Origin: Sphingomonas sp.
Lineage (GTDB): Bacteria; Pseudomonadota; Alphaproteobacteria; Sphingomonadales; Sphingomonadaceae
NCBI GenBank assembly: GCA_025935515.1
Contig: JAICVC010000002.1
Location: 1 to 42,173 of the forward strand
DNA length: 42,173 bases
Reading direction: 5' to 3'
Shown here: positions 1 to 42,173 of the stretch, piece after piece
How the letters are laid out: every line of letters begins with the position of its first letter
Numbering within the stretch: the stretch's first letter is position 1
Translations under genes and position numbers: made by a program
The notes under the pieces: generated by a model
What the model was told of the DNA's origin: nothing
What the model saw: only the letters and a program-made list of their open reading frames with translations
Databases searched by the model: none

Positions 1-2457
1 CGAGCCCGCGCGTTCCAGCAATTCGTCCGCGTCGCGGATCGAGAAGTGGTTGCCGCCCTTATACTTGTCGAGCTCCTCCCATGCGACCGGCGCTGCCACC
101 GGGGCGCCTTCGCGGGCGCGGGCGGAATAAGGCATGACCGCGGTCGCACCGCGCTGGTTGCGCAGCCAGTCGAGGAAGATGCGGCCCTTGCGCTGGACCT
201 TGCGGATGTTGGCCGTGAAGGTTTGCGGCTCCGCTTCCGAGATCGCGCGGCTGAAGCGGTCGGCGAAGCTTTTGACCGTCGGCCAGTCCTTCGACGCGTC
301 GAGCGGCACGACCACGTGGATGCCTTTGCCGCCTGACAGGAGCGGGAAGCTCTTGAGGCCCAGATCCTCGAGCAAGACCTTCAGCCGGACAGCCGCCGAC
401 TTGACCTTGGCGAAGTCGAGGCCGACGTCGGGATCGAGGTCGAATACAAGGCGGTCGGGAAATTCGACCTTGTCGATCTTGCTGCCCCAGCCATGGAATT
501 CGAGCGTGCCCATTTGCACGCTCGCGAGCAGCCCCCGGATGTCATCGAAATAGAGATAGTCCTCGGTGTCGCCATCGCTCTCCTCGATCGGGACCTGCTT
601 CACGTGCGGGCCGAAGGTGCCCTTGTCGTGCTTCTGGAAAAAGCACTCGCCGGTGCGCCCGCCGGGGCAGCGGATCAGGGTCATCGGCCGCCTGGCCGCG
701 TCGATCATGACCAGCGGCTCGACCGTCGCGTAATAGTCCGCGAGGTCCTTCTTGGTGAGTGCGAGCTCGGGGAAGATCACGCGCTCCGGGCTGCTGATCT
801 CGATCCCGAAATCCCCGGCAGTCGCCGCGCCCTTCTTCCCCTTGCGGCTGCTCTTTTTCTCGGTGGCTTTCAGCTTCTGCGGCTCCTCCAAAACGACATC
901 CTTGGCGGGCTTGTCCTCGCGCAGGCCGAGGAAGCTCGGGTGACGCAGGATCCCGTCGTCGGTGAACTCGGTGTAGGCGATCTCGGCGACCAGTTTGGGC
1001 TTGATATAGTGTGCGCCCTTGCGATCGGTGCGCGGCACCTCGACCGGCGCCTTGTCGACGGCAAGCGGCCGCATGCGCTCCATCAGCTCCCGGATCAGCT
1101 CGCCGCTGAAGCCGGTGCCGACCTTGCCGACATAGGTGAGCTTGCGGCCTTCCTTCGCGGCCAGCAGCAGCGAGCGGAAGCCGAGCCGTTTGTCGCTCTC
1201 CGACCAGCCGACGATCACGAATTCCTGGCGCTGGATGCATTTGACCTTGAGCCAGCTGCGGGTGCGGATGCCCTTGTAGGCGGCGTTGGCGACCTTCGAG
1301 ACGATCCCCTCGCCGCCCATCTTGCAGACTTGCGCGAACATCTCATCGCCGCGGCCGATGACGTGGTCGCCGTAGAGGATCGGCGGCGACACCCCTTCGA
1401 GCAGCGCCGCCAGCCGCTGCTTGCGCTCGATGTTCGGCAGCTTCCGAATGTCCTCCCCCCGATCGATCAGCAGGTCGAAGGCGTAGAAGACGAGGTTCGC
1501 ACCTTTTTGCTCCTTCAGCGTCGCCTGCAGCAGCTGGAAGCTGGGCTTGCCCTGGTCGTCGATGGCGACCGCCTCGCCGTCGATCAGGCAGCCGGCGGGC
1601 AGCCTCGCCGCCGCCTTGACCAGCGCCTTGAACTTGTCGCTCCAGTCCTTGCCGTTGCGGGTCCAGGCGGTGGCGACGCCGTCGCCGACCGCGAGCAGCA
1701 GCCGGTAGCCGTCATACTTGTACTCGTGGATCCAGTTGCTGCCGGTGGGCACTTCGTCGACCAGCGTCGCGAGCTGCGGCTCCATGAACGGCGGCGGCGC
1801 CTTGCCGGCCTTCTTCTTCGCGCGCCCGCCCTTCTGGCCGCCGCGGTTCGATTTCCACACGTCCTCGCCGGCGGCGATCTCGGCCATCGTCCGGCCGGTG
1901 GTGACGCTGGTCACGCAATTGTCGACCAGCGCGTCGCCATCATCGGGCTCGGCGAAATCGTCAGTGACTTTCTTCAGCATCCACGGCTCGGCCTTCTCAC
2001 CGGGCTTGGGCTTGAGGCGAAACATCACCCATTCGCCCTTCATCCGCTCGCCTTCGAGCGTGAAGTGGAGGTGGCCCTCCTCGATGGTCCGCAAAGGGTC
2101 CTTGCGCGGGTCGGGCTCCCAGCGCCCCTGGTCCCACAGCATCACTGTGCCGCCGCCATATTCGCCCTTGGGAATCGTGCCTTCGAAATCGCCGTAGTCG
2201 AGCGGATGGTCCTCGGTCCGCATCGCCAGGCGATTCTCGCCGGGGTCGAGGCTCGGCCCCTTGGGTACCGCCCAGCTTTTCAACACGCCGTCGAGCTCCA
2301 GCCGGAAATCCCAGTGAAGCCGCGAGGCGTCGTGCTTCTGGACGACGAAGCTGTCGCCCCTGCCCTTCAGCCTGCGGCCCTTGGGCTCCTTCGTCTTCGA
2401 AAAGTCGCGCTTCCGGTTGTAGGTCTCGATGTCGAGCGGAACCTTACGCGTGGGCAC
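1..2457 (-). CDS. ligD: ATP-dependent DNA ligase LigD (C-terminus cut by window edge)
   Basis: Multifunctional non-homologous end-joining ligase that processes and seals double-strand breaks with Ku. The frame is open from a GTG at 2457 to the left edge, giving 819 codons; the family is usually about 830-870 residues, so only a short C-terminal piece is missing. Domain order is phosphoesterase (about 40-190), ATP-dependent ligase (about 225-530) and primase/polymerase (about 555 on), the Pseudomonas-type PE-LIG-POL order. The ligase nucleotidyl-lysine motif KYDGYR is seen with K247. The polymerase domain shows SSPERVIFPE at its start and the metal-binding pair D673/D675 in VFDLDPD. A Lys-rich linker joins LIG to POL. 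The GTG start is set by a GGGAGG ribosome-binding site at 2465-2470, seven bases upstream. It follows ku with a 38-bp gap that holds a small hairpin. Function is known for the family; the catalytic motifs seen here look intact. Confidence 0.96.
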   Translation of the reverse strand, partial: MPTRKVPLDIETYNRKRDFSKTKEPKGRRLKGRGDSFVVQKHDASRLHWDFRLELDGVLKSWAVPKGPSLDPGENRLAMRTEDHPLDYGDFEGTIPKGEYGGGTVMLWDQGRWEPDPRKDPLRTIEEGHLHFTLEGERMKGEWVMFRLKPKPGEKAEPWMLKKVTDDFAEPDDGDALVDNCVTSVTTGRTMAEIAAGEDVWKSNRGGQKGGRAKKKAGKAPPPFMEPQLATLVDEVPTGSNWIHEYKYDGYRLLLAVGDGVATAWTRNGKDWSDKFKALVKAAARLPAGCLIDGEAVAIDDQGKPSFQLLQATLKEQKGANLVFYAFDLLIDRGEDIRKLPNIERKQRLAALLEGVSPPILYGDHVIGRGDEMFAQVCKMGGEGIVSKVANAAYKGIRTRSWLKVKCIQRQEFVIVGWSESDKRLGFRSLLLAAKEGRKLTYVGKVGTGFSGELIRELMERMRPLAVDKAPVEVPRTDRKGAHYIKPKLVAEIAYTEFTDDGILRHPSFLGLREDKPAKDVVLEEPQKLKATEKKSSRKGKKGAATAGDFGIEISSPERVIFPELALTKKDLADYYATVEPLVMIDAARRPMTLIRCPGGRTGECFFQKHDKGTFGPHVKQVPIEESDGDTEDYLYFDDIRGLLASVQMGTLEFHGWGSKIDKVEFPDRLVFDLDPDVGLDFAKVKSAAVRLKVLLEDLGLKSFPLLSGGKGIHVVVPLDASKDWPTVKSFADRFSRAISEAEPQTFTANIRKVQRKGRIFLDWLRNQRGATAVMPYSARAREGAPVAAPVAWEELDKYKGGNHFSIRDADELLERAGS

Positions 2458-2469
2458 TACTCAACCTCC

Positions 2470-2488
2470 CGTCATCCTCGCAATGACG
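2470..2488. repeat. Half copy of a palindromic element between ku and ligD
   Basis: The 12 bases CTCGCAATGACG at 2477-2488 are identical to one arm of the complete palindromic element at 26017-26085. Together with CGTCAT at 2470-2475 they make a small 6-bp hairpin. The position between two genes that should be co-transcribed suggests a remnant of a dispersed palindromic repeat rather than a terminator, since no T-run follows on either strand. Confidence 0.55.
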
Positions 2489-2495
2489 AAACTCA

Positions 2496-3374
2496 TTACG
2501 CCCGCTTGCGTGCCGGTTCCTTTTTCGCCGCCGGCTTCTTGGCGGCCGGCTTCTTGGTCTTGCCAGCCGCCTTGCCCTTCTTTTCGTCGCCGAGGCTCTT
2601 CTTGAGCGCGGCCATCAGGTCGATGACGTTAGAGCCCCTGGGCGGCGGCGCATCGGCGTCCGGGTCCTCGATGATCTTCTCGCCCTTCGCCTTCTTTTTC
2701 TCTTCGATTAGGCGATGGAGCGCGTCGACGTAGCGATTGTGGAATTCCTTCGGGTCGAACTCACCGGCCTTCCGCTCGATCAGCATCGAGGCCATGTCGA
2801 GCAGGTCCGGATCGGGCTTGGTATCGCCGATGTCGCGGAAGAAGCCCGAGCTCTTGTGGATTTCGTCGGCGTAACGGAGCGTCTCTAGCAGCAGCCCGCG
2901 CCCGCATGGCTTCAGTGCCACCACATATTCCTGCCCGCGCATCGCGAGCTGGCCGACTCCGACCTTCTTGGCGGCCTTGAGCGCGTCCCGAAGCACGACA
3001 TAGGCCTCTTCCGCGAGATCGTCGGCGGGCACGATGTAATAAGGCTTGTCGAAATAGGTCGCGTCGATGTCGTCCTCGTCGACGAACTGGACGAGGTCGA
3101 GAGTCTTGCGGCTCTCGAGCTTGACGCTGTCGATCTCCTCCGGGTCGAGCAGGATGTAGTGGCCCTTGGAGACCTCATAGCCCTTAACGATCTCGTCGCG
3201 GTCGACCGGGCCGATCCCAGGCACGACCTTCTCATATTTGATGCGCTTGCCGGTCGGCTCGTGCACCTGGTGAAACTGGATCTGGGCGCCGCTCTTGGTC
3301 GCCGGGTACAGCTCAACGGGGATCGAGACCAAGGCGAGCCGGATCTGCCCGCGCCAAATCGATCGTGCCGCCAT
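2496..3374 (-). CDS. ku: Non-homologous end-joining protein Ku
   Basis: Homodimeric ring protein that binds DNA ends and recruits LigD. The 292-residue product is of normal length and is recognisable from its first residues (ARSIWRGQIRLALVSIPVEL) through the beta-barrel core. The C-terminus is an extended Lys/Ala-rich tail (KKPAAKKPAAKKEPARKRA), as in many bacterial Ku proteins, where such tails add non-specific DNA contacts. The ATG at 3374 has a good ribosome-binding site (AAGGAG) eight bases upstream. It begins only 25 bp after the trpA stop codon, with no terminator seen between them, so read-through from the trp operon is possible. It forms a two-gene NHEJ unit with ligD. Confidence 0.97.
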   Translation of the reverse strand: MAARSIWRGQIRLALVSIPVELYPATKSGAQIQFHQVHEPTGKRIKYEKVVPGIGPVDRDEIVKGYEVSKGHYILLDPEEIDSVKLESRKTLDLVQFVDEDDIDATYFDKPYYIVPADDLAEEAYVVLRDALKAAKKVGVGQLAMRGQEYVVALKPCGRGLLLETLRYADEIHKSSGFFRDIGDTKPDPDLLDMASMLIERKAGEFDPKEFHNRYVDALHRLIEEKKKAKGEKIIEDPDADAPPPRGSNVIDLMAALKKSLGDEKKGKAAGKTKKPAAKKPAAKKEPARKRA

Positions 3375-3399
3375 GAACGCGTCTCCTTTGCGGACGGAT

Positions 3400-4188
3400 T
3401 CAATTCATTGCGGCACCGAGTCGTTCCCGAGTGGCCGCCTTCAATGATCGTATCAGCTCCGTAACATCTTCGCCAAGACCGACTTTTTCGACGATTGCCG
3501 AGCCGCAAATGACCCCTCTCGCACCGGCCGAGACGGCGGAGCGGACGTGTTCGGGTTTGGAAATCCCAAAACCGAACACCGCAGGCGGAGCGCCGGCGGC
3601 CTGAAGGCGGCCAATCAGCCGCGAATCGAAGTGGCCGCCGGCATGGGTGCCGGTGATTCCCGCTCGGCTGACGCAATAAATATAGGCTTTCGAAAGCCTT
3701 GCGATGCGTTGGACGGTTGCGTCCGGCGTGTTGGCGGCCGCGATCAGCACCGGCTCGATGCCCCCCTGCTCCATCTTGCGAGCGAACGGATCGGCCTCCA
3801 GCGAGGGAACGTCGGCGATCAGCAGGCTGTCGGCGCCCGCCTCGGCCGCGTCGCGCATGAACCCGGTCCGAGCGGCAACGATATTGGCGTAAGTCAGGAT
3901 GCCGATCGGCACGTCGGTGTGGTGCGACCGCAACGCCGCGATGAGGTCGAGGCAATCGCCGACTCGGACTCCGGCGGCGAGCGCGCGCTGTGCGGCGGCC
4001 TGGATCACGGGCCCGTCCGCGACCGGGTCGGAGAACGGGATCCCGACCTCGATCATGTCGGCGCCGGCATCGACGGCTTGATGGAGCACTCCTGCGCTGG
4101 TTTCGAGATCGGGGTCGCCGAGCATCATGAACGCGCCGAACGCGCCTTCGCCGCCGAGCCGCTCGAACATTGCGGCATAGCGGCTCAT
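3400..4188 (-). CDS. trpA: Tryptophan synthase alpha subunit
   Basis: Cleaves indole-3-glycerol phosphate to indole and glyceraldehyde 3-phosphate; indole is channelled to TrpB. The product is 262 residues, the usual length. The active-site segment [16 protein letters not shown] carries the catalytic acids E47 and D58. Glycine-rich phosphate-binding segments follow, such as [10 protein letters not shown] and GVICGSAIV. Its ATG overlaps the trpB stop codon by 4 bp (ATGA), indicating translational coupling. It is the last biosynthetic gene of the trpDC/FBA operon and is followed after 25 bp by ku. Confidence 0.98.
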
Positions 4189-5336
4189 GCGAGCAGCCTT
4201 TCCGCTTGCGCGACATCCTTGTCGCCGCGTCCAGAGAGACCAACGAGGATCGCACTGTTCGGTTCGGCTTGCGCGAGCTTCAGCGCGTGGGCGAGCGCAT
4301 GCGCGGATTCGAACGCGCAGATGATGCCCTCGCTTTCGGCCAACGCCTTGAACGCCGCGAGCGCTTCGGCGTCGGTCGCACCGACATATTCGGCACGGCC
4401 GCTGTCCTTCAAATGCGCGTGCTCCGGGCCGACCGCCGGATAGTCGAGTCCGGCCGACACCGACCAGGTATCGGTTATCTGCCCGTCGTCGTCTTGCAGG
4501 AGGTAGGTCTCGGCGCCGTGGAGAATGCCCCGCACACCGCGCAGAAGCGTGGCACCATGCTCGTCGCCGTCGAGGCCCTTGCCGGCGGCCTCCACGCCGA
4601 TCAGCTGCACGCTATCGTCGAGAAAATCCGCGAACAGCCCGATTGCGTTCGACCCGCCGCCGACACAGGCGACAACGGCGTCGGGCAGCCGCTCCAATTG
4701 CTCGACGATCTGAGCCCGCGCTTCGCGGCCGATCACCCGCTGGAACTCCCGCACCATCGTCGGGAACGGGTGCGGGCCTGCGGCCGTCCCGAGCAAATAA
4801 TGGGTAGTCTCGAAGCTCGCCGACCAATCACGCAGCGCCTCGTTGATCGCATCCTTGAGCGTACGCCCACCGCTCTCGACGGGAATGACCTCGGCGCCCA
4901 TCAACTGCATCCGAAAGACATTGAGCTGCTGCCGCTCGACGTCCTCGGCACCCATGTAGATGACCGTCTCGAAGCCGAGCAGTGCTCCCACGAGCGCCGT
5001 GGCGACACCGTGCTGGCCGGCGCCGGTCTCGGCGATCAGCCGGGTCTTGGCCATGCGCCTGGCAAGGAGACCCTGCCCGAGCACCTGGTTGGTCTTGTGT
5101 GCGCCGCCGTGGAGTAGGTCCTCGCGCTTCAGATAGATATTGCCGGGCAGGTTGCGACAGCGGGTCAGGGGGGTCGGGCGGCCGGCGTAATTGGCGAGCA
5201 GATCGTTGAGTTCGCTCGTGAAGTGCGGATCATCCTGCGCGTCGAGAAATGCCGCCTCCAACTGCTCGAGCGCCGGAACGAGGATTTCCGGGACGTAGCA
5301 GCCGCCGAAGCGGCCGAAGCGGCCGTTCAGGCGCAT
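4185..5336 (-). CDS. trpB: Tryptophan synthase beta subunit
   Basis: PLP enzyme condensing indole with L-serine to give tryptophan. The 383-residue product starts with the usual [14 protein letters not shown]. It contains the PLP-lysine motif HGGAHKTN with K81, and the phosphate-binding loop GGGSNAIG. Length and motif order are typical for TrpB1. Its start overlaps the end of the trpC/F fusion by 10 bp and its stop overlaps trpA by 4 bp, so the whole operon is translationally coupled. TrpA and TrpB form the alpha2-beta2 complex. Confidence 0.98.
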
Positions 5337-6712
5337 GCGCGGAGCCGCTGACGCGATGTTGGCCGCAGAACCTCGAACAGCGCCGCGATCTTATCGCGCG
5401 ACTTGCGGCCCGGTCGGACGTCGAGCGCGGAGCCGACGTCGATCGCGTAAGCACCGGCGTGCGTCGCCGCGCGCGCGTTGGTGGGCCCGATCCCGCCTGC
5501 GACGATCGACCGCGACAAATCAGGATGGCCTTTCACCAGACTCCAGTCGAAGCTGCGCCCGCTCCCGCCATCGCCATTGTCGAAGACGAGGCGGTCGCCG
5601 CCGCGGCTGACCAGCGGCTCGCGGCCGACACTGAGCGCGGTCCAGATTTCGCAGGCCCACGGCAGCTCGCGCCGAAGCGCACGGACATATTCGACGTCCT
5701 CGCGACCGTGCAGCTGGACCGCGTGCACATTCATCAAAGTCGCAATGTCGGCGACCATGCCGAGCGGCGCATCGCGGAACACGCCGACCGGGAGCATGCC
5801 CGTTTGGCGTGCGGTTGCGGCCAGCGGCGCGGCTTGCTGTGCCGTGACATGCCGGGGGCTGCCTGGCACGAACACGAAGCCGGCGAATGCCGCTGGCCGG
5901 GCGGCGCGCACATCCGCGCCGCAATTCAATCCGCAGATTTTGGTGCGGCCGAACATCAGTTCCCGCGCGGCCCACGCCGGTTCACTAGCACGCATCAACG
6001 ACGAGCCGACCAGGAAGCCGTCGACCAGTGGAGACAGACGTTCGACGTCAGCGCGATCGCCAATCCCCGATTCCGACACGAGCAGCCGATCCGGCGCCAG
6101 CAAGGCCAGGCGCCTGGTGGTCGAAAGGTCGATGGTGAGGTCGCGAAGGTCGCGGTTGTTGATGCCGATCAGCGGTGCACCGAGCGCCAGTGCCCGCCGC
6201 ATCTCTGACTCATCATGCACCTCGACCAGCGCGTCCATGCCGAAACAGCCGGCTTCCGCGATCATCTCGCGCGCGTTCCCGTCGTCGAGCAACGAAAGCA
6301 TAACCAGGATCGCATCCGCTCCGGCGATGCGAGCCTCGGCAACCTGCCGGCGGTCGACGAAAAAGTCCTTGGCCAGTATGGGGCCATCGAACGCGCCACG
6401 GGCGGCTGCCAGGTCGTCGAGCGAACCGCCGAAGAATGTGCGGTCGGTCAGGACGCTGAGCGCATCGGCGACTCCGTCGTAGCCGCGAGCCAGGGCCGCG
6501 GGGTCCGCGTCGAGGCGGATTGCGCCACCCGATGGAGATGCTTTCTTGATCTCCAGAATGAAGCGCGCGCCGGGCTTGCGGATCGCAGCAGCGAGGCTGC
6601 GGCTGGTGGGCCGAGCGCGATCGCGGAGCGCGTCGAGCGATACGCCGTCGTACCGCAGCCCCAGCTCCTCGCGCTTGGCGGCGGCGATCTTGCCGAGCAC
6701 GCCTTCAGCCAC
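5327..6712 (-). CDS. trpC: Fused indole-3-glycerol-phosphate synthase / phosphoribosylanthranilate isomerase
   Basis: A single uninterrupted frame of about 461 residues encodes two (beta/alpha)8 enzymes in tandem. Residues 1 to about 253 are TrpC ([35 protein letters not shown]). From about 255 on it is TrpF, beginning [13 protein letters not shown] with the catalytic Cys and carrying [11 protein letters not shown] with the catalytic Asp. The domain order is the same as in E. coli TrpC. The frame could extend upstream to 6808, but that part lies inside trpD. I chose the GTG at 6712, preceded by GAGG six bases upstream and giving an 8-bp overlap with the trpD stop. The product would carry out steps three and four of the chorismate-to-tryptophan branch. 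In most alphaproteobacteria trpF is a separate gene before trpB, so the fusion is notable. The standard symbol for the second half is trpF. Confidence 0.95.
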
Positions 6713-7772
6713 GGCTGGCCTCGATGAAGGAGTCGAGCACGGCGCGCGCTCGCCGCGAACGCATCGCTTCCATGGCGAAGCCCACGCCGTCCTTGAGATC
6801 GGCGACACGGCCCGCAGTCATCAGCAGCGCGCCGGCATTCAGTGCGACGATTGCGATATCGGCCCGTCCCCCGATCCCCGACAATATGTCTCGGAGCCGG
6901 CGCGCGTTTTCGTCCGGCGCTCCGCCGGCGATCCGATCGACGGGCATGCGCTCGAGGCCGGCTTGCTCGGGGGTGATTTCGAGCTCCTTCAGCTTGCCGT
7001 CACGCAGCGATACGGCCTTGGTGAAGCCGTGAAGCGCGACTTCGTCCAGCCCGGAGCCGTGAACCACGAGGGCACGTTCCACGCCGAGCGCGCACAGCGT
7101 CTCTGCAATCGGCCGCAACAGCTTCGGGTCGGCGACGCCGAGCAACTGCACCCTCGGCCGAGCGGGGTTCAGGCAGGGGCCCAGCAAATTCATGATCGTG
7201 CGCACCTTGAGAGCGCGGCGGACCGGCCCCGCATGGGCAATCCCCGGATGATACCTGGGCGCGAGCAGGAAGCAGAAACCGGTCTGGTCGAGGATTTCGC
7301 GCGATTCCATCGGGCTCAGATCGAGCCGCGCGCCGAGCGCTTCGAGCACGTCGGCCGAGCCGCATTTCGAGGTGAATGACCGGTTGCCGTGCTTGATGAC
7401 CGGCAGGCCGCAGGCCGCAGCGACGAAGGCCGCTGCGGTGGAGACGTTGATCGACCCCGAGAAATCGCCGCCAGTGCCGCAGCTGTCGGCGAACAGGGTC
7501 GCCGGCGACGGGAACGGGCTGGCCGCCGCGCGCAACGCTTCCGCCGCGCCAATCAGTTCCTCGGCGGTTTCGCCTTTAACTCGGAGCGCGACGAAGGCCG
7601 CCGCCATCAAGGGCTCGCTGAGCGAACCGTCCACGATGCGCGCGAACAAGCTACGCGTCGAAGCGCGGTCGAGATCCTCGCCGTCGAGGAGGCGGGTGAT
7701 TGCGGCCTCAGCGTCGGGATCGGCGGCAGGCGCGGCGACCGCAGCACGTGGAAAAGTCAGAACCTGGTTCAT
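6705..7772 (-). CDS. trpD: Anthranilate phosphoribosyltransferase
   Basis: Transfers phosphoribosyl from PRPP to anthranilate, the second step of the tryptophan branch. The 355-residue product has the PRPP-binding GTGGD loop at 99-103 and the KHGNRS segment at 127-132. An N-terminal extension of about 20 residues, rich in Ala and Pro, precedes the helical domain. The ATG at 7772 has an AGGTGAG ribosome-binding site eight bases upstream. That site lies between the T-run of the upstream terminator and the start codon, so trpD is only expressed if the attenuator is read through. It is the first structural gene of the operon; trpE and trpG are not in the window. Confidence 0.97.
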   Translation of the reverse strand: MNQVLTFPRAAVAAPAADPDAEAAITRLLDGEDLDRASTRSLFARIVDGSLSEPLMAAAFVALRVKGETAEELIGAAEALRAAASPFPSPATLFADSCGTGGDFSGSINVSTAAAFVAAACGLPVIKHGNRSFTSKCGSADVLEALGARLDLSPMESREILDQTGFCFLLAPRYHPGIAHAGPVRRALKVRTIMNLLGPCLNPARPRVQLLGVADPKLLRPIAETLCALGVERALVVHGSGLDEVALHGFTKAVSLRDGKLKELEITPEQAGLERMPVDRIAGGAPDENARRLRDILSGIGGRADIAIVALNAGALLMTAGRVADLKDGVGFAMEAMRSRRARAVLDSFIEASRG

Positions 7773-7790
7773 GAAAACTCACCTGGAAAC

Positions 7791-7818
7791 AAAAAAGCCC
7801 GCCGGTCGGCGGGCGGGC
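7791..7818 (-). terminator. Intrinsic terminator acting as the trp attenuator
   Basis: On the minus strand a perfect inverted repeat (GCCCGCCG / CGGCGGGC, at 7797-7814) is followed at once by six T residues at 7791-7796. It folds as at least a 7-bp GC stem with a 4-nt loop. It lies between the Trp-rich leader peptide (stop at 7843) and trpD (start at 7772), the position expected for a transcription attenuator. A second, weaker inverted repeat (TGATCG / CGATCA, 7825-7845) overlaps the leader stop codon and could be part of the alternative folding. Confidence 0.85.
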
Positions 7819-7842
7819 AGTCGATGATCGGGTGCTAAGCGA

Positions 7843-7929
7843 TCAGTCGCGCCATCGCGCCGCAAGCGTCGCCCCGCGCCACCAGAAGCGGGCGGTCGAA
7901 GTTGCAGCGATGGCGATCAGGTTCGTCAT
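7843..7929 (-). CDS. trpL: Tryptophan operon leader peptide
   Basis: A 28-codon reading frame directly upstream of the terminator encodes a peptide with Trp at positions 16, 17 and 26 (segment RFWWRGA, then RWRD at the end). Tandem Trp codons before an intrinsic terminator and a trp gene are the signature of ribosome-mediated attenuation. Scarcity of charged tRNA-Trp stalls the ribosome there and favours read-through. No Shine-Dalgarno sequence precedes the ATG, but a promoter-like sequence ends only 10 bases upstream, so the mRNA is predicted to begin at or within a few bases of the ATG. A leaderless trpL is known in rhizobia. The peptide is longer than the rhizobial one. The assignment rests on position, Trp content and terminator, not on homology. 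Confidence 0.8.
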   Translation of the reverse strand: MTNLIAIAATSTARFWWRGATLAARWRD

Positions 7930-7939
7930 GCGAATCGCG

Positions 7940-7968
7940 TGGTAAGGCACAGCGTCCGGGTTGGTCAA
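7940..7968 (-). promoter_or_regulatory. Candidate promoter of the trp operon
   Basis: On the minus strand, TTGACC at 7963-7968 is followed after exactly 17 bases by TTACCA at 7940-7945. The first matches the sigma-70 -35 consensus well; the second matches the -10 consensus only in part. A start of transcription 6-8 bases further would fall at about 7932-7934, that is, within a few bases of the trpL ATG at 7929. Confidence 0.55.
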
Positions 7969-7978
7969 CGGCCGGCGG

Positions 7979-8007
7979 TTGACGTCGTCGATGCCCAAAT
8001 GGCATTG
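7979..8007 (+). promoter_or_regulatory. Candidate promoter of tRNA-Gly
   Basis: TTGACG at 7979-7984 is followed after 17 bases by GCATTG at 8002-8007. It lies about 13 bases before the tRNA 5' end. The -10 element is poor, so this is a weak call. Its -35 box is ten bases from the -35 box of the divergent trp promoter. Confidence 0.3.
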
Positions 8008-8019
8008 GCCGGTTCCCGG

Positions 8020-8093
8020 GCGGGTGTAGCTCAATGGTAGAGCAGAAGCCTTCCAAGCTTACGACGAGGGTTCGATTCCCTTCACCCGCTCCA
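8020..8093 (+). tRNA. tRNA-Gly (anticodon TCC)
   Basis: Cloverleaf visible by eye: acceptor GCGGGTG pairs with CACCCGC, the D arm is GCTC..GAGC, and the anticodon loop CTTCCAA carries TCC. The T arm AGGGTTCGATTCCCT has the conserved TTCGA core. The 3' CCA is encoded at 8091-8093. The last six bases (GCTCCA) are also the first bases of a long hairpin that continues to 8130. Confidence 0.96.
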
Positions 8094-8130
8094 ATTTCGG
8101 AGCTGCCGGGGGCAGCTTTGAAATTGGAGC
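8088..8130 (+). other. 43-nt near-perfect hairpin starting inside the tRNA-Gly 3' end
   Basis: GCTCCAATTTC at 8088-8098 is the exact reverse complement of GAAATTGGAGC at 8120-8130. AGCTGCC at 8101-8107 pairs with GGCAGCT at 8111-8117. The intervening GG and TT can form two G-U pairs in RNA. The transcript can therefore form a continuous 20-bp stem with a GGG loop. The first six bases belong to the mature tRNA-Gly end. No T-run follows, so it is not a standard terminator. It may be a processing or termination structure, or a remnant of duplication or integration at the tRNA end. Confidence 0.7.
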
Positions 8131-8178
8131 GCCCGAGCGACAGCGAGGGGCGACCGGCGCTCACTCCAGCGGGGCGCG

Positions 8179-8207
8179 TTGACACATCCCAAGCGCGCCG
8201 CCACATG
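8179..8207 (+). promoter_or_regulatory. Candidate promoter of tRNA-Tyr
   Basis: A perfect -35 consensus TTGACA lies at 8179-8184. The -10 position 17 bases further holds CACATG, a poor match. Transcription would begin roughly 13 bases before the tRNA-Tyr 5' end at 8227. Support comes mainly from the -35 box and its position. Confidence 0.35.
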
Positions 8208-8226
8208 GCGCGCCTGCCTGCACCTT

Positions 8227-8312
8227 GGAGAGGTGGCCGAGTGGTTAAAGGCAGCAGACTGTAAATCTGCCCGCGCAAGCGTACGCTGGTTCGAATCCAG
8301 CCCTCTCCACCA
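8227..8312 (+). tRNA. tRNA-Tyr (anticodon GTA)
   Basis: Class II tRNA of 86 bases with a long variable arm (CCCGCGCAAGCGTACG region). Acceptor GGAGAGG pairs with CCTCTCC. The anticodon stem-loop CAGACTGTAAATCTG carries GTA. The T arm CTGGTTCGAATCCAG is perfect and the CCA end is encoded at 8310-8312. It follows tRNA-Gly by 133 bases on the same strand. Confidence 0.97.
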
Positions 8313-8603
8313 TTCATCGCGCGCCGGAACGCTGCCACATGCGGAGCCGAGAATCGGCGTATTCCAGCGCCTGAGTCGCCCGCTGTCGCGATCCTAAACT
8401 CCTCCGAATCGGATGGGGTATTCGCGTCGCCCCGAATTTTCCGCCTTGAGCATTAACTAACAAAAGTGCCCCGAACGGAAGATTCGCTCCGATCCACCCC
8501 CCTAACCTTGGTTAAGACTAAAATGGCGTGAAATCAGTGGAAAACTGGCTAATGCTTGCGACATGACTTAATGCTCGTGCGGACTTGAGCTCGGGAGCGC
8601 CGC
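8313..8603. other. Intergenic region between tRNA-Tyr and the HTH-TM gene
   Basis: No credible gene is seen in these 291 bases. The second half is clearly richer in A and T than its surroundings (around 8445-8575). It holds a TAACC-TT-GGTTA inverted repeat near 8510-8521 that could be an operator for the downstream HTH gene. I could not identify a convincing promoter. Confidence 0.4.
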
Positions 8604-9215
8604 ATGTTGGGCGGGGTGGGTGTTGGCTTGGACAATAATGACGGAGCGCATGATGCGCCTCGTAAACCGGTCGTTTCCAATGCGCCGGACCTGATGGCCG
8701 AGCGCGTCGCCAGGCTTTCGGCCGGTCAGCTCGACTGCCTGCTCCTCGTCGACCAGCACTTGAATTCCAAGGAGATCGCGGCAGAGCTCAAGATCTCGCC
8801 GCACACCGTCGACCAGCGCATCCGCCAGGCGCTGGCAATCCTCGGAGTTGAGCGGCGCTCGCAGGCGGCGCGCATCGTTGGCCAGGTCAAAGAACCATAT
8901 CAGCGATTGATACATCAAACGCCGTACATTTCCGGCAACCCCCAATCCGGCCACCCAGAAGCCGCGGTCAGTAATCAGATTCGGCACGCTGACCGCGCAG
9001 GGGAGTCCGGGGGAGCTGGTTTCAATACCGAGCAGAGGCCCGCATCGTTCCGGTCTTCCCTGCAACCGCCGTTCGCAACCAGGAGCAACCCACGGAATGA
9101 GATGAGCGTCGGCCAGCGGCTGTTCTGGATCGCGGCGATCGCGATCGGCTCAGCCTTCTCGGCGGGCATGTATCTCGCCGGGCTGGAAAGCCTCACACGG
9201 CTTCTCAAGAGCTAG
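8604..9215 (+). CDS. LuxR-type HTH protein with C-terminal membrane helix
   Basis: The 203-residue product has a GerE/LuxR-type helix-turn-helix at about 37-95; the segment NSKEIAAELKISPHTVDQRI holds the recognition helix. It then has a polar low-complexity linker of about 70 residues and one hydrophobic helix at about 168-190 (LFWIAAIAIGSAFSAGMYL) just before the end. No receiver or sensor domain is present. It therefore looks like a tail-anchored, membrane-bound one-component regulator with cytoplasmic HTH. The ATG at 8604 follows GGGAG at a spacing of seven. Two small genes follow on the same strand within about 70 bp each. The trigger and target promoters are unknown. The HTH call is secure; regulation from the membrane is inference. 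Confidence 0.85.
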   Translation: MLGGVGVGLDNNDGAHDAPRKPVVSNAPDLMAERVARLSAGQLDCLLLVDQHLNSKEIAAELKISPHTVDQRIRQALAILGVERRSQAARIVGQVKEPYQRLIHQTPYISGNPQSGHPEAAVSNQIRHADRAGESGGAGFNTEQRPASFRSSLQPPFATRSNPRNEMSVGQRLFWIAAIAIGSAFSAGMYLAGLESLTRLLKS

Positions 9216-9279
9216 CTGACCGACCCCAGATCAGGCCGACAGCCACTCCGGCGTGGAACGCTCCGGAGAAGGAGCAGTC

Positions 9280-9624
9280 ATGCGCAAACAAATGATCGAA
9301 AATGCCGCCTATGAAGTCGCCACCCAGGTCCGAACCGTCGAAGAATCGATCGACACCGCGCTGGCCGAGATCGCGGAGCTGCAAGCGCGGATGATGCGCG
9401 CGAGCTCGGTTGCCGCAACCGGCTATGGCACCATTCACCCGGCCCTGCAGCAGCTCGCCGCAGCGGTCGCCGGGCTGATCGACACGCGCGGTGCCATCGT
9501 CGAATGCCATTCGGCGCTCGCCGAGGCCAAGGGCAAGGTGCCGGGACTGCGCACGGTTTCGTGGGGCGACGGCGACGATTGTCCGCCGGCGGCGGCCCGT
9601 ACCGATTTGCGCATCGTCGCGTAG
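9280..9624 (+). CDS. Small soluble helical protein, function unknown
   Basis: The 114-residue product has no signal peptide or membrane segment. Residues 1-90 look almost entirely helical, with long Ala/Glu-rich stretches (VRTVEESIDTALAEIAELQA, then HPALQQLAAAVAGLIDTRGA). The C-terminal 25 residues are Gly, Asp and Pro-rich. The start at 9280 is supported by an AAGGAG site; an in-frame upstream ATG at 9253 has no such support. It lies between an HTH-TM protein gene and a small membrane protein gene, and the three probably form one unit. I do not recognise a family. A phasin-like or coiled-coil adaptor role is possible but unsupported. Confidence 0.75.
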   Translation: MRKQMIENAAYEVATQVRTVEESIDTALAEIAELQARMMRASSVAATGYGTIHPALQQLAAAVAGLIDTRGAIVECHSALAEAKGKVPGLRTVSWGDGDDCPPAAARTDLRIVA

Positions 9625-9676
9625 CGCGCGGACGGGGCTTTGACCGGGCCGCAGCAATGTGGTCCGGTCTCGCATC

Positions 9677-10111
9677 ATGAACAAATATATCTTCTGGGCG
9701 CTGCTGCTCGCCACTTGCGGATATGCGCTGTGGCGCGGCCGCAAATATGAGCAGCTGGCAGCCCTGATTTGCATCACCGCGAGCGTGACCTCCGTCCTCG
9801 CGCGCGCGCCATTGCACCAGCGCTATGCCGGGCTCGAGGTTGGCGATCTGGTCATCGATACCGCAGTCTTGCTGGCCTTCGTCGTGATCGCGCTCCGGTC
9901 CGACCGGTTTTGGCCATTGTGGGTCGCGGGGCTCCAGCTGACAATCAGCATGTCGCACCTGTTCAAGGCGATCGATGCCGATCTCGTCCCAATCGCTTAT
10001 GCCGCAGCGGAGCGTTTCTGGAGCTATCCGACGCTGCTGATCATCGCGGTCGGCGCCTGGCGCCAGAATCGCCGGCGGGCGGCCCGGATGCGGATGACCG
10101 CGCCGGCGTGA
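9677..10111 (+). CDS. Small multi-pass inner-membrane protein, function unknown
   Basis: The product of about 144 residues begins MNKYIFWALLLATCGYALWR and has about four hydrophobic segments (near 1-17, 26-42, 55-75 and 80-100), with a further short one near 120-135. It ends in an Arg-rich cytoplasmic tail (RQNRRRAARMRM). The start at ATG 9677 was preferred; a GTG at 9659 in the same frame would add six residues. It is the third gene of the cassette with the HTH-TM regulator. No catalytic motif is visible and no family was recognised. Confidence 0.75.
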   Translation: MNKYIFWALLLATCGYALWRGRKYEQLAALICITASVTSVLARAPLHQRYAGLEVGDLVIDTAVLLAFVVIALRSDRFWPLWVAGLQLTISMSHLFKAIDADLVPIAYAAAERFWSYPTLLIIAVGAWRQNRRRAARMRMTAPA

Positions 10112-10159
10112 CGCCGAACAGTCACGGCTAGACTCCGGCGCCGCTGCGGCTAAGCGGCA

Positions 10160-10909
10160 ATGCCCATGTCCCGCCGCAAGAAATCTCATCAGGGTCACGG
10201 CACGACCAACCGGCCGCGGCTGTGGGGCAAGCATGCGGTCGCCGCGGCGCTCGACAACCCAGAGCGGCGGGTGCTCAAGGCCTGGGCAACGCGCGATTCC
10301 GCCGGCTTCATGCAATTCCCCAACGACGTCATGGTCGCGCTCGCCGAAGCCGCCGATCTCGGCCGGCTGGTTCCCGGCGACGCGCCGCACCAGGGCGTGG
10401 TAATCGAAGTCGAGCCGCTCGAGGAAATCTGGCTCGGTGAGCTTCTGACCGGAGCGCCGGAGCGGGCGGTCCTGCTCGTCCTTGACCAGGTGACCGATCC
10501 GCAAAATGTCGGCGCGATCCTCCGCTCGGCCGCGGCCTTCGGGGCGATCGGGATCGTCACCCAGGACCGCCATTCGCCGCCGGAGAGCGGGGTGGTGGCG
10601 AAGGCCGCCTCGGGCGCGCTCGAACGCGTGCCATGGGCGCGGGTTGTCAACCTCGCCCGGGCGTTGGAGGAGATTGGCGAAGCCGGCTTCTGGCGCATCG
10701 GGCTGGCCGGCGATGCCGGCACCGACCTCAAGGATGCGCTGGGGCCGCCGCGGGTCGCGCTCGTGCTCGGCGCCGAAGGGCCGGGAATGCGGCCCAACAC
10801 GCGCGAGCATTGCGATGCGCTGGCGCGACTGCCGATCGGCGACGCGATCGAAAGCCTCAACGTCTCCAATGCGGCCGCGGTCGCGCTTTATGCAGCGAGC
10901 ATCGCCTGA
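10160..10909 (+). CDS. rlmB: TrmH-family 23S rRNA 2'-O-methyltransferase (RlmB)
   Basis: SAM-dependent SPOUT methyltransferase, probably modifying G2251 of 23S rRNA. The 249-residue product has a short Lys/Arg-rich N-terminus and a substrate-binding domain (WGKHAVAAALDNPERRV). The three TrmH motifs follow: DQVTDPQNVGAILRSA (motif 1), LGAEGPGM (motif 2) and ESLNVSNAAAVALY (motif 3, forming the knot). Start may be ATG 10160 or the second Met two codons later. Its stop overlaps the start of the next gene by one base. The exact target nucleotide is inferred from the RlmB-like length and domain order. Confidence 0.93.
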   Translation: MPMSRRKKSHQGHGTTNRPRLWGKHAVAAALDNPERRVLKAWATRDSAGFMQFPNDVMVALAEAADLGRLVPGDAPHQGVVIEVEPLEEIWLGELLTGAPERAVLLVLDQVTDPQNVGAILRSAAAFGAIGIVTQDRHSPPESGVVAKAASGALERVPWARVVNLARALEEIGEAGFWRIGLAGDAGTDLKDALGPPRVALVLGAEGPGMRPNTREHCDALARLPIGDAIESLNVSNAAAVALYAASIA

Positions 10910-11526
10910 TGGTCCGGTCGAAGAAGAGCATCAAAAGCCACGTCGAAGCGCTCGCCAGCCGCGAGCCGGCCTTCGCCAGCGTGCTGGAAAAGCATGGCAT
11001 GCCCGAGCCGCGCGCCAGCGAGCAGGGGGCGCAAACCCTGCTCCGCACGATCGTCGGCCAGCAGGTGAGCGTCGCCGCGGCGCGGTCGATGTGGGCCAAG
11101 CTGGAGGCGGCGTTCGGCTCGCCGCCCGACCTCAAGAAACTGCTTGCCGCCTCCGACGAGGAGCTGCGCGCCGCCGGCATGTCGCGGCAGAAGTCGGGCT
11201 ATATCCGAAGCCTCGCCGAGCTGGTCCTGTCGGGCGAGCTCGACCTCGACAACCTGCCGGCGGACGACGAAGAAGCGATCACGCTGCTGACCAGGATCAA
11301 GGGCATCGGCCGCTGGTCGGCGGAAATCTACCTGTTGTTCGCGGAAGGCCGCGCTGACGTCTTTCCTGCCGGCGACCTCGCGGTGATGGTCGAGCTCGGC
11401 CGGCTGATGGGCCTCGCCGAAAAGCCGACCGAGACGCAATTGCGGGAGTTGGCGGAAGCGTGGCGGCCTTATCGCGGCGCGGCCGCGGTGCTGGCTTGGC
11501 ACAGCTATAATTCGAGCGTGCTCTAG
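10909..11526 (+). CDS. AlkA-type DNA-3-methyladenine glycosylase (HhH-GPD)
   Basis: Base-excision repair enzyme removing alkylated purines. The 205-residue product has the helix-hairpin-helix LLTRIKGIGRWSAEIYLLF at about 127-145 and the catalytic Asp in FPAGDLAV (D156). It is of the short type without the N-terminal domain of E. coli AlkA. The ATG overlaps the rlmB stop by one base, so the two are probably co-translated. It converges on the minus-strand gene ending at 11523. The two genes share the tetranucleotide CTAG as reciprocal stop codons. Confidence 0.93.
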   Translation: MVRSKKSIKSHVEALASREPAFASVLEKHGMPEPRASEQGAQTLLRTIVGQQVSVAAARSMWAKLEAAFGSPPDLKKLLAASDEELRAAGMSRQKSGYIRSLAELVLSGELDLDNLPADDEEAITLLTRIKGIGRWSAEIYLLFAEGRADVFPAGDLAVMVELGRLMGLAEKPTETQLRELAEAWRPYRGAAAVLAWHSYNSSVL

Positions 11527-12737
11527 GTCCGCAAGCTCGCCGGAAGCGGGCGCGCGCCGACGGCCCGGAACTCACGCGCGCCATTGTCGAGCCGAAGCGG
11601 ACCGAGCTTGTCGTGGCCAGTCTCGCGGCCGACCAGATAGGCCGCCGACGTCTGGCCCTTGCCGCCGCTCCACTCATAGAGCGCGTTGAAAGCGATCACC
11701 GGCACGAACGACTTGCGCCCCCCGACGTCGTATTCCTGGATCGCCCCGCGCGGCGCGACGACCTGGCTGGTCATCGTAATGCGCTTCAGGGGCGGAATAG
11801 CGTCGAGGCGGTTCCCTGCCCCCACCGGATTGGCGAAGAATGCGGCGAGCTGCTGGTCCTGCGTCTCGCCCGGATTGAACAGGCTGGCTTCGGCGAGGAC
11901 GGCACGCGCCGGTGCGCTGCCGGCGTTGAACAGGTCGATCTCGAACTCGATCGCGACCTGGTCATCGTCGACCAGGCAGCGCAGCGGCTGCACGCCGATC
12001 TCGATCGAGGGCCGGAGCCGCGAGCTGACGACGCCCGATGGCGCACCGTCCGGCTTCGGCGGCGCCGGAACTGGCGGAAGCGTCGGCTGCGCCGGGCCGG
12101 CCTGCGGCCGCGGCGCTTGCGGGCGCTCCGCGGGCGCGGGCTCCGGCACGACGAACAGGTCGAATTCCGGTCCTGCCGCCAACGCCGTGCGCGGCCGCCG
12201 CTGCCACAGGAAGAAGAGCACGCCGCCGCCGAGCGCAAAGGCGGCGATCAGCCAGGGCAGGAATGGCAGCTTGCGCTCGGGCTCGAGCGTCGCCGGAGCC
12301 GGAGCGGCAGCGGCCCCCGTGGGCTGCGCGGTTGGCGATGGACTTGGGACAGACGGCATCGCCTGCACTGGCGCAACAGGGGGCGGCGCCGATTGCGACG
12401 GGCTCGGGCTAGCCGGGATCGCCTCGACTTGCCTGGTCGCGGGCCGGTCATTGGCTTCGCGCGAGTCGGGCCGCGGCGACGGAGCAGTGGCAACGGCGGA
12501 GTCCGGGGCTCGAGTCACAGGCTGTTGCGCGGTGGTCGCCGGCGCCGGAGCTTGCTCGGCAGGCCTTGTCCTCGTTCCAGGCAGGCTGAAATTCTGCAGC
12601 TCGCGCGGGCCGATCGCGTCCGTCGCGGGCGCGTTGGTGGTCGCCGGTTCGGCCGTGTTTTGGGCAAGCGCCGCCGCCGGCAGAGCCAGCAGCCCGCCGG
12701 TCAGCAATATCGTCCCGAAGCGCAAACCCGCCCGCAT
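11523..12737 (-). CDS. Pro/Ala-rich secreted or periplasmic-facing membrane protein
   Basis: Start taken at ATG 12737, because the product then begins with a signal peptide (RFGTILLTGGLLALPAAALA, about residues 3-25) and GGGAG lies just upstream; the frame is open to 12818. About 120 residues of Pro/Ala/Thr-rich low-complexity sequence follow. A transmembrane helix comes near the middle (FLPWLIAAFALGGGVLFFLW), then RRR, a second Pro-rich stretch and a folded C-terminal domain of about 150 residues with beta-strand character. The basic residues after the helix suggest that the C-terminal domain is cytoplasmic. I do not recognise a named family. Its stop overlaps the glycosylase stop in a shared CTAG. 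Confidence 0.85.
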   Translation of the reverse strand: MRAGLRFGTILLTGGLLALPAAALAQNTAEPATTNAPATDAIGPRELQNFSLPGTRTRPAEQAPAPATTAQQPVTRAPDSAVATAPSPRPDSREANDRPATRQVEAIPASPSPSQSAPPPVAPVQAMPSVPSPSPTAQPTGAAAAPAPATLEPERKLPFLPWLIAAFALGGGVLFFLWQRRPRTALAAGPEFDLFVVPEPAPAERPQAPRPQAGPAQPTLPPVPAPPKPDGAPSGVVSSRLRPSIEIGVQPLRCLVDDDQVAIEFEIDLFNAGSAPARAVLAEASLFNPGETQDQQLAAFFANPVGAGNRLDAIPPLKRITMTSQVVAPRGAIQEYDVGGRKSFVPVIAFNALYEWSGGKGQTSAAYLVGRETGHDKLGPLRLDNGAREFRAVGARPLPASLRT

Positions 12738-12860
12738 CAGCTCCCGCTTTGTGCTTGAATCGCCGTTCCACCTTTCGCGGCGTGTGGGCCTCATGCCCGC
12801 CGTCATCACGCTATTCAAGCACAGGCTCGATGAACCGCATCGGACTCGGGGTTTAAGAGC

Positions 12861-13553
12861 CTATCTGGCGTCGACCAGCACCAGCTCGCTATCGTCCTCG
12901 GCAGCGATCTCGACCTTGCTCTCGCCGGTGATTGCGACGCCGTCGCGCGGATTGGCCTCGATCCCGTTCACTCGGACTCGGCCGCTCGGCACTAGATAGA
13001 GGTGGCGCGCCGGATCGGCGTCGATTGCGATCGAATCCCCGGCCTTGACCGTGGCGCCGAGCACCCTGGCGTCGGCGTTGATGGTCAGCGAGCCGTCGTC
13101 CGGGTCGCCGCTGGCGAGCAGCTGGAAAGCGCCGTTCCGCGATTCCTTGGGGAAGGGCATCGCGCCCCAGCTCGGGCTGGCCGACGCTTTGTCGGTCTCG
13201 ATCCAGATCTGGAACAAGGTCGTCTGCTCGTCCTCGAGATTATATTCAGCGTGCTGAACGCCGGTCCCGGCGCTCATCACCTGGACGTCGCCGGCGCCGG
13301 TGCGGCCCTTGTTGCCCATCGAATCCTGGTGGGTGATCGCGCCGGTGCGGACGTAGGTCACGATCTCCATGTCGCGGTGCGGATGGGGCGGAAACCCGCT
13401 CTTTGCCGCGATCTGGTCGTCGTTCCAGACGCGAATACGGCCCCAGCCCATGCGGGACGGGTCGTAATAGTTTGCGAACGAGAAATGGTGGCGGGCGTCG
13501 AGCCAGCCGTGGTCGGCGTGGCCGAGGCTGTCGAAGGGGCGGATGTCGATCAT
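12861..13553 (-). CDS. Pirin-like bicupin protein (YhaK/YhhW type)
   Basis: The 230-residue product has the pirin N-terminal cupin with metal ligands H57 and H59 (FPPHPHRDMEIVTYV), H101 and E103 (GVQHAEYN), all present. A second, degenerate cupin follows. Some members (YhhW-type) show quercetin 2,3-dioxygenase activity and others act as redox sensors; the physiological role here cannot be told from sequence. It stands alone, with its own upstream region containing an 11-bp palindrome. Length matches the family. Confidence 0.92.
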   Translation of the reverse strand: MIDIRPFDSLGHADHGWLDARHHFSFANYYDPSRMGWGRIRVWNDDQIAAKSGFPPHPHRDMEIVTYVRTGAITHQDSMGNKGRTGAGDVQVMSAGTGVQHAEYNLEDEQTTLFQIWIETDKASASPSWGAMPFPKESRNGAFQLLASGDPDDGSLTINADARVLGATVKAGDSIAIDADPARHLYLVPSGRVRVNGIEANPRDGVAITGESKVEIAAEDDSELVLVDAR

Positions 13554-13598
13554 GGCACTGATTTGGGCAATGTCGTCAGGCCATCAAGTGTCAGCGAT

Positions 13599-13609
13599 GT
13601 GACCGTCAC
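13599..13609. promoter_or_regulatory. Short palindrome upstream of the pirin gene
   Basis: GTGAC-C-GTCAC is a perfect 11-bp inverted repeat about 45 bp upstream of the pirin start codon. Position and symmetry fit an operator, but no known binding motif was recognised. Confidence 0.25.
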
Positions 13610-13780
13610 GATGCGTTCGCGAGGGTGACGGGGCGACAAGCACGGGGGGTGAAAACGGGGGTTCTTCCACTTCCTCCACTTTGTGACCGCGCCGGGGCTG
13701 CGGGAGCGGATGAGTTGGCTGCGCTTCAATCACAGTAAGGGCCCTGTAGGACAGCGGAATTTCGCTCGAGCCAGCTAATG

Positions 13781-13802
13781 TCAGCTTTAGATGGAAAGCT
13801 GA
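13781..13802. terminator. Hairpin downstream of the cupin gene
   Basis: TCAGCTTT and AAAGCTGA form a perfect 8-bp stem with a 6-nt loop, 16 bases beyond the stop codon of the minus-strand cupin gene. No T-run follows, so termination is only suggested by the position. The rest of the 13554-13817 interval shows no gene. Confidence 0.35.
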
Positions 13803-13817
13803 TACCAGCCGTTGAGA

Positions 13818-14342
13818 CTAACGAATGAGCAGATCCAGTTGGCGTACATCCAGACCCGCCTGTTGATAGTGATTGCGGGTCAGCTCCAGCATCGAAAAGC
13901 CGTCCTCATAAGCTGCAAACCCGCCGCCTTCCGCCCTGTCCAGATAGATGAGGCCGCCTTCGACCACGAAGAAGATCAACGCCGGCTCAGATGAATCGTC
14001 GGCGATTACCAGCGTATGTGCCTCGCCTGCCGGCTCATAGATGAATGCGCCCGGGCCCGCGACCCAGTCATGTTCAAGATAGCGCCAGCGACCTCGCAAT
14101 GTGTAACCGCGCACAGTCCCAACGTGATAGTGAACGCCAAGCTGAGCGCCGGGCAGGCCCCTCAGAAGGACGCTAAACCCTCCTGACGTGACATCGAAAC
14201 AGCAGGGCTGAATCCAGACTCCTTCGGCATAGGGTACCCACGGACCGTCATCATCGATGCTTGTGTTGGTGATAAAGTGGTCGCGGTTTCTGCGGCTAGG
14301 CTCAAGACCGTCGGAGACGCTGTTGAAAGCGGTTATCGGCAT
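13818..14342 (-). CDS. Cupin protein, 2,4'-dihydroxyacetophenone dioxygenase-like
   Basis: The 174-residue product has a ChrR/DAD-like cupin: LGVHYHVGTVRGYTLRGRWR followed by YLEHDWVAGPGAFIYEP and GEAHTL, giving the expected His metal ligands. The WRYLEHDWVA segment is characteristic of the 2,4'-dihydroxyacetophenone dioxygenase family, which cleaves a carbon-carbon bond in aromatic ketones using iron. The substrate here is unknown. The gene is visibly less GC-rich than its neighbours and stands alone between unrelated genes, so it may have been acquired horizontally. Cupin assignment is firm; the specific activity is inferred. Confidence 0.85.
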   Translation of the reverse strand: MPITAFNSVSDGLEPSRRNRDHFITNTSIDDDGPWVPYAEGVWIQPCCFDVTSGGFSVLLRGLPGAQLGVHYHVGTVRGYTLRGRWRYLEHDWVAGPGAFIYEPAGEAHTLVIADDSSEPALIFFVVEGGLIYLDRAEGGGFAAYEDGFSMLELTRNHYQQAGLDVRQLDLLIR

Positions 14343-14404
14343 TGTTTGCCCCCCTTTTCATCGCATGATGGCGCGCCGCACGAATCTTCCGCTTGCTGGG
14401 ATTT

Positions 14405-14465
14405 TGCAAGCAATGACCGCAATGGCTCGAAAGCTGACATTCCCGTTTCCGCTGTACCTGGCCCC
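14405..14465 (+). repeat. Probable short dispersed repeat
   Basis: The segment around CAATGACCGCAATGGCTCGA (14411-14430), continuing to about 14450, translates in one frame to NDRNGSKADI. I recall this peptide string from many tiny hypothetical proteins in sphingomonads and related bacteria, where it comes from a short interspersed repeat and not from genes. The boundaries are approximate, and the call rests on recollection, not on a second copy in this window. Confidence 0.4.
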
Positions 14466-14493
14466 GGCTAACTCCCTGCGGTGGAGGTGCAAC

Positions 14494-14835
14494 ATGGATC
14501 GATTCACTGGCGGCTGCCTGTGCGGCGACGTGCGGATCGTTGCGACCGGCCGGCCGTACCGCGTTGGCATTTGTCATTGCCTCGATTGCCGGAAGCAGCA
14601 CGGCGCGCTTTTCCATACGTCCGGCATTTTCCCGGAGAAGGCGGTGACGATCGAGGGCGAGACCAACGACTATCGCGGCCGGCATTTTTGCCCGCGCTGC
14701 GGCTCCTCGGTGTTTGGGCTGAGCGGCGAGGAAGTGGACGTGAACCTCGGCGCGCTGGATGCGCCCGACCAGCTCACGCCAACCTACGAGCTGTGGACGG
14801 TTCGGCGCGAGTCCTGGCTCCCGCCCTTCCGGTGA
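14494..14835 (+). CDS. GFA/CENP-V family zinc protein
   Basis: The 113-residue product has the Cys pattern of glutathione-dependent formaldehyde-activating-like proteins: GGCLCG (C8, C10), ICHCLDC (C28, C30, C33) and FCPRCGS (C66, C69), which bind two zinc ions. The start at ATG 14494 is fixed by a GGAGG site six bases upstream; the frame is open further upstream but only through non-coding sequence. Members bind glutathione adducts or serve unknown roles. Nothing in the neighbourhood points to formaldehyde metabolism, so the function stays open. Confidence 0.92.
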   Translation: MDRFTGGCLCGDVRIVATGRPYRVGICHCLDCRKQHGALFHTSGIFPEKAVTIEGETNDYRGRHFCPRCGSSVFGLSGEEVDVNLGALDAPDQLTPTYELWTVRRESWLPPFR

Positions 14836-14966
14836 AACGGCCATATGATCGCGATCGCGATTCCGTGGACAGATTCGAGGGCTAATTCACGAAATGCTCA
14901 GGCGGCCCTCATGACGCTCACGACGACTGAACGCATTCCCGGCGTGCAACGAAAAGGGAGAATATC

Positions 14967-16370
14967 GTGCTGAGACATGACGGCGAACGCACTCCGGGTT
15001 TCAAGCTTGCGCTGGCGATCGTCGTCGGCCTGGTCCTCACCATCCCGCTCTTCTCGGTCTGGCTGCTGGTCTACGATCGCAAGACGCAGTCCGAAGAAGC
15101 CACCGCCTCCATAACTGCCGGATGGGGCGGGCCGCAGGCGATCGCGGGACCGGTGATCGTGATCCCCTATCGAGCCACGGCGACCGAAACGGTGATCGAG
15201 AACGGGCAGAGCGTTACCCGAAGCCGCGAGGTACGCCGCGAACTGACGCTCGCCCCGGAAGCGATCGAGTTGACCAGCAGCGTCCGGCCCGAAGTGCGAA
15301 AGCGTTCGATCTACCAGGCCGTGGTCTACGGCGCGCAGATGACGGGCAAGGCGCGTTTCGCCTTCCCGCCGGACCTCGCCCGCACCGGCGTCGACCCCAG
15401 CCAGATGGACATGAGCCGCGCCGAGCTCCGCTTCGGGCTCAGCGATCCGCGCGGGCTCGGCGCCAACCCGCAAGTGAAGGTCGATGGACAGCCTCTTCGC
15501 CTTCAGCCCGGCGGCGGCAGCAGCGGCGGCCGCGGCTTCTTCGCCTGGCTCGACGCCAATGGCCTCAACGCCCGTCCGATCGGTGTCGAATTTGCGTTCG
15601 ACCTCCGCGGCAATGAAGCGCTGAGCCTCGCGCCGCAGGCCGGCGACACACGCTGGACCGTCAGGTCCTCCTGGCCAAGTCCAAGCTTCGGCGGAGAATT
15701 CCTGCCGGCCAACCGAAGCGTCACCGAGAAAGGCTTCACCGCCGTCTACAGGATCGGAAATCTGGCGCTGGGTCGCTCGCTGGTGAGCACCGGCGATGCC
15801 GGCGCGACGAACGTCATCGAACGGGTCTCGCCGCCCTCGCGCACCAACTATGCGACGACGGCGCCAGCTGCGGACACCGGGCCGGTACAGACGGCGCAGA
15901 TCAGCCTGATCCAGCCGGTCGATCCCTATTCGCAGGTCAACCGCGCGACCAAATACGGCTTCCTCTTCATCGGCTTCACCTTCCTCGCGCTCTTGATGTT
16001 CGACGTGATCGGCGGCGTCCGCGTGTCGGCGGTCGAATATCTGCTGATGGGCGCGGCGCTGGTGCTGTTCTTCGTGCTTCTGCTCGCCTTCGCCGAAGTG
16101 ATCGGCTTCACCTTCGCCTATGTCGTCGCGTCGGCGGCAATCGCCGGTCTCAACACTGCTTATTCGGCGGCGGTTCTCTCCAGCTGGGGCCGCGCCGGTT
16201 TCATCGGCGGGCTGCTCGTCGGGCTTTACGCGGTGCTCTACATCCTCCTCAGCCTCGAGGCTTTCTCGCTGCTGATCGGCTCGCTGCTGCTGTTCGCCGC
16301 GCTCGCCGGGGTGATGTATGCGACCCGGCGCATCGACTGGGGCGGAAGGAGGGCTGCGACCGAGGCGTGA
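14967..16370 (+). CDS. creD: Inner membrane protein CreD
   Basis: The 467-residue product has an N-terminal membrane helix (LALAIVVGLVLTIPLFSVWL) and a large periplasmic domain of about 290 residues. A C-terminal bundle of about six helices follows (from FLFIGFTFLALLMFDVIGGV on). This is the CreD layout, and the segment GWGGPQAIAGPVIVIPY near residue 52 is typical of the family. CreD affects envelope integrity and, in enterobacteria and Stenotrophomonas, colicin and beta-lactam responses. No creBC genes are present here. The GTG start at 14967 has AAGGGAG upstream. Confidence 0.93.
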   Translation: MLRHDGERTPGFKLALAIVVGLVLTIPLFSVWLLVYDRKTQSEEATASITAGWGGPQAIAGPVIVIPYRATATETVIENGQSVTRSREVRRELTLAPEAIELTSSVRPEVRKRSIYQAVVYGAQMTGKARFAFPPDLARTGVDPSQMDMSRAELRFGLSDPRGLGANPQVKVDGQPLRLQPGGGSSGGRGFFAWLDANGLNARPIGVEFAFDLRGNEALSLAPQAGDTRWTVRSSWPSPSFGGEFLPANRSVTEKGFTAVYRIGNLALGRSLVSTGDAGATNVIERVSPPSRTNYATTAPAADTGPVQTAQISLIQPVDPYSQVNRATKYGFLFIGFTFLALLMFDVIGGVRVSAVEYLLMGAALVLFFVLLLAFAEVIGFTFAYVVASAAIAGLNTAYSAAVLSSWGRAGFIGGLLVGLYAVLYILLSLEAFSLLIGSLLLFAALAGVMYATRRIDWGGRRAATEA

Positions 16371-16401
16371 CGGCGCGAATCTTTGCCGCTAGTCCGCGTC
16401 G

Positions 16402-17304
16402 ATGACTTCACAACCGTTACCACCAAAGCGCATTTTCCCAAGTTCGAAGGTCGACGCACGTGCCGCCGAGCACGTGCCGTCGGTCCCGCAGACCGAGAGC
16501 TCCGCATACAAGCTGGCGTTCCAGGACGCCGAGTTCCTGCTGCGCGAAGACCTGCGCCCGGTCCGCTTCCAGCTCGAGCTACTGAAACCCGAGCTGCTGC
16601 TCAACGAGGCGGACATCGGGTCGACCTTCGTCTTCTACGGCTCGGCGCGGATCCCCTCGCCCGAGATGGCCGACGCGCTGATCGCCGCGGCGACCAATCC
16701 CGAGCAGGAGAAAATCGCGGAGCGGCTGAAGGCCAAGGCCCATTATTACGATATCGCGCGCGAGCTGGCGCGGCTGGCGAGCCGTTGCAGGGCCGACGAG
16801 GAAGGCAAGAAGCATTTCGTCGTCTGCTCCGGCGGCGGCCCGTCGATCATGGAAGCCGCCAACCGCGGTGCGGCCGACGAGGGGCAGGAATCGATCGGCC
16901 TCAACATCGTGCTTCCCCACGAGCAGATGCCCAACCGCTACGTCACCCCGGACCTGAGCTTCCAGTTCCATTATTTCGCGCTGCGCAAGATGCACTTCCT
17001 GCTGCGCGCGCGAGCGGTCGCGGTGTTCCCCGGCGGATACGGCACGTTCGACGAGATGTTCGAGCTTCTTACCCTGATCCAGACCGGCAAGGTGCGGCCG
17101 CTGCCGATCCTGCTGTTCGGCAAGGATTATTGGAACCGCGTCGTCAATTTCGAGGCGATGGTCGAGGAAGGCGTGATTGCGCCGCACGACCTCGACCTCA
17201 TCCATTGGAGCGAGGATGCCGCCGAGGCGTGGGACTTCGTCACCAATTATTACGCCGACCATCCCGCCGGCCCGCCGCCGCGGCAGTCGGGCCCGCCCGA
17301 ATAA
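16402..17304 (+). CDS. LOG-family nucleotide phosphoribohydrolase (TIGR00730-like)
   Basis: The 300-residue product has a Rossmann-type fold with FYGSARIPSP near 73-82, CSGGGPSIMEAANRGA near 142-157 and the family motif PGGYGTFDEMFE near 208-219 (PGGxGTxxE). These proteins were once annotated as lysine decarboxylases. Characterised members hydrolyse AMP or cytokinin riboside monophosphates to the base and ribose 5-phosphate. The N-terminal 70 residues extend beyond the short type I proteins, suggesting the longer type. It ends 10 bp from the convergent cytochrome c gene. Confidence 0.92.
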   Translation: MTSQPLPPKRIFPSSKVDARAAEHVPSVPQTESSAYKLAFQDAEFLLREDLRPVRFQLELLKPELLLNEADIGSTFVFYGSARIPSPEMADALIAAATNPEQEKIAERLKAKAHYYDIARELARLASRCRADEEGKKHFVVCSGGGPSIMEAANRGAADEGQESIGLNIVLPHEQMPNRYVTPDLSFQFHYFALRKMHFLLRARAVAVFPGGYGTFDEMFELLTLIQTGKVRPLPILLFGKDYWNRVVNFEAMVEEGVIAPHDLDLIHWSEDAAEAWDFVTNYYADHPAGPPPRQSGPPE

Positions 17305-17314
17305 GGCGTCGGCC

Positions 17315-18010
17315 CTAGGGCTTCTTGGTCGCCGTGCTCGCGGGACCGGCGACCTTGGGCGCGCCCTCGCCGCCGACATTCTTGGGATTGGCGCCGGTTT
17401 GCTGCTCCGTCAGCACCGGCTCCTTCTCCGCCTTCTGCGGGCCGTTGCCCGGGCCTTCACCCGCGGCGGTCGCCGTCGGCGCCGCCGGAAGCGGCCTCGG
17501 CGCATCGCTGTGCGCGTTCAGGAACGCGATGACGTCGGCGCGGTCCTGCGGGTTGCTGAGGCCGGCAAAGGTCATCTTGGTTCCCGGCGCGAACGTCTTG
17601 GGGCTGTCGAGCCACTTGCTGAGGTTGTCCCAGTTCCAGGTGCCGCCGATCTTCTTCAGCGGATCCGAGAAAGCGAAGCCAGCTTTGCCCTGGGCGATTG
17701 GCTCGTCGATGATATCCCACAGGTTCGGGCCCAGCTGGTTGGCGCCGCCCTTCTCCGCATTGTGGCAGGCCGCGCACTTGTTGAACACCTGCTGGCCCTT
17801 CGCGGGGTCGGCCTTGGCGAGGTAGAATTCGATCGGCTGCTCGGCTTCGGCGCCGCCGCCCTCGCCTTCCTGGACCACGCCCTCGATCGGATAGCCCATC
17901 TTTTCGGGGCGCTCCGAGTGGAACATCTCTCCGGCGACGATCGACGATCCCAAGGCGACGATGCCCGCGAACAGCACCCAGCCGGCAATGGTATTGAAGC
18001 GATCGTCCAT
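17315..18010 (-). CDS. Membrane-anchored cytochrome c (CycM/cyt cy type)
   Basis: Electron carrier of the respiratory chain. The 231-residue product starts with an uncleaved signal-anchor helix (TIAGWVLFAGIVALGSSIVA, 7-26) and a flexible acidic linker. A class I cytochrome c domain follows, with heme-binding CAACH (C79, C82, H83) and the axial Met in GTKMTFAG (M146). The domain is cytochrome c2/CycM-like. A Pro/Ala-rich tail of about 60 residues follows the heme domain, longer than in typical CycM. In other alphaproteobacteria such proteins link the bc1 complex to aa3 oxidase. Confidence 0.93.
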   Translation of the reverse strand: MDDRFNTIAGWVLFAGIVALGSSIVAGEMFHSERPEKMGYPIEGVVQEGEGGGAEAEQPIEFYLAKADPAKGQQVFNKCAACHNAEKGGANQLGPNLWDIIDEPIAQGKAGFAFSDPLKKIGGTWNWDNLSKWLDSPKTFAPGTKMTFAGLSNPQDRADVIAFLNAHSDAPRPLPAAPTATAAGEGPGNGPQKAEKEPVLTEQQTGANPKNVGGEGAPKVAGPASTATKKP

Positions 18011-18083
18011 GGAGTTTCCCTGTCGGTGTCAGGATAGAGAGATAAGGATTTGCGCTGCCTCTTAAGGGCGAGTTTGTAAGGCT

Positions 18084-19076
18084 TCAAGCCGCCTGCCGGG
18101 CGGTGAGCGCAAGCTCGGCGGCGCGCCGGTAAAGGGTCGGCAGGCCGGCCGACCCGAGCTGGTCGAGCGGGTGCCACCAGCCCTCGCCTGCCGGTTCCGA
18201 GCCCGCGACTAGCAAGAGGTCGAGGGAGAAATGGGTGAAGACGTGGCGGACGGTGCCGATCGCGTTGAGGAGCTCGGGCGGGCTCGCGGTCCAGTCGCCG
18301 CCCGGAAGCGCCGCCATGCCCCCGAGCAGGCCCTTCGCCGGCCGGCGGACGAGCCAGACCCGGCCGCCTCGCTCGATCCAGTGAGCGACGCCGTACTTGT
18401 GCGGACGCACGGCACGCCGGCGAGGCTCAGGGAAGACCTGCGGAGTCCCGCTCGCGAAAGCGGCGCAGTCCCGGCGGAGCGGGCAATCGCCGCAACATGG
18501 TTTGGTTGGGCGGCAGATGGTCGCTCCGAGATCCATCACCGCTTGGACGAAATCGCCGGGCCGGTCGGCGGGCATGATCGCGAGGACGAGCCGCTCGATC
18601 TCGGCACGGGAAGGGCTTTTGAGGCCGTGCAGCCGCACGATCACGCGCTCGACGTTGGTGTCGACTGCCGGCGCCGTTTGGCCGAACGCAATCGCAGCGA
18701 TGGCGGCCGACGTATAGGCTCCGATGCCCGGCAGCCGGCGCAGCTCCGCGGCGGTGGTCGGGAAAGCCCCGCGCCGCTCGACTTCCCTCGCGCAGGCAAT
18801 CAGGTGGCGGGCGCGGGCGTAATAGCCGAGCCCCGCCCATTCGGAGAGGACGTCCTCGTCGGCTGCGGCGGCCAAGGCGTGGATCGTGGGCCAGCGTTCG
18901 ACGAAACGCTCGAACCGCGGCCGTACCGTCGCCACCGTCGTCTGCTGGAGCATGACTTCGCTCAGCCACACGCGATAGGGGTCGGGCGCCGGCTCGCCGG
19001 GCGGCGAGCGCCATGGCAAGCGCCTGAAGTTATCCACATAATGTTGGAGCAGGCGGCTTGCGGCATTGGCGGTCAC
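18084..19076 (-). CDS. mutY: A/G-specific adenine glycosylase MutY
   Basis: Removes adenine mispaired with 8-oxoguanine. Key features are the catalytic Glu in WLSEVMLQQTTV, the HhH LPGIGAYTSAAIAAIAFG, the catalytic Asp in AVDTN, and a [4Fe-4S] site with Cys spacing C-X6-C-X2-C-X5-C (CRPTKPCCGDCPLRRDC). A C-terminal NUDIX-like 8-oxoG recognition domain includes VFTHFSL. The frame is open to 19220, but that part overlaps the divergent DUF721 gene. I chose GTG 19076, with AGGG six bases upstream, giving 330 residues. The start lies about 28 bp from the start of the divergent gene. Confidence 0.95.
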   Translation of the reverse strand: MTANAASRLLQHYVDNFRRLPWRSPPGEPAPDPYRVWLSEVMLQQTTVATVRPRFERFVERWPTIHALAAAADEDVLSEWAGLGYYARARHLIACAREVERRGAFPTTAAELRRLPGIGAYTSAAIAAIAFGQTAPAVDTNVERVIVRLHGLKSPSRAEIERLVLAIMPADRPGDFVQAVMDLGATICRPTKPCCGDCPLRRDCAAFASGTPQVFPEPRRRAVRPHKYGVAHWIERGGRVWLVRRPAKGLLGGMAALPGGDWTASPPELLNAIGTVRHVFTHFSLDLLLVAGSEPAGEGWWHPLDQLGSAGLPTLYRRAAELALTARQAA

Positions 19077-19103
19077 CTGGACCCTATGGCATGCTCCAAG
19101 GCG

Positions 19104-19652
19104 ATGTCGAAGAGGAAGCCCGAACGAGATTCGCCGCGGAGCTGCCGCGCCCGCGCCGCGGGCGAGCTCGTCGGCGATGTCGGCGGCCAGTCGTTCAAAC
19201 GCTTCGGCTTCGTCCAGCACTCAATCGTCAGCCGTTGGAGCGAGATCGTCGGCGAGCGTTACGCCCGGGCCTCGTGCCCCGAATCGATCAAATTCCCGGC
19301 CGGCAGGAAAGCTGGCGGAGTGCTGACTCTAATGGTCGACGGCGCTCACGCGCCGCTGATCCAGCATCTGACACCGATGATCGTCGAGCGGGTGAACCGC
19401 TTCTTCGGCTATGCGGCGATCAATCGCATCGTCTTCCACCAGGGCCGGCCGCCGACGCCGGCACCAAAGCCGGAGCGGCCGCAGCTGCGCCCAGTGCCGA
19501 AAGAGCTGGGCGAAGGCCTGCGCGAAATCGCCGATCCCGAGCTTCGCTTGTGCCTGGAGTCGCTTGCCGCGCAAATTGCCGCTAGCAGCGGCCCTCCGTC
19601 GCTCGAGAAGAGCGAGGATGACCCCATACCCGCGATCAATCGGAGCAATTGA
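19104..19652 (+). CDS. DUF721 / DciA-like protein
   Basis: The product of about 182 residues has the DUF721 core (RFGFVQHSIVSRWSEIVG to VVDGAHAPLIQHL-like strands, then RVNRFFGYAAINRIVFHQG). DUF721 contains DciA, the ancestral loader of the replicative helicase DnaB in bacteria lacking DnaC, which makes a replication role plausible. Start could be ATG 19104 or ATG 19086; neither has a clear ribosome-binding site. The frame is open far upstream, but only antisense to mutY. It is directly followed by the dsbA-like gene with no gap (TGA then ATG). Confidence 0.85.
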   Translation: MSKRKPERDSPRSCRARAAGELVGDVGGQSFKRFGFVQHSIVSRWSEIVGERYARASCPESIKFPAGRKAGGVLTLMVDGAHAPLIQHLTPMIVERVNRFFGYAAINRIVFHQGRPPTPAPKPERPQLRPVPKELGEGLREIADPELRLCLESLAAQIAASSGPPSLEKSEDDPIPAINRSN

Positions 19653-20405
19653 ATGAAGCCTTCCTTCTTCCTCGCCGGCGCTGCAGCAGTGGTCGCGATT
19701 GCCGGCTGCAATTCCAAGCCCGGCGATGCCAAGAGCAATGCCGAAGCCCCGGTGAAATGGGAGCAGGTCGCTCCGCCCAAGGGCGGCGACTGGACGATGG
19801 TCGTGAATGCGACGCCCGCGGGCGGGTTCATGATGGGCAACCCCAATGCCAAGGTGAAGCTGGTCGAATATGGCTCGCTCACTTGCCCGCACTGCCGCGA
19901 GTTCGACGAAAAGGGCGTGCCGACTTTGATCGATCAATATGTGAAGTCGGGCCAGGTCAGCTGGGAGTTCCGCAATTATGTCCGCGATCCGTTCGACCTC
20001 ACCGCGTCGCTGATCGCGCGCTGCAACGGCGCGAAGAGCTTCTTCCCGCTGATGCGCGCCTTCTACAAGGACCAGGTCGCCTGGGTGACCAAGATCCAGG
20101 AAACGCCCCAGGCGCAGCTCGAAGCGTTGCAGAACCTGCCCCCCAACCAGGAGTTCGTGCAGGCCGCGAAATTTGCCGGATTCCCGGAGTGGGCGGCAGC
20201 GCGGGGCGTTCCCGCCGCCAAGAGCAATCAGTGCTTGAGCAATGAGAACAGCATCAACCAGCTGGTGCAGATGACGGGCGACGCCACCAACCAGTTCCCC
20301 AACTTCCCGGGCACCCCGACCTTCGTCATCAACGGCAAGATGGCGGAGAACACCGCGACCTGGGAGCTGCTCGAGCCGCAGCTCAAGAAGGCGCTCGGCG
20401 GATAA
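19653..20405 (+). CDS. DsbA-like thioredoxin-fold lipoprotein
   Basis: The 250-residue product starts with a lipoprotein signal (VVAIAGCN, lipobox IAGC, C19). A DsbA-type thioredoxin domain follows, with the active site CPHC (C78, C81) in YGSLTCPHCREF and a cis-Pro in GTPTF. It should catalyse or isomerise disulfides in periplasmic proteins while tethered to a membrane. It sits between the DUF721 gene and smc on the same strand, directly abutting the former. A dsbB gene is present elsewhere in the window (34600-35124) and could be its oxidising partner, although monomeric DsbA-like lipoproteins may have other partners. Confidence 0.92.
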   Translation: MKPSFFLAGAAAVVAIAGCNSKPGDAKSNAEAPVKWEQVAPPKGGDWTMVVNATPAGGFMMGNPNAKVKLVEYGSLTCPHCREFDEKGVPTLIDQYVKSGQVSWEFRNYVRDPFDLTASLIARCNGAKSFFPLMRAFYKDQVAWVTKIQETPQAQLEALQNLPPNQEFVQAAKFAGFPEWAAARGVPAAKSNQCLSNENSINQLVQMTGDATNQFPNFPGTPTFVINGKMAENTATWELLEPQLKKALGG

Positions 20406-20433
20406 GCCCAATGCGGGGGGAGGGCATCGAGGG

Positions 20434-23400
20434 TTGAGGATCCGGCGGCTCAAGCTCAGCGGCTTCAAGAGCTTCGTCGAACCGGCCGAGCTCAGGATCG
20501 AGCCGGGCCTGACCGGCGTCGTGGGCCCCAACGGCTGCGGCAAATCGAACCTGCTCGAGGCGATCCGCTGGACGATGGGGGAATCCAGCCCCAAGTCGCT
20601 CCGCGGCGGGGGCATGGACGATGTCATCTTTGCCGGCACCGCAACGCGGCCGCCGCGCGACTTCGCCGAAGTCTCAATCCTGGTCGAGCGCGACGCCGGA
20701 GACGAAGGCGGTTCCGGGGAGAGCGAGGTCACTCGGCGCATCGAGCGCGGCGCCGGGTCGGCCTACCGGATCGACGGGCGCGACGTACGCGCCAAGGACG
20801 TCTCGCTGCTGTTCGCGGACGCGGCGACGGGGGCCCATTCGCCGGCGCTGGTCAGCCAGGGCAAGATCGGCGCGGTCATCGCCGCCAAGCCCGTCGAGCG
20901 GCGTCAGCTGCTGGAGGAAGCGGCGGGCATTTCCGGGCTTCACGCGCGCCGCAAGGACGCCGAGCAAAAACTCCGCGCGGCCGAGGCCAATCTGACGCGG
21001 CTGGGGGAAATCCTCGGCGACCAGGAGCAGCGCGCGGCCCAGCTGAGACGGCAGGCGCGCGCGGCCGAGCGTTATCGCAAGCTGACCGACCAGATCCGCG
21101 GAGTCGAAGCCCGACTGCTTCACGCCCGCTGGGTCGAAGCCGAGCAGGCGGCTGAAGCCGCTCTAGCGGAAGCGAAGGCCGCGTCCGAGGAAGTCGAGCG
21201 AATCCACCAGGCCATCGCCGAGGCGCAGGCCGCGCACGATCGCGCCAACGAGTCGCTCGCCGCAAAGCGCAACGCGCTCACTGAGCTGCGCGAGCAAGGC
21301 CACCAGCTCGCGCATCAACTCGCGACGGCGCGCGCCCGGCGCGACACGGTGGCGCGCCGGTTCGCCGAATTGGATCGCCTCGATCGGTCGTTGACCGACG
21401 ACATCGCGCGCGAAGAAGCGCTGAAGGGCGATGCCGCGCATGCAATCGCCGTGCTCGAGCAAGAACGCGGGACGATCGCGCGGCGGCTCGAAGACTCTGA
21501 AGCCCACGCGGCCCGGATCGCGACCGAGCTCAGTGCCGCGGAGACTATTTCCCGCGAAGCCGAAGCCGCGCTTGCGGAATTGCTTGCTCGGCAGGCGGCA
21601 ATGCGTGCCGAGCGCCGGGTCGCCGAAGCCGCGCTCGAGGCGGCACGGGCACAACTCGGCCGAACCGAGCAGGAACGGCAGAAGCTCGCCGAGCAGCTCC
21701 AGGCGTTGGGCGATGGCAGCGACCAGGTCCGCGCCCGAGATGAGGCCGAAGCGAAGGCCAAGGCTGCCGCCGAAGCGCTGACGCAAGCCGAGGCGAAGCG
21801 TGTCGAAGCCGAGCAAGGGCGGACTTCGGCGGCCGAAGCGCGCGATTCCGCCGAAAGCCGGCTTGCATCGGCACGCGCCGGACTGTCCGCCGCACGGTCA
21901 GAGCATGAGGCGTTGGCCCGCGCGCTCGAGCACGGCGGCGGCGCGGCGATCGCCAGCCTGAAGGCCGAACCGGGCTATGAACGAGCGCTCGCGGCTGCAT
22001 TGGGGGAGGACGCCGACGCATCGCTTGGCGGCGACGCACCAAGGCGCTGGCAGGGAAGCGAAGTCCGGCCTGACGACCCCTCGTTGCCGGCCGGCACGGA
22101 ATGCCTGGCCGACCATGTCAGCGCGCCGGCGCAACTCATTCGCCGGCTCAGGCAGGTCGCCATTGCCGCTGATGATTTGGGGCAGGCGCTCGCCGTCGGC
22201 CAACGGCTCGTCACGCCCGACGGCCGGCTTCGCCGGTGGGACGGGTTTGTCGCGGCCGGCGCGGGGGCGGCCGCAGCCGAGCGGCTGTTGCGCGCCAATC
22301 GCCTCGCCCAGCTGGCGGACGAATTGCCCAGATTAGAAGCAGCGGTCGAAAAGGCTTCGGCGGAGCGGGACTCGGTGCTCGCGACGATGGAACAATGCCG
22401 CAAGGTCGCTGACGAAGCGCGGACTGCGGCGCTGGCGGCAGAGCGCGATGCGCGCGAGGCCGGCCGGGCGATCGACGCCGCGGCCGCCGCGCTGGAGCGC
22501 ATCGAGGCGCAATGTGCCAGCCTGATCCAGCGCCAGGCCGATCTGGAACCAGTGCTCGAAGCATCGCGCGAGGCCGCCGCGGCTGCGCAGCAGTCGCTGG
22601 CAGCGCTTGCCGATCCAGCCGCGCTCGAGCATGAAGTCGAAGCGTCACGCGCCAGCGCCGCAAGCGCGGCAAGCGCGGTTGCCGACAAGCGCGCCGAAGC
22701 CGCCACCAAGGCCCGCGAGACTGCGGCAGACCGCGAGCGGTCGACTGCTGCGGGGCGCGAACAGGCGGAATGGAGCAAGCGCCAGGCCGATGCCGAGCAT
22801 CGGCTCGGGTCTGCGATCGAGCGCCAGAAACAGCAGTCCAGCGAACGGGCGGACCTCTCGAAGGAACCCGCCGAGCTCGATGCCAGGATCGGCGAGCTCG
22901 AGCATTCCAACGACCAGAGCCAGGTTCGCATTGGCGAAGCCACCGCGGCGGAGCGCGAAGCGGAAGAGGCGGTCCTCGCCGCGAGCCAGGCAGTGTCGGC
23001 GATCAACGAACATTCGGCCGACACTCGGGAACGGCGCGCAGCCGCCGCTGCCCGCGCCGAGGCGCAGCAGGCGCGCAGCGCCGAGTTCGCCAGGGCGGCA
23101 GCCGACAAGTTCGAGGTGGTGCCGCAGCGATTGCCCGAGAAGCTCGGGTTCGATGCCGAGGAGCCGCGCAACGCCGAAGAGGAAGCGGCGGCCCTCGAAC
23201 GGCTGACCGGAGAGCGGGAACGGATCGGGCCGGTCAACCTCGTCGCAGAACAGGAGCTTGCCGAGCTCGACGCCGCACGCACCAAGGGTGCGGAGGAAGC
23301 CGAGGAGCTGACCCAGGCGATCAACCGGCTGCGGGGCTCGATCGGCAATCTGAACCGCGAAGGCCGGGTCCGGCTGCTCGAGGCCTATGAAAAGGTCGAT

Positions 23401-23850
23401 GCCCATTTCCGCCGCCTGTTCACGACCCTGTTCGAAGGCGGCCAGGCCCATCTCGAGCTGGTCGAAAGCGACGACCCGCTCGAAGCCGGGCTTGAGATCA
23501 TGGCCCAGCCGCCGGGCAAGCGGCTGTCGACCCTGACGCTGCTGTCGGGCGGGGAGCAGGCGCTGACCGCGGTCGCGCTGATCTTCGCGATCTTCCTCAC
23601 CAACCCCGCCCCGATTTGCGTGCTCGACGAGGTCGACGCGCCGCTCGACGACGCCAATGTCGAGCGCTTCTGCGAGCTGCTGCAGCGGATGACGCAGGAA
23701 ACCGACACGCGCTACCTGATCGTCACCCACAATGCGGTGACCATGAGCCGCATGGACCGGCTCTACGGCGTGACCATGATCGAGAAAGGCGTCAGCCGAC
23801 TGGTGTCGGTCGACCTGGGCAGCGCGGAGACCCTGCTAGCCGCCGAGTAA
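20434..23850 (+). CDS. smc: Chromosome segregation ATPase SMC
   Basis: The 1138-residue product has the full SMC layout. The N-terminal ABC half has Walker A GPNGCGKS (31-38). A long coiled coil rich in Ala, Glu and Arg follows, with a hinge at about 500-625, then the return coiled coil. The C-terminal half has signature LLSGGEQ (1036-1042) and Walker B ICVLDE (1061-1066). It organises and segregates the chromosome, normally with ScpA and ScpB, which are not in the window. The start is a TTG at 20434, preceded by GGGAGGG nine bases upstream. An 8-codon mini-ORF (20411-20437) ends across this TTG (TTGA), so translational coupling is possible. It follows the dsbA-like gene by 28 bp. Confidence 0.97.
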   Translation: MRIRRLKLSGFKSFVEPAELRIEPGLTGVVGPNGCGKSNLLEAIRWTMGESSPKSLRGGGMDDVIFAGTATRPPRDFAEVSILVERDAGDEGGSGESEVTRRIERGAGSAYRIDGRDVRAKDVSLLFADAATGAHSPALVSQGKIGAVIAAKPVERRQLLEEAAGISGLHARRKDAEQKLRAAEANLTRLGEILGDQEQRAAQLRRQARAAERYRKLTDQIRGVEARLLHARWVEAEQAAEAALAEAKAASEEVERIHQAIAEAQAAHDRANESLAAKRNALTELREQGHQLAHQLATARARRDTVARRFAELDRLDRSLTDDIAREEALKGDAAHAIAVLEQERGTIARRLEDSEAHAARIATELSAAETISREAEAALAELLARQAAMRAERRVAEAALEAARAQLGRTEQERQKLAEQLQALGDGSDQVRARDEAEAKAKAAAEALTQAEAKRVEAEQGRTSAAEARDSAESRLASARAGLSAARSEHEALARALEHGGGAAIASLKAEPGYERALAAALGEDADASLGGDAPRRWQGSEVRPDDPSLPAGTECLADHVSAPAQLIRRLRQVAIAADDLGQALAVGQRLVTPDGRLRRWDGFVAAGAGAAAAERLLRANRLAQLADELPRLEAAVEKASAERDSVLATMEQCRKVADEARTAALAAERDAREAGRAIDAAAAALERIEAQCASLIQRQADLEPVLEASREAAAAAQQSLAALADPAALEHEVEASRASAASAASAVADKRAEAATKARETAADRERSTAAGREQAEWSKRQADAEHRLGSAIERQKQQSSERADLSKEPAELDARIGELEHSNDQSQVRIGEATAAEREAEEAVLAASQAVSAINEHSADTRERRAAAAARAEAQQARSAEFARAAADKFEVVPQRLPEKLGFDAEEPRNAEEEAAALERLTGERERIGPVNLVAEQELAELDAARTKGAEEAEELTQAINRLRGSIGNLNREGRVRLLEAYEKVDAHFRRLFTTLFEGGQAHLELVESDDPLEAGLEIMAQPPGKRLSTLTLLSGGEQALTAVALIFAIFLTNPAPICVLDEVDAPLDDANVERFCELLQRMTQETDTRYLIVTHNAVTMSRMDRLYGVTMIEKGVSRLVSVDLGSAETLLAAE

Positions 23851-23856
23851 TTCTGC

Positions 23857-23877
23857 TATTGCGAATGACTATCAATA
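23857..23877 (+). promoter_or_regulatory. Candidate Fur box before the siderophore receptor
   Basis: The A/T-rich sequence TATTG...CAATA (23857-23877), with GAATGACTATC in its core, stands out in the GC-rich context. It resembles a degenerate Fur box and lies 37 bp before the TonB receptor start. The symmetry is imperfect, so iron regulation is inferred mainly from the gene downstream. Confidence 0.4.
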
Positions 23878-23914
23878 ACGTTAGGCGGGCCCCAAGAAGT
23901 CCAAAGGGGAACGA

Positions 23915-26011
23915 ATGGACCGCCTGTACAAATGCTCTCTCGCCGCTGCCTTGCTTTGCGGCGCGGTCCCAGCTTTCGCCGCGGACACCATGGATGCAGC
24001 GGCCGATGCCGCCGCGGCGGGCCCTGATATCGTCATCACCGGGGAGCGGGTGCCGTATGGCGTGAAGGTCATCAGCAGCGCGACCAAGACCAACACCGAC
24101 ATCAAGAACGTCCCCCAGGCGCTGACCATCGTTTCGAGCGCGCAGATCGGCGACCAGCAGCTGCGGTCGATCGGCGACCTGCTGCTGTTCGTTCCCGGCG
24201 CTTCGTACAATTCGGGCGAGGGCAACCGCGATACTTTGGTCCTGCGCGGCAATTCGAGCACAGCCGACTTCTTCGTCGACGGGGTGCGCGACGACGTCCA
24301 ATATTTCCGGGACTTCTACAACGTCGACCGGGTCGAGGTGCTGAAGGGCCCCAACGCGATGATCTTCGGTCGCGGCGGCGGCGGCGGTGTTCTCAACCGA
24401 GTGCTGAAAAAGCCAAGCTTCACCGTTGCCCGCGGAGTCACACTGGCCGGCGATCGTTGGGGCGGGCGGCGGGTCAGCACCGACCTCGACCAGCCGCTTT
24501 CCGAGACCGTCGGACTTCGGCTCAACGGCGTCTATGAAAACAGCGACAGCTTCCGCCGTCACGTCGACCTGAAGCGCTATGGCATCAACCCGACCGCGGC
24601 GCTGCTCGCCGGCCCCGACACACGGATCGACCTCGGCTACGAATATTTCCACGACCGTCGCACCGCCGACCGCGGCGTGCCGGCGAACGGCGACGAGCCG
24701 ATCCGCGGCTTCACGCGGACCTTTTTCGGCGACCCCGACAAGAGCTTTGCGCGGGCCAACGTCAATCTGGCCACGCTAGCGATCGAGCACCGCTTCGCCG
24801 AAGGCCTAACCCTCAAGAACCGGATGATGTTCGGCGACTATGACAAATTCTACCAGAACATCTTCCCGGCGAGCTTCAGCGCCGCGACTGGGCAGGTCGC
24901 GCTGTCGGGCTACAACAACCGCAACGACCGCCGGAACCTGTTCAGCCAGACCGATCTGGTGTGGGAGAACCGGCTGGCCGGCGTCGACCAGACGCTGCTG
25001 GTCGGCTTCGAAGTCGGCCGCGAACGCTCACGCAACAAGCGCATGACCGCGAGCTTTACCGGCTCGAACACCGTTCCCGTCGCCGATCCCACAGTCGATG
25101 CCAACGTCATCTTCGCGCCATCGGCGACCGATGCCGATAACCGCGTGCGGGCGACGGTCGCGGCGCTCTACGTCCAGGACCAGATCCGGCCCGTCAAATG
25201 GCTGGAGATCGTCGCCGGGCTGCGCTTCGACAGCTTCAAGGTCGACGTCGACGATTTCCGCACGAACGGCGGCGAGTTCAGCCGCCGCGACCACCTCTGG
25301 TCGCCGCGGCTCGGTGTCGTGCTCAAGCCGAGCGACGACCTGTCGATCTACGCCAGCTACAGCCGCTCCTACCTGCCCCAGTCGGGGGACCAGTTCAGCG
25401 GCCTCACTTCGATCACCGAGGCGCTGAAGCCCGAGCGCTTCGACAATTACGAGGTCGGCGCCAAGCTGCAGCTTCCCGGTGGGCTGCTGGCGACCGCGGC
25501 GCTCTACCAGCTCGACCGGACCAACACCCGCGCCACCGATCCGCTGAACCCGGCGAACACGGTCCTGACGGGCACCCAGCGCAGCCGCGGGCTGGAGCTC
25601 GGGCTCGAACGCAGCATCACCAGCCGCTGGCTGATCTCTGCGGGATACACGCTGCAGAAGGCGGAAATCACCAAAACCACCGCGGCGGCGCCCGAAGGGC
25701 GAGCGGTGCCGCTGGTCCCGCGCCACAGCTTCTCGCTGTGGAACCGCTACGATTTCAACAAGACGATCGGCGCCGGCCTGGGCGTGATCGCCCGATCCAA
25801 GTCCTACACGAGCATCAGCAATGCCGTGAAGCTGCCTGGATATGCGCGCGTCGACGCGGCGCTTTATTACCGGCTGCCGTTTGGCGTCGAAGCCCAGGTG
25901 AATGTCGAGAACCTGCTCGGCGCGCATTATTTCCCGACAGCCAATTCGGACAACAACATCTCACCGGGTGCGCCGCGGACGGTAAAGGCGACGGTGGGGT
26001 ACCGGTTCTGA
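23915..26011 (+). CDS. TonB-dependent siderophore receptor
   Basis: Outer-membrane active transporter of ferric siderophores. The 698-residue product has a signal peptide (LAAALLCGAVPAFAAD), a TonB-box-like DIVITGE at about 39-45 and a plug domain (VPQALTIVSSAQIGD, LVLRGNSSTADFFVDGVRDD, NVDRVEVLKGPNAMIFGRG). The 22-strand barrel ends in the canonical terminal aromatic (VGYRF). The plug style is that of the catecholate/hydroxamate siderophore receptors (Fiu/FhuE-like); the ligand cannot be told. It is monocistronic, with a candidate Fur box upstream and a palindromic element 6 bp after the stop. Confidence 0.95.
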   Translation: MDRLYKCSLAAALLCGAVPAFAADTMDAAADAAAAGPDIVITGERVPYGVKVISSATKTNTDIKNVPQALTIVSSAQIGDQQLRSIGDLLLFVPGASYNSGEGNRDTLVLRGNSSTADFFVDGVRDDVQYFRDFYNVDRVEVLKGPNAMIFGRGGGGGVLNRVLKKPSFTVARGVTLAGDRWGGRRVSTDLDQPLSETVGLRLNGVYENSDSFRRHVDLKRYGINPTAALLAGPDTRIDLGYEYFHDRRTADRGVPANGDEPIRGFTRTFFGDPDKSFARANVNLATLAIEHRFAEGLTLKNRMMFGDYDKFYQNIFPASFSAATGQVALSGYNNRNDRRNLFSQTDLVWENRLAGVDQTLLVGFEVGRERSRNKRMTASFTGSNTVPVADPTVDANVIFAPSATDADNRVRATVAALYVQDQIRPVKWLEIVAGLRFDSFKVDVDDFRTNGGEFSRRDHLWSPRLGVVLKPSDDLSIYASYSRSYLPQSGDQFSGLTSITEALKPERFDNYEVGAKLQLPGGLLATAALYQLDRTNTRATDPLNPANTVLTGTQRSRGLELGLERSITSRWLISAGYTLQKAEITKTTAAAPEGRAVPLVPRHSFSLWNRYDFNKTIGAGLGVIARSKSYTSISNAVKLPGYARVDAALYYRLPFGVEAQVNVENLLGAHYFPTANSDNNISPGAPRTVKATVGYRF

Positions 26012-26016
26012 TCATC

Positions 26017-26085
26017 CGTCATTGCGAGGAGCCGAAGGCGACGCGGCAATCCAGATTGGATTGCTTCGCTACGCTCGCAATGACG
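26017..26085. repeat. Complete palindromic repeat element
   Basis: A 69-bp palindromic unit: outer arms CGTCATTGCGAG (26017-26028) and CTCGCAATGACG (26074-26085) are perfect reverse complements. An inner inverted repeat GCAATCCA-GAT-TGGATTGC forms the tip. It fills the gap between two convergent genes (stops at 26011 and 26088). I recall similar CGTCATTGCGAGGAGCG-type elements scattered through alphaproteobacterial genomes. A 12-bp piece also occurs at 2477-2488. As RNA it would form a strong hairpin and could protect 3' ends of both neighbours. Confidence 0.8.
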
Positions 26086-26087
26086 GT

Positions 26088-27515
26088 TTAACGGGCGAGC
26101 TCCTCCGCCCGCGCCTTGATGCGTTTGAGGTCGCGGAGGAACAGGCGCCTGCCCTCCCGGCGCGCAGCTTCGTCCGGAGCGCGGAGGATCGAGCTCGGGT
26201 GCGCCGTCACCCAGCATTCGCTGCCGTCGCCGAGCATCAGCGGCTCGCCGCGGACCTTCGAAATGGTCACGGCCTTGCCGACCAGCGAGCGCGCTGCGGT
26301 CGCGCCGAGCGCGACCGTGACCGGCGGTCGGATCAGCTCGCGCTCATGCTCGAGCCACCAGCGGCAGGCGCTGATCTCACCCGCGTCGGGCTTGTTGTGG
26401 ATCCGCCGCTTGCCGCGCATCACGAACTTGAAATGCTTGACCGCATTGGTGACGTAGACCGCCGAACGGTCGATCCCTGCGGCTTCGAGTGCCTCGTCGA
26501 ACAGTTGGCCCGCCGGGCCGACGAACGGCCGTCCGGCGAGATCCTCCTGGTCGCCCGGCTGCTCGCCCACGAACATGATTGAGGCATCGAGCGGACCTTC
26601 GCCGAAGACAGTTTGCGTCCCGAATTTGTAAAGCTCGCAGCGCGTGCACTTGCGCGCGTCTTTCAGCAGCGCCTCCCACGAGGCGCGGAGATTGCCTCCC
26701 GGCTCAATGGAGCGCTCCGCCTCGAGCGCGTGCAGCAATCCTTCCTTGGCATCAGAGCGGTCGATCATCTCCAGCTCGCGCATCCGGGCAGTGGCGATCA
26801 GGGGCTGAACGAGCGAAGTCTCCGGCATGTTGCGCCAATATTTCTTCGGCATCTCCTTCAGCATCGCGCCGACCTTCAGCCGCGCCGGATTGAAGATGCT
26901 CGAATAATAAGTGCGCCACGTCTCTTCGAGCGGATCGCCCGCGGGAGCATCGGCCGGCGCCGCCCCCGGGCCCTCGCTGAGGTTCGTTCCGTCCCAGTGG
27001 ATCGAAAGTTCCGGCGTCAGGATCGACCAGACCATGTTGGTGAAGCGGTCAACGAAAAAGCCCGCGGCCCGGCGGACAATATGATGTTCGGGTTCGAAAA
27101 AGGCCACGAAAAGACCGTCGAGCTCGCGGAACCGGACGAACGCATGCATTTTGTGGACGTCGCGACGAACGGCTTTGGCGAGGTCTTGCAGGCGCCGCAC
27201 CAGCGTGTCGGCGGCATCCTCGAGCGCATGCCTGTCGTACCTAAGACGAAGCAGCAGCGCATAGAGCAAGGCAAACCGCTCTGGGTCCGCATGGCACACG
27301 ACGTCGCCCGCCAGCTCGACGAAGCTTCGCGGCACGGGAAAGCTCGCCGCGGCTGGCTGAGTCGCGTCGGTGCCGAACAGGTCGGCCGCGCCGCCTTCAA
27401 CTTGCCAAACCACCGCACTGGCAGGGACCCCAGCTTCGGCAAGGTCGCGCGCCGCCTCACGCCAGCCGTCGAAGTCGTCCGGCGCCGACAAGGTGACGCG
27501 ATACACGTCGATCAT
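26088..27515 (-). CDS. DUF4130-UdgX fusion (uracil-DNA cross-linking repair protein)
   Basis: The 475-residue product joins two parts. Residues 1 to about 245 are a DUF4130/TIGR03915-type domain (DVYRVTLSAPDDFDGWREAA at the start, KKYWRNMPETS near its end). Residues about 285-475 are a UdgX-type uracil-DNA glycosylase with C290/C293 (CTRC), motif A GEQPGDQED (317-325), the diagnostic loop KRRIH (369-373) and motif HPSSIL (H439). In UdgX the His of KRRIH forms a covalent bond with the abasic sugar, so the protein traps itself on uracil sites. The start was placed at ATG 27515, which has GAGGGG just upstream; the frame is open to 27596 but would overlap the preceding gene. It lies 19 bp after the radical SAM gene, its usual partner. 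Confidence 0.93.
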   Translation of the reverse strand: MIDVYRVTLSAPDDFDGWREAARDLAEAGVPASAVVWQVEGGAADLFGTDATQPAAASFPVPRSFVELAGDVVCHADPERFALLYALLLRLRYDRHALEDAADTLVRRLQDLAKAVRRDVHKMHAFVRFRELDGLFVAFFEPEHHIVRRAAGFFVDRFTNMVWSILTPELSIHWDGTNLSEGPGAAPADAPAGDPLEETWRTYYSSIFNPARLKVGAMLKEMPKKYWRNMPETSLVQPLIATARMRELEMIDRSDAKEGLLHALEAERSIEPGGNLRASWEALLKDARKCTRCELYKFGTQTVFGEGPLDASIMFVGEQPGDQEDLAGRPFVGPAGQLFDEALEAAGIDRSAVYVTNAVKHFKFVMRGKRRIHNKPDAGEISACRWWLEHERELIRPPVTVALGATAARSLVGKAVTISKVRGEPLMLGDGSECWVTAHPSSILRAPDEAARREGRRLFLRDLKRIKARAEELAR

Positions 27516-27534
27516 TGGCCCCTCGGCTAGCACG

Positions 27535-28782
27535 TCAGGCGGCGAACAGCTCCAGCTGCTGCCTTTTAGGACCGACAAGTGCACGCAAGTCGGCACGGTC
27601 AGTCAGCAATGTCGGGCGCCAATCGGTCGTGCTGATGAATGGGCGGACCTTTGCAACCGACAGCGTCATCCGCGCTATGTCGTCGAGCCTCAGCCTACGC
27701 CAGCGGCGTGAGCTGAGGATTCGCTCGACGGCCTTGATCCCGAGGCCCGGCACGCGGAGAAGCGATTCTCTCGGCGCCCGGTTCACGTCCACCGGAAAGC
27801 GCTCCCGGAACTTGAGCGCCCAGGCGAGCTTGGGGTCGATGTCGAGCGGAAGCATGCCCTGGCTGTCCGTCGCGCCCTGCACCTCCTGCGGAGCGAAGCC
27901 GTAGAAGCGCATCAGCCAATCGGACTGGTAGAGCCGGTGCTCGCGCATCAGCGGCGGCCGCTTGAGCGGAAGGACGGCGCTCGCGTCGGGGATGGGTGAA
28001 AATGCCGAGTAATAGACACGACGTAGACCGAACCGGTCGTAGAGCGTGCTTGCCTTGCCGACGATGTCGCGGTCGCTGGCGCAGTCGGCGCCCACGATCA
28101 TCTGCGTCGACTGACCGGCAGGTGCGAACCTGGGTGCCGACTTGAACCTCTTCGCTGCGTCCTTCGCACCCTCGATCGACGTCTTCATGTCGCTCATCGC
28201 CCCCTCGATCCGCGCTGCGTCCTTTTCGGGAGCCAGCCTTTCGAGCCCGCTTTCGGTTGGGAGCTCAACGTTGATCGACACCCGGTCGGCATAGCGGCCG
28301 GCCTGCCGAACCAGCTCCGGATCGGCGTCGGGAATGGTCTTGAGGTGGATATAGCCGCGAAAGTCGTGATCCTCGCGAAGGCTCCGCGCAACCTCGACGA
28401 TCTGTTCCATCGTGTAATTGGACGAGCGGATAATCCCAGACGAGAGGAACAGCCCTTCGATATAGTTGCGCTTGTAGAAAGCGAGCGTGAGCCGGACGAC
28501 CTCTTCGCTGGTGAAACGGGCGCGGCGGACATTCGAACTCTTGCGGTTGATGCAATAGGCGCAGTCGAAAATGCAGCTGTTGGTCAGCAGGATCTTCAGC
28601 AGCGAAATGCAGCGGCCGTCCGGCGCATAGGCGTGGCAGATGCCCATCCCCGCATCGGTCGAGCCGACGCCGGCTCCCTGCCGCGAATCCCGCCTCACCG
28701 AACCCGACGACGCACAGGACGCGTCGTACTTGGCGGCGTCGGCGAGAATTGCGAGTTTCGCTTGAATATCCAACAGGGCCAT
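27535..28782 (-). CDS. Putative DNA modification/repair radical SAM protein (TIGR03916 type)
   Basis: The 415-residue product has the radical SAM cysteines C70-X3-C74-X2-C77 (NSCIFDCAYCINR) in an N-terminal barrel. Close to the C-terminus is a helix-hairpin-helix DNA-binding motif (LLRVPGLGIKAVERIL). Members of this family are found next to, and named together with, the DUF4130/UdgX protein that follows here after 19 bp. They are presumed to act on DNA, but the reaction is not known. Length and motif order are typical. The pair probably forms an operon transcribed from upstream of 28782. Confidence 0.92.
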   Translation of the reverse strand: MALLDIQAKLAILADAAKYDASCASSGSVRRDSRQGAGVGSTDAGMGICHAYAPDGRCISLLKILLTNSCIFDCAYCINRKSSNVRRARFTSEEVVRLTLAFYKRNYIEGLFLSSGIIRSSNYTMEQIVEVARSLREDHDFRGYIHLKTIPDADPELVRQAGRYADRVSINVELPTESGLERLAPEKDAARIEGAMSDMKTSIEGAKDAAKRFKSAPRFAPAGQSTQMIVGADCASDRDIVGKASTLYDRFGLRRVYYSAFSPIPDASAVLPLKRPPLMREHRLYQSDWLMRFYGFAPQEVQGATDSQGMLPLDIDPKLAWALKFRERFPVDVNRAPRESLLRVPGLGIKAVERILSSRRWRRLRLDDIARMTLSVAKVRPFISTTDWRPTLLTDRADLRALVGPKRQQLELFAA

Positions 28783-28851
28783 TCGTTCTGCCTATGTTCT
28801 CTAACAAGCTGTTGCAACACAATAACTTAGCAAAAGCGTGACTCACCACGA

Positions 28852-28876
28852 GGAACGCGCGGCTGACGGGGCCGTT
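28852..28876 (+). promoter_or_regulatory. EcfG-type general stress promoter
   Basis: GGAAC at 28852-28856, a 16-base spacer and CGTT at 28873-28876 match the consensus of alphaproteobacterial sigma-EcfG promoters (GGAAC-N16/17-CGTT) exactly. The predicted transcript would begin about 17 bases before the ATG at 28901, just ahead of the AAGGAGG ribosome-binding site. The downstream gene belongs to a family of general stress proteins, which supports the call. Confidence 0.75.
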
Positions 28877-28900
28877 CTCAGTTCGCAAGGAGGACGACGC

Positions 28901-29395
28901 ATGGCTGACGACCGGGAAATGGAGAAGCAATTCTGGAGCGCGCTTGAGGACAGCCCCTTCCTGATGCTGGGGGTGGAGGGCGCGCGTGACGGCGCGACGC
29001 AGCCGATGACTGCCAATTGCGAGGATCAGGACCGCGACGCAGCTCAGATGTGGTTTTTCACCGCAAGGGATCACGACCTGACCCGCTCGCTCGGGCAATC
29101 GAATCGCGCAATCGCGACCTACGCGGCCAAAGGCCATGACTTGTTCGCGAGCCTTCGCGGCACGCTCAGCATCTCGAACGATCAGGCGACGATCGATCGC
29201 TTGTGGAGCCCCGTGGTTGCCGAGTGGTATGAGGGAAAGGACGATCCGAAGCTGGCGCTCCTGCGCCTTGACGTCGAGGACGCGAAAATCTGGCAGAGCG
29301 ATATCGGTGGCTTCCTGAGGCCAGCCGTCAACAAGCTGTTCGGACAAAGGCCAGAGGCCGGCATGAATGACAAAGTCGCCGAGATCAGCTTCTGA
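28901..29395 (+). CDS. PNPOx-like general stress protein (GS26 family)
   Basis: The 164-residue product has the split-barrel FMN-binding fold of the pyridoxamine 5'-phosphate oxidase superfamily. The pattern is that of the general stress protein 26 group (FWSALEDSPFLMLGVEG, QMWFFTARDHDL, IDRLWSPVVAEWYEGKDDPK). The WSP..AEW..GKDDP segment is characteristic. The ATG at 28901 is fixed by a perfect AAGGAGG; a longer frame from 28838 lacks one. The EcfG-type promoter upstream indicates induction in the general stress response. Cofactor is probably FMN or F420-like flavin; the substrate is unknown. Confidence 0.92.
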   Translation: MADDREMEKQFWSALEDSPFLMLGVEGARDGATQPMTANCEDQDRDAAQMWFFTARDHDLTRSLGQSNRAIATYAAKGHDLFASLRGTLSISNDQATIDRLWSPVVAEWYEGKDDPKLALLRLDVEDAKIWQSDIGGFLRPAVNKLFGQRPEAGMNDKVAEISF

Positions 29396-29440
29396 CCCGC
29401 CCGCTTGCGGCGTAGCCGGCCGCTGCGTATCGGCTGGCGC

Positions 29441-31336
29441 ATGACCAAGCTCGCGCTCCGCCTCACCGCCTCGCTAGTGCCGCTGCTCGTCCTGGCCGCG
29501 GCTGCGCCGCCCGTGACGCCGATGACGCCCGACGTCGTTGCCAAGTACGACCCGGTCCTGCCCGAGGCCGACTTCATCAAGCGCGTGGCAATGGTGCCGA
29601 TGCGCGACGGCACCAAGCTCTACACGGTCATCGTGATGAAGAAGGGCACGCGGAACGGGCCGATCCTGCTGTCGCGCACGCCCTATGACGCCAAGGGCAG
29701 CATGAGCCGCGAGAAGAGCCAGTCGGGCGTCGACATCCTGCCGATCATGTACAAGGAGTTCTTCAACGACGGTTACATCATCGTCCAGCAGGACCTCCGC
29801 GGGCTGCACAACAGCGAAGGCACGTTCGTGATGAACCGCCCGATCGTCGGGCCGCTCAACAACAGCGGCATCGACGAGAGCACCGACGCCTACGATGCAA
29901 TCGACTGGCTGGTGAAGAACGTGCCGGAGTCGAACGGCAAGGTCGGCACGATCGGCTCGTCCTACCTCGGCTTCCTGACGCTCGCCTCGGAGATCAACCC
30001 GCACCCGGCGCTGAAGGCCGCGGTGCCGCAGAGCCCGATGGTCGACGGCTGGATGGGCGATGACTGGTTCCACAACGGCGCATTCCGCGTCGGCGGGTTC
30101 GACTTCGCCGTTTCGCAGAGCACGGGCAAAGCTGAAGGCGCCGAGCTCGCGACGGGTCCGGGCGACGATTATACCCGCTATCTCGAAGCCGGCTCGATGG
30201 CGGATTACGCGCGCCGCCTGCAGATCGAACATTATCCGTTCGTCCAGAAGCTAATGCAGAACCCGGCCTACACTGATTTCTGGTCGCTGCAGGCGGTCGA
30301 CAAGTGGATGGCCGCGCGTCCGCTCACCGTCCCGACTTTGATCGAGGTCGGGCAGTGGGATCAGGAGGACAGCTATGGCGGGCCAGCCGTCTACAAGGCG
30401 CTCAAGGACAAATATGAGGGCAGCGGCCTGCTGCACCTCGCGATCGGCCCGTGGCGGCACTCGGGCGCCAACCATTATGGCTACGACCTCGGCGACATCA
30501 TCTTCACCGGCGACACCGCCGACGAATGGCGCGTCAAATGGGTGAAGCCGTTCTTCGACCATTACCTGAAAGGCGCGCCGGACCAGCAGACGCCCAACGT
30601 CCTGACCTACGCGACCGGGATCAATGAATGGCAGGCGAGCCCCAAATGGCCGATGGGCACGCCGACGCCGCTCTATCTGACCGGTAGCGGCCGAGCCGGG
30701 TTCGATCGCCCTCTCGCCGCGGGCCGCGACGAATATGTTTCCGATCCCGCCAACCCGGTGCCGTACCTCCCCCGACCGATCACAGGGGCGCAGTGGCGGA
30801 CCTGGCTGGTGCAGGACCAGCGCTTCGTCACCAACCGTCCCGACGTCATCAGCTACACGACCGCGCCACTGACCAAGCCGGTGCACATCATGGGCGCGCC
30901 TGAGGTCGACCTCTTCGCCGCGACCAGCGGCACCGACAGCGACTGGGTGGTCAAGCTGATCGACGTCTATCCCAACGAAGCGCCCGAAGGCGCGGCGCAG
31001 GGATCGAAGCGCGACATGTCGGGCTATGAGCTGCCGATCGGGATCGAGATCTTCCGCGGCCGCTATGTCGACAGCTTCGCGAGGCCACGCGCATTGCGGG
31101 CCGGCAAGGCCGAGCATTACCGCTGGGGCCTGCCCAACGTGAATCACGTCTTCCTGCCCGGCCACAAGATCGTGGTGCAGATCCAGTCGAGCCTGTTCCC
31201 GGTCTACGACCGGAACCCGCAGACCTTCGTCCCGAACATCTTCTACGCGAAGGCCGGCGATTACCGGAAGGCGACGCAGACCATCTACCGCGGCGGCGCG
31301 ACCGCGAGCGCGGTCTATCTGCCGATCGTGCCCTAG
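29441..31336 (+). CDS. CocE/NonD-family secreted hydrolase (alpha-amino-acid ester hydrolase-like)
   Basis: The 631-residue product starts with a signal peptide (LALRLTASLVPLLVLAAAAP). An alpha/beta hydrolase domain follows, with the nucleophile in GSSYLGF (S174), D307 in VGQWDQED and H340 in GPWRHSG, a complete Ser-Asp-His triad. The C-terminal jelly-roll of X-Pro dipeptidyl peptidase-like enzymes follows. Relatives hydrolyse alpha-amino acid esters, beta-lactam side-chain amides or dipeptides. Start taken at ATG 29441; an upstream start at 29405 would put a basic stretch before the signal. Its stop shares CTAG with the convergent DUF1206 gene. Confidence 0.93.
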   Translation: MTKLALRLTASLVPLLVLAAAAPPVTPMTPDVVAKYDPVLPEADFIKRVAMVPMRDGTKLYTVIVMKKGTRNGPILLSRTPYDAKGSMSREKSQSGVDILPIMYKEFFNDGYIIVQQDLRGLHNSEGTFVMNRPIVGPLNNSGIDESTDAYDAIDWLVKNVPESNGKVGTIGSSYLGFLTLASEINPHPALKAAVPQSPMVDGWMGDDWFHNGAFRVGGFDFAVSQSTGKAEGAELATGPGDDYTRYLEAGSMADYARRLQIEHYPFVQKLMQNPAYTDFWSLQAVDKWMAARPLTVPTLIEVGQWDQEDSYGGPAVYKALKDKYEGSGLLHLAIGPWRHSGANHYGYDLGDIIFTGDTADEWRVKWVKPFFDHYLKGAPDQQTPNVLTYATGINEWQASPKWPMGTPTPLYLTGSGRAGFDRPLAAGRDEYVSDPANPVPYLPRPITGAQWRTWLVQDQRFVTNRPDVISYTTAPLTKPVHIMGAPEVDLFAATSGTDSDWVVKLIDVYPNEAPEGAAQGSKRDMSGYELPIGIEIFRGRYVDSFARPRALRAGKAEHYRWGLPNVNHVFLPGHKIVVQIQSSLFPVYDRNPQTFVPNIFYAKAGDYRKATQTIYRGGATASAVYLPIVP

Positions 31337-32133
31337 CTGACCGCCTCCTCGACCTTGCGCTTGACGTGCTCGGTCGGCGGCTTGTGGATCGACCGGTAGC
31401 GCGCCTCGACCAGCGAATAGGCGCCGAACAGCGCAAGCCCCGCCGCGACCGGGAATTGCAGCGGCCCGCGCAACGCATCGAGCGCCTGCTCGAACCCGCC
31501 AGCCTCTGCGGCGCTGCGGTCCAGTGCAGCCCGGGCGAGCAGCCAGCCGGCGGTCAGGAAGACGATCCCGCGCGCCGCATAGCCGGTCCGGCCGAGCCAT
31601 TTCGCAAGCGGGGCCCGAGCCGCTGGGTCGAGGTGACGGAGGAACGAGCAGCTCGCGGCTTTCCACAGCTGCACCACGCCCGCGCCGGTGAGAACAGCAG
31701 CGGCGATGAGGAGCGCAACGCCCCCCGCCGGCAGGTGCAGAGCCGCCGCGGCATTCTGTTGCACGCCGCCGACATGCGTAGTCTGCCCAAGCATGATCCT
31801 GAGCGCCTTGTAGGCCAGGAACAGATAGATTGCGCCACTCGACCCGGCAGCGATACGCCGACGCCAGGCCTTGGGATGATGCCGGCCGCTGTCCATCCCG
31901 AACGCGGCATCGCTGACCCGCCACAGGCCGTAGCCGCCCATGCCTGCCACCAGGAAGATCATCACGCCCCGGCCGATGCCGTGACTGACAAATTCCATCG
32001 CCCCGGTCAGGTCCTCCGTCCGTCCGGTGCGGATCACCAGCCAGGCGATGACGATGTAGAGCAGGCCACGCGTGACGAAGCCCAAGCGCGCGAGCCACTG
32101 GAAGTTGCTTTCGCGGGCGATGTCGTCGGCCAC
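31333..32133 (-). CDS. DUF1206 membrane protein
   Basis: The 266-residue product has about six membrane helices arranged as three repeats of a two-helix unit. Each unit starts with an aromatic-Arg-Gly segment (RLGFVTRGLLYIVIAWLVI; RIAAGSSGAIYLFLAYKAL; RTGYAARGIVFLTAGWLLA), the hallmark of DUF1206. The function of this family is not known. GTG start at 32133. It ends with a Lys/Glu-rich cytoplasmic tail. Its stop codon overlaps that of the convergent hydrolase, and it lies 33 bp downstream of the POT transporter gene, so the two may be co-transcribed. Confidence 0.9.
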   Translation of the reverse strand: MADDIARESNFQWLARLGFVTRGLLYIVIAWLVIRTGRTEDLTGAMEFVSHGIGRGVMIFLVAGMGGYGLWRVSDAAFGMDSGRHHPKAWRRRIAAGSSGAIYLFLAYKALRIMLGQTTHVGGVQQNAAAALHLPAGGVALLIAAAVLTGAGVVQLWKAASCSFLRHLDPAARAPLAKWLGRTGYAARGIVFLTAGWLLARAALDRSAAEAGGFEQALDALRGPLQFPVAAGLALFGAYSLVEARYRSIHKPPTEHVKRKVEEAVS

Positions 32134-32166
32134 GCCCGGGACAACGCGGCAGCCTCGATCGCGCTC

Positions 32167-33534
32167 CTAGGCTTTCGCTTCGAGGATTCGGCCGGCCGTT
32201 CGCGCGAACAGCAGCATCAGCAATCCGCCCGCCGCGCCGATGCCCGCGTGCAGCGCCCAGAAAGCGATCGGCGTCATTTTCTCATAGTAAGTGCCGATCC
32301 GGCCGATCAGGTTGTTGGCGACGAACAGGGTAAGGAACACCGACCCCATCATCGTCGCGTTGATTTTCGGCGGCGCCGCGCGCGACACCAGCGCGAGCAG
32401 GGTCGGCCAGAAATACATGAAGGCAACTCCCTCCGCGGCGCAGTAGAGCACCGGCCAAACCCAAAGCACCCGGCCCGGCGACAATGCGATGGCGGCGAGC
32501 AGGATGAGGTTGGCGCCGGCAGCGATGAACGACCCGGTCGCGATCTTCGCCAACGCCGAGGGCTCCCGGCCGCTGACGCGCGCCTGCCAGGTCCACAGGG
32601 CGAAGAGGAAGGGGACCGACAGGATGCTCGCCAGCGGATCGATCGAATAAAACCAGGGGATCGGGATCTGAAACGCGCCCGCGCTGAGGTTCGCGTGCGC
32701 CTGGATCCAGATCGGAAGGGCATTGGCGAGCTGGTAATAAGCGATGTAGGCCAGCACCGTGATTGCCATCACGCCGATCAGCGCTGCGATGATCTTGCGG
32801 TCTTCAGTCGTCAGCGGAGCGTGTGCGTTCCGGGCTTTTCGCTCGACCCGCGCCGGGAGATAGCGGTAACCGCTGAGGTAGGTCGCAAGCGCGCCGAGCA
32901 TGAACAATGCCGCCGCGCCGAAGCCGACATGCCATCCGTAGCGCTCCCCGAGAAACCCGCACAGCAGCGGTCCGACGACTGCACCGAAATTGATCGCCGT
33001 ACTGAAGATCGCGAAGCCGCGCGTCCGGCGCGCCTCGTCGTCGGGCGGATAAACGCTGCCGACCTGCGCCGAGATGTTGCCCTTCAACAGTCCCGAGCCG
33101 ATGATCAGGAGCAGCAGCGCTAGCAGGAAGCTGCGGTCGAAGGCCATGGCGACGTGGCCGCCGCTCATCGACAACGCGCCGAGCACGACGGCGCTGCGCT
33201 GGCCGATGCGGTCGCCGAGCCAGCCGCCGAGCACCGGCGTGAAATAGACGAAGCCCGAGTAGAGCCCGAAAATCTGAGAGGCGAGCGCCTGGGTCGACAT
33301 TGGCCCAAACGCGCCATCGAGCAGGCTACGGAAAGCGGCAAAGCCGGCCACGTGCTCGACGTGGCCGGGCAACAGCAGCTGGTTGACCATGTAAAGCACG
33401 AGCAGCGCCGCCATCCCGTAATAGGAAAAGCGCTCCCAGGCCTCGGTGAAGGCGAGATAAGCGAGGCCGCGCGGATGGCCGAAGAAGGTGCGGCTAGACC
33501 GCTCGTCGAGCGCGATCGCTGGCGCGTTGCTCAA
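32167..33534 (-). CDS. POT/PTR-family proton-coupled peptide transporter
   Basis: The 455-residue product has 12 or more membrane helices of the MFS type. The POT motif TEAWERFSYYGMAALL sits in helix 1 (ExxERFxYYG), and the PTR2 region is GGWLGDRIGQRSAVVLGALS followed by LLKGNISAQVGSVY. Such proteins import di- and tripeptides with protons. The start is TTG 33534 with a purine-rich site (GGAGGGGGAG) upstream. A secreted hydrolase that may release amino acids or peptides is encoded nearby (29441-31336), which fits peptide use. Confidence 0.93.
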   Translation of the reverse strand: MSNAPAIALDERSSRTFFGHPRGLAYLAFTEAWERFSYYGMAALLVLYMVNQLLLPGHVEHVAGFAAFRSLLDGAFGPMSTQALASQIFGLYSGFVYFTPVLGGWLGDRIGQRSAVVLGALSMSGGHVAMAFDRSFLLALLLLIIGSGLLKGNISAQVGSVYPPDDEARRTRGFAIFSTAINFGAVVGPLLCGFLGERYGWHVGFGAAALFMLGALATYLSGYRYLPARVERKARNAHAPLTTEDRKIIAALIGVMAITVLAYIAYYQLANALPIWIQAHANLSAGAFQIPIPWFYSIDPLASILSVPFLFALWTWQARVSGREPSALAKIATGSFIAAGANLILLAAIALSPGRVLWVWPVLYCAAEGVAFMYFWPTLLALVSRAAPPKINATMMGSVFLTLFVANNLIGRIGTYYEKMTPIAFWALHAGIGAAGGLLMLLFARTAGRILEAKA

Positions 33535-33612
33535 AGGCCTGCTCCCCCTCCGGAACGTGGCAGGGACCTAACAAGCCCTGACGGATCCGAACAGAGACAC
33601 GACGGCCGGCGG

Positions 33613-34020
33613 CTATTGCTCGGGCGGCTGGTTGTCCTCGGCCTGCTGCCGGGTCTGCGTCTTGGCTTGCTTGATCGACTGGATCAAGCAACCGGTGTGG
33701 CCGCCCGGCCCGACCGCCGAACAGCTCCCGGTGCCGGTATCGCCGACCGTGGTCAGGACTTTCGATTTCTGCGACCAGGACGTGCGCTCCTGCGGCGTTC
33801 CGCTGGTGCGCAGCTGGTCCGGGATCCGGTAGCGCATGCTTTCCGGCAGCCGCTTGCAGATCATGATCGCATCGTCGGCCGCGCGCGGGCACGGATCGGT
33901 CCCGTAGACGATGATCTCGCCTAGTGTCTGGTTCTGGGCGGCCGCCGGGGTGGGCAAGGCCGCCATGCTGACCAGCACGCCCGCGATGCCGGCGCCGAGA
34001 ATCAGCTTTTTCATCACCAT
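33613..34020 (-). CDS. Small exported Cys-containing protein, function unknown
   Basis: The 135-residue product has a signal peptide (KKLILGAGIAGVLVSMAALP, cleavage after PTPAAA). The mature part has IVYGTDPCPRAADDAIMICK, RLPESMRYRIP and two further Cys near the end (GSCSAVGPGGHTGC). The spacing suggests two disulfides. It resembles small exported proteins I have seen in sphingomonads with the R-PE-S-RYRIP segment, but no function is known. Start is ATG 34020 after AAGGAAGG, or the Met two codons later. It is the last gene of the run that starts with nadD and follows coq7 by 46 bp. Confidence 0.8.
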   Translation of the reverse strand: MVMKKLILGAGIAGVLVSMAALPTPAAAQNQTLGEIIVYGTDPCPRAADDAIMICKRLPESMRYRIPDQLRTSGTPQERTSWSQKSKVLTTVGDTGTGSCSAVGPGGHTGCLIQSIKQAKTQTRQQAEDNQPPEQ

Positions 34021-34066
34021 GCCTTCCTTTCACCCGAGTCAGCGGGCGAGGCCCGCCTGAAGTTCC

Positions 34067-34603
34067 TCATATGCGTTTAGAAAGCTCGATTGCCACCCTG
34101 CACCCGGCACGGATCGCCGCAGTCAGGAGGGGATAACCGGGGGCCTGCGCGGCCCCGGCCTGGCGTGCTGTTTCGCGGTGTTCGAGCTCGTCGGCCTGGA
34201 AATCCGCGATATCGGCGGTGAGCTCGGGATCGTCGGTTCCCAGCTGCTTCAGCTGCTGCGAATAATGTCCGTCGATCTCGGTCTCGACCGCGTCGGTGCA
34301 GGCGAGCGCGGCCTTTTCCGAGATCAGGGCGGTCGCTGCACCAAGCGCGAACCCGGCGACGTGCCACAAAGGCTGGAGCGCGGTCGGACGCACCCGGCGC
34401 TCGGCCATCAGTGCATTGAAGCGCTTCAAATGCCGCTCTTCCTGGGCCGCCATTCGCGCGATCAGTTTCGATTCCGGCGCATTGTGGCGGAGCACCGCAA
34501 GCTGGCCGGAATAAATTCGCGTCGCGCCATATTCGCCGGCCTGGTCGACCCGCAGCATCGAGGCCGTGTCCGGTCGCCGCTCGCCGGGGCGCCAGCCGCT
34601 CAT
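34067..34603 (-). CDS. coq7: Coq7-type demethoxyubiquinone hydroxylase
   Basis: Di-iron monooxygenase performing the C6 hydroxylation in ubiquinone synthesis, used instead of UbiF in many alphaproteobacteria. The 178-residue product shows the ligand pattern: E24 (VDQAGEYGA), E55-X2-H58 (EERH), E107 (DAVETEI) and E139-X2-H142 (DELEH). It is a peripheral membrane protein. Its ATG overlaps the dsbB stop codon by 4 bp, so the two genes are translationally coupled. Confidence 0.95.
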   Translation of the reverse strand: MSGWRPGERRPDTASMLRVDQAGEYGATRIYSGQLAVLRHNAPESKLIARMAAQEERHLKRFNALMAERRVRPTALQPLWHVAGFALGAATALISEKAALACTDAVETEIDGHYSQQLKQLGTDDPELTADIADFQADELEHRETARQAGAAQAPGYPLLTAAIRAGCRVAIELSKRI

Positions 34604-35124
34604 GTGCGCCGGCCGCGACGGCTGAGAAGGACGATCGATGCGGCACCACCCAAGGAGAGGATCGCATTCCAGCCGGCCATCGAAATCCCGAGAAATCGGA
34701 ACTGCACCTCGTCGCAGCGCACCAGTGGCGTCCGGCTGATCTGCTTCAGGAGGTCAGCCGTGCTCAAGCCTCTGCCCGTCGCCGTACAGGTGGTGAAACC
34801 TTCCCACAGCTTGGCTTCGACGCCCGCGTGATAGACGCCAATCGCACCCGAAATAGCGATGGCCAGGGCCGCAATCAGGACGAGATTTCGCGTGCGCGGC
34901 GAGTCAGCCGGCGCGGTGAACGCCAGCGCCGCAAGCACGATCGCTGCGGCGTGGGGCCAGCGCTGCCAGTAGCACATTTCGCATGGGTGGAGCCCGCCGA
35001 AATATTGCGAGCCAAGCGCGCCGCCGAGCAGCGCCACAGGCAGCAAAAGAGCGATCAGCCGGGCAATTGCCGGCGCGGGCAGGCCGACAACGCGATCTGG
35101 CCCGACCGCTACCGTATCGCTCAT
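34600..35124 (-). CDS. dsbB: Disulfide bond formation protein B
   Basis: Inner-membrane protein that reoxidises DsbA using ubiquinone. The 174-residue product has four membrane helices. The first Cys pair is in HPCEMCYWQRW (C48, C51), and the second pair is C113 and C137 in the periplasmic loop. All four redox Cys are present. It overlaps coq7 by 4 bp; coupling of a quinone-dependent oxidase to a ubiquinone synthesis gene makes functional sense. It lies 10 bp after ctpA. Confidence 0.94.
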   Translation of the reverse strand: MSDTVAVGPDRVVGLPAPAIARLIALLLPVALLGGALGSQYFGGLHPCEMCYWQRWPHAAAIVLAALAFTAPADSPRTRNLVLIAALAIAISGAIGVYHAGVEAKLWEGFTTCTATGRGLSTADLLKQISRTPLVRCDEVQFRFLGISMAGWNAILSLGGAASIVLLSRRGRRT

Positions 35125-35134
35125 TGGCGTGGGC

Positions 35135-36478
35135 CTAGCGCAGCTTCTTGGACGGCGAGGCCGACGCGATCGTGGCGGTCGAGGACAGGCGCTTGATCGT
35201 GTTCAGCGCGTAATAAAGCTGGAAGTCCTTGATGCCCTGCTTTTCCAGCGCGGCGGGGGTCATCATGAACCGGGGGTCGGGCTTGTCGTCGGCCTCGAGC
35301 AGCTTGTCCTCGACGTTGGACTGCGCCAGCAGATGCCGCCTGAGGTCGGCTTCGCGGATCACCTTGCGGTCCTTGTAATCGGGGTCGCTGAGTTGCGGGA
35401 CCGGGATGTCGGGATCGATTCCCCCGGCCTGCACCGAGCGGCCCGAGGGCGTGTAATAGCGCGCGGTCGTCAGCCGGAGCGCGGCCTCCGGACCAGTCTG
35501 CACGACGGTCTGGACCGAGCCCTTGCCGAAGCTCTTCTCGCCCATGATCAGGGCGCGGCGATGGTCCTGGAGCGCGCCGGCGACGATTTCCGATGCGGAC
35601 GCCGTGCCGGCGTCGGTCAGGACAACGACCGGGAGGCCGTGGGCCAGGTCGCCGGGACGAGCATAATAGCGCTCGATATCGTCCTTGGTCCGGCCGCGCT
35701 GCGAGACGATCTCGCCGCTTTCGAGGAAGTCGTCGGCGACATCGACCGCCTGGTCGAGCAGCCCGCCGGGGTTGGAACGCAGGTCGACGACGTAGCCGAG
35801 CGGGTGGCCGCCGGTCGCCTTGTCAATCCCAATCAGCGCGGCCCTGGTCTGCTCGGCGACGTTGCCCGAGAAGGTGTTGATATTGATGTAGCCGATATTG
35901 TCCTTGATCTCCCACTTCACCGCGTGGAGCTCGATCCGCTCGCGGGTGAGGGCGACATCGAGCGGCTTGTCGCGGCCGGGTCGGATGATCGTCAGCTTCA
36001 CCGACGTGCCGGGATCGCCCTTCATCTTGGCGACCGCCTCGTCGAGGCTAAGGCCGTTCAGGAATTCCCCGTTGATGTGGGTGATGTAGTCGCCCGACTT
36101 GATGCCCGCGCGCCAGGCCGGCGTGTCCTCGGTCGGCGCGATCACCTTGACCACGCCGTCTTCCATCGAGACGGTCAGGCCGAGGCCGCCGTAATTGCCG
36201 TCCGTCGTGGCTTTCAGCTGGTCGAAGTCATTCGCCTCGACGTAGGAGCTGTGCGGGTCGAGCGCGGCGAGCATGCCGTCGATCGCGCCCTTGATCAGCG
36301 TCTTGTCGTCGACCTGTTCGACGTAATTGGCCTTCACCCGCTCGTAGACGCTCATGAACTTCTCGAGCTCCTGGTAATTGGTCGTGTCCGCGGCAGCGAA
36401 GGAGCTGGCGGTCACTGGCACCAGGGCGAGCGCTCCAACGAGCGCGAGCGGCGGAAAGAGTTTCGTCTTGGCTTTCAT
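35135..36478 (-). CDS. ctpA: Carboxyl-terminal processing protease (S41, CtpA)
   Basis: Periplasmic serine protease. The 447-residue product has a signal peptide (PPLALVGALALVPVTASSFA) and a PDZ domain at about 95-180 (GGLGLTVSMEDGVVKVIAP, AGIKSGDYI). The S41 catalytic core has nucleophile S294 (GTASASEIVAGALQD) and general base K319 (GEKSFGKGSVQ), 25 residues apart as in E. coli Tsp. A C-terminal helical extension follows. It is 40 bp downstream of the envC-like gene. The envC-ctpA arrangement is common in alphaproteobacteria and suggests cell-wall or division-related proteolysis. Confidence 0.96.
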   Translation of the reverse strand: MKAKTKLFPPLALVGALALVPVTASSFAAADTTNYQELEKFMSVYERVKANYVEQVDDKTLIKGAIDGMLAALDPHSSYVEANDFDQLKATTDGNYGGLGLTVSMEDGVVKVIAPTEDTPAWRAGIKSGDYITHINGEFLNGLSLDEAVAKMKGDPGTSVKLTIIRPGRDKPLDVALTRERIELHAVKWEIKDNIGYININTFSGNVAEQTRAALIGIDKATGGHPLGYVVDLRSNPGGLLDQAVDVADDFLESGEIVSQRGRTKDDIERYYARPGDLAHGLPVVVLTDAGTASASEIVAGALQDHRRALIMGEKSFGKGSVQTVVQTGPEAALRLTTARYYTPSGRSVQAGGIDPDIPVPQLSDPDYKDRKVIREADLRRHLLAQSNVEDKLLEADDKPDPRFMMTPAALEKQGIKDFQLYYALNTIKRLSSTATIASASPSKKLR

Positions 36479-36518
36479 GGTCGCGTCCTAAGTCGAGGCG
36501 GCAAGGCCTGTCCGGTTT

Positions 36519-37697
36519 TTAGCCGCCTTTGGCGGCCTTTGACAGGCTTTGAGATGAACCCGCGATGAGAGCAGGCGAGATTCGACGCCCATTCTGGGAC
36601 AATTCGACCTGCAGCGGTCCGAGCGCGCGCCCGACCGGCTCGCCGCGGCGGACCTTGTCGCCAACCTTGAGCGTCGATCCGACGTTGACGATCAGGCTCA
36701 GCCAGCCTCCCCCGTGGTCGATGATCAGCACCCCGTCATAGTCGCGGAACGGCCCCGAATATTTCACCACGCCATCCGCCGGTGCGGCCAGCGGAGCGCC
36801 GCGATAGGTGGCGAGAGCAAGCCCGCGCGACCGGACGCCGCTCGCGTTGACCGCGGCGAGACCTTCCGTGACCGGAGCGACCGCCGGCAACTGATAAGCG
36901 AACGGGGGGCGCGGAACTGCGCCTTCGGGGCGGAAGGGGCTTGGCGGCGACGCTTCTTCTGAAGCGAGTCCCTCGGCGACGCGGCGGATCGACTGACTGC
37001 TGGATTGCTCGCCGCGCAATCTTTCGACGCTTTCACCGGCGGCGATTGCAACATCGCCGCTAATCAGCGCCTGTCCGCCGGACGCCAGCGCCCGCTGCAT
37101 TGTCTTCTGCTCAAGCGCAGCGAAGCGCTGCCGACGCTCGGCAAGGTTGTCGCGGCTTTTCGAGAGCTCAGTGCGGGCGTCGAGCGCGGCCTGCTGAAGC
37201 CGCTGCCCTTCGGCGAGCTCCAGGGACAGGCGGCCGGTCCGGCGGCGGATCACGGGAAGCGTGGAATCGAGCAACAGCCGCACCTTCACCAGTTCGTCGG
37301 GGCCGGCGCGGTCGGCAAGCACCAGCAACGGCGGGCGCTGCGACATGGTCGCGAGCCCGGCGAGCAAGGAGGATAAGGGCTGCTGCTGGGCCGCGAGCTG
37401 CTCCCGGTGGGTGGCGACATAGGCCGAGGCGAGCCTGACGCGGGCATTGGCGGCACTGATCCGCGCTTCCGCGGCGTCGATGGCCTGCGCGGCCGCGGCC
37501 TGCTCGGCGTGAAGGCGCTCGGCTTCGCTGCGGGCCCGGGACGCGGTCTGCTCCAACCGCGCGGCCTCCGCCTCGGCGTCACGCTGCTCGGCCTGGGCAA
37601 CCTTGAGCTGGGCGTCGAGCGTCGGGCCTAGGTTCTGGGCAAGCGCGCTCGCTCCCAGAAGCGGGCAGAGCAGCAATGCGAATGTGGCGCCGCGCAT
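36519..37697 (-). CDS. EnvC-like murein hydrolase activator (degenerate LytM)
   Basis: The 392-residue product has a signal peptide (RGATFALLLCPLLGASALAQ) and a long coiled coil at about 20-240 (Ala/Glu/Arg-rich). The C-terminal LytM/M23-type domain (about 290-380) includes APADGVVKYSGPFRDYDGVL and IDHGGGWLSL. The zinc ligands of active LytM enzymes are not conserved: the usual HxxxD is replaced in GVRSRGLAL and the final HxH is VEL (LQVELSQNG). This fits EnvC-type activators of amidases rather than an active peptidase. Start taken at ATG 37697; a TTG at 37733 lies inside rlmH. It begins 4 bp after the rlmH stop. Confidence 0.9.
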   Translation of the reverse strand: MRGATFALLLCPLLGASALAQNLGPTLDAQLKVAQAEQRDAEAEAARLEQTASRARSEAERLHAEQAAAAQAIDAAEARISAANARVRLASAYVATHREQLAAQQQPLSSLLAGLATMSQRPPLLVLADRAGPDELVKVRLLLDSTLPVIRRRTGRLSLELAEGQRLQQAALDARTELSKSRDNLAERRQRFAALEQKTMQRALASGGQALISGDVAIAAGESVERLRGEQSSSQSIRRVAEGLASEEASPPSPFRPEGAVPRPPFAYQLPAVAPVTEGLAAVNASGVRSRGLALATYRGAPLAAPADGVVKYSGPFRDYDGVLIIDHGGGWLSLIVNVGSTLKVGDKVRRGEPVGRALGPLQVELSQNGRRISPALIAGSSQSLSKAAKGG

Positions 37698-37701
37698 GGG
37701 G

Positions 37702-38124
37702 CTAACCTTCGCGATGATAAGGATGGTTCGCAAGGATCGATGTGGCTCGGAACAATTGCTCGGCGAGCATCGCCCGGGCGAGCAAATGCGGCCAGGTCGC
37801 CGGCCCGAAGGACAGCAGGAGGTCGGCGTGGTTTCGTCCCTCCTCGTCGTGGCCGTCAGCGGCGCCGATCAGGAAGCGGCACTCGCGCTTGCCGTTATCG
37901 CGCCAGCTTTCGAGCCTTTTCGCAAGCTCGCCTGAGGTCACCGGCGTCCCACGCTCATCGAGAACGACCGTCACACAATTCGCAGGAAGCTCCGGCATCC
38001 TTCCGCCGCGCTCGGGCAGCTCCGTGACTTTGGTCGGCCAGGCGATCCGCTTAAGGTAACGGTCGACCAGCTCGGCTTCAGGAGAGCGGCCGATCTTCCC
38101 GCGCGCAACGATGTGGAGGAGCAC
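37702..38124 (-). CDS. rlmH: 23S rRNA (pseudouridine1915-N3)-methyltransferase RlmH
   Basis: SPOUT-family methyltransferase acting on helix 69 of 23S rRNA in assembled 70S ribosomes. The 140-residue product has normal length, with the SAM-knot region FLIGAADGHDEEGRNHADLL-like and the C-terminal LLARAMLAEQLFRATSILAN and HPYHREG end that is diagnostic for RlmH. GTG start at 38124, immediately after the stop of the serine hydrolase gene (no gap). The rsfS-rlmH association is a common gene pair, here interrupted by the serine hydrolase. Confidence 0.96.
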   Translation of the reverse strand: MLLHIVARGKIGRSPEAELVDRYLKRIAWPTKVTELPERGGRMPELPANCVTVVLDERGTPVTSGELAKRLESWRDNGKRECRFLIGAADGHDEEGRNHADLLLSFGPATWPHLLARAMLAEQLFRATSILANHPYHREG

Positions 38125-38967
38125 CTACTTCTGGTAGGCGGGCGAGCCGAACGGCCAGGCGAACACGGACTTGAACCCGTCGTAGATAGCGCGAGCGGTT
38201 TCGGCGATTGTGTTCGGCCGGTCCCGGCCACCGCGGGCAAAAATCGCCACCGCGACGCGGCGCCCGTCGGGCAAAGTGATGAACCCCACGTCGTCAGTGA
38301 GACCGTCGAGCGTGCCGGTCTTGTGCTCGACCGGCGTGCCCCACGGCAGCAGCGCCTTCATCCGGTTCTTGCCGGTTTGGCACTGAGCCATCAGGTCGAG
38401 GAGGTAATTGCGGCTTTCGGGCTTGATCAGCTCGGCCTTGTAGATGCGCCTCAAGAGGTCGACCATCGCCACCGGAGTGCTGGAATCGCGCCGATCCCAC
38501 AGGTCGCGCTTGGACTTCAAAAGCTGGCCGATCGTGCGGTCGACGCGAAGGCCGGTGACGCCATTGTCCTGCAGCCAGTCGTGGACGGCGTTCGGGCCGC
38601 CGAGGTCGGCAAGCAGGATGTCCGTGGCGCGATTGTCGCTGTGAATGAGCATCCGGGCCATCAGCTTGCGCGCCGAGACGCCGTTGATCGTGTCGTCCAG
38701 AGAACGGCGGCCGTGATCGACCTGGGCAAGATAGAGCGCAGCGATCGCGACCTTGACGGTGCTGGCCATGGGGAAGGGCGTATTGCCCTTGATGCTGACG
38801 GTCTCGCCGGTGTTGAGGTCGAGCGCGGCAACGCCGACGTCCGCGGACTTGGTCGCGACGATCGACGCCAATTGCTGTTCGAGGCTCGTCAGGCTGGGCG
38901 AAGAAGCCGCAATGGCGGGCTGCGCGAAAAACGCCAGAATCGACAAGAATGCCGCAATGAACCGCAT
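38125..38967 (-). CDS. Class A beta-lactamase-like serine hydrolase lacking Glu166
   Basis: The 280-residue product has a signal peptide (LSILAFFAQPAIAAS) and the class A fold with S69-T-V-K72, S110-D-N112 and K216-T-G218, in the right order and spacing. The omega loop reads VDRTIGQLLKSKRDLWDRRD before SSTPVAM. Where class A enzymes have E166 and N170, I146 and L150 are found. Without the deacylating Glu it would be acylated but turn over poorly, so a penicillin-binding, esterase or peptidoglycan-related role is as likely as resistance. It is embedded between rsfS and rlmH, 8 bp after the former. Confidence 0.88.
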   Translation of the reverse strand: MRFIAAFLSILAFFAQPAIAASSPSLTSLEQQLASIVATKSADVGVAALDLNTGETVSIKGNTPFPMASTVKVAIAALYLAQVDHGRRSLDDTINGVSARKLMARMLIHSDNRATDILLADLGGPNAVHDWLQDNGVTGLRVDRTIGQLLKSKRDLWDRRDSSTPVAMVDLLRRIYKAELIKPESRNYLLDLMAQCQTGKNRMKALLPWGTPVEHKTGTLDGLTDDVGFITLPDGRRVAVAIFARGGRDRPNTIAETARAIYDGFKSVFAWPFGSPAYQK

Positions 38968-38975
38968 ATTCCGCC

Positions 38976-39383
38976 CTACCCGCGCGCTGCCGCGTTCACG
39001 CCCGAATCATCGCCAAACGCCCACATTCGTTCCAAATTGTAAAAATTTCTCACTTCGGGACGGAATATGTGCACGATGACGTCGTCGGCGTCGATCAGCA
39101 CCCAGTCGGCGGCGGGAAGCCCTTCGATCCGGACGTTCTTGCCAAATCGCTCCTTGATCTTGTCCGCGAGCTTGGCCGCCATCGAGGCGACCTGCCGGGT
39201 CGAGCGGCCCGACGCGATAACCATGTGGTCGGCGATATTGGACTTGCCCATCAGTGGAATGGTCACGACTTCCTGCGCCTGATCGTCGTCGAGCGACTGA
39301 AGAACGAGCTTGTGGAGGTCCTCGACGTCGACGGGAGCGCGCCCGGCCTTGCCGGCGGCGGTTTCAACGGGATGTTCGGTCAA
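38976..39383 (-). CDS. rsfS: Ribosome silencing factor RsfS
   Basis: Binds L14 of the 50S subunit and blocks subunit joining during starvation. The 135-residue product shows the RsfS core (VLQSLDDDQAQEVVTIPL, DHMVIASGRSTRQVASMA, WVLIDADDVIVHIFRPEVRN, YNLERMW). The frame is open to 39623, but the upstream part is antisense-like noise over nadD. I chose TTG 39383, five bases after an AGGAG site; the resulting 20-bp overlap with the end of nadD suggests coupling. nadD-rsfS-rlmH is a common order in bacteria. Confidence 0.93.
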   Translation of the reverse strand: MTEHPVETAAGKAGRAPVDVEDLHKLVLQSLDDDQAQEVVTIPLMGKSNIADHMVIASGRSTRQVASMAAKLADKIKERFGKNVRIEGLPAADWVLIDADDVIVHIFRPEVRNFYNLERMWAFGDDSGVNAAARG

Positions 39384-40026
39384 GGGGTCTCCTGGCGAAC
39401 AAGGGCAGGCCGGTACGCTTGACGCGCTGCGCGCGTTTGGGCGATCGGCGATACCAGTGTGGGTCTTGCGCGCGAATAGCGGTTGCGGAGGTCGGATCGG
39501 GCGGCAGGCGAAGGAAAAGGATCGCCGGTGCACTCCACTCCGTCCACTGCTTTGCCTGGCTCGAAGGATGGACGAACCCTCGCAGCCAACCCATCGCGCG
39601 CGCCGCGTGGGCAGTTGAATCATAACCGCGGCGGCGAATCACCGCAATCGGCACTTCGCGGACTAACCCCCTCCAATTACGCCATTTGTGAAAATTTGGC
39701 AGGGTGTCGCTTCCAAGCAACCAGATGAAGCGGTGCCGCGGGTGGCGCAGCTTCAACTTTCGCACCGTGTCAACCGAGTAGCGCGTCGCTTCACGCTGCT
39801 CGAAGTCGCTGACCCGGATCCGCGCGCCGCGGGCCATCCGCTCCGCAGACTCGAGGCGCGCCTCGAACGGCGCCATGTCGGTCGCGCCTTCCTTCAGCGG
39901 ATTGCCGGGCGAAACCAGCCACCACACTTCGTCGAGGCCAAGCGCCCGCATCGCGTCCACGCTGATGCGCCGGTGAGCCCGATGCGCCGGGTTGAACGAG
40001 CCGCCGAGTAGGCCGATGCGCGCCAT
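39364..40026 (-). CDS. nadD: Nicotinate-nucleotide adenylyltransferase
   Basis: Makes deamido-NAD from nicotinate mononucleotide and ATP. The 220-residue product starts with GLLGGSFNPAHRAH (8-18 holds the GGSFxPxHxxH nucleotide-binding motif with H15 and H18) and has the second ATP motif in PTSATAIR. Length is typical. It opens the minus-strand run that continues with rsfS and beyond. The divergent DUF3667 gene starts 54 bp away. Confidence 0.96.
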   Translation of the reverse strand: MARIGLLGGSFNPAHRAHRRISVDAMRALGLDEVWWLVSPGNPLKEGATDMAPFEARLESAERMARGARIRVSDFEQREATRYSVDTVRKLKLRHPRHRFIWLLGSDTLPNFHKWRNWRGLVREVPIAVIRRRGYDSTAHAARAMGWLRGFVHPSSQAKQWTEWSAPAILFLRLPPDPTSATAIRAQDPHWYRRSPKRAQRVKRTGLPLFARRPLDRTSR

Positions 40027-40080
40027 TGCCCACGGCTAGCATGCACAAATCAGCGCGCCTAATATGGCAAAGGGGGTGCG

Positions 40081-41130
40081 ATGGACGGGATTGAGGCAGT
40101 CGGCGACGCGGTGACTGGCGGCCTGCTTGCACGGGCAGTCGAGCCTCAAGCCGGCGAAGCGACCGATCCGGGCCACGCCCATGAGAATAATTGCCTGAAC
40201 TGCGGGGCCAAACTCGCCGGCCCTTATTGCTCGGCCTGCGGCCAGAAATCGCACGTCCACCGGTCGGTACGCGCCTTCTTCCAGGACTTCATCGCCGGGA
40301 TGGTGAATTTCGAAGGCAAGATCTGGCGCACGCTGCCGATGCTCGCCTGGCAGCCGGGCGAGATGACGCGCCGTTATATCGCCGGCGAGCGGGCGCGGTT
40401 CATCTCGCCGGTAGCGCTCTATCTTTTCACTGTCTTCGCGATGTTCGCCGTGCTCAATTTCAACGGCGCGCTTAGTCCCGGCACAGCCACAAAGGACATG
40501 AAAGAAGGCCTGCGAACGGCGATTGCTGCCGATCAACAGGATATTGTCGACCTGCAAGCCAAGCGCAAAGTCGCTTTGGCGGCAGGGAAAAGCACGGCCA
40601 ACATCGATCGCAAGATCACCAAACGTCAGGCCGATCTCGCCGAAAGTCAGAAGGTGCTGAGCGGTCAGCTTACGACAATGACGGACGCCGACGATGAAGG
40701 GGACGCGCCTGATTGGCTGCGTCCGTTCATCAAGAATGTGCAGGACAACCCCGAAGTGGTCTCGATGAAGATCCAGGATGCGGCGTCCAAGTACAGCTGG
40801 CTGCTGATCCCGCTGTCGGTGCCGTTCCTGTGGCTGCTATTCCCGTTCCGGCGGCGCTACAACACCTACGACCACACGGTGTTCGTCACCTACTCGCTGT
40901 CGTTCATGATGATGCTGGTGATTGCCGGCGGCCTGTTCGTTGCGATGGGTCTGACGACGCTTGCGAGCCTGCTGTTCTTCGTGCCGCCGTTCCACATGTA
41001 CCGGCATTTGAAGGGCGCCTACCAGCTGGGCCGGTTCAGCGCGGTGTTGCGAACCATGGCGCTGGTGACCTTCGCCTTCATCGCGGCATCGTTGTTTGCC
41101 GCCGCGACGGTGGCTATCGGCGCGATGTAA
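40081..41130 (+). CDS. DUF3667 zinc-ribbon membrane protein
   Basis: The 349-residue product has an N-terminal zinc ribbon (CLNCGAKLAGPYCSACGQ, four Cys in two CxxC pairs). A segment typical of DUF3667 follows (FFQDFIAGMVNFEGKIWRTL). A first membrane helix (PVALYLFTVFAMFAVLNF) comes next, then a coiled-coil-like loop of about 100 residues, and three or four more helices near the C-terminus. The function of the family is unknown. It is divergent from nadD and ends one base before the convergent small exported protein gene. Confidence 0.9.
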   Translation: MDGIEAVGDAVTGGLLARAVEPQAGEATDPGHAHENNCLNCGAKLAGPYCSACGQKSHVHRSVRAFFQDFIAGMVNFEGKIWRTLPMLAWQPGEMTRRYIAGERARFISPVALYLFTVFAMFAVLNFNGALSPGTATKDMKEGLRTAIAADQQDIVDLQAKRKVALAAGKSTANIDRKITKRQADLAESQKVLSGQLTTMTDADDEGDAPDWLRPFIKNVQDNPEVVSMKIQDAASKYSWLLIPLSVPFLWLLFPFRRRYNTYDHTVFVTYSLSFMMMLVIAGGLFVAMGLTTLASLLFFVPPFHMYRHLKGAYQLGRFSAVLRTMALVTFAFIAASLFAAATVAIGAM

Positions 41131-41131
41131 A

Positions 41132-41521
41132 TCAGCGGCGGCAGGGGTATTTTCGCTGGAGCACGCGGATCATCGCCTGCTTGAGGCTCATATTGGCGCG
41201 TTCACCCGCGGGGATTGCCGCGAGCCCGTCGATGAACTCGAAGCTGCCGAGCTTGGCCCGCGCAGTCGGCGAGCAATAAAGGATCGGCCGGCCGGCGCGC
41301 TCGTCCGCGATGCGGTCGTCGCCGATCGACTTGCCGACCGCGGTCGCCTCGGCCTTCAGCCGGCCGTAATCGCTGTCGAAGAAGGCGAGCGGTCCCTTGG
41401 CCTTCAGGCGGTTGGCGCGGTCGAGGAAATTCTGCGCGGTACCCGGCGGAGCCGCGAGGACCGGCATCGAGACCGAAAGAGCCACAGCCAGAAGTATCGT
41501 CTTGCGCATGAGAAAAGCCAC
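41132..41521 (-). CDS. Small exported protein, function unknown
   Basis: The 129-residue frame starts at 41521; the second Met (41509) gives the usual signal peptide RKTILLAVALSVSMPVLAAP. The mature part of about 100 residues has a Cys near the middle (ILYCSP) and one near the end (KYPCRR). They may form a disulfide, a pattern reminiscent of Rap1a/Tai-like exported proteins. I do not claim that family. It lies between DUF3667 and ftsH, on the same strand as ftsH and 50 bp after it. Confidence 0.78.
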   Translation of the reverse strand: MAFLMRKTILLAVALSVSMPVLAAPPGTAQNFLDRANRLKAKGPLAFFDSDYGRLKAEATAVGKSIGDDRIADERAGRPILYCSPTARAKLGSFEFIDGLAAIPAGERANMSLKQAMIRVLQRKYPCRR

Positions 41522-41542
41522 TCCGCGGAGTTAGTGCCGCAG

Positions 41543-41569
41543 ACTGGCCTTTTGGTTTGAACGGCCAGT
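41543..41569 (-). terminator. Hairpin after the ftsH stop codon
   Basis: ACTGGCC and GGCCAGT form a 7-bp stem around a 13-nt loop, 3 bases past the ftsH stop. No T-run follows on the minus strand, so it may be a 3' end-stabilising hairpin rather than an efficient terminator. A 10-bp palindrome CTCCGCGGAG lies nearby at 41521-41530. Confidence 0.4.
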
Positions 41570-41572
41570 GAA

Positions 41573-42173
41573 CTAGGTGCCGGCCGCGGCCGGCCCGCCG
41601 ATCGAGCCCGCCTTGGGCCGCTTGGCCTTCGGGATCGAGGAGCCGGCGGCCGGAATCGCCGGGCCCTTGGTGCCGCCCCGGTCGATACTCTCGCCGGCGA
41701 GGACCTTCTGGATCTCGTCGCCCGACAGAGTCTCATATTCCAGCAGCGCCTGCGCCAGCGATTCTAGCTGGCCGCGATGCTCGTCGAGCAGGTGCTTGGC
41801 TCGCGCATAGCCGTCCTCGACGACCTTGCGGATTTCCTTGTCGATCGCCTGCGCGGTCTCGTTCGACATCTGGCGCTGACGGTTCACCGAATAGCCGAGG
41901 AACACCTCTTCATCGGGTTCCGCGTACTGCAGCGGCCCGAGCGCGTCGGACATGCCCCAGCGGGTGACCATGTCGCGCGCGAGCTGGGTTGCGTACTGGA
42001 TGTCGGACGAGGCACCGGAAGAGACCTTGTCGTAGCCGAAGATGACTTCCTCGGCGACGCGGCCGCCCATGGCGACCGCAAGGTCCGCATAGGCCTTACG
42101 GCGCGTCAGCGACACCTGATCGCGCTCCGGCAAACGCATGACCATCCCAAGTGCACGGCCACGCGGGATGATC
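41573..42173 (-). CDS. ftsH: ATP-dependent zinc metalloprotease FtsH (C-terminal part; runs off the right edge)
   Basis: Membrane-bound AAA+ protease that degrades misfolded membrane proteins and regulators. Only the last 200 codons are in the window. They are the end of the M41 peptidase domain: ATIIPRG-type start (IIPRGRALGMVMRLPERDQ), then GGRVAEEVIFGYDKVSSGAS, with the third zinc-ligand region nearby, and DIQYATQLARDMVTRWGMSD. A low-complexity Pro/Lys tail ends the protein. The HExxH zinc motif and the AAA domain lie beyond the edge. The frame is open to the edge, so this is an internal truncation only. Confidence 0.96.
   Translation of the reverse strand, partial: IIPRGRALGMVMRLPERDQVSLTRRKAYADLAVAMGGRVAEEVIFGYDKVSSGASSDIQYATQLARDMVTRWGMSDALGPLQYAEPDEEVFLGYSVNRQRQMSNETAQAIDKEIRKVVEDGYARAKHLLDEHRGQLESLAQALLEYETLSGDEIQKVLAGESIDRGGTKGPAIPAAGSSIPKAKRPKAGSIGGPAAAGT

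Follow-up and report, generated by a model that had tools for sequence, protein, structure and literature searches.

The tryptophan (Trp) leader that precedes trpD in the window, by which we mean the whole 42,173-nt stretch of Sphingomonas sp. DNA analyzed here, is a genuine element, and its reading in the initial annotation is largely right. Judging from sequence and its comparison with relatives, a leaderless ribosome-mediated Trp attenuator very probably controls trpD-trpCF-trpB-trpA. The mechanism is ordinary ribosome-mediated attenuation. The interesting part is the physiology of the operon, together with the Trp leaders that stand before a TonB-dependent receptor.

The leader open reading frame (ORF) lies on the minus strand, as do the window features given below unless otherwise noted. 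It comprises 28 codons (MTNLIAIAATSTARFWWRGATLAARWRD) and runs from an ATG at 7929 to a TGA stop at 7845–7843, with Trp at codons 16 and 17 (7884–7879) and 26 (7854–7852); the sequence confirmed this frame and its Trp positions as first claimed. The ORF is kept in relatives and is matched by a covariance model, and the tandem codons 16–17 are the presumed sensing codons. Upstream, a −35 box (TTGACC, 7968–7963) and a −10 box (TTACCA, 7945–7940) are separated by 17 nt, and 10 nt separate the −10 box from the ATG, in full agreement with the initial annotation; this distance leaves a 5′ UTR of approximately 0–4 nt. The spacing of the −35 box is kept across leaders, and the position of the −10 box is occupied by CTACCA, TTAGGA or CTAGGA in relatives. 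TTGAC occurred 34–41 nt upstream of an in-frame ATG or GTG in 46 of 48 leaders, compared with 0.77 expected from dinucleotide shuffles. The TTGAC-to-start distances of the 48 leaders peaked at 35–39 nt with a mode of 36 nt, a distance from the −35 box that would make the A of the start codon the first transcribed base. In the clade of the window the distance is mostly 38–39 nt, i.e., approximately 3 nt are left before the ATG. Based on this spacing, leaderless transcription of the Trp leader is well supported, and the fixed −35 distance favors the earlier proposal that the transcript starts almost at the ATG. No Shine-Dalgarno sequence precedes the leader, as had been noted, whereas trpD itself has AGGTGA (7784–7779). 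An AGG site was present before the trpD start in 12 of 12 close relatives and was mostly absent before leaders. Where some leaders gave Shine-Dalgarno-like scores, the motif lay within or adjoining the −10 region. Two tRNA genes on the plus strand (8020–8090 and 8227–8309, with anticodons Gly-TCC and Tyr-GTA, respectively, read by eye) diverge from the leader promoter, and the first of these is also found upstream in some relatives (L030, L086–L088).

The leader stands directly before trpD, followed by trpC-trpF, trpB and trpA, which agrees with the gene order first described. trpD encodes anthranilate phosphoribosyltransferase (6705–7772, ATG at 7772; TIGR01245, 4e-113) and shows pN/pS of 0.16–0.30 against the closest relatives, indicating purifying selection. 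The trpC-trpF fusion (5327–6712; NF006945, 4.2e-138) has a probable GTG start at approximately 6712 within a frame that is open to 6808. trpB (4185–5336; TIGR00263, 1e-176) and trpA (3400–4188; TIGR00262, 2e-73) complete the operon. A Ku gene (nonhomologous end joining, NHEJ; 2496–3374) lies on the strand of trpA, begins approximately 25 nt past its end, and could be cotranscribed with the trp operon.

Between the leader and trpD lies a stem-loop, GCCCGCC-GACC-GGCGGGC (7814–7797), followed by six Ts (7796–7791). The initial annotation had described an 8-bp GC repeat and six Ts; the T tract stood, and the stem has seven G-C pairs, in either of two registers. The gap from leader stop to stem is 28 nt, within the 20-odd bases given before. 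Shuffles of the region were expected to contain 1.4 terminator-like hairpins and one was found, so that the terminator alone is not above chance. It is judged real because of its conservation in relatives, whose WW leaders carry a like terminator upstream of trpD, and not because of its own statistics in GC-rich DNA.

The minimum free energy (MFE) fold of the leader had a z-score of −2.78. Folded alone, the leader formed a long hairpin 1:2 that joins codons 5–11 with codons 20–27 (7915–7850), a small hairpin across the stop, and the terminator. Hairpin 1:2 was paired in 86% of cells across 12 close relatives and showed no compensatory changes. For the stalled state, a ribosome was set at Trp16 with the 3′ arm of the terminator still unmade. 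Under this condition essentially one common long antiterminator was predicted in 12 of 12 close relatives. Its 5′ arm, region 2 (GCGGCGCGATGGCGCGACTGATCG, 7863–7840), consists of codons 23–28 with the stop and three further bases, including Trp codon 26, and upon stalling at WW it pairs with its 3′ arm, region 3 (CGATCATCGACTGCCCGCCCGC, 7830–7809), which takes in most of the terminator 5′ arm. The TGATCG/CGATCA hairpin recognized earlier is present and forms the tip of this longer structure; the full antiterminator, which could not be settled by eye at that time, was thus recovered as a complete predicted fold. The alternative folds that underlie the switch were then scored across leaders, a switch being counted when the mean pairing of the terminator 5′ arm was above 0.5 in the stalled state and fell below 0.5 when the ribosome occupied the stop. 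This predicted switch was found in 42 of 47 leaders (89%) compared with 32% of shuffles. In this simple model, 5 of the 47, including three from Sorangium, gave no clean switch.

A 25-nt stretch of region 2, TGCGGCGCGATGGCGCGACTGATCG, is invariant in the 12 close relatives, synonymous sites and post-stop bases included. The codons that separate WW from region 2 vary among the same genomes. Invariance through synonymous sites fits selection on RNA pairing, and Trp26, which lies inside region 2, is therefore probably a by-product rather than a sensor. The antiterminator and terminator pairs showed no compensatory changes; their arms are nearly invariant, so covariation is uninformative on these pairs. 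At equilibrium, the stalled leaders of the close clade favor the terminator fold over the antiterminator by approximately 2–9 kcal/mol, which means that the switch would need cotranscriptional folding. When the entire stalled transcript was folded to equilibrium, no antitermination was obtained in the window's own clade, and folding prior to synthesis of the terminator 3′ arm revealed it.

In the model that we propose, transcription would begin at the leader AUG or a few bases upstream of it, and the ribosome would initiate without a Shine-Dalgarno sequence. When charged tRNA-Trp is scarce, the ribosome would stall at codons 16–17 and hairpin 1:2 could not form. Region 2, freed by the stall, would pair with region 3, and RNA polymerase would continue into trpD. 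When Trp is plentiful, a ribosome at the stop codon would mask region 2 and the terminator would form. If the leader is not translated, region 2 would be held in hairpin 1:2 and the terminator would form as well. We infer from these sequence features that the operon responds to Trp.

To follow the leader beyond the window, trpD was located in 60 related genomes and the upstream regions were inspected. Of the genomes of the same genus, 27 have trpD as their first trp gene and sequence available upstream of it, and all 27 have a Trp leader before trpD. One of the 27 (G006, MTNLIAIPGRRLRHWRRNAGARWHG) is degenerate, without a T run of five. Seven genomes have trpG immediately upstream of trpD, and no Trp leader was found at trpD in these. 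Named relatives, namely Sphingosinicella, Sphingomonas parva and S. deserti, also have Trp leaders before trpD. The leader subtypes (with endings AARWRD, AARWRGW, AARWRWR and others) share little besides their Trp clusters. A comparison across Sphingomonadales for conserved Trp codons had been proposed with the initial annotation; when it was made, WW, WWW or W.WW was found in nearly all leaders. The leader of Sphingomonas sp. URHD0057 (L086, approximately 2847–2990; MTNLVAIAAATTAHLWCGEFTHAARWRD) retains one Trp of the tandem pair, W16 (WC). Five Sorangium loci (L107–L111) encode trpD homologues 54–55% identical to that of the window and have WW leaders, with TTGAC exactly 36 nt upstream of the ATG where measured (L107, L109, L111). 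Leader and operon may therefore be either deeply conserved or a product of transfer.

Trp leaders were also found at other genes when a covariance model of 12 leaders was run over 61 genomes. In trpE-bearing relatives, a leader built like that of trpD precedes aroF (DAHP synthase)-trpE-trpG at 6 of 6 loci with a readable aroF start (L179 in G004, L180 in G012, L181 in G010, L187 in G006, L189 in G031, and L190 in G017). Within the trpE-less clade, three members have a leader upstream of a TonB-dependent receptor gene (PF00593/PF07715) followed by an Amidohydro_3 gene (L184/L191 in G021, L193/L223 in G030, and L185/L192 in G035). These leaders have TTGAC 36–38 nt before the ATG, and a terminator and predicted switch as at trpD. 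Their peptides differ strongly (WWRW, WRW, WWRWSW) and the build is retained. No receptor orthologue was found in the window's own genome, which is 77% complete. Two further model matches were rejected as chance, one being a tRNA plus terminator (G022:74728) and the other lying inside an open reading frame (G051:374925). Apart from the Trp leaders, G023 has two copies (L182 and L183, approximately 250–500) of a leader, MTFLIARASYYRPFTVGSS, in which Tyr codons stand in tandem; a terminator and phenylalanine 4-hydroxylase follow, which makes it a possible Tyr attenuator.

Most of the many TonB receptors in these bacteria have no assigned substrate. From a Trp leader upstream of such a receptor, a Trp-related substrate can be predicted for an otherwise orphan outer-membrane transporter. 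There is precedent in Sphingomonadales for TonB transporters being regulated by amino acids, namely the HutC (histidine) regulon (PMC5343134).

The enzymes upstream of anthranilate are missing from the clade of the window. No chorismate-binding protein was found in the genome of the window, a 77%-complete assembly. Three near-complete genomes with the leader type of the window (G014, G021, G022) have no chorismate-binding protein and no trpG above the cut-off, and a fourth relative (G029) gave no trpE-family match. Sphingomonas sp. URHD0057 is an isolate whose TrpD is 82% identical to that of the window, and PF00425 was not found in it or in two further near relatives; URHD0057 was scored for PF00425 only, and loss of pabB and trpG was scored in G014, G021 and G022. 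Chorismate synthase (aroC) is also missing in the clade of the window. For aroA, the trpE-less clade has a weak family paralogue only, and true aroA is missing. The searches for chorismate-binding/trpE-type proteins, trpG, aroC and aroA gave matches in 14 of 14 control genomes. Loss of aroC, true aroA and trpE with retention of trpD-CF-B-A and kynureninase was seen in G014, G021, G022, G025, G029, G030, G033, G035 and others, and genomes of family f2 (G037, G044, G060) are likewise without aroC. With the upstream enzymes missing, the operon is usable only from anthranilate or later intermediates.

Kynureninase makes anthranilate from kynurenine. It was found above the cut-off in 14 of 16 trpE-less members of the genus compared with 1 of 21 trpE-bearing members (Fisher p = 2.7e-7, uncorrected for relatedness). 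The gene, kynU, is unlinked to the trp operon and adjoins dcd. Tryptophan dioxygenase homologues below the cut-off occur genus-wide and do not discriminate between the two groups. Since the closest relatives are without trpE, trpG and aroC, trpD-trpCF-trpB-trpA more likely serves in anthranilate salvage than as the lower part of an intact pathway. We infer that in this role the operon would make Trp from anthranilate that is imported or is formed from kynurenine via kynureninase.

Other explanations of these results were weighed. The salvage role might be wrong while the attenuator is right, with anthranilate supplied by an unrecognized enzyme or with trpE and trpG located in unassembled parts of a genome that is 77% complete. 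We regard this as unlikely because the complete or near-complete relatives G014, G021, G022 and G029, as well as URHD0057, have no chorismate-binding or trpE-type proteins, and the first three also lack trpG, aroC and true aroA, all of which were matched in every control genome.

The remaining alternatives concern the leader itself. It could act chiefly in trans as a small RNA or peptide, in the manner of rnTrpL/peTrpL, with cis attenuation of trpD being minor. The terminated trpL RNA of S. meliloti lowers the stability of trpDC mRNA in trans and the leader peptide acts on a multidrug operon (PMC7298713), and the strong conservation of the leader RNA would suit such a function. However, the element abuts trpD with the terminator in between and is restricted to operons that begin with trpD, and in joined gene sets the leader stands before aroF instead. 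The leader peptides also differ greatly among subclades, and a chiefly trans-acting element is thus very improbable. It is harder still to maintain that promoter and terminator are ordinary ones, that the Trp-rich ORF between them arose by chance, and that the conserved 25 nt belong to some other RNA element. Terminator-like hairpins are expected by chance in such a GC-rich region, but Trp clusters, promoter spacing and the fold switch are kept across genera, which nearly excludes this explanation. Cis attenuation of trpD-trpCF-trpB-trpA by the leader is the reading that we retain.

Herein, a wider picture can be drawn, with more reserve. The small-genome Sphingomonas-like clade may have lost the shikimate end together with anthranilate and PABA synthase and may live on scavenged aromatics, with trpDCFBA serving anthranilate/kynurenine salvage. 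In some members, the Trp-attenuator regulon would include a TonB-dependent receptor and an amidohydrolase that import a source of Trp, which might be free Trp, kynurenine or a conjugate. We hold this combined picture as tentative, a real possibility that falls a little short of probable. The clade would provide a natural case of amino-acid attenuation retained on a pathway without its first enzyme, and its dependence on anthranilate or kynurenine is directly testable in an isolate.

Of the features that define a Trp attenuator, those of sequence and fold were found here: a tandem-Trp leader ORF before trp genes, an intervening terminator and, by prediction, a mutually exclusive antiterminator. 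The Rfam model RF00513 (Trp_leader) scored 18.7 bits in the window and 25.7 bits in a relative (L029), below its gathering cut-off of 41. As in the E. coli-type trp attenuator, there are tandem Trp codons and alternative 1:2, 2:3 and 3:4 pairings. Unlike the E. coli type, there is no Shine-Dalgarno sequence, and region 2 extends over the last codons of the leader ORF, among them an extra Trp codon. In the open-access literature, we found no description of a trp attenuator for either trpD or a TonB receptor of Sphingomonadales.

The rhizobial trpL of Sinorhizobium, Agrobacterium and Bradyrhizobium is a leaderless attenuator upstream of trpE(G) (PMC7298713). The leader of the window resembles it in a transcript start at or near the AUG (here judged by promoter spacing), in tandem Trp codons and in a terminator before trp genes. 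It differs in controlling trpD-CF-B-A in cis rather than trpE(G), and in its length of 28 codons compared with 14–19, with peptide similarity limited to WW. While rnTrpL of S. meliloti acts on trpDC in trans, trpD of the window would be under its leader in cis, and the genomes nearest the window have no trpE at all, unlike rhizobial trpL hosts. Leaderless Trp attenuation would thus be extended from rhizobial trpE(G) to trpD in Sphingomonadales, with the switch resolved by prediction. Chlamydia caviae, C. felis and C. pecorum have a trp operon without anthranilate synthase and with kynU, and a possible WW leader was noted in C. felis (PMC3937554). As in Chlamydia, trpD to trpA are retained, anthranilate synthase is lost (in the complete relatives), and kynureninase is a possible source of anthranilate. 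Unlike in Chlamydia, kynU lies outside the trp operon, these are environmental organisms, and an attenuator fold of the leader was resolved by prediction.
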